NCBI GenBank assembly: GCA_937863185.1
Contig: CALMEG010000265.1
Span: forward strand, 1-35,998
Origin: an uncultured Paracoccaceae bacterium
GTDB taxonomy: Bacteria > Pseudomonadota > Alphaproteobacteria > Rhodobacterales > Rhodobacteraceae
Length of the DNA stretch: 35,998 nucleotides
Direction: 5' to 3'
A model generated the notes under the pieces. The model worked only from the letters and a program-made list of their open reading frames with translations. It made no database searches and was not told the DNA's origin. Position numbers and translations under genes: made by a program. Positions 1-35,998 of the stretch are shown here, one piece after another (position 1 is the stretch's first letter; the number at the start of each line of letters is the position of its first letter).

Positions 1-1661
1 GCAGCGATACACTCACCTTCGACGGGGCCGACATCTCTGCGGTCACGCTTCTCGCCGGGGGTGACGATCTGTCCACGGCCGATGGCGCCATCGACAGGCT
101 GACCTTCGCCGGTGTCACCGGGGCACTTGCGGGCACGAACCTGACGGGCTGGGAAAGCGTTCTCGTGGACGGGGGTGCGCTGCGCTTTACCGACAGCGCG
201 CTTGCCGTGGGGGCAGAGCCGGGCTTCGGCCTGACACTTGCCAATGGTGGCGCGATCGAGCTGGGCACAAGCTTCGCCATCACCGGCAACGTATCTAACG
301 GCGGCATCATCGCGCTTGGCGACGGCGCCGCGGGCGACCGGCTGACCATTGCCGGAGATTATACCGGCACCGGTGGCACGATCACGCTCGACACCGTTCT
401 GGGGGGCGATTCCTCGGCCACCGACCGGGTCACGATCAGCGGCGACGCCACCGGCAGCACTGGCCTTCTGGTCAGCCCGGCAGGCGGCGCGGGGGCCGAA
501 ACGGCCCTGGGCATCCAGCTTGTCGCGGTGGGGGGCACGTCTTCGGCGGACGCCTTCTTCCTTGCCAATGGCGCGCCGCTTGAACGCGGAGCCTTCGTCT
601 ACGCACTTGAATTCGGCAACCCCGCCGATGCGCTTGACCAAAGCTGGTATCTGCGCTCGACCGAGGTAATGGGTGGCAACGCCTCGATCTATGAAAGCGC
701 GCCCGGGGTTCTCATGGGCTTTGCCGACCTGCCGACGCTGGAACAGCGCGTCGGACAACGCCAATGGGCTGGCCGCGACAGTGCGACGCGCGGGCCGCTT
801 GAACCCGGACGCGGCGCCTGGCTGCGGCTGAGCGGCGACAGGAGCGATGTGAAGCCCGACACAAGCGCCTCCAGCGCCAGCTTTGAAACCACAAGCTGGC
901 AGCTTCAGGCGGGGCTCGATGCGCTGGTCCGCGAGGGCGAGAACGGCGTCTGGGTTCTGGGCGCGACCGCGCAATTCGGCCGGATCACGGGCGATGTCAG
1001 CAATTCGGTCGGCACCGGGCGGATCTCGGGGCGCGGCCTCGGGCTTGGCCTGACCGGCACCTGGTATGGCGATGCGGGCAGCTATCTTGACCTGCAAACG
1101 CAGGTGACGCGGATCCGTGCCGATTATGAGGCCGGAAGCTTCGGCACCTTGGCCGACGGCACGCATGCCACCGCCCTAGCCCTGAGTGCCGAAGTGGGTC
1201 ATCGCTATATTACCGGACCGAATACCGCGCTTGTGCCGCAGGCCCAGCTTAGCTGGGCGCGCCTATCCGGCGACGCCTTCACCGACAGCCTCGGCAACTC
1301 TGTCGATCCGGGCAACAACACAAGCCTGACCGGGCGCGTCGGCCTTGCCTATGAATACGAATACAGCGAAGGCTGGCTGTTCGGAGACCGCAAGGCGGCC
1401 GGCCCGCAGCGTCACCGCGAAAAGGCCTATGTGATCGGCAACCTGCTGCGCGACTTCTCGGCCGACAGCCGCGTCACGCTGAGCGGGACCGAGCTTGCCG
1501 CCGACTATGGCCGGACATGGGCCGAGATTGGCGTTGGCGGCTCGATCGTCTGGGACGGCAACAAGACGCTTTATACCGAAACGGCCTATCGCACCTCGCT
1601 TGACGGCGGGTCCGACAATCACGGCCTGTCGGTCGAGGGCGGCTTCCGCATGGCCTGGTAA
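1..1661 (+). CDS. Autotransporter (type Va secretion), C-terminal part with beta-barrel; 5' end outside window
   Basis: The reading frame is open from base 3, so the gene begins before the window; a GTG at 165 is only an internal codon. The visible 552 residues start with Gly/Thr/Ala-rich passenger sequence typical of a beta-helix. A pertactin-like autochaperone segment follows (GDYTGTGG, then GGDSSATDRV, ending near SWYLRS). The last roughly 270 residues, from about GRGAWLRLSGD, show the alternating hydrophobic/polar strands of an outer-membrane autotransporter barrel and end in an aromatic residue (GGFRMAW), the usual barrel-assembly signal. By family knowledge the barrel sits in the outer membrane and the passenger is exposed or released. 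The passenger's function cannot be told from this part. A terminator hairpin follows 23 bases after the stop. The autotransporter class is secure; a specific role is not. Confidence 0.9.
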   Translation, partial: SDTLTFDGADISAVTLLAGGDDLSTADGAIDRLTFAGVTGALAGTNLTGWESVLVDGGALRFTDSALAVGAEPGFGLTLANGGAIELGTSFAITGNVSNGGIIALGDGAAGDRLTIAGDYTGTGGTITLDTVLGGDSSATDRVTISGDATGSTGLLVSPAGGAGAETALGIQLVAVGGTSSADAFFLANGAPLERGAFVYALEFGNPADALDQSWYLRSTEVMGGNASIYESAPGVLMGFADLPTLEQRVGQRQWAGRDSATRGPLEPGRGAWLRLSGDRSDVKPDTSASSASFETTSWQLQAGLDALVREGENGVWVLGATAQFGRITGDVSNSVGTGRISGRGLGLGLTGTWYGDAGSYLDLQTQVTRIRADYEAGSFGTLADGTHATALALSAEVGHRYITGPNTALVPQAQLSWARLSGDAFTDSLGNSVDPGNNTSLTGRVGLAYEYEYSEGWLFGDRKAAGPQRHREKAYVIGNLLRDFSADSRVTLSGTELAADYGRTWAEIGVGGSIVWDGNKTLYTETAYRTSLDGGSDNHGLSVEGGFRMAW

Positions 1662-1684
1662 TCAGGGATCGGGATCGTGTTTGC

Positions 1685-1710
1685 AAAGGGCGCCGAGAAA
1701 GGCGCCTTTT
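1685..1710 (+). terminator. Rho-independent terminator after the autotransporter gene
   Basis: The two GGCGCC arms (1689-1694 and 1701-1706) extend outward through one G-T and three A-T pairs around a GAGAAA loop, and end in TTTT on the plus strand. On the minus strand only a short T run follows, so it may act weakly for the convergent thiamin operon too. Confidence 0.8.
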
Positions 1711-1743
1711 GTCATTTGCGCGCGGGGCAAGCCGGCGGCGCAT

Positions 1744-2406
1744 TCACCCCGCCCAACCTCGCATGTGATAGGCACTGTCCCAGAAATGCCACTCGTGCCA
1801 GCTGCTTGTGGCGAATGCGCGATGCATGCGCAGGTGTGTGGCAGCGTCGGAAAGGGCCGCCACCCGATCCACCAGCGCCAGCATCCGCCCCACGCTTTCG
1901 GCAAAGGCCGCGCCGGAATAGGTGTCGATCCATGCGCGATAGGGGTTGGCCCCGGCCGCATCGCGCGCGATCCCGGTTCCGATCTCGTGATAGATCCAGA
2001 AACAGGGCAGAAGTGCCGCCAGAGCCTCGGGGAAATCGCCCAGGGAGGCGGTGCGCAACAGGAAGGACAGGTAGTGGTCGCAGGCGGCCGAAATCTCGGC
2101 CTGCGCGAAGGCCTCGGGGCTGACGCCGAAATGGCCCAGATAGTGGTCGTGCAGCCCGCGCTCGACCGCGATCGCCCCGGCGGCCGAAGCTGCAAGCTGC
2201 GCCACGCCTTGCGGATCGGGCGCCTTCGCGGCCGCGACCGCAAGGGCACGGGCGAAACCTTCCAGGTAATGCGCATCCTGAACGATATAGCCGCGAAAGA
2301 CCTCGGGCGGCAGCGTGCCCGCGGCCAGCTCACGGTTGAAGGGCATGTGGCGGATCTTGTGCTGCAAGGCTTCTGTTTCGCGCCACAGCTCTTGGGTGAA
2401 TGTCAT
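1744..2406 (-). CDS. tenA: Thiaminase II / aminopyrimidine aminohydrolase TenA
   Basis: This 220-residue protein of the TenA/THI-4 family hydrolyses aminopyrimidine breakdown products of thiamin, returning the pyrimidine HMP to salvage. Residues matching the Bacillus subtilis enzyme are present at the same positions: Asp44 (IVQDAHY), nucleophile Cys135 (ALLPCFWIYHEIG) and Glu205 (SWHEWHFWDS). The length fits the family. The start was set at 2406 because this ATG overlaps the thiD stop as ATGA; an in-frame extension to 2628 would lie wholly within thiD and shows no family similarity. It is the last gene of a translationally coupled operon thiM-thiE-thiD-tenA under a TPP riboswitch. Identification is firm. 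Confidence 0.96.
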   Translation of the reverse strand: MTFTQELWRETEALQHKIRHMPFNRELAAGTLPPEVFRGYIVQDAHYLEGFARALAVAAAKAPDPQGVAQLAASAAGAIAVERGLHDHYLGHFGVSPEAFAQAEISAACDHYLSFLLRTASLGDFPEALAALLPCFWIYHEIGTGIARDAAGANPYRAWIDTYSGAAFAESVGRMLALVDRVAALSDAATHLRMHRAFATSSWHEWHFWDSAYHMRGWAG

Positions 2407-3209
2407 CTCGTGCCCCTGTCCCATGCATGGAAATGATGAACCGGGCCATGGCCCTGCCCCACGCTCAGCCGGTCGGCAGCGGCAATGGCGCCGCCGATAT
2501 AGCGTTTCGCTGCCTGCACCGCCTGCGCCATCGGCAGCCCGCGGCCGAGCCATGTCGCAAGCGCCGAGGACAGCGTGCAGCCCGTGCCATGCGTGTTCTT
2601 CGTGGCCACGCGCGGCGCCTTCAGCCAAAGCGGCCCGGCCGCCCCCAGCAACAGATCGGGGCTTTCCGCCCCGCCAAGGTGCCCCCCCTTCAGCAGCACC
2701 GCCCTGGGGCCCATCCCGATCAGCGCATCGGCCTGGGCCAGCATCTGATCGGCGCCGCGGGCCTCGGGGCGGCCAAGAAGATCGGCCGCCTCGGGCAGGT
2801 TGGGGGTGATGACGGTGGCGCGCGGCAACAACAGATCGCGCAGCACCGCCACGGCCTCGGCATCCAGCAGGCGGTCGCCGCCCTTGGCCACCATCACCGG
2901 GTCAAGCACGACCGGACAGTCGAGCCCCTCAAGCCCCTCGGCCACGGCGGCGATGATCGCGCCGGTGCCCAGCATCCCGATCTTGACCGCGTCGATGCGC
3001 AGATCGGCCCGCAGCGCGGCGATCTGCGCGCGGATCATCGCGGTCGAGACCGGCTCGATCCGGCTCCCGCCGCGGGGGTTCTGTGCGGTCAGCGCGGTCA
3101 GCACCGTCATCGCGTAACCGCCATTGGCCGAAATCGCCTTGATATCGGCCTGGATCCCGGCCCCGCCAGAGCTGTCCGAGCCTGCGATGCTGAGGATGTT
3201 GGGGATCAT
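2403..3209 (-). CDS. thiD: Hydroxymethylpyrimidine / phosphomethylpyrimidine kinase ThiD
   Basis: This 268-residue ribokinase-fold enzyme phosphorylates HMP and then HMP-phosphate to HMP-pyrophosphate, the pyrimidine half of thiamin. The N-terminal substrate loop reads IAGSDSSGGAGIQAD (residues 8-22), and the C-terminal anion-hole motif HGTGCTLSSA carries the catalytic Cys211. The chosen start (MIPNILS) overlaps the thiE stop as ATGA and has GGAGG five bases upstream; an ATG four codons earlier (3221) lacks this arrangement. The gene overlaps tenA downstream by four bases. The sequence is full length with no fused ThiE domain. Confidence 0.96.
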   Translation of the reverse strand: MIPNILSIAGSDSSGGAGIQADIKAISANGGYAMTVLTALTAQNPRGGSRIEPVSTAMIRAQIAALRADLRIDAVKIGMLGTGAIIAAVAEGLEGLDCPVVLDPVMVAKGGDRLLDAEAVAVLRDLLLPRATVITPNLPEAADLLGRPEARGADQMLAQADALIGMGPRAVLLKGGHLGGAESPDLLLGAAGPLWLKAPRVATKNTHGTGCTLSSALATWLGRGLPMAQAVQAAKRYIGGAIAAADRLSVGQGHGPVHHFHAWDRGTR

Positions 3210-3817
3210 GCGCGCCTCCATGCGTCCAGAATCTCCTGCGTGGCGCGGCGCATGTCCGGTGCGCGCGAAATGGCCGAGACGACGGCCATCCCGGCCCCGC
3301 CCGCGGCCTTCACGGCGCCCGCATCCGCCGCCCCCATCCCGCCGATGGCAAGGCAGGGCAGCGTGGTCCGCGCCGCGATTGCGGCAAAGCCGTCCAGGCC
3401 GATCGGCGACGCGTGATCGGGTTTCGAGGCCGTGGCGCGCAGCGGTCCGACCCCCAGGTAATCCACCCCCGCCGGGACCGCCGCCAGTTGCCCGGCCGTC
3501 TCGACCGAGAGGCCAAGGATCGTTCCGGGGTGCAGCCGCGCGCGGATCGCGGCGGGATCGCCATCGCCTTGCCCGACATGCAGCACCGGGGCGCCGATCT
3601 CGATGGCCACCCCCACACGGTCATTGACCGCCAGAAGCGCGCCGAATGCGGCAAGGCGCGGCATCAGGCTGCGGGCAAGCGCCGCGAATTCCGGGTCCGG
3701 CAGCGTCTTGTGGCGCAGCTGCACCCAGCGCGCGCCGCCTTGCGCCGCCGCAAGCGCCTGATCCACCATCGCCGCGGGCGCGCCGGCATCGGTCACAAAA
3801 CACAGGGGCGGGATCAT
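3206..3817 (-). CDS. thiE: Thiamin-phosphate synthase ThiE
   Basis: This 203-residue TIM-barrel protein joins HMP-pyrophosphate and hydroxyethylthiazole phosphate to form thiamin monophosphate. Recognisable blocks are WVQLRHKTL, the VNDRV segment, HVGQGD, GLSVET, the phosphate/thiazole loop DYLGVGPLRATASKPDHA, and a C-terminal AIGGM phosphate-binding turn. Its start overlaps the thiM stop (ATGA at 3817-3814), and its stop overlaps the thiD start. The usual GPxFxTxTK motif is altered to GPLRATASK, so it may belong to a divergent ThiE subgroup common in Rhodobacteraceae; activity is still expected from its place between the two kinases that supply its substrates. Confidence 0.94.
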   Translation of the reverse strand: MIPPLCFVTDAGAPAAMVDQALAAAQGGARWVQLRHKTLPDPEFAALARSLMPRLAAFGALLAVNDRVGVAIEIGAPVLHVGQGDGDPAAIRARLHPGTILGLSVETAGQLAAVPAGVDYLGVGPLRATASKPDHASPIGLDGFAAIAARTTLPCLAIGGMGAADAGAVKAAGGAGMAVVSAISRAPDMRRATQEILDAWRRA

Positions 3818-4602
3818 GCCGCGGCCATCCGCGCGCGGGCCCCAAGATCATCGGGCGTGATCGCGTGCAGCGCATCGAGGAACGCCACCTGGAACGAACC
3901 CGGCCCGGAGGCGGAGGCCCCCGCGACCTCTCCGGCAAGGCCGAAATAGGCAAGGGCGGAAACCGCGGCCTCGAACCGGTCCTGCCCAACGGCGAAGGCG
4001 GCCATGATCCCGGTCAGCGAACAGCCGAGCGCCGTGACCAGCGGCATCGTCGGGTGGCCGTTCGACACCCGCGCCGCGCGCACACCGTCGGTGACGAAAT
4101 CGACCGGCCCCGTCACCGCGACCACCGCCCCGTGGCGGCGCGCAAGCGCCCCTGCGGCCGCTTCGGCCGCCGCCACCGGATCGGCGGCATCCGCGCCCTT
4201 GCCCGCCGCCGCGGCCCCCGACAGCGCAAGGATTTCAGAGGCGTTACCGCGCAGGATCGTCGGTGAAAGCGCCAGCAGGCGCGCGCCCAGATCGCGGCGA
4301 AACGCCGTCGCCCCCACCGCGACGGGATCAAGCACCCAGGGCCGTCCCGCCCCGACCGCCGCCTTCGCGGCCTCTTCCATCGCCACGGCCCAATGCGCAG
4401 ACGCGGTGCCGATATTGATGCTGAGCGCCGAGGCGATGGCGGCGAATTCGGCCGCCTCTTCGCGCGCATGCACCATCGCGGGCGAGGCACCCGCGGCCAG
4501 CATCACATTGGCCATGACGTTCATCGCAACGTAATTGGTGATATTCTGCACAAGCGGCGCGGTCTGGCGCATCCGCGCAAGCGAGGCCCCGGTGTCGATC
4601 AT
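3814..4602 (-). CDS. thiM: Hydroxyethylthiazole kinase ThiM
   Basis: This 262-residue ribokinase-fold enzyme phosphorylates hydroxyethylthiazole, the salvaged thiazole half of thiamin. Family blocks are PLVQNITNYVAMN near the start, ASPAMVH, WVLDPVAVGAT, the Asn of RGNASEILAL, and LGCSLTG with the catalytic Cys194. The start at 4602 is set by an AAGGAAGA ribosome-binding site and homology; a longer in-frame reading to 4671 runs into the riboswitch. It is the first gene of the thi operon. With thiD and tenA downstream and no thiC, thiG or thiO here, this operon encodes salvage rather than de novo synthesis. Confidence 0.96.
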   Translation of the reverse strand: MIDTGASLARMRQTAPLVQNITNYVAMNVMANVMLAAGASPAMVHAREEAAEFAAIASALSINIGTASAHWAVAMEEAAKAAVGAGRPWVLDPVAVGATAFRRDLGARLLALSPTILRGNASEILALSGAAAAGKGADAADPVAAAEAAAGALARRHGAVVAVTGPVDFVTDGVRAARVSNGHPTMPLVTALGCSLTGIMAAFAVGQDRFEAAVSALAYFGLAGEVAGASASGPGSFQVAFLDALHAITPDDLGARARMAAA

Positions 4603-4606
4603 CGCG

Positions 4607-4636
4607 TCTTCCTTTCGGTGCCACCGAAGAGAAAGA
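4607..4636 (-). promoter_or_regulatory. Hairpin covering the thiM ribosome-binding site (riboswitch expression platform)
   Basis: On the minus strand TTCGGT and ACCGAA (plus 4623-4628 and 4614-4619) pair around a three-base loop. The helix can continue past one mismatch, pairing the upstream pyrimidine run (plus 4629-4636) with the AAGGAAGA ribosome-binding site (plus 4607-4614). This would hide the site, so translational control by the upstream TPP aptamer is inferred. I see no U-run after the helix that would argue for transcription termination. Confidence 0.55.
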
Positions 4637-4670
4637 CCTGGGTCCAAATCCGCCGAACCGGGGCATTGCA

Positions 4671-4754
4671 CCCGCGCCTCCCTCCGCCAGCATTATCTGG
4701 TTCAGGTTCAAAGGGTGCTTCTCAGCCCGGCAGTGCGGGCGCCCCTGTCGCAGG
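4671..4754 (-). promoter_or_regulatory. TPP riboswitch (THI element)
   Basis: The minus strand carries the conserved aptamer cores in order: CTGAGA, ACCCTTTGAACCTGA, and ATAATGCTGGCGGAGGGA (family consensus ATAC/ATGCCAGCGTAGGGA). A P1 helix can be drawn between CCTGCGAC (4754-4747) and GGCGCGGG (4678-4671) with one mismatch. It lies 68 bases ahead of thiM. When thiamin pyrophosphate is bound, the family lowers expression of downstream genes. A TTGACG at 4787-4782 could be a -35 element, but no convincing -10 follows. Confidence 0.95.
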
Positions 4755-4809
4755 GCAACGGGTCGCACTTATTGCCGCGCCCGTCAACAGCTTTGGCGCG
4801 GCGGGCGGC

Positions 4810-5220
4810 CTAACGGCGCAGGATGTCGGCGCGGTCGAAGGCGGCCTCGTCGCTGCCGCCGTCGTCATAGATCAGCCGCACCCGGACCGAGGCGACCGAA
4901 CCGGGCGGCGCGGCCACGAAGACGCCATCGCCCGACAGCGCATTGGGCTGGGCCGATCCCTCGTGGCAGGGCTCCATCTTCAGCACCTGCTGCGCGGCGG
5001 CGCCGTTCAGGCCATAGCGGATTTCCGACAGGCCGCAGCGCCAGGCAAGAAGATGCGAGAAATAGATCAGGTCCCGGCCGTTATATTCGCGCAGCGTCAC
5101 CCAGTTGGCGCGCGTCATGCCCAGAACCGGGCGCACCTCGGCCGCGGTGGTGAAGTTCTGCGCCGCGGCACCGCCCGCCGCCAGACACAGGCCAAGCAAG
5201 AAAGCCGCCCGAATGCGCAT
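4810..5220 (-). CDS. Small secreted protein of unknown function
   Basis: I do not recognise the family. The 136-residue product starts with a clear signal peptide: positive MRIR, a hydrophobic core and a likely cleavage after AAA in GGAAAQNF. The mature part of about 115 residues has two cysteines (AWRCGLSE and KMEPCHEG) that could form a disulfide in the periplasm, and ends in a beta-rich stretch (SVRVRLIYDDG). The start at 5220 is chosen for the signal peptide and a GGAAGGAA ribosome-binding site; an open extension to 5418 looks non-coding. It lies upstream of the TPP riboswitch on the same strand, ending 55 bases before the aptamer, so it is probably a separate unit, and is divergent from the glycosyltransferase-like gene. 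Confidence 0.75.
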   Translation of the reverse strand: MRIRAAFLLGLCLAAGGAAAQNFTTAAEVRPVLGMTRANWVTLREYNGRDLIYFSHLLAWRCGLSEIRYGLNGAAAQQVLKMEPCHEGSAQPNALSGDGVFVAAPPGSVASVRVRLIYDDGGSDEAAFDRADILRR

Positions 5221-5296
5221 CCGTATTCCTTCCGATCCCTTTTGCCCGGCCCCATTCCCCGTTAAGGTAACGCAAAATCGGCAGGCAAGGCGCACT

Positions 5297-6298
5297 ATGG
5301 CGGGCAAACGGGTGAAGGGGCAAGCATTTAACCTTTTATGCGTGGCACAGGCCGGCCGCCTTGAATACGAGGCCGTCCTGCTGGCCCTGTCGTTCCGCGC
5401 GGCCAATCCCGGCTTCAAAGGCCGCCTGATCGTGGCCGAGCCGCAGCCCGGCCCCCTGTGGAAGGGAGAGACGCGCCTTTCTTCGCCCGTGCGCGCGCTT
5501 CTTGAAGCCGCCGGCGCCGAGATCCTGCCCTTCGAGGCCCGCGTCTTCGGGCAGGACTATCCGCAGGGCAACAAGATCGAGGCGCTTGGCATCCTGCCCG
5601 CAAACGAGCCCTTCGTCTTCTTCGACACCGACACGCTTTTCACCGCGCCGATCGACACGGTGCGCTTCGATTTCGCCCGCCCCTCGGCCTCGATGCGGCG
5701 CGAGGGCACCTGGCCCGATCCGCCGCTTTACGGCCCCGGCTTCGGCGCGATCTGGAAATCGCTTTACGACCGCTTCGGCCTTGAATTCGAAAGCTCGCTG
5801 GATCTGTCGCAACCCGACGAATACTGGCGGCGCTACCTGTATTTCAATGCGGGCTGGTTCTTCGGCGCGGACCCGGCGGAATTCGGGACGCTTTTCCTGC
5901 GTTACGCGCAATCCATCCGCGACGACCCGCCCGACGCGCTTGCCAGCCAGGCGCTGTTTCCCTGGCTTGACCAGATCGCCCTGCCGCTGGTGATCCACGC
6001 GCTTGGCGGCGGCAGGCCGGGACCGGATCTGGACGGGCTTGACGGCGATGTCAGCTGCCACTGGCGCGCGCTGCCGCTGCTTTATGCGCGCGAAAGCGAC
6101 CGCGCGGTCGCGGTGCTGGAAGAGATCGCGCGCCCGAACCCGGTGAAGAAGGTGCTGCGCGGGTCCGAGGCGATGCGCAAGCTGGTCTATCAGGGCAAGG
6201 GGCAGAAGCTGCGCGCCCTGTTCGACCGCAAGGCCCTGCCCCGGCGCGAACAGGCGCTGCGCAATGCCATCCGGCGCGAGGGGCTCTGGCTGCGCTGA
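5297..6298 (+). CDS. Glycosyltransferase-like protein with DxD motif
   Basis: The 333-residue protein has no signal peptide or membrane segment. It shows features of a nucleotide-sugar GT-A fold: an N-terminal beta strand (FNLLCVAQAGRLEYEA), a strand ending in FVFFDTDTLF with a DxD metal/nucleotide site at residues 110-112, and YLYFNAGWFFGADP, which resembles the acceptor-side YFNSG block of GT8-type enzymes. The C-terminal 60 residues are basic and helical. The start ATG at 5297 follows AAGG; the frame stays open upstream, but that part overlaps the divergent signal-peptide gene. No cell-envelope sugar genes lie nearby, so donor and acceptor are unknown. A GT-A-type role is likely; the exact family is uncertain. 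Confidence 0.7.
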   Translation: MAGKRVKGQAFNLLCVAQAGRLEYEAVLLALSFRAANPGFKGRLIVAEPQPGPLWKGETRLSSPVRALLEAAGAEILPFEARVFGQDYPQGNKIEALGILPANEPFVFFDTDTLFTAPIDTVRFDFARPSASMRREGTWPDPPLYGPGFGAIWKSLYDRFGLEFESSLDLSQPDEYWRRYLYFNAGWFFGADPAEFGTLFLRYAQSIRDDPPDALASQALFPWLDQIALPLVIHALGGGRPGPDLDGLDGDVSCHWRALPLLYARESDRAVAVLEEIARPNPVKKVLRGSEAMRKLVYQGKGQKLRALFDRKALPRREQALRNAIRREGLWLR

Positions 6299-6386
6299 GC
6301 CTGCGATATGCGACGATGCGAATATGATTGAAGCCCATGAGGGCCGCGGCTAGGCTCCGCCCGATTTCTTCAAGGGAGCCCCGCAC

Positions 6387-7670
6387 ATGACCGACCTTTC
6401 CTTCGACACGCTGCAAGTCCATGCCGGGACCGAGCCCGACCCCGCGACCGGCGCCCGTCAGGTTCCGATCTATCAGACCACGGCCTATGTGTTCAAAGAT
6501 GCCGAACATGCGGCGCGCCTGTTCAACCTGCAAGAGGTCGGCTACATCTATTCGCGGCTGACCAACCCGACCGTCATGGCGCTTGCCAACCGGGTTGCGG
6601 CGCTGGAAGGCGGCGCGGGGGCGGTGTGCTGCTCGTCCGGGCATGCGGCGCAGATCATGGCGCTTTTCCCGCTGATGGGGCCGGGCTGCAACATCGTTGC
6701 CTCGACCCGGCTTTACGGCGGCACGATCACGCAGTTCGGGCAGACCATCAAGCGCTTCGGCTGGTCGGCGAAATTCGTGGATTTCGACGATACCGCCGCG
6801 CTGGAAGCGGCCATCGACGACAATACCCGCGCGATCTTCTGCGAGTCGATCTCGAATCCCGGCGGCTATATCACCGACCTGCCCGCCATCGCGGCGGTGG
6901 CCAACAAGGCCGGCCTGCCGCTGATCGTGGATAACACGCTGGCCTCGCCCTATCTGTGCCGCCCGATCGAACACGGCGCGACGCTGGTGGTGCATTCGGC
7001 CACGAAATACCTTACCGGCAACGGCACCGTCACCGGCGGCATCATCGTGGATTCGGGCAAGTTCGACTGGTCGGCCAGCGGCAAGTTCCCCTCGCTCTCC
7101 GAGCCAGAGCCCGCCTACCACGGCCTGAAATTCCACGAGGCGCTTGGCCCGATGGCCTTCACCTTCCATTCGATCGCCGTGGGCCTGCGCGATCTGGGCA
7201 TGACGATGAACCCGCAGGGCGCGCATTACACCCTGCTGGGGATCGAGACCCTGTCGCTGCGCATGGAGCGCCATGTGCAGAACGCCCGCAAGGTGGCCGA
7301 GTGGCTGGAAAAAGACCCGCGCATCGACTTCGTCACCTATGCGGGGCTGCCCTCCTCGCCCTGGCACGGGCGCGTGGCGAAAGTCTGCCCCAAGGGGGCG
7401 GGCGCGCTGTTCACCGTGGCGGTCAAGGGCGGATACGAGGCCTGCGTCAAGCTGGTCGACAGCCTCAAGCTGTTCAGCCATGTGGCCAACCTTGGCGACA
7501 CCCGCTCGCTCATCATCCATTCGGCCTCGACCACGCACCGCCAGCTGACCGAGGATCAGCAGCGCGCCGCGGGCGCCGCGCCGAACGTGGTGCGCCTGTC
7601 CATCGGGATCGAGGATGCGGGCGACCTGATCGCCGATCTGGACCAGGCGCTGAGCGCCGCAACGGCCTAA
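6387..7670 (+). CDS. metY: O-acetylhomoserine sulfhydrylase (aminocarboxypropyltransferase)
   Basis: This 427-residue PLP enzyme of the Cys/Met metabolism family makes homocysteine from O-acetylhomoserine and sulfide in the cytosol. Visible signatures are YSRLTNPT (phosphate-contacting Tyr/Arg), CCSSGHAA, the cofactor Asp182 in IVDNTLASPYLC, and the PLP-binding Lys207 in HSATKYLTGNGT. The length and the inserted segment after the lysine (residues about 225-250) fit the long MetY/OAH sulfhydrylase branch rather than cystathionine synthases or lyases. A GGGAG ribosome-binding site lies before the ATG. I looked for a SAM riboswitch in the 88 bases upstream and did not find a convincing one. It stands alone, followed by a GC-rich hairpin. 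Confidence 0.93.
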   Translation: MTDLSFDTLQVHAGTEPDPATGARQVPIYQTTAYVFKDAEHAARLFNLQEVGYIYSRLTNPTVMALANRVAALEGGAGAVCCSSGHAAQIMALFPLMGPGCNIVASTRLYGGTITQFGQTIKRFGWSAKFVDFDDTAALEAAIDDNTRAIFCESISNPGGYITDLPAIAAVANKAGLPLIVDNTLASPYLCRPIEHGATLVVHSATKYLTGNGTVTGGIIVDSGKFDWSASGKFPSLSEPEPAYHGLKFHEALGPMAFTFHSIAVGLRDLGMTMNPQGAHYTLLGIETLSLRMERHVQNARKVAEWLEKDPRIDFVTYAGLPSSPWHGRVAKVCPKGAGALFTVAVKGGYEACVKLVDSLKLFSHVANLGDTRSLIIHSASTTHRQLTEDQQRAAGAAPNVVRLSIGIEDAGDLIADLDQALSAATA

Positions 7671-7681
7671 ATTTGCCCCCG

Positions 7682-7703
7682 CGGGCGCGCCCTTGCGCGC
7701 CCG
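7682..7703 (+). terminator. GC hairpin after metY
   Basis: CGGGCGCGC (7682-7690) and GCGCGCCCG (7695-7703) pair perfectly over nine bases around CCTT. There is no T run after it, so it is a transcript-end or stability hairpin rather than a canonical intrinsic terminator. Confidence 0.55.
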
Positions 7704-7843
7704 TCCCCCCGGACCCTGCCCCGGCTGCAGGTCACGCAACCGTTCCGGGCCGCGTCTTTCCATGCGCGGAAAACTGCTTTACCAAAGGGTGCAGTCGCTT
7801 CCGCCGGTTTCGGCGGCCCGAAACTCTGTGCTAGATCCGCGGA

Positions 7844-10800
7844 ATGAAACCAGGCTTCACGCTCAATCTTTCGCATGACGGTATCGGCCTTCTGCATCGC
7901 GCGGGGCCCGGCTGGTTCACCGTGGGCGAGGTATCGCTTGACGATGCCGATCTGGCCGGGGCGCTTGCACGGTTGCGGCGCACCGCGCTGGAGCTGGAGC
8001 CGAAGGGCCTGACCAGCAAGCTGATCATCCCCGATACCCAGATCCTTTACAGTGAGATCGAGGCCCCTGGCCCCGATGCGGCCGCCCGGCGCGCCCAGAT
8101 CGCAGTCGCCCTTGAGGGGCGCACGCCCTACCCGGTCGAGGATCTGGTCTTCGACTGGTCGGGCCATGGCGATGTGGTCCAGGTGGCCGTCGTAGCGCGC
8201 GACACCCTGGCCGAGGCCGAGGAGTTCGCCGAGACCTACGGCTTTTGTCCGGTGGCTTTCGTCGCCAGCCCCGCGCCCGGAAAATTCGGGGGCGAACCGT
8301 TCTTCGGCCTGACCTCGCGCGCGGCCCAACACCTGCCCGAAGGCGCGCGGCTGGACCGCGATCAGGACCCGGTGCGCCCCGGCGGCGTGATCCGCGCGCC
8401 CATCGCCACGGCGACGGCGGATACCCTGGCCGAAGCCCCTGCCGAACCGGTGGCAGAGATCGAAGCAGAGGCGCCGCCCGCGCCCGAGATGACCGCGCCC
8501 CCGGAACCGACGCCTGCGGTGATGGCCGAACCGGAACCCGCGCCGGAGGTGGAACCCGAACCGGAAGCGCCGGCAAAACCCGCGCCCGAGCCGGAAACAA
8601 CCGCCCCGGAACCCGAGCCGGAGATCCCGGCGGACCCCGAGGGTTCGGAAGCACCCGAGCCCCTGGCCGAGGCGGCAGCAGAGCCGGCACCCGAGGCCGG
8701 GCCGGTGCCGGCACCCGAGACCCTCGAAGCCTTGCCTCTCGAAGCCTTGCCTGCCGAGGTTGCCACCGACACGGCCGCCCCATCCCCTTCCCCCGCGCCG
8801 GAAATGACCGACGCGGAAGCGCCCCCCGCGGAAGCGGACGCGCCGCAGGCCCATGAGTCACAGGCCGCCAGCCTCGACGCGCCGCAAGCCGTGGCGGAGT
8901 CAGAGGCCGCCGCGCTCCTCCCCGGGGCGGATGCGGTAACCAAAACGCCTTTCGTTGCCGTGAGCGAGCCCGAGGCCGATGCCCCGCCATCGGTTGCTGT
9001 TATCGACACACCAGCCGATACAGCAACCTCTACCCCTGCGGCAGAGGACACACCCGAATCGGATAAGGCCGCCCGTGCCGAAGACCTGCCCCTCACCGAA
9101 CCCGAAACTCCGGCGGATCCGAAGGGTGCGGCTTTGGGGCATACGGCGGCAAAGATCCCGCCGCTGCCGCCTCTCGGCACGGCAGGGGCGTGGCGTCTTG
9201 GCGGCGCCGGGGCGCGTGACAGCCTGCCGCCACTGCCGCAAGGCAAACGGCTATCAGTGGACGGATCGGCAACGGATGCCAGCGTCGTCGCCCCCGGACT
9301 TGCCCTGCCCAAGGAAGATCCGCCGCAACCGGCCAAACCGGCACGGCGCGGCGGCGTGAAGAAGGCAAAGGCCGAGGCCCGCGCGCGCTTCGTTTCGGCC
9401 GCGCGCAGCACAGCGGCCCTTGGCGGCGCGGCGGGCAAGGCGCTTGCTCGTGGCATTGCAAACCGCAAGAAAGCCAAACCCGAAACGCCTGCGGCCCCGG
9501 TAACCGGCAAGGCCCTTGCAACGGCCGGCACAACGGATCCCGATCGCACGGTCTTTGGCAGCCGCAAGCTGCAACCCGTTGGCGGTAAGCCGAAATTCCT
9601 TGGTCTTGCGCTGACACTCGGGCTGCTCATCTTCATGGGCATCGTCGTTCTGTGGTCGAATTTCCTCGACAGCGACGCCCCCGAACCGCAGCAGACCGCC
9701 AGCACCGGACAGCTTCCGCCGGAACCTGCCCCGCTGCCGGCAGCGACCACGCCCGAACCGGACAGCGCACAGACCGATCCCGCCCAGCCAGCGCCCGAAA
9801 CACAGACGGCCGACACCGTTCCGGACGAAGCCCCCGCATCCGTCGTGGCCGAACCACCGGCAGAGGCCGAACCCGATCCGGCCGAACTTGCCATGCCCTC
9901 GGTCGAGGCCCCCGATGTCTGGGGCGAACTGGCCAGCGGAAACGCCCCAGGCGCGCCGCAGCTTGGCCTTTCGGCGGTGTCGAGCAGCGTCGATCCGGGC
10001 CGCCCCACAGCTTCCGAAACCACACTGCCTCCGGTCGAAAGCCTTGTCACCGACGCCGTGCCCGCGCCGCTGCCGCTGCCCGCCCCGTTCGAGCAGCTTG
10101 CCCGCATCAACCCGGACGGCGAGATCGAACCAACCCCACAAGGTGTGGCGATGCCGGGCGGCTTCACGCTTTATTCCGGCCAGCCCGATCTTGTGCCGGC
10201 CCCCCGCCCCGAGGCCGTCACCGCCGCTGCGATTGCCGCTGGGCTTCAGCCCGCTACCGAGCCCCCGCCCGCAGCGGAAGAGACACCCGCGGCACAGGAC
10301 GCGCCTGCAACAGAAGAGGCGCCCTATGCCGATCCGGCACTTGCCGGCTTCCGGCCCGCGGCACGCCCGGCCGCGATCGTGCCTGCGATACCGGCGCCCG
10401 AAGAGGCGGCGCCCGACACCGGCGCCCTCCCCGCCGAGGATGATGGCGCCGCCCTTGTCCCTGCCCCCTCTTCTGCCGAAGAGCAACGCCTTGCGGCCAT
10501 CAAGCCCCGCGCCCGCCCCCAGGCCGTGGCGATCGCCAATACCCGCCTGGCCGAACAGCGCGCAGCCGAAGAAGCCGCCGCCGAAGCCAGCCGCGCCGCG
10601 ATGGAGAGCGCCACGAAACTGGCCGTTGCCGTGTCGCGCAGGCCGCCCTCGAAGCCACGCGATTTCTCGAATGCTGTCGCGGCGGCAGTAGCCGCTGCGG
10701 TGGCCGAAACGACCATCCGGGTCTCGGCCCCCGCCCCGGAACCTGCCCCGAGGGCTGCCCTGAAACAGGCCGCCGCCGCTGCCGCCCCTACCCCCGAACC

Positions 10801-11098
10801 CGAAGAGATCGACGAGCCCGAACCCGTTGCCGTCGCCCCGAAGGTTCCCACCAGCGCCTCGGTCGCCAAGCAGGCAACCCAGAAGAACGTGCTTAACCTT
10901 GGCAAGATGAACCTGATCGGGCTTTACGGCTCTTCGAACAAGCGCCGCGCCCTGGTGCGAATGCCCAATGGGCGCTTCGTCAAGGTCTCGGTCGGGGACA
11001 GGCTGGATGGCGGGCGCGTCACCGGCATCGGCAACAGCGAACTGACCTACCAGAAGGGCGGACGCAACATCGTTCTCAAGCTTCTGAAGGGCAGCTGA
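7844..11098 (+). CDS. Large Pro/Ala/Glu-rich single-pass membrane protein, PilM/GspL-like N-terminus and PilP/GspC-like C-terminus
   Basis: The protein has 1084 residues. Residues 1 to about 170 are folded and globular (FTLNLSHDGIGLLHR, then KLIIPDTQILYSE and ALEGRTPYPVEDLVFDW), resembling the actin-like N-terminal domain of PilM/GspL pilus and secretion proteins. About 185-560 is low-complexity Pro/Ala/Glu. One membrane segment lies near residues 585-607 (LGLALTLGLLIFMGIVVLW). A second Pro/Ala-rich linker follows to about residue 1010. The last 70 residues form a small beta domain (LIGLYGSSNKRRALVRMPNG, VKVSVGDRLDGG) like the PilP/GspC homology region. The expected topology is N-terminus in the cytoplasm and C-terminus in the periplasm. 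Upstream Shine-Dalgarno pairing is weak. No other pilus or secretion genes are near. The domain reading is by eye; the frame is secure. Confidence 0.8.
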   Translation: MKPGFTLNLSHDGIGLLHRAGPGWFTVGEVSLDDADLAGALARLRRTALELEPKGLTSKLIIPDTQILYSEIEAPGPDAAARRAQIAVALEGRTPYPVEDLVFDWSGHGDVVQVAVVARDTLAEAEEFAETYGFCPVAFVASPAPGKFGGEPFFGLTSRAAQHLPEGARLDRDQDPVRPGGVIRAPIATATADTLAEAPAEPVAEIEAEAPPAPEMTAPPEPTPAVMAEPEPAPEVEPEPEAPAKPAPEPETTAPEPEPEIPADPEGSEAPEPLAEAAAEPAPEAGPVPAPETLEALPLEALPAEVATDTAAPSPSPAPEMTDAEAPPAEADAPQAHESQAASLDAPQAVAESEAAALLPGADAVTKTPFVAVSEPEADAPPSVAVIDTPADTATSTPAAEDTPESDKAARAEDLPLTEPETPADPKGAALGHTAAKIPPLPPLGTAGAWRLGGAGARDSLPPLPQGKRLSVDGSATDASVVAPGLALPKEDPPQPAKPARRGGVKKAKAEARARFVSAARSTAALGGAAGKALARGIANRKKAKPETPAAPVTGKALATAGTTDPDRTVFGSRKLQPVGGKPKFLGLALTLGLLIFMGIVVLWSNFLDSDAPEPQQTASTGQLPPEPAPLPAATTPEPDSAQTDPAQPAPETQTADTVPDEAPASVVAEPPAEAEPDPAELAMPSVEAPDVWGELASGNAPGAPQLGLSAVSSSVDPGRPTASETTLPPVESLVTDAVPAPLPLPAPFEQLARINPDGEIEPTPQGVAMPGGFTLYSGQPDLVPAPRPEAVTAAAIAAGLQPATEPPPAAEETPAAQDAPATEEAPYADPALAGFRPAARPAAIVPAIPAPEEAAPDTGALPAEDDGAALVPAPSSAEEQRLAAIKPRARPQAVAIANTRLAEQRAAEEAAAEASRAAMESATKLAVAVSRRPPSKPRDFSNAVAAAVAAAVAETTIRVSAPAPEPAPRAALKQAAAAAAPTPEPEEIDEPEPVAVAPKVPTSASVAKQATQKNVLNLGKMNLIGLYGSSNKRRALVRMPNGRFVKVSVGDRLDGGRVTGIGNSELTYQKGGRNIVLKLLKGS

Positions 11099-11101
11099 TC
11101 G

Positions 11102-11194
11102 CGTTCTATGTTCAATATTGGTAACAGCGCTGAAATCTGGCGCCGTTGCTGCTTGCGCCTGATCGGCCAACCGTTACGTTTAGACCATAGAACG
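11102..11194. repeat. Nine-base inverted repeat upstream of the Kef-type antiporter
   Basis: CGTTCTATG at 11102-11110 is exactly repeated in inverse as CATAGAACG at 11186-11194, 75 bases apart, between two genes on the plus strand. The arms could be paired regulator sites or the base of a leader hairpin. The palindrome CAATATTG (11113-11120) lies just inside the first arm. No function is known to me. Confidence 0.4.
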
Positions 11195-11271
11195 TATCCC
11201 GAACCCGCTGCCCTGCCGCGGCGGGCCAAAACGGGATCGGCGGCAGTCCTGCCACAGCGGAATTCGAGGGA

Positions 11272-13143
11272 ATGGAAAGCTATCTGCTTCAGGCAACCCT
11301 GTATCTTCTGGCCACCGTGATCGCGGTGCCCCTTGCCACGCGGACGGGGCTTGGCTCGGTTCTGGGGTATCTTCTGGCAGGCATCCTGATCGGTCCGGCA
11401 CTGGGCCTGTCCGGGTCCGAGATGGACGATTTGCAGCATTTCGCCGAATTCGGCGTGGTCATGATGCTGTTCCTGATCGGGCTGGAGCTTGAGCCGCGCG
11501 CGCTTTGGGCGATGCGCGACAAGCTTCTGGGGCTTGGCGGGCTGCAAACGGTGCTGACCATGGCAGCGGTGACGATCGTTGCGATGCTCATGGGGCAGCC
11601 GTTCCGCATAGCCCTGCCCCTCGGGATGATCTTCGCGCTGTCCTCGACCGCGATCGTACTTCAGACGCTGAACGAAAAGCGGCTGATGCAGACGGCGGGC
11701 GGGCGCTCGGCCTTTTCGGTGCTGCTGATGCAGGACATCGCGGTCATTCCCATGCTCGCGCTGATGCCGCTGCTGGCGCTGCCGGGCGCGCGCGCCCTTG
11801 CCAAGGCCGAGAACGGCGCGGATCACGTTGCCGCCGACCTGATCCACAGCCTGCCGGGATGGGGGGTGACGCTGGTCACCATCGCCGCGGTCGGCGCGGT
11901 GATCCTGATGGGGCGCTATCTGGTGCATCCGCTGTTCCGCTTCGTGCAGGGCGCCAAGCTGCGCGAGATCAACACCGCCATGGCGCTGGTCATCGTTGTC
12001 GGCATCGCCTCGCTGATGCTGCTGGTTGGGCTTTCGCCCGCGCTCGGGGCGTTTCTGGCCGGGGTCGTGCTGGCCGAAAGCGAATTCAAGCACGAGCTTG
12101 AAAGCGATATCGAGCCGTTCAAGGGCCTTCTGATGGGGCTTTTCTTCGTCACCGTCGGCGCGGGTATCAACTTCGGCATCGTGACCGCCGCGCCATTCCA
12201 GATCGTAGGGCTGGTGCTTGGCCTGGTGGCGCTGAAGGCCGCGATCCTCTTCGTTCTGGGCCATGCCTTCGGGTTGCGAGAGCGCGACCAGTGGCTGTTC
12301 ACCCTTGGCCTTGCCCAGGCGGGCGAGTTCGGTTTTGTCCTGGTGTCCTTCGCCGTCTCGCAGCGCATCCTGCCCACCGCCATTGCGGAAAAGGTTCTGG
12401 TCGTGGTTGCACTGTCGATGCTGATCACGCCCCTGCTGTTCATCCTGCACGACCGGATCGCCAAGTGGTTCACAAGCTCCAGCAAGGGGCCGGATGCCGA
12501 TGCGATCGAGGACCAGCAGCCCATCATCATCGCCGGCGTGGGCCGCTTCGGGCAGGTGGTGAACCGCATGGTCACCATGTCGGGCTTTCGCACCACGGTT
12601 CTGGACGGCGACTTGAAAACCATCCAGTTGATGCGGAAATTCGGCTTCAAGGGCTATTTCGGCGACCCCTCGCGCCCCGATCTTCTGGCGGCGGCGGGCC
12701 TTTCGAAGGCGCAGGTTCTGGTCGTGTGCCTGGACGACAAGAACTCGACCACGCGGCTTGTTACCTATGCCCGCCGCATCCGCCCCGACCTGCACATCAT
12801 CGCCCGCGCCCGCGACCGCATCCATGTGTTCGAGCTTTACCGCGCGGGGGCCGATGACATCGTGCGCGAAATGTTCGATTCAAGCCTGAGGGTCGGGCGC
12901 TATGTCCTTGAAAACGTGGGGCTGTCCGAATTCGAAGCCGCCGAGCTTGAAAAGATCTTCTTCAAGCTGGACCGCGCCGCGGTACGCGACCTTGCGCAGG
13001 TCTGGAAGCCCGGCGTCGCCATCGAGGACAATGACGAATATATCGCGCGGACGCATGAGCTGAACAAAGAGCTTGAGAACGCGCTGATGGAGCGGTTCCA
13101 AGGCCCGCCCTCTGTTCCGGGCGGCGCCGAACAGGGCAAATGA
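11272..13143 (+). CDS. Kef-type K+/H+ antiporter (CPA2) with RCK/TrkA-N domain
   Basis: The 623-residue protein has an N-terminal cation:proton antiporter-2 membrane domain of many segments (residues 1 to about 400), including VLGYLLAGILIGP, EFGVVMMLFLIGLELEP, VLLMQDIAVIP and LGLAQAGEFGFVL. After a short linker a cytosolic RCK domain begins near residue 414 with the nucleotide-binding IIIAGVGRFGQVV, acid-ended by VLDGD. This is the architecture of KefB/KefC glutathione-gated potassium efflux proteins, which acidify the cytoplasm under electrophile stress; the glutathione contacts cannot be judged by eye and no KefF/KefG partner is adjacent. Start: GAGGGA just before the ATG. It converges with carD over a shared hairpin. 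Confidence 0.9.
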   Translation: MESYLLQATLYLLATVIAVPLATRTGLGSVLGYLLAGILIGPALGLSGSEMDDLQHFAEFGVVMMLFLIGLELEPRALWAMRDKLLGLGGLQTVLTMAAVTIVAMLMGQPFRIALPLGMIFALSSTAIVLQTLNEKRLMQTAGGRSAFSVLLMQDIAVIPMLALMPLLALPGARALAKAENGADHVAADLIHSLPGWGVTLVTIAAVGAVILMGRYLVHPLFRFVQGAKLREINTAMALVIVVGIASLMLLVGLSPALGAFLAGVVLAESEFKHELESDIEPFKGLLMGLFFVTVGAGINFGIVTAAPFQIVGLVLGLVALKAAILFVLGHAFGLRERDQWLFTLGLAQAGEFGFVLVSFAVSQRILPTAIAEKVLVVVALSMLITPLLFILHDRIAKWFTSSSKGPDADAIEDQQPIIIAGVGRFGQVVNRMVTMSGFRTTVLDGDLKTIQLMRKFGFKGYFGDPSRPDLLAAAGLSKAQVLVVCLDDKNSTTRLVTYARRIRPDLHIIARARDRIHVFELYRAGADDIVREMFDSSLRVGRYVLENVGLSEFEAAELEKIFFKLDRAAVRDLAQVWKPGVAIEDNDEYIARTHELNKELENALMERFQGPPSVPGGAEQGK

Positions 13144-13144
13144 A

Positions 13145-13176
13145 AACCCGCACGCACCCTCGGGCGCATGCGGGTT
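13145..13176 (-). terminator. Hairpin between convergent antiporter and carD genes
   Basis: AACCCGCA (13145-13152) pairs with TGCGGGTT (13169-13176), and the helix continues inward past two mismatches to CCC/GGG. Read on the minus strand it ends in TTTT, as expected for a carD terminator; it may also stop the antiporter transcript. Confidence 0.65.
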
Positions 13177-13199
13177 GAAGTGTCGTGCCGGGGTGTGGC

Positions 13200-13709
13200 T
13201 CAGGCGGCGCGGCTCAGAAGCACATCGTCGACCTTCTTCGCGGCGCCGACCTCATCGGTGCCCGAAACGGCGGCCACTTCGCGGGTCAGACGCTCCAGCG
13301 CGGCTTCGTAAAGCTGACGCTCGGAATAGGACTGCTCGCGCTGATCGTCGTTACGGTGCAGGTCGCGCACCACCTCTGCGATCGACAGAAGATCGCCCGA
13401 GTTGATCTTCTGCTCGTATTCCTGGGCGCGGCGCGACCACATCGCGCGTTTCACCTTGGCCTTGCCCCGCAGCGTATCGAGCGCCTTCGAGACGATGTCG
13501 GGCGTGGACAGGCTGCGCATCCCCACATCGCTGGCCTTGTTGGTCGGCACGCGCAGCGTCATCTTGTCCTTCTCGAAGGAAATGACGAACATCTCAAGCC
13601 GGATGCCCGCGATTTCCTGTTCTTCGATCGACACGATCTTTCCGACGCCGTGGGCGGGATACACAACAAAGTCGTTGGGGTGGAACTCGTTCTTCTTGGT
13701 CTTGGTCAT
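13200..13709 (-). CDS. carD: CarD/CdnL-family RNA polymerase-binding regulator
   Basis: The 169-residue protein starts with the RNA polymerase-interacting (Tudor-like) domain (FVVYPAHGVGKIVSIEEQEI, then LRVPTNKASDVGMRSL at about residues 53-68). It continues into the helical C-terminal domain that contacts promoter DNA (WSRRAQEYEQKINSGD, LLSIAEVVRDL). In this family the protein stabilises open promoter complexes, notably at rRNA promoters; Rhodobacter CarD is known to activate promoters lacking T at -7. The gene has a well-placed promoter (-10 at 13885-13880) and an unusually long, hairpin-rich leader of about 160 bases. The gene upstream on the same strand is fdxA, separated by a terminator. 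Confidence 0.95.
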   Translation of the reverse strand: MTKTKKNEFHPNDFVVYPAHGVGKIVSIEEQEIAGIRLEMFVISFEKDKMTLRVPTNKASDVGMRSLSTPDIVSKALDTLRGKAKVKRAMWSRRAQEYEQKINSGDLLSIAEVVRDLHRNDDQREQSYSERQLYEAALERLTREVAAVSGTDEVGAAKKVDDVLLSRAA

Positions 13710-13779
13710 TTCGCTTCCTTAACAGGCGGCCACGGGTTCGGTTGCCGAAATACGCCTCAGAAACCGCACCGCACCTTTA

Positions 13780-13797
13780 CGAAAGCCAGGGCTTTCG
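13780..13797 (-). repeat. Perfect hairpin in the carD leader (proximal)
   Basis: CGAAAGCC (13780-13787) and GGCTTTCG (13790-13797) are inverse copies separated by two bases. The structure lies about 70 bases before the carD start codon, inside its inferred 5' leader. With so small a loop it could also be a dyad protein-binding site. Confidence 0.5.
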
Positions 13798-13823
13798 CAT
13801 CGGTGCCGACTGTCACTGAAAAA

Positions 13824-13851
13824 CCACCGCAAGCGAGTGGACCTGCGGTGG
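13824..13851 (-). repeat. Perfect hairpin in the carD leader (distal)
   Basis: CCACCGCA (13824-13831) and TGCGGTGG (13844-13851) form an eight-base stem with a twelve-base loop. It would fall close to the 5' end of the transcript from the promoter at 13880-13907. Confidence 0.5.
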
Positions 13852-13879
13852 ATCCGGATTTGGGAACCTTTATGACGGT

Positions 13880-13907
13880 AGTATAACACGAAAAAGCCCG
13901 CCTTCAA
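13880..13907 (-). promoter_or_regulatory. Probable housekeeping promoter of carD
   Basis: On the minus strand TTGAAG (13907-13902) and TATACT (13885-13880) are separated by 16 bases, close to the TTGACA/TATAAT consensus. The -35 element lies within the fdxA terminator stem, so the two signals are interlocked. Transcription would start about 160 bases before the carD ATG. Confidence 0.5.
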
Positions 13908-13962
13908 AGCACGGCTCTGCGATCAGGCCTCAATTCCCTTTGAAATCAGGGGCTTGGCGGGC
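13891..13962 (-). terminator. Terminator of the helicase-S4-fdxA operon
   Basis: Reading the minus strand away from fdxA, GCCCGCC (plus 13962-13956) can pair with GGCGGGC (plus 13902-13896), followed at once by TTTTT (13895-13891). A nested pair TTCAAAG/CTTTGAA (plus 13938-13944 and 13903-13909) extends the stem with a bulge. The T run after a G/C stem supports intrinsic termination 67 bases past the fdxA stop. Confidence 0.65.
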
Positions 13963-14028
13963 CGCAACCCCATCCGAACCGATCGGTTCATCCCGAATCG
14001 CCCCCCGGACCGGCCTGCGTGCCGGGAA

Positions 14029-14367
14029 TCAGTCGCCCGTGCCGGGCTTGGGGCTGAAGTATTTCTCCAGCTTGCCGGCCTCGCCGTCGAACTTTTCGGC
14101 CTCGTCCATCGGGTCTTTTTTCTGGGTGATGACCGGCCAAAGCTCCGAGTATTTCCGGTTGAACTCGACCCAGTCCTCCATTCCCGGCTCGGTATCCGGG
14201 CGGATCGCATCCGCGGGGCATTCAGGCTCGCAAACGCCACAATCGATGCATTCGTCAGGATGGATGACAAGCGTATTCTCGCCTTCATAGAAGCAGTCGA
14301 CCGGACAGACCTCGACGCAATCGGTATATTTGCAGTTGATGCAGTTGTCGGTGACGACATAGGTCAT
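14029..14367 (-). CDS. fdxA: Seven-iron ferredoxin FdxA ([3Fe-4S][4Fe-4S])
   Basis: The 112-residue protein matches the Azotobacter FdI type. Cys9, Cys17 and Cys50 fit the [3Fe-4S] ligands, and Cys21, Cys40, Cys43 and Cys46 the [4Fe-4S] ligands, within the blocks [14 protein letters not shown] and [12 protein letters not shown]. Two further cysteines (12 and 25) sit where FdI has free ones. The C-terminal 50 residues ([19 protein letters not shown]) form the extension typical of the FdxA subfamily. It is a soluble low-potential electron carrier; its partner is not shown by context. It lies 52 bases downstream of the S4-protein gene on the same strand and ends before a terminator. Confidence 0.96.
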
Positions 14368-14419
14368 GGATAACCCCGAAGGCTGTTCGTTCGCCCGTTA
14401 CCTAGCCCTGACTTGCCGA

Positions 14420-14797
14420 TCAATCAAGCCGCTGCGATATCGAAAGGGCATCCTGCGGCGATCCGGCGCTGTCAGCGGACGGATCTTCCTGAACCGATGC
14501 CTCCCCCGGAACGGCGGTTTCGCCGGCGGGGGCGATCTCTTCGTAAAGCGTGGCGGCCTCGGGCGCGGGGCCGCGGCGGGTGCCACAGGCCAGGATGCGC
14601 AGCACGCGCACCTGGCCGGCAAGGCGCAGCGTCAGAACGTCGCCCGGCCCCACCGCGCGGCCGGGCTTTTCGATCCGCTGCCCGTTCAGGCGCAGCCGTC
14701 CGCCGCTGACGACCGAAGCCGACAGCCCGCGCGTCTTGCACAGCCGCGCGTGCCAGAGCCATTTGTCGATCCGGATCCGGTCGACGGCCCCGGTCAT
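14420..14797 (-). CDS. S4-domain RNA-binding protein (Hsp15-like)
   Basis: The 125-residue protein carries a single N-terminal S4 domain (about residues 8-65: RIDKWLWHARLCKTRGLS, then GGRLRLNGQRIEKPGRAVGPGD). This resembles Hsp15/HslR, which binds stalled 50S subunits carrying nascent chains. The tail of about 50 residues is acidic and probably disordered, unlike the basic tail of E. coli Hsp15. Its start lies three bases after the stop of the Suv3-like helicase gene, so the two are almost certainly co-translated. An RNA/ribosome quality-control role is inferred from domain and partner. Confidence 0.88.
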   Translation of the reverse strand: MTGAVDRIRIDKWLWHARLCKTRGLSASVVSGGRLRLNGQRIEKPGRAVGPGDVLTLRLAGQVRVLRILACGTRRGPAPEAATLYEEIAPAGETAVPGEASVQEDPSADSAGSPQDALSISQRLD

Positions 14798-14800
14798 GGA

Positions 14801-17572
14801 TCAGGTCTTGCCTTTCAGCGCCGCCAGCACCGCGAAGGGGCTGTCGGGGTCGATCGGGCGGTCCTTCTTGGGCGGGCGGGCCTGGAAGTTGCGGGGCTGC
14901 TCGTCGGGCTTGCCGCCCTTGCCATGCTTGCCCTTGCCGCCGCGCTTGCCCTCAGGCTTGCCGCCCTCGCGCCGGGCGCCGGACTTGCCGCCGGCATTGC
15001 GCCCCTCGGCCCCCTCGCGCCGCGGCGCGCGGTCGGGGCGCGGGGCGCGCGGGCGCGGCGCCCATGCGAAGGTATAGAACACCTCGGTCTCGGGCGCGGC
15101 CGCTTCGGCATCCGCCGCAGCCTCGGCCACCGGAGAGCTTTCCTCGGGGATCGGGTTCTCGGCGCCCTCGGCGGGCGGCACCGGCTCGGCCGGGGGCTTC
15201 ACCTTCTCACGCTCGCCGCGTTCGGCCTTGTAGCCCAGCCCGGCCATCAGGTCGGCGAACTGCTCCAGCGTCATGCCGGTGATCGACAGCATGTCGGGCG
15301 TGGCCTCGAACCCGCCGCGCGTATCCTGGCCGCGCAGCAGATCGGCCAGACGTTCGAGCATGTCGATACGGATCGCACGCGCGCCCGCCGCGCGATAGCC
15401 CGACAGCGTATAGGCCGCGGCCGGAACCTCGGGCAGGTTCGGGATCGTCACAAGACCGGGCGGCGGGCTTTCGGGAAACTCGTCCAGCCCTTCCCAAAGC
15501 GATGCGAGAACCAGCCGCAGCCGCGTCGGCGCGGGTTTCAAAAGCGCCTGCTGGAAGATCGTGTATTGCCCGAACCGCACGCCATGCTTGCGCAGCGCGC
15601 CGCGCGCATCCTGATCCAGTTCCTTCACCTCGGCCGCCACGCCTTCGCGCGGCAGCACGCCAAGCGCCTCGACCAGGCGGAAGGCAAAGCCGCGCGGCAG
15701 GCCGGTCAGCGTTTCATCGCGCCCCATGGCCAGAAGCGGCTCGAACAGGGTGGCGACCTTGCGGTCGATGAAGTGCTGAAGGCGGCGCTTGCCCTCCGCG
15801 GCCACACCCGCGCCCGCCTCTTCGTCCACGAAAGCCTCGACCGAGGGGCGCATCGCCTCGGCGCCCTTCACCAGCTTGCCCACGGCGATCTCGCCCCACA
15901 TCAGGCCGCCCTGTTCGGTAAAGTCCATCTCAGTATCGGGCGCGTTGTAGAAGCGGTCCGCACGCAGGTGGAACTCGGGGCGCAGCGCCTCATAGGCCGC
16001 GCGCGCCAGCATCTTCGCCTCGTCGGGCGAGGACGTGTCGTCCTGCCGGAAGCGGAACCCCTCAAGACGGCCGGCGAATTCGCCCTCGACCGTCACTTCG
16101 CCCTTGTCGTTCACCTCGGCCACGAGGGTCTCCTTCTGCTTGAGCCGGCGCAACAGCACAGAGGTGCGCCGGTCCACAAATCGTTGGGTCAGCGCGCCAT
16201 GCAGCGCATCCGACAAGCGGTCTTCTACCGCGCGAGTTTCCCCGCGCCAATGGCTTTCGTCATCGACCCAGCCCCTGCGCTGCGCCACATAGGTCCATGT
16301 GCGGATAAACGCCAGCCGGCGCGACAGCGCGTCGATATCGCCATGTGTCTTGTCGATCCGGGCGATCTGCCCGGCAAGCCAGTCCGACGGAACACCCTTG
16401 CCGCCTTGCAGGAACCCGAAGATCCGCGCCAGCAGGGTCGCATGTTCGGTCTGCGAAATCGAGCGGAAGTCGGGAATGCGGCAGACATCCCACAGCAGGC
16501 GCACATCGGCGGGGTGGCCGATCCTGTCCTGGATCTCGGGATATTCGGCCAGCGTGCGCAGCGCGATCAGGTCATCCGCGTCGCGCCCGCGCGTCAGCCA
16601 CGCCTCTTGCGGCTGTTCTTCCAGGCTGCGGATCAGCCGCGCGACGGTGCCGAATTCCAGCTGCGGATTGCGCCATTGCAGCCGCTGGATCGGGGCAAAG
16701 CGGTGCTCCTCCACGGCGGTGACAACCTCGGGCGGCAACGGGCTTGCGTCGCCCGTCACGCCGAAGGTGCCGTCCTGCGTGTGCCGCCCCGCGCGGCCCG
16801 CGATCTGGCCCAGCTCATGCGGGAACAGGTGGCGCATCCGGCGGCCGTCGAATTTCGAGGTGGCCGCGAAGGCGACATGGTCGATATCGAGGTTCAACCC
16901 CATGCCGATGGCATCCGTGGCGACCAGGTAATCCACATCCCCGTTCTGATACAGCTCGACCTGCGCGTTGCGCGTGCGCGGGCTGAGCGCCCCCATCACC
17001 ACCGCGGCACCGCCCTTCTGGCGGCGCACGAGTTCGGCGATGGCATAGACATTATCAACCGAAAATCCCACGATCGCGCTGCGTGCGGGCATCCGGCTTG
17101 TCTTTTTCGAACCAGCCCACCGCAATTCGGAAAACCGCTCGCGCCGGGTGAACTGCACGCCCGGCACCAGAGCGGCAATCGCCCCCTTCATGGTTTCCGA
17201 ACCAAGCAGAAGCGTCTCGTGCAGGCCGCGCGCATGCAGCAGCCGGTCGGTGAAGACATGGCCGCGCTCGGGGTCGGCGCAAAGCTGGATCTCGTCCAGC
17301 GCAACGAAATCCGCGCCCATCCCCTCGGGCATCGCCTCGGTGGTGCAGACCCAGTATTGCGTGCGTTCGGGAACGATGCGCTCTTCGCCCGTGACCAGCG
17401 CCACGACCGAGGGGCCGCGCGCCTTCACGATCCGGTCATAGACCTCGCGCGCAAGCAGGCGCAGCGGCAGGCCGATGATGCCCGTGCGATGCGCCAGCAT
17501 CCGCTCGATCGCGTAATGGGTCTTGCCCGTATTCGTCGGCCCGAGGACCGCGGTGATCCGCCCCTGCGCCAT
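14801..17572 (-). CDS. Suv3-like superfamily 2 RNA helicase
   Basis: The 923-residue protein has the SF2 motifs of the mitochondrial SUV3/alphaproteobacterial MgpS group: Walker A GPTNTGKT (11-18), motif II DEIQ (93-96, the SUV3 variant of DEAD), motif III LLLGSET, the motif V region ATDAIGMGLNLDI, and motif VI QIAGRAGR. After the helicase core come a helical SUV3 C-terminal region and, from about residue 780, an Ala/Pro/Glu linker and a strongly basic Lys/Arg/Gly tail (about 845-900) likely to bind RNA. In mitochondria Suv3 unwinds RNA for the degradosome; the bacterial role is less clear. Twelve bases separate its start from the TPR gene stop, and the S4 gene follows after three. Confidence 0.93.
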   Translation of the reverse strand: MAQGRITAVLGPTNTGKTHYAIERMLAHRTGIIGLPLRLLAREVYDRIVKARGPSVVALVTGEERIVPERTQYWVCTTEAMPEGMGADFVALDEIQLCADPERGHVFTDRLLHARGLHETLLLGSETMKGAIAALVPGVQFTRRERFSELRWAGSKKTSRMPARSAIVGFSVDNVYAIAELVRRQKGGAAVVMGALSPRTRNAQVELYQNGDVDYLVATDAIGMGLNLDIDHVAFAATSKFDGRRMRHLFPHELGQIAGRAGRHTQDGTFGVTGDASPLPPEVVTAVEEHRFAPIQRLQWRNPQLEFGTVARLIRSLEEQPQEAWLTRGRDADDLIALRTLAEYPEIQDRIGHPADVRLLWDVCRIPDFRSISQTEHATLLARIFGFLQGGKGVPSDWLAGQIARIDKTHGDIDALSRRLAFIRTWTYVAQRRGWVDDESHWRGETRAVEDRLSDALHGALTQRFVDRRTSVLLRRLKQKETLVAEVNDKGEVTVEGEFAGRLEGFRFRQDDTSSPDEAKMLARAAYEALRPEFHLRADRFYNAPDTEMDFTEQGGLMWGEIAVGKLVKGAEAMRPSVEAFVDEEAGAGVAAEGKRRLQHFIDRKVATLFEPLLAMGRDETLTGLPRGFAFRLVEALGVLPREGVAAEVKELDQDARGALRKHGVRFGQYTIFQQALLKPAPTRLRLVLASLWEGLDEFPESPPPGLVTIPNLPEVPAAAYTLSGYRAAGARAIRIDMLERLADLLRGQDTRGGFEATPDMLSITGMTLEQFADLMAGLGYKAERGEREKVKPPAEPVPPAEGAENPIPEESSPVAEAAADAEAAAPETEVFYTFAWAPRPRAPRPDRAPRREGAEGRNAGGKSGARREGGKPEGKRGGKGKHGKGGKPDEQPRNFQARPPKKDRPIDPDSPFAVLAALKGKT

Positions 17573-17584
17573 TCCGTTCCCCGC

Positions 17585-18145
17585 TCAGAGCGTAATGCCC
17601 GCGAGCTGTCTTTCCAGCCTGTCGATGGCGTCTTTCACATCCTGCTGATGCGGGTGCAAGGCATAAGAGCGGCGAAACGCCGCGAGCGCGCCCTCGGGGT
17701 TGCCCATCTCGTCCAGAATCGCCCCAAGGCCGGCAAGCGCGCCCCAGTGGCGCGGCTCAAGCGCAAGGGTGCGCGCGATGTCGGACAGCGAGGGGCCATA
17801 TTGCCCGGCCAGGAAATAGGCCGTCGCGCGCGCGTTCCACCCTTCGGCGAAATCGGGCGCATGATCGGTCAGCGCGGTCAGATGCTCGATCGCGGCTTGT
17901 GCATCGCCGCCGTCCAGCGCATCTTCGCCCCGCTTGAGCAGAAGATCCATCGCCGGAGAGCCCGAACGCGACCACGCCCTGCGAATGTCGGATTCGGCAC
18001 GCGCCCAGCCCGGATAGTCGGGATCGGCCAGTTCCTCGAAATACCGATCCAGCCCATCGGTTTCGGCGCGCAGGGGCGCACCGACAACCAGTGCGCCAAA
18101 AAATGCCGCCACGGCACATTTGTAGAAGGCAGATCGCTCACGCAT
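17585..18145 (-). CDS. Secreted tetratricopeptide-repeat protein
   Basis: The 186-residue product begins with a signal peptide (MRERSAFYK, hydrophobic core, cleavage expected after PLRA). Three or four TPR-like helical pairs follow (AAIEHLTALTDHAPDFAEGW, then PSLSDIARTLALEPRHWGAL and ALAAFRRSYALHPHQQ). It is probably a periplasmic protein-protein interaction scaffold. The start at 18145 is preferred for the signal peptide; an earlier in-frame ATG at 18190 adds a non-signal extension, and neither has a strong ribosome-binding site. It is the first gene of the run leading to the helicase, and is divergent from the SCP-2 gene. Confidence 0.85.
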   Translation of the reverse strand: MRERSAFYKCAVAAFFGALVVGAPLRAETDGLDRYFEELADPDYPGWARAESDIRRAWSRSGSPAMDLLLKRGEDALDGGDAQAAIEHLTALTDHAPDFAEGWNARATAYFLAGQYGPSLSDIARTLALEPRHWGALAGLGAILDEMGNPEGALAAFRRSYALHPHQQDVKDAIDRLERQLAGITL

Positions 18146-18208
18146 ATCTAAGATGTAACCTAACTGCCGGAAAATGCGATAGCCCGGCATTCACAATCGG
18201 AGGAATTC

Positions 18209-18496
18209 ATGAGCGACGTTCTCGACACCGCACTGGCCGCATTGCAGGCGAAACTGCCCGAGGGCTTTTCGTCCACCGCGAAATTCTGCATCGAAGGCGA
18301 AGGCGCGATCATCGCGGACCCCGAGGGCGTGCGCATCGGCGACGATGAGGCGGACGTGACGCTGACCGCCTCGGCCGATACCTTCAAGGGCATCCTGGAG
18401 GGTGACGTGAACCCCACGATGGCCTTCATGAGCGGCAAGCTGAAGGTCGACGGCGCGATGGGGCTGGCGATGCAACTGGGCGCCGCCCTGGCGTGA
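18209..18496 (+). CDS. SCP-2 sterol-transfer family protein
   Basis: The 95-residue protein is a minimal SCP-2 domain: FCIEGEGAIIADPEGVRIGD, then DVTLTASADTFKGILEGDVNPTMAFMSGKLKVDGAMGLAMQLG, the last part being the family's most conserved block. Such domains bind lipid or acyl chains in a hydrophobic tunnel in the cytosol. It has a strong GGAGGAATT ribosome-binding site. Its TGA stop overlaps the ATG of the next gene (TGATG at 18494-18498), so it is coupled to the alpha/beta hydrolase, suggesting the two act on related lipid substrates. Confidence 0.93.
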   Translation: MSDVLDTALAALQAKLPEGFSSTAKFCIEGEGAIIADPEGVRIGDDEADVTLTASADTFKGILEGDVNPTMAFMSGKLKVDGAMGLAMQLGAALA

Positions 18497-19431
18497 TGGA
18501 CCCGGCCCCCCTGTTCGATGCGATCGCCCGCGCCCCCGCGGGCGGACGCGCCTTCTGGTTGCGCGCCGCCGATGGCGTGCGCATCCGGCTGGCCGCGTGG
18601 CAGGGGCCGGAGGCGGCCAGGGGAACGGTATTCCTGCTGCCCGGACGCACGGAATACATCGAGAAATACGGCCCCGCCGCAGGCGAATTCGCCGCGCGCG
18701 GCTATGCCATGATCTCGGTGGACTGGCGCGGACAGGGGCTTGCCGACCGGCTGGTGGCGGACCCGGCCAAGGGCCATGTGTCCCGCTACCCGGAATATCA
18801 GCTGGATTTCGACGCGGTCTTGCGCTGCGTCGAAACGCTTGGCCTGCCCCGGCCGTGGTTCGTTCTGGGCCATTCGATGGGCGGCGCGATCGGCCTGCGC
18901 CGGCTGATGGATACGAATCCCTTCGCGGCGGCGGCCTTCTCGGCGCCGATGTGGGGGATTCGCCTGCCCCTGCCGCCCCTGTCGCGCGCGATTGCCCGCA
19001 CGCTCGAACGGGTCGGGCTGGACGAGATCTATGTTCCCACGACCTCGCCCGAGACCTATGTGCTGCGCACCGCCTTCAACCGCAACCGGCTGACCACGGA
19101 CCCGGCGATGTGGGCCTTCATGATCGAGCAGGTCGCGGCCGAGCCCGAGCTGACGATTGCCGGCCCGACGATCCGATGGCTGACGCAGTCGCTGCACGAA
19201 TGCGCGGCGCTTGCCGCGCTGCCGGCGCCGGACCTGCCTTGCTATTGCGCCCTTGGCGGGCTTGAGAAGATCGTCGAGATCGGCTGGGTCCATCGGCGGA
19301 TGGCAGGCTGGCCCGGGGGCAGGCTTGAAATCATCACCGGGGCCGAGCACGAGCTGATGATGGAAACGCCCCCCGCCCGCGCGCGGTTCTACGATGCCTG
19401 TGCGGCGCTTTTCGACGCTGCCCCGCGCTAA
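18496..19431 (+). CDS. Alpha/beta hydrolase, lysophospholipase / monoacylglycerol-lipase type
   Basis: The 311-residue enzyme has an alpha/beta-hydrolase fold: a strand plus oxyanion turn (VFLLPGRTEYIEKYG), VDWRGQG, the nucleophile elbow GHSMGG with Ser127, and a C-terminal catalytic His in GAEHELMMET. This pattern fits the PldB-like lysophospholipase group (COG2267). The ATG at 18496 is chosen because it overlaps the SCP-2 stop; a GTG three bases earlier is possible. No signal peptide is seen, so it is probably cytosolic. Its TAA stop (19429-19431) overlaps the TAG stop of the convergent Anbu gene. The substrate is inferred only from family. Confidence 0.9.
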   Translation: MDPAPLFDAIARAPAGGRAFWLRAADGVRIRLAAWQGPEAARGTVFLLPGRTEYIEKYGPAAGEFAARGYAMISVDWRGQGLADRLVADPAKGHVSRYPEYQLDFDAVLRCVETLGLPRPWFVLGHSMGGAIGLRRLMDTNPFAAAAFSAPMWGIRLPLPPLSRAIARTLERVGLDEIYVPTTSPETYVLRTAFNRNRLTTDPAMWAFMIEQVAAEPELTIAGPTIRWLTQSLHECAALAALPAPDLPCYCALGGLEKIVEIGWVHRRMAGWPGGRLEIITGAEHELMMETPPARARFYDACAALFDAAPR

Positions 19432-20153
19432 AGCTCGATCTGCGAAAAGGCGTCGCGCAGCGCCCGCGACCAGGCCCCGCTCATCGCGGCGAAATCCTTG
19501 TCGCCCGCCTCGATCCGGCGGATCATGCTCATCCGGCAGGCATCGCGCTCGATCACCGCAAGGTCCAGCGGCATCCCCACCGACAGGTTCGAGCGCAGGG
19601 TCGAATCCATCGACAGAAGCACCGCCTTCTGCGCATCGGCCAGCGAGGTCTCGCGCGACACGACCCGGTCGAGGATCGGCTTGCCGTATTTATGCTCGCC
19701 GATCTGAAGGAAGGGGGTGTCGGTGGTCGCCTCGATGAAATTGCCCTCGGGATAGATCAGGAACATGCGCATCGCGCCGCCCGCACGCTGCCCCGCCACG
19801 ATCATCGAGGCCGCTGTCGAGACCTTGGTCGCGTTCATCTTGTGCTCGATGTCCTGACGCACCGAGGCAAGGGTGTTGCCGACGATCTCGGCCACCTTGA
19901 GCATCGTCGGCGCCAGCAGGACCGAACTGTCGGGCGTGGCCTCGGCATCCTCGGCGGCCTCGTGCAGGCGCGCCATGGTGGTCTGCGTCACCGACAGGCT
20001 GCCCGCCGTCAGGATGGCGATCACCCGCTCCCCCGGTTCCTCGAAGGTGAACATCTTGCGATAGGTGGAGATATTGTCGAGCCCGGCATTGGTGCGGGTA
20101 TCGGACAAAAGCACAATGCCTGCTTCCAGCAGCAGGCCCACGCAATAGGTCAT
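19428..20153 (-). CDS. Anbu / bacterial proteasome homologue (N-terminal nucleophile peptidase)
   Basis: The 241-residue Ntn-hydrolase belongs to the Anbu (BPH) group of proteasome relatives. After Met removal Thr2 (MTYCVGLLLEAG) would be the nucleophile, and Asp18 and Arg20 (SDTRTNAG) and Lys33 (STYRKM) match the proteasomal active-site set. Published Anbu structures are open helical or ring assemblies, and measured activity is weak, so the substrate is not settled. It is the last gene of a four-gene run (CP-ATP-grasp, alpha-E, transglutaminase-like, Anbu), 32 bases after the transglutaminase stop, with AGGAA upstream of its ATG. It is not HslV: no HslU ATPase is adjacent and the N-terminus differs. 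Confidence 0.94.
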   Translation of the reverse strand: MTYCVGLLLEAGIVLLSDTRTNAGLDNISTYRKMFTFEEPGERVIAILTAGSLSVTQTTMARLHEAAEDAEATPDSSVLLAPTMLKVAEIVGNTLASVRQDIEHKMNATKVSTAASMIVAGQRAGGAMRMFLIYPEGNFIEATTDTPFLQIGEHKYGKPILDRVVSRETSLADAQKAVLLSMDSTLRSNLSVGMPLDLAVIERDACRMSMIRRIEAGDKDFAAMSGAWSRALRDAFSQIEL

Positions 20154-20185
20154 CTTCGTTCCTCGGCACCGGCGCGCCCGGCAGA

Positions 20186-20998
20186 TTATTGCTGCGTCGC
20201 CTCAAGTGCAACCGTCACGTCAAGGCTTTCCCGTCCGGCACCAAGCGCAATGCCCCGGATCGGTGCCGCATCCGCGGCGTCATAGCCCGAACCGAGGCGG
20301 ACATAAAGCTCGTTCGGGCAGCAACCATTGGCCGCGTCGAACCCGATCCAGCCCAGATCGGGCACATGGATCTCGGCCCAGGCATGGGCGGCCTCGTGCG
20401 GGGTGCCATCCTCGGCGGCATAAAGATACCCCGACACATAGCGCGCGGGCAGATCAAGGCTGCGCGCCGCCGCGATCAGAACCTGCGCGTGGTCCTGGCA
20501 AACGCCCTCGCGCAGCTCCAGCGCCTCGGCGGCGGAGGTATGGGCATGCGTCACGCCCGGACGATAGGCCACCGCGGCGCGCACCGCGCTTGCCAGGCGG
20601 TGCGCACGGTCCAGATCGTCCGATGCGCCCGCAACCGCCCCGGCCGCCAGATCGCGGATCGCCATGTCAGGCTCGGTCGCGGGCGTGTCGCGCAGATAGA
20701 CCATCGGCGGCACGGTTTCGCGGTGGCCGCGCAACATCCCGGCGGTGTCCTCGGTTTCCACGGTTCCCGTGACGCTGACGGCCAGGGCCGTCACCGGGCC
20801 GCGCACGGACCAGCCTTCGACCCGGTCCCCCGCCCCGTCCCGAAACGCGCCGCCCCGCGTTCCGCCCGGAATCTCGACCTTCCAGTCCAGCACGCGCTGC
20901 CCGGCAAAGCGCGTCGGAAACAGGCGCAGCGACTGGACGGCCGAACGCATCGGCGCATCGTAGCGGTAATGCGTGACATGATTGACGGTCAGGATCAT
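20186..20998 (-). CDS. Transglutaminase-like cysteine protease/transferase
   Basis: The 270-residue protein has an N-terminal beta domain of the bacterial transglutaminase-like type (residues 1 to about 100, starting ILTVNHVTHYRYDAP) and a papain-like core with Cys167 (REGVCQDHA), His205 (AAHAWAEI) and Asp221 (IGFDAANG) as the triad. Bacterial members are usually peptidases or amide-bond transferases. Its start overlaps the alpha-E stop as ATGA (20998-20995). Within the cassette it could cleave or transfer the peptide made by the ATP-grasp protein; that is inference from genomic association. Confidence 0.94.
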   Translation of the reverse strand: MILTVNHVTHYRYDAPMRSAVQSLRLFPTRFAGQRVLDWKVEIPGGTRGGAFRDGAGDRVEGWSVRGPVTALAVSVTGTVETEDTAGMLRGHRETVPPMVYLRDTPATEPDMAIRDLAAGAVAGASDDLDRAHRLASAVRAAVAYRPGVTHAHTSAAEALELREGVCQDHAQVLIAAARSLDLPARYVSGYLYAAEDGTPHEAAHAWAEIHVPDLGWIGFDAANGCCPNELYVRLGSGYDAADAAPIRGIALGAGRESLDVTVALEATQQ

Positions 20999-21948
20999 CG
21001 CGCTTCTCCGCTCAGGTAGATCTGCTGGACGAGTTCTGTAAGCTCTCCGATCTCGCCGATGAAGCGGGACAGGAATTCGTGCAGGCCCTCGTCGAAGATC
21101 TCCTGCACGGTCAGATCGGTCAGCTCGCTTTGCAAGGCGCGGGCGCGGGTCTGGGCGGGGGTGCGGCGGTCATAATCGCGCGCAAGACGGTTGAGATGCT
21201 CCAGCACCACGCTTGACGCCGCGATAAGCGAGCGCGGCATCTGCGGATTGAGGATCAGGAAATGGGCGATCTTGCCGGCGCTGATCTCTCCGCCATAGGC
21301 CCAGTGAAAGGCCCGATGCGCCGAAAGCGCCCGCAGGAGCGTGTGCCACTGATAGCTGTCGAGGCTGGAACCCACCAGATCGACATCCGGCAGCAGCACG
21401 AAATACTTCACATCCATCAGCCGCGCGGTGTTGTCCGCCCGTTCCAGCGCAAGCCCGAGGCCAAGGAAGTCATACCCGTCATTGCGCAAGAGCGTGGCGT
21501 CGATCGCGCCACGGATCTGCGCGGTCTTGCGCATGGTCCATTCGGTGATCTCGGTCAGGCTCAGGTCCGATCTGGGGCGGCGTTCCAGGCCGCGCATCTC
21601 CTGGAAGGCGGTGTTGATCGCATCCCAGGCCTGCGTCGTCAGCGCGGTGCGCACGATGCGCGCATTCTCGCGCGCCTTGCCGATGCAGGAGGCCACCGAC
21701 GAGGGGTTGTCGAGATCGAAGAACAGGTAGCTTTCGATATTGCGCTGCACCGCATCGTCATATTTGGCGCCAAAGCCCGCCGCCGTGCCCGAGGCCTGAA
21801 GCAGGCTTTCCCATTCGCTGCGATACCCGCGCCCCGCCGAGGGCATGAGCGCGATCCGCCCGCCCACTTCCAGCAGGCGCGCCATGGTTTCGGCGCGCTC
21901 GATATAGCGCCCGATCCAGAAAAGATTTTCCGCCGTCCGGCTCAGCAT
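20995..21948 (-). CDS. Alpha-E domain protein
   Basis: The 317-residue, almost entirely helical protein carries the signature from which the alpha-E family was named, with a conserved Glu-Arg near the start (AENLFWIGRYIERAETMARLL). Further charged helices (LERADNTARLMDVKYF) resemble a second copy of that motif. Its biochemical role is unknown to me. In sequenced genomes it almost always accompanies a circularly permuted ATP-grasp protein, sometimes fused. Here it starts six bases after the ATP-grasp gene and overlaps the transglutaminase-like gene by four bases, so the three are tightly coupled. Confidence 0.94.
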   Translation of the reverse strand: MLSRTAENLFWIGRYIERAETMARLLEVGGRIALMPSAGRGYRSEWESLLQASGTAAGFGAKYDDAVQRNIESYLFFDLDNPSSVASCIGKARENARIVRTALTTQAWDAINTAFQEMRGLERRPRSDLSLTEITEWTMRKTAQIRGAIDATLLRNDGYDFLGLGLALERADNTARLMDVKYFVLLPDVDLVGSSLDSYQWHTLLRALSAHRAFHWAYGGEISAGKIAHFLILNPQMPRSLIAASSVVLEHLNRLARDYDRRTPAQTRARALQSELTDLTVQEIFDEGLHEFLSRFIGEIGELTELVQQIYLSGEAR

Positions 21949-21954
21949 GTCAGG

Positions 21955-23370
21955 TCACTCCGCCAGAACCCAGGTATCCTTGACGCCCCCGCCCTGGGAC
22001 GAGTTCACCACAAGCGAGCCTTCGGTCAGCGCGACCCGCGTCAGGCCGCCCGGCACCAGCTCGATCGTGTCGCCCACAAGGCAATAGGGGCGCAGGTCGA
22101 CATGGCGCGGCGCGATCCCCTCTTCCACGAAGGTCGGCGTGGTCGACAGGGCAAGCGTCGGCTGCGCGATATAGTTCTCGGGGTCCTGCGAGATCTTCTG
22201 GCGGAACAGCGCGATCTGGTCGCTGCTGGCGCGCGGCCCGACAAGCATGCCATACCCGCCCGAGCCGTGCACCTCCTTGACCACCAGTTCCCCAAGGTTG
22301 TCGAGGACATATGACAGATCCCCGGCCTTGCCGCATTGCCATGTCGGCACATTCTGTAAAATCGGCTCTTCCCCCAGATAAAACCGCACCATTTCCGGCA
22401 CATAGGTATAGATCGCCTTGTCGTCCGCCACACCCGCGCCGGGCGCCGAACAGATGCTGACCCCGCCCGAGCGATAGACATCCATCAGCCCCGGCACGCC
22501 CAGCATGGAATCGGGCCGGAAGCACAGCGGATCAAGGAAGGCATCATCAAGGCGGCGATAGATCACATCCACCTTCTTCGGCCCCTCGGTCGTGCGCATC
22601 CAGACGAACCCGCCCTCGACGAACAGGTCCGCCCCCTCGACCAGCTCGACACCCATCATGTCGGCCAGGAAACTGTGCTCGTAATAGGCCGAGTTGAAAT
22701 GCCCCGGCGTCAGGATCACCACCGTCGGATCGCGGTCGCATTTCGCGGGGGCGACCGAACTCAGCGTGCGGCGCAGAAGCTCGGGGTAGCCGTCCACCGG
22801 CTCGATGCGGTTCTCGCCGAACAGGTCGGGGAACATGCGCATCATGATCTCGCGGTTTTCCAGCATGTAGCTGACGCCCGAGGGCGTGCGGCAATTATCC
22901 TCGAGCACGAAGAAATCGTCCGGGCCGGTGCGCACGAGGTCGATCCCCACGATATGGGAATACACCCCGCGCGGCGGGGTAAAGCCCGCAACCGCACGCT
23001 CATAGGCCTCGTTGTGATAGACCAGCCGGGCGGGAACGCGCCCCGCGCGCACGATCTCTCCCTTGCCATAGACATCAAGCAGGAAGGCATTGAGCGCCCG
23101 CGCGCGTTGCTTGATGCCCTTTTCCAGGCGGCGCCATTCGGGCTGGGTGAAGACGCGGGGAAACATGTCGAAGGGGATCAGGCGGTCGGGATCGCCGCCC
23201 TCGCCGTAAACCGCGAAGGTGATGCCGATACGGCGGAACAGCACCTCGGCCTCGGCCTGTTTCATCTGGCGCAGCTCGGCGGGCATCTGCCGGGTCCAGT
23301 CTTCCAGCCGCGCATAGGGGGGGCGGACCTGATCGCCGTCGAACATCTCGTTGAAATAGCTTGGGGACAT
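21955..23370 (-). CDS. Circularly permuted ATP-grasp protein
   Basis: The 471-residue protein matches the CP-ATP-grasp group (formerly DUF404/DUF407). Visible blocks are FFVLEDNCRTPSGVSYMLEN, the glycine-rich nucleotide loop VKEVHGSGGYGMLVGP, LRPYCLVGDTIELVPGGLTRVAL, and the C-terminal SSQGGGVKDTWVL. ATP-grasp enzymes activate a carboxylate with ATP and join it to an amine, so it is predicted to form amide bonds and build a small peptide or tag. It is the first gene of the cassette, has GAGGAAT ahead of its start, and is divergent from pepF over a 234-base intergenic region. Confidence 0.94.
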   Translation of the reverse strand: MSPSYFNEMFDGDQVRPPYARLEDWTRQMPAELRQMKQAEAEVLFRRIGITFAVYGEGGDPDRLIPFDMFPRVFTQPEWRRLEKGIKQRARALNAFLLDVYGKGEIVRAGRVPARLVYHNEAYERAVAGFTPPRGVYSHIVGIDLVRTGPDDFFVLEDNCRTPSGVSYMLENREIMMRMFPDLFGENRIEPVDGYPELLRRTLSSVAPAKCDRDPTVVILTPGHFNSAYYEHSFLADMMGVELVEGADLFVEGGFVWMRTTEGPKKVDVIYRRLDDAFLDPLCFRPDSMLGVPGLMDVYRSGGVSICSAPGAGVADDKAIYTYVPEMVRFYLGEEPILQNVPTWQCGKAGDLSYVLDNLGELVVKEVHGSGGYGMLVGPRASSDQIALFRQKISQDPENYIAQPTLALSTTPTFVEEGIAPRHVDLRPYCLVGDTIELVPGGLTRVALTEGSLVVNSSQGGGVKDTWVLAE

Positions 23371-23604
23371 GCTGCACTGATTCCTCGGACCTGTAGGGAA
23401 AGCTTAGGCAGCCAGTGCCCGCAAAGAAAGCGCTTCGGCCGGTTCGGGCACGGCGCTGCCCGGTTCTTGGGCAATTCACCGCCCATTTTGCGGGCGCCCG
23501 GCACCCGAATGCGCATAAATCGGGCAGATGTTGCAGGGGTGGCGGCCCTTGCGCTGCGCGCCCCCCTGCCCCTATCTGTGAGATGCAACAGACAAGAGGA
23601 CGCC
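23371..23604. other. Divergent intergenic region between the CP-ATP-grasp and pepF genes
   Basis: No gene is seen in these 234 bases, which must hold the promoters of both the Anbu cassette and pepF. Visible structure: GTGCCCG/CGGGCAC inverted arms (23415-23421, 23445-23451), and in the pepF leader GCAGGGG/CCCCTGC (23533-23539, 23563-23569) plus TGTTGCA/TGCAACA (23529-23535, 23584-23590). No convincing -35/-10 pair was found. Confidence 0.5.
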
Positions 23605-25422
23605 ATGACCCTGCCCCTGCCCCGCCCCGTATTCGATGCCAACGCAACTTCGGGCGGATTCGGAGACCTGCCGGACTGGGATCTGAGCGATCTGTATGCC
23701 GCCCCCGACGCCCCCGAATTCACGCGGGACATGGCCTGGCTTGAAAGCGCCTGCGCCGGTTTCGCCACCGATTACGAAGGCAGGCTTGCAGGGCTTGATG
23801 CCGCGGGCATGGCCGAATGCATCCGCCGCTATGAGGAAATCCACATCACGGCCGGGCGGCTCATGTCCTATGCGGGGCTGCGCTACTACCAGAACACCAC
23901 CGATGCCGCGCGCGCCAAGTTCATGGCCGACGCGCAGGACCGCATCACCGGCTTCACCACGCCGCTTGTCTTCTTCAGCCTCGAGTTCAACCGCATCGGC
24001 GATGCCGCCTATGAGGCGCTTTTCGCCGATGCGCGGATCGCGCGCTACAAGCCCGTCTTCGACCGGATGCGCGCAATGAAACCCCACCAGCTTTCGGACG
24101 AGCTGGAGAAGTTCCTGCACGACCAGTCCGTGGTGGGCGCCGCCGCCTGGAACCGGCTTTTCGACGAAACCGTCGCGGGCCTCGAATTCGAGGTCGAGGG
24201 CGAGGCGCTCAACCTTGAGGCCACCACCAACCTGCTGTCCGATCACGACCGCGCGCGGCGCGAGGCGGGGGCGAAGGCCCTTGCGCAGGTTTTCGGGCAG
24301 GAAATCAAGCTGTTCGCGCGGGTCCACAACACGCTGGCCAAGGAAAAGGAAATCGAGGACCGCTGGCGCAAGATGCCCAGCCCGCAGCATGGCCGCCACC
24401 TGTCCAACCATGTCGAGCCCGAGGTCGTGCAGGCGCTGCGCGACGCGGTGGTTGCAGCCTATCCGAAGCTGTCGCATCGCTACTACCGGCTGAAGGCGAA
24501 ATGGCTGGGGCTTGAGAAGCTTCAGATCTGGGACCGCAACGCGCCGCTGCCGACCGAAGCCCCGCGCAAGATCGACTGGGACGAGGCGCGCGAAACGGTG
24601 CTGTCGGCCTATTCCGCCTTTAGCCCGGAAATGGCGCGCCTTGCATTGCCCTTCTTTTCCAAGGGTTGGATCGACGCGGGCGTAAAGCCCGGCAAGGCGC
24701 CGGGCGCGTTCGCACATCCCACGGTGACGACGGTGCATCCCTATGTGATGCTCAACTACCTTGGAAAGCCGCGCGACGTGATGACCCTTGCGCATGAGCT
24801 GGGCCACGGCGTGCATCAGGTCCTGGCCGCCGGTCAGGGCGAGCTTCTGGCCTCTACCCCGCTGACGCTTGCCGAAACCGCCAGCGTCTTCGGCGAAATG
24901 CTGACCTTCCGCCGCCTGCTGGAAGCGGCCGCCACCCCGGCCGAAAAAAAGACCCTGCTGGCGGGCAAGGTCGAGGACATGATCAACACCGTGGTGCGCC
25001 AGATCGCGTTCTACGATTTCGAATGCAAGCTGCATGCCGCGCGCGCCGAGGGCGAGCTGACCCCCGAGGACATCAATGCGCTGTGGATGTCGGTGCAGGG
25101 CGAATCCCTTGGCGATGCCTTCGAGTTCATGCCCGGATACGAGACCTTCTGGGCCTATATCCCGCATTTCGTGCACTCGCCCTTCTATGTCTACGCCTAT
25201 GCGTTCGGCGACGGGCTGGTGAACGCGCTTTATGCCGCCTATGAAAGCGGGCTTCCCGGCTTCGAGGAGAAGTATTTCGACATGCTCAAGGCCGGCGGCT
25301 CCAAGCACCACAAGGAACTGCTCGCGCCCTTCGGCCTTGACGCAAGCGATCCGGCCTTCTGGGACAAGGGGCTGTCGATGATCGCAGGGCTCATCGACGA
25401 GCTGGAGGCGATGGAGGCGTGA
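23605..25422 (+). CDS. pepF: Oligoendopeptidase F (M3 family metallopeptidase)
   Basis: This 605-residue cytosolic zinc peptidase of family M3B cleaves short peptides. The zinc site is LAHELGHGVH with His397, Glu398 and His401; the third ligand is probably a Glu in LAETASVFGEM shortly after. The N-terminal helical lobe (DLPDWDLSDLYAAPDAPEF onward) and the total length fit PepF of alphaproteobacteria. The start at 23605 follows AGAGGA; the frame is open far upstream but that part is antisense to the ATP-grasp gene and has no similarity. It is divergent from the Anbu cassette and is followed on the same strand by a dipeptidase. Confidence 0.95.
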   Translation: MTLPLPRPVFDANATSGGFGDLPDWDLSDLYAAPDAPEFTRDMAWLESACAGFATDYEGRLAGLDAAGMAECIRRYEEIHITAGRLMSYAGLRYYQNTTDAARAKFMADAQDRITGFTTPLVFFSLEFNRIGDAAYEALFADARIARYKPVFDRMRAMKPHQLSDELEKFLHDQSVVGAAAWNRLFDETVAGLEFEVEGEALNLEATTNLLSDHDRARREAGAKALAQVFGQEIKLFARVHNTLAKEKEIEDRWRKMPSPQHGRHLSNHVEPEVVQALRDAVVAAYPKLSHRYYRLKAKWLGLEKLQIWDRNAPLPTEAPRKIDWDEARETVLSAYSAFSPEMARLALPFFSKGWIDAGVKPGKAPGAFAHPTVTTVHPYVMLNYLGKPRDVMTLAHELGHGVHQVLAAGQGELLASTPLTLAETASVFGEMLTFRRLLEAAATPAEKKTLLAGKVEDMINTVVRQIAFYDFECKLHAARAEGELTPEDINALWMSVQGESLGDAFEFMPGYETFWAYIPHFVHSPFYVYAYAFGDGLVNALYAAYESGLPGFEEKYFDMLKAGGSKHHKELLAPFGLDASDPAFWDKGLSMIAGLIDELEAMEA

Positions 25423-25498
25423 CCCCACGTCAGGGCGCGCGGCACTTTGCGCCCGCGCGCCCGCACGCTAGCCTTCCGCCCAGGGGACGGAGGGCAAG

Positions 25499-26674
25499 AT
25501 GCGCAAATGGGTGAAGATCGGAACGGGCCTTGTGGCACTGGGCGTCGTGGCCTTTTTCGGCGTGGCGCCGGGGATCGTCGAGAACGGCCAGAACCGCACC
25601 ACGGCGCATGAGCCTTGGCCGGTCTCGGCGGCCGCGCGCAAGCTGCATGCCGGGCTGGTGATCGGGGACTGGCATTCCGATGCCCTGCTGTGGGACCGCG
25701 ACCTGCGCCGCCGCACCGATCGCGGCCATGTCGATCTGCCGCGCCTGCGCGACGGCAATGTGGCGCTTCAGGTCTTCACCACCGTCACCAAAAGCCCCAA
25801 GGGCCAGAATTACGAACACAACACCGCCGACGCGCCCGACAACATCACCCCGCTGGTGATGGTGCAGCTGCGCCCTCCAGCGAGCTGGTTCGACCTGACC
25901 GAACGCGCGCTGGACCAGGCCGCGCGGCTGGCCCGCGTTGCCGAACAGGCGCCGGACGAGTTGCGGATCATCCGCACGCGGGCCGATCTTCAGGCCCTGC
26001 TCGATGCGCGCGCGGCCGGCGCCACGGTTACGGGCGGGCTGCTTGGCGCCGAGGGCGGGCACGCGCTTTCGGGCGATATCGACAATCTGGCCCGGCTTCA
26101 TGACGCGGGCTTCCGCCTTCTGGGGCTGACGCATTTCTTCGACAACGAACTGGGCGGCAGCCTGCATGGCGAGGGCGGCAGCGGCGCCGGGCTAAGCCCG
26201 TTCGGCCACGAGGTGCTGGCGCAGATGATCGTGCGCGACATGGTGATCGACCTTGCCCATGCCTCGCCGCAGATGGCCCGCGAGGTGCTGGCGCAGGACG
26301 GCGCGCGGCCCATCGTGTCGCATACCGGGATCTACAGCCATTGCCCGACGCAGCGGAATTTTCCCGACGAGCTGATGCAGGCGATCGCCGCGAAGGGCGG
26401 GCTGATCGGTATCGGCTTCTGGGCCGATGTCACCTGCGATGCAAGCCCGCAGGGCGTCGCCCGCGCCATCATGGCGGCGGTTGCGCTTGTCGGGGCCGAT
26501 CATGTCGCGCTCGGCTCGGATTTCGACGGCGCGGTGGAAACCGCCTTCGATTCCTCGGAACTGGCCGCGCTGACGCAGGCGCTGATGGACGAGGGCCTGC
26601 CCGAACCCGCGATCGCGCAGGTCATGGGCGGCAACATGATGCGCTATCTGGCCGAAACCCTGCCCGAGGGTTGA
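25499..26674 (+). CDS. Membrane-anchored M19 dipeptidase (renal dipeptidase family)
   Basis: The 391-residue protein has an N-terminal membrane anchor (KIGTGLVALGVVAFFGVAPG, about residues 6-25) without an obvious cleavage site. The catalytic barrel shows the binuclear zinc residues of family M19: HxD in GDWHSDALLWD (His59, Asp61), the bridging Glu in GLLGAEGGHAL, His in DLAHASPQMA and VSHTGIYSH, and Asp in LGSDFDGAVE. It hydrolyses dipeptides, probably in the periplasm. It begins 76 bases after pepF, so co-expression is possible, and converges with the Hint-fold gene with only three bases between the stops. Confidence 0.93.
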   Translation: MRKWVKIGTGLVALGVVAFFGVAPGIVENGQNRTTAHEPWPVSAAARKLHAGLVIGDWHSDALLWDRDLRRRTDRGHVDLPRLRDGNVALQVFTTVTKSPKGQNYEHNTADAPDNITPLVMVQLRPPASWFDLTERALDQAARLARVAEQAPDELRIIRTRADLQALLDARAAGATVTGGLLGAEGGHALSGDIDNLARLHDAGFRLLGLTHFFDNELGGSLHGEGGSGAGLSPFGHEVLAQMIVRDMVIDLAHASPQMAREVLAQDGARPIVSHTGIYSHCPTQRNFPDELMQAIAAKGGLIGIGFWADVTCDASPQGVARAIMAAVALVGADHVALGSDFDGAVETAFDSSELAALTQALMDEGLPEPAIAQVMGGNMMRYLAETLPEG

Positions 26675-26677
26675 GGC

Positions 26678-27484
26678 TCAGCCGAAGAACGCCTCGATCT
26701 CGGAACGGGTCAGGCGCGGATGCGCCATCGGGCCGAAATCGGACAGCCGATCAAGATGGGGAAACAGCGCCTCGTAAAGGGCAAGCATGCGCGGGTCGAT
26801 GGTTTCGGCAAGGGCTTCGCCGGGGTGAAAGCTTTCGACCTCAAGGCCCATGACGCGCAACGAGGCCTGCCGGGCAAGCGCGACATGATAGACCGTGACC
26901 GGCGAGGCCGGGCTCAGCTCGATCACGCCGAGGCCATCCAGAAAGGCCCGCGCGGGTATATAGGCCGAGGGGATCCGGGTGCGCGCCTGCAAGCGCGCGC
27001 CTTGCAGGCAAAGCCGGGCATAGGGGCCAAGCACCACGTCCTGCGCGGGCCTGCCAAGGCCGAACGCCTCGGCCGTCACCCGCACCAGCGCGGCGGCGGC
27101 GCGGGGGTCCGGCCCCATTCGGGCGGGATAAAGGGTCATCGCGCCGATCCATGTGATCGTCTCGGCCCCGCCCTCAACGGTCTGGGCGCGCATGCCGGGC
27201 ACCAGATCCTCGACCGCGACGGGGCCCTCGTCGGTCTGCACCACCGCGCCGCGCGCCAGGGCCGCGAAGGCCGCCTCGAAGAGCGGTGTCGCAGGCGCGA
27301 TGCGCGCGCTGGAGCGGACCTCGCCGTCCGGTGCCAGCCAACTTGCCTCGTATCGCCGGGTCAGTGGCGTGGCGCGCGGTGCGCGCGGATCGGGCCCTTC
27401 GACGGGGCGGATACCCGGCCCGGCATCGGCCGTCCGGGGGCGAAGCACGGCGTTTCCGGGGCCGGTGCGGTGAGGGAATGACAT
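26678..27484 (-). CDS. Hint-fold (Hedgehog/intein-like) protein, apparently without catalytic Cys and His
   Basis: The 268-residue protein resembles the Hint_2-type proteins that are abundant in Rhodobacteraceae: ARGAVVQTDEGPVAVEDLVPGM followed by ETITWIG matches the usual C-F-x-x-G-T-x-I block A, and VVLGPYARLCLQG matches the usual SPQHRxLxxG block. At the expected nucleophile position there is Ala75 instead of Cys, and the QHR histidine is replaced (YAR). Self-cleavage is therefore unlikely. The N-terminal 70 residues are Pro/Arg-rich. No signal peptide is seen and the Shine-Dalgarno is weak. It may be a structural or secreted accessory protein; function unknown. Confidence 0.75.
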   Translation of the reverse strand: MSFPHRTGPGNAVLRPRTADAGPGIRPVEGPDPRAPRATPLTRRYEASWLAPDGEVRSSARIAPATPLFEAAFAALARGAVVQTDEGPVAVEDLVPGMRAQTVEGGAETITWIGAMTLYPARMGPDPRAAAALVRVTAEAFGLGRPAQDVVLGPYARLCLQGARLQARTRIPSAYIPARAFLDGLGVIELSPASPVTVYHVALARQASLRVMGLEVESFHPGEALAETIDPRMLALYEALFPHLDRLSDFGPMAHPRLTRSEIEAFFG

Positions 27485-27662
27485 AGGCTCAGCCTTTCAG
27501 TCTGGTCATGGTCGCACCGGGCCCCACCGGGTGCAGATCGACCAATTGAGAGTGACGTTGTGCCGCGCGCGTGTTCGGATCGCGGGCGAATGGAATGGCC
27601 GGACGGACCTGTGGCCTGCCAATAGTCCAGGCGTGCCACCTGATGTCGCCCGTATCCGTCAC

Positions 27663-27688
27663 GGGCCGGGGATGGCAGCCCCCGGCCC
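27663..27688 (-). terminator. GC hairpin downstream of the small ORF
   Basis: GGGCCGGGG (27663-27671) and CCCCGGCCC (27680-27688) form a nine-base stem with an eight-base loop, about 50 bases past the stop of the 38-residue ORF and upstream of the Hint gene. There is no T run on either strand, so a terminator role is only possible. Confidence 0.35.
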
Positions 27689-27736
27689 CGGCCGCCGGAC
27701 ACGAACGGGATGGGTTTGCGGGATCGCGTGCCCCCC

Positions 27737-27853
27737 TCAAGGACGCCCCGCCCGGACACGCCCGGCCCCGCGCTTCCACGGCATAGCACAAAACGCATCG
27801 GCGCTGGTGCTCAGCAATGCCTTCATCCAGCGGCTCTGAGGTCTTTGGGTCAT
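27737..27853 (-). CDS. Small basic protein of 38 residues (hypothetical)
   Basis: The frame encodes 38 residues, starting MTQRPQSRWMKALLSTSADA and ending in the basic segment AMPWKRGAGRVRAGRP. An AGGAG ribosome-binding site lies eight bases before the ATG. From memory, small Rhodobacteraceae proteins often have a W-(M/L/I)-K-S/A-(V/L)-L helix followed by a MPW-x-RG-x-RR motif, which this resembles; I cannot verify that here. It occupies an otherwise gene-free 600-base stretch between the Hint gene and pgeF, all on the minus strand. Function unknown. The alternatives in this stretch (for instance a 160-residue frame, 27489-27971) look non-coding. Confidence 0.5.
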   Translation of the reverse strand: MTQRPQSRWMKALLSTSADAFCAMPWKRGAGRVRAGRP

Positions 27854-28089
27854 CGGGTTTCTCCTGCTTGGACGGGCGTGGCAGCCGCCCGGTCCCTGCC
27901 CCCTTTGTCCCAGAGATTTGCGGCATGGGTTTGACGCGGCGGCCGGACGCGGCCACATTCGGTGCGCCCAATCAAGGCAAAGCCGCCGGTTCCCAAACCT
28001 GCAAGATCAAGGGTTTTTTCGGGTATTGGCGATCAGGCGGCCACAACAATGGCAGCACCACGGCAAGATCCGGCACAATCAGGCCGCAA
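27854..28089. other. Intergenic stretch between pgeF and the small ORF
   Basis: I see no gene in these 236 bases. They are less G/C-biased by codon position than neighbouring genes and include a TTTTTT run near 28015-28020. The promoter of the small ORF and the end of the lgt-midA-pgeF transcript are expected here, but neither could be placed. Confidence 0.4.
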
Positions 28090-28851
28090 TCACAGCCGAA
28101 TGGCAGAGATCAGCCGCCCGTAATCGGCCTCTTGGGCATGAGTCGTGCGCCGGTAGGAATAGAACCGCTCGGCATCGCCATAGGTGCAGTGGCGGATCCA
28201 GAGCGCCTCTTGCACGCCCGCCGTACGTAGCCGGTGCAGGCCAAATCCCGGCAGGTCGAACATCGGCCGCCCCCCCGGTCCGCCCGAGAAGAAGCGGCCG
28301 TATTCCGGGTCTTCGACCAGGAAGGTCTCCATGAAGTCATGGCCGACCTCATAGGCCGCCTGCGAGATGCAGGGCCCGACCACCGCCACGATCCGCCCGC
28401 GCCTTGCGCCCAGATCCTCCATCGCATCGACCGTGGCCTCGAGCACGCCGTCAAGCGCCCCGCGCCAGCCGGCATGGGCCGCGCCGATGACCCCGGCCTC
28501 GCGGTCGGCGAACAGAACGGGCTGGCAATCGGCGGTCAGAACCGTCAGCACCACGCCCGGCGTCGCGGTCACCAGCGCATCGGCGCGCTGCGGCGCCTCG
28601 GGCGGCGCCGCCAGCGTCACGACATCGGCCGAATGCACCTGATGCACGCCGGCAAGCTGTTCGGGGGCCGCCGCCATCGCCGCGGCCACGCGGGCACGAT
28701 TCAGCGCGACCGCCTCGGTCTGATCGGACGAGCCATGGCCGCAATTCAGCCCCTGGAACACGCCCGAAGAGGCGCCCCCCTTGCGGGTGAAGAACCCGTG
28801 GTGCACGCCGTCCAGCGCGGGCGAGGTCAGTATTTCCAGCGTATGCGACAT
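28090..28851 (-). CDS. pgeF: Purine nucleoside phosphorylase-like / laccase-domain protein (PgeF, YfiH)
   Basis: The 253-residue protein belongs to the DUF152/YfiH family, with the zinc ligands His73 (HQVHSADV), Cys109 (LTADCQPVLF) and His126 (AAHAGWRGAL), plus the MRKGG-like FFTRKGGASSGV block near the start. Family members have been described as purine nucleoside phosphorylase/adenosine deaminase-like enzymes (FAMIN type), as copper oxidases, and as peptidoglycan-editing PgeF. It is the third gene of lgt-midA-pgeF, starting three bases after the methyltransferase stop; sitting with Lgt fits an envelope link but does not prove it. Confidence 0.93.
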   Translation of the reverse strand: MSHTLEILTSPALDGVHHGFFTRKGGASSGVFQGLNCGHGSSDQTEAVALNRARVAAAMAAAPEQLAGVHQVHSADVVTLAAPPEAPQRADALVTATPGVVLTVLTADCQPVLFADREAGVIGAAHAGWRGALDGVLEATVDAMEDLGARRGRIVAVVGPCISQAAYEVGHDFMETFLVEDPEYGRFFSGGPGGRPMFDLPGFGLHRLRTAGVQEALWIRHCTYGDAERFYSYRRTTHAQEADYGRLISAIRL

Positions 28852-28854
28852 CGG

Positions 28855-29931
28855 CTAACCTTGATCGAAACCGGGTGGCAGCGGTGCGCCCTGCGCAAAG
28901 ACGGCAAGCGCCTTGAACAGGTTTCCCATTTCCTCGGGATGGGTCAAGCGCCGATGCGCCGCGACATGCGCCTCATGCGCCGGACCTGCAAGTTTCGGCG
29001 CAAGCGCGCGGGCGCGTGCCGTAATTCCCAGCCGTTCCAGCAACACCCCCTGCGCCGTCATCCCCGAGACCGCCGCCCCCGCGCCCCGCGCGGCAATGGC
29101 AAGCGCCTCGAAATCGACATGCGCGGTCAGGTCGGCCTCACCGGGATGGGCAAAGGGGTCCTCGGGGCGATGGCCGCGCAGGGCCTGGAACGTATCGCCC
29201 AGACTGCGCCAGTTGCCATAGTCGATCACGATCGCCACGCCCCCCCGCGCCGCGATGCGCGCGCCAAGCGCGGCCATCACCGGGGCCGCGGCCGGGCAGA
29301 TCTCGACGACATCGCCTTCCCGCGTGTCGGCAAGGCGATGCTCCAGCGCGGCCACAGGATGCACGGGCGACAGCCCCGGCTGCAAAAGACCCTCGGACGA
29401 AAGCCCGACCTGACGCTCGGCCCAGGCCCCGCCCCGGCGCAGGAACTGGCGGATCGGCAGGGCGTCGAAGAACTCGTTCGCCAGAAGGTAAAGCGGCGCA
29501 TCGGGCAGGCTGTCCACCGTGTCGTGCCAGACAACCTCTTGCCCGGCCAGCCGCGCCCGCTGCACCGCGCGCAGGGCCGGCGACGCTTCGACAAGATGCA
29601 CCTGCGCCGCGGCCGCCATCTGCGGCAAGGCCCCGATCGCGCGCAACACATCGGCCATCAGCGTGCCCCGCCCCGGACCCAGCTCGGCCAGAACGAACCT
29701 GTCGGGGCGCCCCTGATCGGCCCAGACCTGCGCAAGCGCAAGGCCCAGCATCTCGCCGAACATCTGCGAGATTTCGGGCGCGGTGATGAAATCGCCCGCC
29801 TGCCCGAACGGATCGCGCGTGGCGTAATAGCCATGGCGCGGATGCAGCAGGCATTCGGCCATGTATTGATCCAGCCGCAGCGGCCCCTCGGCCGTGATCC
29901 GCCGCCCGAGAAGGCCCGCAAGCAGCGTCAC
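28855..29931 (-). CDS. MidA/NDUFAF7-family SAM-dependent methyltransferase
   Basis: The 358-residue protein carries [38 protein letters not shown] and the SAM-binding motif [16 protein letters not shown], then [12 protein letters not shown], all hallmarks of the MidA/DUF185 family. Its mitochondrial relative NDUFAF7 dimethylates an arginine in complex I subunit NDUFS2; the alphaproteobacterial member may modify NuoD, which is inference. The start is the GTG at 29931, overlapping the lgt stop as GTGA. Translational coupling to lgt is clear. Confidence 0.93.
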
Positions 29932-30809
29932 GGCGCCACCCGCTCGCGGCGCAACGCGCGGATCACGAAAACCGCCCCGATCGCGATCATCGGCAAGGAC
30001 AGGATCTGCCCCATCGACAGGCCGAAACCGCCCAGCGACAGGACATGCCCCATCGGGTTTTCGGGCGTGATGAACTGCCCGTCGGCCTGGCGGAAGAACT
30101 CGACCACGAAACGCGCAAGCCCGTATCCGGCCAGAAACAGGCCCAGAAGCAACCCCGGCCGCAACAGCGCCCCGCGTGCCAGCAAAAGCCACAGGACCGC
30201 GCCCAGAAGCAGCCCTTCAAGGCCCGCCTCGTAAAGCTGCGAGGGGTGGCGCGCGCACAGCCCGGCCACCACACCGGGGCAATCCTGCGCCGCCTGCCCT
30301 GGAAAGATCACCCCCCATGGCAGATCCGTTGGGCGGCCCCAAAGCTCGGCATTGATGAAATTCGCAACCCGCCCGAAGAACAGCCCCACAGGCGCAACCA
30401 GCGCAAAGGCATCGGCCACCGCAAGGGGCGCAATGCCCCGCCGCCGGCAAAACCACAGCCCCGCCAGAACCACCCCTAGAAACCCACCGTGAAAGGACAT
30501 GCCGCCCTGCCAGACCTTTACGATATCAAGGGGATGCGCCAGGTAATAGGCCGGCTGGTAGAACAGCACGAAACCCAGCCGCCCGCCGATCACGACGCCA
30601 AGGATGACAGCGGTCAGAAGGTCCTCGACCGCCCGCGGCTCCATCGGCGCCTGCCCGCCCCACAGCGCGGGGCGCTTCATCAGCCCCACGATCAGACGCC
30701 AGCCGATCACCAGACCCGCGATATAGGCCAGGGCATACCAGCGCAGCGGCAGCCCAAGCCCCGGGATCACGAAAACATTCGGGTCGATATCTGGAAAGGG
30801 AATGGCCAT
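29928..30809 (-). CDS. lgt: Prolipoprotein diacylglyceryl transferase Lgt
   Basis: This 293-residue inner-membrane enzyme transfers diacylglycerol from phosphatidylglycerol to the lipobox cysteine of prolipoproteins, the first step of lipoprotein maturation. It has about seven membrane segments. Key residues match E. coli with an offset of four: His107 in SFHGGFLG and the signature [15 protein letters not shown] with Arg147, Asn150, Glu155 and Gly158. [12 protein letters not shown] is also conserved. An AAGAGGA site precedes the ATG. It is the first gene of lgt-midA-pgeF and divergent from ubiK. Confidence 0.97.
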
Positions 30810-30863
30810 CTCGGTCCTCTTGGATCGCGCGGAGAAAGCCCCGCCCCCGCGCCGAAGTCAACC

Positions 30864-30894
30864 TTGAGCTTTCCCGCCCAACGTCCCATATAAG
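30864..30894 (+). promoter_or_regulatory. Possible promoter of ubiK
   Basis: TTGAGC (30864-30869) precedes CATATAAG (30887-30894): either 17 bases to CATATA or 19 to TATAAG. It lies 40 bases before the ubiK start in the divergent lgt/ubiK region. Confidence 0.35.
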
Positions 30895-30896
30895 GC

Positions 30897-30924
30897 AAAA
30901 CCCCGTGACCAAAACCCCGTGACC
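30897..30924 (+). repeat. Exact tandem duplication of a 14-mer before ubiK
   Basis: AAAACCCCGTGACC occurs twice head to tail (30897-30910, 30911-30924), directly followed by the GGAG ribosome-binding site of ubiK. It probably falls in the transcript leader or at the transcription start. Confidence 0.8.
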
Positions 30925-30934
30925 GGAGATCCCC

Positions 30935-31216
30935 ATGCAGCCGCCCAACAAGTTGTTCGACGAAATGTCCAAGCTGATGACGAATGCCATGGGCGTGGCG
31001 CAGGGCGCCAGGACCGAGGCGGAAACCGCGATGAAATCCTGGATGGACCGCTGGCTGGCCGATCGTGACTTCGTCACCCGCGAGGAATTCGATGCCGTTC
31101 GCGCCATGGCGCAAAAGGCCCGCGAGGAGAATGAGGCGCTGAAGGCCCGGATCGCCGCACTCGAAGCCACCTCCAAACCCGCCCCCAAACCGCGCGCCCG
31201 CAAATCCGAATCCTGA
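30935..31216 (+). CDS. ubiK: Ubiquinone biosynthesis accessory factor UbiK (BMFP/YqiC family)
   Basis: The 93-residue protein has an N-terminal amphipathic segment (NKLFDEMSKLMTNAMGVAQG), a middle helix ending FVTREEFDAVRAMA, and a C-terminal coiled coil (ENEALKARIAALEA) with a basic tail. This is the usual BMFP architecture: a trimeric coiled coil with a membrane-active N-terminus. In E. coli UbiK assists UbiJ and the hydroxylases in aerobic ubiquinone synthesis. The start follows GGAG. It converges with a small membrane-protein gene over a large hairpin. Confidence 0.88.
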   Translation: MQPPNKLFDEMSKLMTNAMGVAQGARTEAETAMKSWMDRWLADRDFVTREEFDAVRAMAQKAREENEALKARIAALEATSKPAPKPRARKSES

Positions 31217-31220
31217 GCGT

Positions 31221-31323
31221 TTCTTCAGAGCAAAAATATCCCCCGCGGAGCGTTCTACCTTACCCGCTTGCGCAAACGGAGATCAGGGGAGCCTCCGGCG
31301 GGGATATTTGGATCTCTGAAGAA
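31221..31323. terminator. Large bidirectional hairpin between ubiK and the DUF6476-like gene
   Basis: Two stacked ten-base arms pair exactly: TTCTTCAGAG (31221-31230) with CTCTGAAGAA (31314-31323), and AAATATCCCC (31234-31243) with GGGGATATTT (31300-31309). Spacers of three and four bases separate the stacked helices and a 56-base region sits on top. Placed five bases after one stop and eleven before the other, it fits a transcript end for both convergent genes. The AAATATCC core recurs at 34823. Confidence 0.65.
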
Positions 31324-31333
31324 GCAGACGGAG

Positions 31334-31642
31334 TTATTCGAGCCGGATCTGCCGCAAGAGCTGCCCGTCGGGCGCATAGACCAGCACGTCGCCCCGGTCG
31401 GTCAGCACGATCAGCGCCTTGCGCGCGAACGTCACCGCCTCGGCCTTTGCGCCATCGGGCAGGCGGATCGCGGCGGGCAGTTCGGGAAGCGGCGCGCCGT
31501 CGGGCAGGCGGATGACAAGCAGCGCCACGATCGTTACAAGCCCCGCAATCATCGTGACGGTGAGCGCCGTCACAAGTATCTTGAGGAACCGGATTTCGGG
31601 CAACGGGGCCTGGGGTCCGTCGGAAGGCATCATGTCGGACAT
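31334..31642 (-). CDS. Small single-pass membrane protein (DUF6476-like)
   Basis: The 102-residue protein has a short cytosolic start (MSDMMPSDGPQAPLPEI), one membrane helix (ILVTALTVTMIAGLVTIVALLVI, about residues 21-43) and a soluble domain of about 60 residues (AVTFARKALIVLTDRGDVLVYAPDGQLLRQI) like one beta-propeller blade. I believe this is the Rhodobacteraceae DUF6476 family, without certainty about the number. The start at 31642 overlaps the start of the divergent rluD-like gene by eleven bases. An AAGGA lies eleven bases upstream; the next in-frame ATG (31633) is a weaker alternative. Function unknown. Confidence 0.75.
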   Translation of the reverse strand: MSDMMPSDGPQAPLPEIRFLKILVTALTVTMIAGLVTIVALLVIRLPDGAPLPELPAAIRLPDGAKAEAVTFARKALIVLTDRGDVLVYAPDGQLLRQIRLE

Positions 31643-32681
31643 GGAACAGCGTATCCTTCGGGTTGTGATCGGGCCGGACCCGGCTGACCGTCTTGATAAG
31701 GCGCTTGCCGCCGAAGTGCCAGAGGCGGCGGCGCTTTCACGCTCGCGGTTGGCGCGGCTGATCGCCGGGGGCGCCATCACGCGCGATGGCGTGCAGGTGG
31801 TGGATCAGAAGGCCAGGGTCGCGGAAGGCGAGGTCTATGAGATCGCCCTCGAACCGGCGCGCCCCGTCGAAACGGTTGCGCAGGACATTCCGCTGACGGT
31901 CCTGTGGGAGGATGACGACCTGATCGTGATCGACAAGCCGGCGGGCATGGTCGTGCATCCCGCGCCGGGATCGGCCGATGGCACGCTGGTGAATGCCTTG
32001 CTGCATCATTTCGGCGGGCAGCTTTCGGGCGTGGGCGGCGAGGCCCGCCCCGGCATCGTGCACCGCATCGACAAGGACACCTCGGGCCTGCTGGTCGTGG
32101 CCAAGTCCGACCGCGCGCATCACGGTCTTGCCGCCCAGTTCGAAAAGCACAGCGTGCACCGCCATTACATGGCCGTGGTTCATGGCGTGCCGGATGCCGC
32201 CGATCCGCGCCTGCGCGGCACGCGGGGCGTCAGTTTCGAAAGCGGCAACGTGCTGAAGGTCACCTCGCATCTGGCTCGGCACAAGACCGACCGGCAGCGC
32301 CAGGCGGTTCTGTTCCAGGGCGGGCGTCATGCGGTCACGCGCGCCCGCGTCGTCGAGGCCTTCGGCACGCCCCCGGCTGCCGCCCTGGTCGATTGCTGGC
32401 TCGAAACCGGCCGGACGCACCAGATACGGGTGCATATGGCCCATGCGGGACACGGCCTGATCGGCGATCAGACCTATGGCGGGCGGCGCAAGCTGCCGCG
32501 CGGGGCGATCGGCGCGGATGGTGCGGCGGCGGCGGCCGCCTTCCCGCGTCAGGCGCTGCATGCCGCGACGCTTGGCTTCACGCATCCCGTCACGCAAGAG
32601 GAGATGGCGTTCTCCTCGCCCCTGCCCGCCGATATCCGCGGCCTGATCGCCCGGCTGCGCGGCGGTGACACGGGGACATAA
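31632..32681 (+). CDS. RluA-family 23S rRNA pseudouridine synthase (RluD-like)
   Basis: The 349-residue protein has an N-terminal S4 domain (about residues 15-70: DRLDKALAAEVPEAAALSRS, then VQVVDQKARVAEGE) and a pseudouridine synthase domain with KPAGMVVHP and the catalytic Asp147 in GIVHRIDKDTSGLLVVAKS. GRTHQIRVH and GDQTYGG complete the family pattern. S4 plus this core matches RluD, which modifies helix 69 of 23S rRNA, though RluC cannot be excluded. The start at 31632 is chosen for GGAAGG four bases upstream. It lies before rpoH on the same strand, a pairing I remember from related genomes. Confidence 0.92.
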   Translation: MSDMEQRILRVVIGPDPADRLDKALAAEVPEAAALSRSRLARLIAGGAITRDGVQVVDQKARVAEGEVYEIALEPARPVETVAQDIPLTVLWEDDDLIVIDKPAGMVVHPAPGSADGTLVNALLHHFGGQLSGVGGEARPGIVHRIDKDTSGLLVVAKSDRAHHGLAAQFEKHSVHRHYMAVVHGVPDAADPRLRGTRGVSFESGNVLKVTSHLARHKTDRQRQAVLFQGGRHAVTRARVVEAFGTPPAAALVDCWLETGRTHQIRVHMAHAGHGLIGDQTYGGRRKLPRGAIGADGAAAAAAFPRQALHAATLGFTHPVTQEEMAFSSPLPADIRGLIARLRGGDTGT

Positions 32682-32852
32682 AGACGTGAACCGACCTGTT
32701 CAGTTATTGCGAAGCGACGGAATCCGCGACATCATTCGTTAAGGATCTTGTGTCAGCAGCACGATCAGGGGAACTTTCCCGCCGGTTTTTCGTTTCACAT
32801 CCGTCCGGGTCCGCGGCCCCCTTCGATGCGGCCCAAGGAAGAAGGAGAATCC

Positions 32853-33752
32853 ATGACCAGTTACGCCAATCTTCCGGCCCCCAGCCCCGAACAGGGGTTG
32901 AACCGCTACCTGCAGGAAATCCGGAAGTTCCCGCTTCTGGAACCGGAAGAGGAATACATGCTGGCCAAGGCGTGGGTCGACCATCAGGATTCGGAATCCG
33001 CGCACAAGCTTGTCACCTCGCATCTGCGGCTGGCGGCCAAGATCGCCATGGGCTATCGCGGCTATGGCCTGCCGCAGGCCGAAGTGATCTCCGAGGCGAA
33101 TGTGGGCCTGATGCAGGCGGTCAAGCGCTTCGACCCCGAAAAGGGGTTCCGTCTGGCCACCTATGCGATGTGGTGGATCCGCGCCGCCATCCAGGAATAT
33201 ATCCTGCGTTCCTGGAGCCTGGTGAAACTGGGCACCACCTCGGCGCAGAAGAAGCTGTTCTTCAACCTGCGCAAGGCGAAATCCAAGATCGGCGCGCTGG
33301 AAGAGGGCGACCTGCGGCCCGAGAACGTGGCCCAGATCGCGCATGACCTGAACGTCACCGAGGATGAGGTCATCTCGATGAACCGCCGCCTGTCGGGGGG
33401 CGATGCCTCGCTCAATGCGCAGGTCGGGGCGGCCGATGGCGATGGCGCCACGCAATGGCAGGACTGGCTCGAGGACGAGGATGCCGACCAGGCCGAGGCC
33501 TACGCCGAATCCGACGAGTTGGAGATCCGCCGCGCCATGCTCGTGGCCGCGATGGACGTGCTCAACGAGCGCGAGAAGGACATCCTGATGCAGCGCCGCC
33601 TGCGCGACGACCCCGTCACGCTGGAAGAGCTGTCCACGCAATACGAGGTGTCGCGCGAAAGGATCCGCCAGATCGAGGTGCGTGCCTTCGAAAAGCTTCA
33701 GGACAGGATGCGGATCCTGGCCCGCGACAAGGGCATGACCATCCCGTCCTGA
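32853..33752 (+). CDS. rpoH: Heat-shock sigma factor RpoH (sigma-32)
   Basis: This 299-residue sigma-70 family factor directs RNA polymerase to heat-shock and oxidative-stress promoters. It shows region 1.2/2.1 (NRYLQEIRKFPLLEPEEEYMLA), region 2.2-2.4 (SEANVGLMQAVKRFDPEKG, FRLATYAMWWIRAAIQEYIL), the RpoH box QKKLFFNLRKAK which is diagnostic for sigma-32, and region 4.2 (EELSTQYEVSRERIRQIEVRA). The N-terminus resembles RpoHI rather than RpoHII of Rhodobacter. The start has an AAGGAGAA site; the frame extends upstream but without similarity. The 171-base region before it shows no certain promoter. Confidence 0.96.
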   Translation: MTSYANLPAPSPEQGLNRYLQEIRKFPLLEPEEEYMLAKAWVDHQDSESAHKLVTSHLRLAAKIAMGYRGYGLPQAEVISEANVGLMQAVKRFDPEKGFRLATYAMWWIRAAIQEYILRSWSLVKLGTTSAQKKLFFNLRKAKSKIGALEEGDLRPENVAQIAHDLNVTEDEVISMNRRLSGGDASLNAQVGAADGDGATQWQDWLEDEDADQAEAYAESDELEIRRAMLVAAMDVLNEREKDILMQRRLRDDPVTLEELSTQYEVSRERIRQIEVRAFEKLQDRMRILARDKGMTIPS

Positions 33753-33782
33753 GCCCCGGCGCCGCATTGAAACCGCAAGGCA

Positions 33783-33813
33783 CCCCCGCTAGGCTTCTTG
33801 CCTGATACGGGGG
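33783..33813 (+). terminator. Imperfect hairpin after rpoH
   Basis: CCCCCG (33783-33788) pairs with CGGGGG (33808-33813), with an inner AGGC/GCCT helix (33791-33794, 33800-33803) around TTCTT. It lies 31 bases past rpoH and lacks a T run, so it could be a transcript-end structure or part of the next gene's leader. Confidence 0.35.
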
Positions 33814-33831
33814 AGGCGACGGGGGAAGACC

Positions 33832-34806
33832 ATGGGACCGGTGAACTGGGGGATCCTCGGGGCTGCGAATTTCGCGTTGCGGCATATGGGGCCTGCGCTC
33901 CATGCCGCAACCGGGGCGCGCCTTTACGCACTTGCCACCCCACATGCCGAAAAGGCCGGGCCGTTTCGCGCCTTCTGCCCCGATCTCGTGGTGCATGACA
34001 GCTACGCCGCCCTGCTGGACGACCCGGCGGTCGAGGCTGTCTATATCCCGCTTCCCAACACGCTCCATGTCGAATGGACGATGAAGGCCCTCGCGGCGGG
34101 CAAGCATGTGCTGTGCGAAAAGCCGCTGGCCCTCGGCGCAGCCGAGATCGACCCGCTGATCACCCTGCGCGACAAGACCGGCCTTTTCGCGGCCGAAGCC
34201 TATATGATCGTCCACCATCCGCAATGGCACCAGGTCCGGACCTTGCTTGACGACGGCGCGATCGGCACCCTGCGCCACGCCGATGTCGCCTTAAGCTTCA
34301 ACAACCCCGACCCCGCGAATATCCGCAACCGCCCCGATACCGGCGGCGGCGCGCTTCCCGATATCGGCGTCTATGCCTGCTCTTCCGTGCGCTTTGCCGC
34401 CCGGGCCGAACCGCGGCAGATGCACGCCTCCATCCACCGCGAAAACGGCGTCGACACCTTCGCCCAGATCATCGGCGAAATGGAGGGCCCAAAGGGAACC
34501 TTCACCTATGGCGCGATGACCTCCACCCGCCTCGCGCCGCGCCAGGAGGCCACCTTCCAGGGCGATGCCGGCCTAATCCGCGTCCTTACCCCGTTCAACG
34601 CCGGCACCTTCCGCGAGGCCGAACTGCATCTCGAACGCCCGGGCAAGCCGACCCAAGTGATCCGCTACCCGATGGTGAACCAATACATCCTTCAGGTCGA
34701 AAACGCCGTCCGCACGATCCGCGACGGCACCCCCTACCCCTGGACGCTCGAAGATGCGCGCGCCGGCCAAGCAATGATCGACCGGATCTTCGCAAGCGAG
34801 ATCTGA
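33832..34806 (+). CDS. Gfo/Idh/MocA-family NAD(P)-dependent oxidoreductase
   Basis: The 324-residue protein has an N-terminal Rossmann fold (VNWGILGAANFALRH), the family hallmark VLCEKPLAL (residues 93-101, with Lys97 in the active site), and the C-terminal domain with GGALPDIGVYACSSVRF carrying the conserved Asp and Tyr. Such enzymes oxidise or reduce sugar or inositol alcohols; the substrate cannot be told from sequence and no sugar genes are adjacent. A GGGGGAAG site precedes the ATG. It stands alone between rpoH and a convergent Lrp gene. Confidence 0.92.
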   Translation: MGPVNWGILGAANFALRHMGPALHAATGARLYALATPHAEKAGPFRAFCPDLVVHDSYAALLDDPAVEAVYIPLPNTLHVEWTMKALAAGKHVLCEKPLALGAAEIDPLITLRDKTGLFAAEAYMIVHHPQWHQVRTLLDDGAIGTLRHADVALSFNNPDPANIRNRPDTGGGALPDIGVYACSSVRFAARAEPRQMHASIHRENGVDTFAQIIGEMEGPKGTFTYGAMTSTRLAPRQEATFQGDAGLIRVLTPFNAGTFREAELHLERPGKPTQVIRYPMVNQYILQVENAVRTIRDGTPYPWTLEDARAGQAMIDRIFASEI

Positions 34807-34822
34807 CCTTCATCTTCGCCGC

Positions 34823-34874
34823 AAATATCCTCGGGGGTGAATGGGCGCAGCCCAGAGGGGGCAGACAGCCCCCT
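34823..34874. terminator. AAATATCC element and GC hairpin between convergent genes
   Basis: AAATATCCTCGGGGG (34823-34837) shares its core with both arms of the hairpin at 31221-31323. It is followed by AGGGGGC/GCCCCCT arms (34856-34862, 34868-34874) with a five-base loop. It sits between the stops of the oxidoreductase and Lrp genes and probably marks both transcript ends, although no T run follows. Confidence 0.5.
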
Positions 34875-34886
34875 GCCCGGGCCCTC

Positions 34887-35998
<1,112 letters not shown>

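What the first reader, a model, noticed from the sequence alone, without database searches (positions are those of the whole stretch)
19428..23370. Complete, tightly coupled Anbu cassette: CP-ATP-grasp, alpha-E, transglutaminase-like, proteasome homologue
All four genes are present in one minus-strand run with junctions of 6 bases, a 4-base overlap and 32 bases. Active-site residues look intact: Thr2/Asp18/Arg20/Lys33 in Anbu and Cys167/His205/Asp221 in the transglutaminase-like protein. Comparative genomics has proposed that these families build and degrade a peptide or tag, but to my knowledge the product is unproven. This is the best candidate for an incompletely described system in the window.
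Basis: partly seen in the sequence, partly recalled or inferred. Interest (0 to 1): 0.75.

Follow-up and report, generated by a model that had tools for sequence, protein, structure and literature searches.

The report
Anbu operon under nitrogen-starvation control
A bacterial operon of four enzyme genes, one of them a relative of the proteasome, carries in its promoter three copies of a DNA switch that also sits before the nitrogen-control genes glnB and ntrBC, so it is likely turned on when nitrogen runs short; what it builds and cuts is still unknown.

Summary
In detail: an intact Anbu cassette (CP-ATP-grasp, Alpha-E, transglutaminase-like, Anbu) with 6-base, 4-base-overlap and 32-base junctions and intact catalytic residues. 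The cassette is a known kind: 79 of 80 related loci carry it in the same order, the exception ending with its contig. Three results add to it. (1) Upstream lie three tandem 17-base palindromes, the three best matches in the 36-kb window to a matrix trained without it. The same matrix has its best match upstream of glnB in 30 of 30 glnB-glnA loci and sites before dusB-ntrB-ntrC and urtA in the own genome. The operator is almost certainly an NtrC box; the own NtrC lacks GAFTGA and no sigma-54 pattern is found. (2) Gene content is nested: ATP-grasp and Alpha-E are the core; 68 of 70 Anbu-positive genomes (200 searched) have Alpha-E; the transglutaminase is dispensable. (3) Alpha-E is a tandem duplication, each half with an ER motif. 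Best reading: a nitrogen-starvation system that makes and cleaves an unknown amide product. NtrC control about 0.9; make-and-break mechanism about 0.5.

The parts
21955..23370 (-). Circularly permuted ATP-grasp (type 2), 471 aa, predicted amide ligase
   Evidence: Pfam PF14403 548 bits; solved relative 3n6x 659 bits; 125 positions nearly invariant over 143 rows
20995..21948 (-). Alpha-E protein, 317 aa, all-helical, tandem duplication of a unit of about 155 residues
   Evidence: Pfam PF04168 298.6 bits; AlphaFold pLDDT 92; halves align, hhalign 99.4%, E 1.2e-21, 145 columns
20186..20998 (-). Transglutaminase-like (papain-fold) protein, 270 aa, Cys167/His205/Asp221
   Evidence: Pfam PF01841 and PF08379; triad nearly invariant over 128 rows
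19428..20153 (-). Anbu, proteasome-like Ntn hydrolase, 241 aa, Thr2 (Thr1 after Met removal), Asp18, Arg20, Lys33
   Evidence: Five solved Anbu sequences match at 193.7-253.8 bits, the last a designed one; residues nearly invariant over 120 rows
23457..23473 (.). Palindrome, predicted NtrC box 1
   Evidence: Score 7.9, second best in the 36-kb window
23480..23496 (.). Palindrome, predicted NtrC box 2
   Evidence: Score 7.3, third best in the window
23510..23526 (.). Palindrome, predicted NtrC box 3
   Evidence: Score 11.9, best in the window
23403..23430 (-). Candidate sigma-70-type promoter (CTTTCT ... TGCCTAAG), by eye only
   Evidence: CTTTCC-like and TGCCTAAG-like blocks recur in the alignment of upstream regions; coordinates counted; no start site known
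23371..23604 (.). 234-base intergenic region shared with the divergent M3 oligopeptidase gene (starts 23605)

Best explanation
This is an intact four-gene Anbu operon whose promoter carries three tandem copies of a palindrome that also precedes glnB and ntrBC, so it is likely switched on by NtrC in nitrogen starvation, when ATP-grasp and Alpha-E would join an amide bond that Anbu and the transglutaminase-like protein would later cut. Shown by sequence: the four genes, intact catalytic residues, the palindromes and their recurrence before glnB-glnA and dusB-ntrBC, an NtrC without GAFTGA in the same genome, and no sigma-54 pattern upstream. Inferred: that NtrC is the protein that binds, and that it activates rather than represses; ligation by ATP-grasp (its Yersinia relative releases phosphate from ATP); a substrate-handling or second catalytic role for the duplicated, arginine-rich Alpha-E; cleavage of the product by Anbu. 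The nested gene content (Anbu goes with the ATP-grasp/Alpha-E pair but not always with the transglutaminase) fits Anbu acting on what the pair makes. The most likely purpose is to store or salvage nitrogen through a modified peptide, amine or protein.
For: Operator: rank 1 in 50 of 57 loci of 21 kb in a two-fold cross-validation; 17 of 20 loci of a second clade whose ATP-grasp is 61-69% identical; 13 of 40 loci of other families. Column-permuted matrices gave at most 7, 8 and 4 in 60 permutations each. glnB upstream: best match in 30 of 30 loci, glnA in the piece in 30 of 30, above shuffles at p<=0.05 in 30 of 30, 0 of 200 permuted matrices as good. Own genome: sites before dusB-ntrB-ntrC (L174, score 17.7) and urtA (L171, 9.6); NtrC without GAFTGA. 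Sigma-54 pattern: 0 of 74 Rhodobacteraceae regions, 4 of 40 regions of other families against a shuffled mean of 0.014. Literature, passages only: ATP-grasp/Alpha-E/transglutaminase cluster under sigma-54 and NtrC in Burkholderia cenocepacia (PMC5491218); Anbu raised in nitrogen-limited Pseudomonas putida (PMC5666114); abundance of these domains follows urea-metabolism domains in marine metagenomes (PMC3597751). Nesting: 68 of 70 Anbu genomes have Alpha-E (recounted; odds ratio 66); one single-contig genome, G294, has Anbu but no transglutaminase match.
Against: No peptidase activity was found for Anbu and no specific interactions among the operon's proteins (PMC6376114); expression did not change under various conditions in a Pseudomonas aeruginosa-type data set (PMC5666114). 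The palindrome was not rank 1 in 7 of 57, 3 of 20 and 27 of 40 loci; permuted matrices reached 8 of 20 once in the short 6-kb loci. Four of the six own-genome places lie in coding sequence and are probably chance. The own NtrB and NtrC are best matches to their families but score below the curated cut-offs (207.6 of 240; 401.4 of 558.6). G287 has Anbu with no Alpha-E match; a second exception, G334, is a weak match with three stop codons; one of the 68, G339, is a 43-residue fragment. The main texts of papers on the NtrC regulon of Caulobacter (a genus with Alpha-E, control), on R. capsulatus nitrogen-fixation proteomes and on Paracoccus nitrate growth do not name these genes by the words searched. 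No substrate is known.
Confidence: 0.6

Rival explanations
1. Protein tagging and degradation: ATP-grasp, Alpha-E and the transglutaminase-like protein attach a peptide or amino-acid tag to proteins, and Anbu removes the tag or degrades the tagged proteins, as proposed earlier.
For: Proposals summarised in PMC6376114 and PMC5666114 (passages); proteasome relationship of Anbu; nitrogen starvation is a time of protein turnover (general knowledge).
Against: No separate tag gene fits between the four genes (6, -4, 32 bases); no AAA+ unfoldase among the five neighbours scanned; Anbu inactive on the proteasome substrates tried; Anbu is absent from 44 of 112 Alpha-E genomes, so the pair can work without a proteasome-like partner.
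Confidence: 0.2
2. Small-molecule route: the ATP-grasp/Alpha-E pair makes a small peptide or amide (for example on glutamate or a polyamine) as a nitrogen store or signal, and the hydrolases recycle it; no protein is modified.
For: The nearest solved relative is named a putative glutathionylspermidine synthase; in loci such as L136 and L142 the pair stands without Anbu or the transglutaminase within about 20 kb; nitrogen operator.
Against: No biosynthetic partner or exporter was seen fixed beside the cassette; no product is known. It overlaps with the best explanation and differs only in the substrate.
Confidence: 0.35
3. The palindrome belongs to another regulator with a similar motif (for example an Lrp/AsnC or LysR type), and the operon is not under NtrC.
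For: NtrC binding was not measured; the assignment rests on promoters shared with genes that the literature places under NtrC.
Against: Best match upstream of glnB in 30 of 30 glnB-glnA loci, and sites before dusB-ntrBC and urtA; the related cluster is NtrC-dependent in Burkholderia.
Confidence: 0.08

Closest known systems
Anbu operon (Yersinia bercovieri, Pseudomonas, Hyphomicrobium; PMC6376114, PMC5666114, passages read)
   Same: Same four genes in the same order; catalytic residues as in the solved Anbu chains
   Different: No promoter operator appears in the passages read; here three tandem NtrC-type boxes and no sigma-54 pattern
NtrC/sigma-54-dependent DUF404-407, DUF403, transglutaminase cluster of Burkholderia cenocepacia H111 (I35_5080-5083; PMC5491218, passages read)
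   Same: ATP-grasp, Alpha-E and transglutaminase-like genes under nitrogen control
   Different: Includes a large transglutaminase-like protein, Anbu is not among the four genes named, and control goes through sigma-54; here no sigma-54 pattern
Rhodobacter capsulatus NtrC regulon (nifA1, nifA2, mopA, anfA; PMC6925177, passages read)
   Same: NtrC acting with the housekeeping sigma factor; the own-genome NtrC also lacks GAFTGA
   Different: The Anbu operon is not among the targets named in the passages read
Enlarged cassette: transglutaminase of about 1100 aa, fused ATP-grasp/Alpha-E of about 850 aa, transglutaminase of about 290 aa (for example L125, L127, L134, L144)
   Same: Same protein families, sometimes with Anbu
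   Different: ATP-grasp and Alpha-E fused, with a very large extra transglutaminase; no second Alpha-E in the own genome

Membership tests
Anbu cassette | ATP-grasp, Alpha-E, transglutaminase-like and Anbu genes in one directional run | tested here: met
   same order in 79 of 80 related loci
Anbu cassette | Anbu Thr right after Met, Asp and Lys of the catalytic set (Thr1, Asp17, Lys32/33 in YbAnbu) | tested here: met
   T2, D18, K33 (and R20) in the window, nearly invariant over 120 rows; aligned to solved Anbu chains
Anbu cassette | No AAA+ unfoldase gene beside it | tested here: met
   Five neighbouring proteins scanned with Pfam: alpha/beta hydrolase, M19, M3, Suv3-like helicase, TPR; the rest of the genome not tested
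Anbu cassette | Open-ring Anbu particle and its activity | not testable with these tools
   Needs purified protein
20S proteasome beta subunit | Reaches the curated score for an archaeal-type proteasome beta subunit | tested here: not met
   TIGR03634 22.5 bits against a cut-off of 224
NtrC-regulated operon of the Rhodobacter type | Tandem TGC-N11-GCA-like boxes upstream, shared with known NtrC targets | tested here: met
   Three boxes (the middle one starts CGC); shared with glnB-glnA, dusB-ntrBC and urtA. glnBK, ntrBC and, in Rhodobacterales, urea transporters are NtrC targets in PMC5343134 (passages)
NtrC-regulated operon of the Rhodobacter type | No -24/-12 promoter and an NtrC without GAFTGA | tested here: met
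   Pattern in 0 of 74 family regions, window included; own NtrC on C139 lacks GAFTGA
NtrC-regulated operon of the Rhodobacter type | NtrC binds and activates the promoter | not testable with these tools
   Needs footprint, ChIP or a reporter
Protein-tagging system (Pup- or ubiquitin-like) | A separate tag protein gene | tested here: inconclusive
   None fits between the four genes (junctions 6, -4, 32 bases); the rest of the genome was not searched for one

The most novel reading that the evidence does not exclude
The Anbu operon is an NtrC-driven nitrogen-starvation pathway across Pseudomonadota, in which the ATP-grasp/Alpha-E pair, Alpha-E being a duplicated helical enzyme with two ER-motif half-sites, makes an undiscovered amide product that Anbu and its partner hydrolase take apart; a close bacterial cousin of the proteasome would then be a nitrogen-salvage enzyme rather than a protein-quality-control protease.
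Probability: 0.4. Interest if true: 0.78.

Novelty: new member of a known kind. Interest (0 to 1): 0.55.

Why it matters
Anbu has solved structures but no known substrate or activity; the assays in the passages read used standard proteasome peptides. A promoter that carries the glnB-type operator suggests when the system is on, so its product can be looked for by withdrawing ammonium from a genetically easy host such as Rhodobacter capsulatus, which carries the cassette. The nested gene content says which proteins to test together first (ATP-grasp with Alpha-E, then Anbu), and the duplication of Alpha-E offers two matching sets of conserved residues to mutate.

Tried and rejected

A sigma-54 promoter in front of the operon was the first idea, from the Burkholderia paper: not found in 74 family upstream regions. 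GCAC-N5-7-GTGC was found in 7 of 114 regions only.

Motif discovery used 74 of 81 regions (window plus 80 loci; seven loci, named, were dropped by the script's filters for hit or upstream length). Width 15 gave a different, weaker consensus; widths 17 and 19 converged on the palindrome (71 of 74 above the threshold). Palindromic symmetry was imposed. The shuffled control of that call used width 15 only (11 to 13 of 74), so I rely instead. In one search the matrix for the 57 loci was trained on those loci; the cross-validated count is the same, 50.

A three-mismatch pattern search of the own genome gave six places, two of them before known nitrogen genes and four inside ORFs; with one mismatch in 21 genomes it gave two places, one of them at an Anbu operon (L177). 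Too blunt to define a regulon.

Extra genes inside the cassette in some relatives (L049, L059, L085, L104) have no Pfam family and gave no lead.

Papers: Iyer 2009 (PMC3268129) and Valas 2008 (PMC3235984) are not held; their proposals are cited through other papers. No held paper has both whole words NtrC and Anbu; the searches listed none that I could see linking Anbu to NtrC in Rhodobacterales. All papers were seen as passages only.
Full report
What is there. The window is one contig of a genome of 3.08 Mb in 315 contigs whose nearest named relatives are Rhodobacteraceae. The closest solved relatives are 3n6x for the ATP-grasp (659 bits), five Anbu sequences (193.7-253.8 bits, the highest a designed one) and 3isr for the transglutaminase-like protein (51 bits); Alpha-E has none by sequence. 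The genome has one Alpha-E match.

Conservation. By tblastn, 79 of 80 loci collected by ATP-grasp similarity carry all four genes in the same order; the exception, L100, ends with its contig, and in L084 Anbu is cut by the contig end. In alignments of full-length stand-alone copies (other hits left out; some genomes appear under two loci), Anbu T2, D18, R20 and K33 and transglutaminase C167, H205 and D221 are nearly invariant, and 125 of 471 ATP-grasp positions are (143 rows, 40 of them from other families). This points to an active, strongly selected system, not a relic.

Which parts depend on which. In 40 loci taken from other families, chosen because they hold a stand-alone Alpha-E, ATP-grasp lies next to Alpha-E in 40 of 40, Anbu lies within the piece in 22 of 40, and the strict four-gene run occurs in 14 of 40 (counted). 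Over 200 genomes of the phylum sample, Alpha-E is found in 112 and Anbu in 70; 68 of the 70 also have Alpha-E (recounted; Fisher odds ratio 66, p 1e-20; related genomes are not independent). The two exceptions are G287, a real Anbu with no other cassette gene in the 16 kb read, and G334, a weak match with stop codons; one of the 68, G339, is a 43-residue fragment. Anbu is missing from 44 of 112 Alpha-E genomes. G294, a one-contig genome, has ATP-grasp, Alpha-E and Anbu (L141) but no match to the transglutaminase; in that call six other Anbu genomes without a standard four-gene run had only partial or weak matches (E 1.5e-14 or worse), while G381 and the own genome had full ones. So ATP-grasp with Alpha-E is the core, Anbu is a dependent addition and the transglutaminase is optional. 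A larger relative of the cassette, with fused ATP-grasp/Alpha-E and a transglutaminase of about 1100 aa, occurs in several families.

Alpha-E. AlphaFold gives a confident all-helical model (pLDDT 92, pTM 0.91) whose helix pattern repeats after residue 154 (by eye). Profile comparison of the two halves of a 60-sequence alignment aligns 145 columns (hhalign 99.4%, E 1.2e-21): the ER motif at 17-18 matches the ER motif at 169-170, W46 matches W201, and P82-S83-S84 matches P238-R239-S240. Alpha-E is thus a tandem duplication with one conserved set of residues per half. No known fold was recognised.

The promoter. A search for a palindrome in the 200 bases upstream of ATP-grasp in 74 family regions converged on TGCCCAAATTTTGGGCA. 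In a two-fold cross-validation the upstream site was the best match in its whole 21-kb locus in 50 of 57 (0.5 expected by area). A matrix trained without the window has its three best matches in the 36-kb window at 23510, 23457 and 23480, all upstream of this operon. A second clade, with ATP-grasp only 61-69% identical, gives rank 1 in 17 of 20 loci of 6 kb; loci of other families give 13 of 40. Column-permuted matrices gave means of 0.8, 1.5 and 1.0, and at most 7, 8 and 4. The site stays upstream of ATP-grasp where the divergent M3 gene lies about 3 kb away (for example L050, L053, L078 and L087), so it goes with the cassette.

Which regulator. The matrix was then tried on the 30 P-II loci returned from 61 genomes of the order (the 30 best matches). 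All 30 hold glnA in the same piece (the own copy is GlnA by TIGR00653), so they are glnB-glnA loci. The best match lies in the glnB upstream region in 30 of 30, in 26 of them 120-150 bases before the start, often with a second site about 20 bases away (one start corrected). Shuffles were beaten at p<=0.05 in 30 of 30, and 0 of 200 permuted matrices did as well. In the own genome a three-mismatch pattern search gave six places: one before dusB-ntrB-ntrC (L174, score 17.7; DusB by TIGR00737; the kinase and the regulator on the same contig C139 are best matches to NtrB and NtrC but under the curated cut-offs), one before urtA (L171, TIGR03407), and four in coding sequence, probably chance. glnBK, ntrBC and urea transporters are NtrC targets in the comparative literature (PMC5343134, passages). 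The own NtrC lacks the GAFTGA loop, as stated for Rhodobacterales in PMC10274813 (passages), and R. capsulatus NtrC works with the housekeeping sigma factor (PMC6925177, passages). In agreement, the sigma-54 pattern is found in 0 of 74 family regions but in 4 of 40 other regions (shuffled mean 0.014). Independent support: the Burkholderia cenocepacia genes I35_5080-5083 are listed at -6.0 to -9.4 in the table of ntrC-mutant changes (PMC5491218, passages), Anbu rises in nitrogen-limited P. putida (cited in PMC5666114 and PMC6376114), and these domains follow urea-metabolism domains in marine metagenomes (PMC3597751, passages). Against: papers on Caulobacter, R. capsulatus and Paracoccus nitrogen regulation do not name these genes by the words searched. 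NtrC control of the ATP-grasp/Alpha-E core is thus published for Burkholderia; the operator in Rhodobacteraceae, in a cassette with Anbu, I did not find in print.

Mechanism. ATP-grasp enzymes join a carboxylate to an amine through an acyl phosphate (family knowledge; also PMC6376114), and the Yersinia protein releases phosphate from ATP (same). Anbu has an intact Ntn-hydrolase site, yet no activity has been seen. The nested gene content fits an order in which ATP-grasp and Alpha-E make something that Anbu cleaves; the transglutaminase-like protein may act as a second amidase or as a transferase. Timing by NtrC makes nitrogen storage or salvage the most likely purpose. The ligation, the cleavage and the substrate are inferred, not shown.

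Verdict. The cassette is a good example of a known kind whose function is open. What is added here is the likely identification of its operator as an NtrC box in this family, the nesting of gene content, and the duplication inside Alpha-E (whether that is in print was not searched). Together they turn 'unknown function' into a nitrogen-starvation experiment.

Noticed in passing
L049:13288-13956, L059:13233-13955, L085:6103-6660: Some relatives (L049 Pseudotabrizicola, L059 Pseudorhodobacter, L085 a Rhodobacter MAG) have an extra gene (185-240 aa, no Pfam family) between the transglutaminase-like gene and Anbu; in L049 and L059 it ends in what looks like a membrane helix (by eye).
   Followed up: partly
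L104:11420-11995: An ORF of 191 aa with no Pfam family lies between ATP-grasp and Alpha-E in one Rhodobacteraceae genome.
   Followed up: partly
L125, L127, L134, L144: Enlarged version of the system: transglutaminase of about 1100 aa, fused ATP-grasp/Alpha-E of about 850 aa, transglutaminase of about 290 aa, beside the small ATP-grasp/Alpha-E pair.
   Followed up: partly
window 23605-25422 (+) and 25499-26674 (+): An M3 oligopeptidase and an M19 dipeptidase gene stand divergently beside the operon; M3 keeps this place in many of the 80 related loci but lies kilobases away in others (not counted).
   Followed up: partly
L152:6035-6775 (genome G287): Orphan Anbu with none of the other three genes in the 16 kb read and no Alpha-E match in the genome.
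   Followed up: partly
L153:9170-10045 (genome G211): A divergent Anbu (95.5 bits, 37% identity) far from the ATP-grasp/Alpha-E pair of its genome (L114).
   Followed up: no
window 165-1661 (+): Autotransporter beta-domain protein with an autochaperone domain, near the contig edge.
   Followed up: no
G000:C309:2499-2515 (L170): A good match to the NtrC-type palindrome (12.7) lies inside the coding sequence of an amino-acid carrier (TIGR00835); probably chance.
   Followed up: partly
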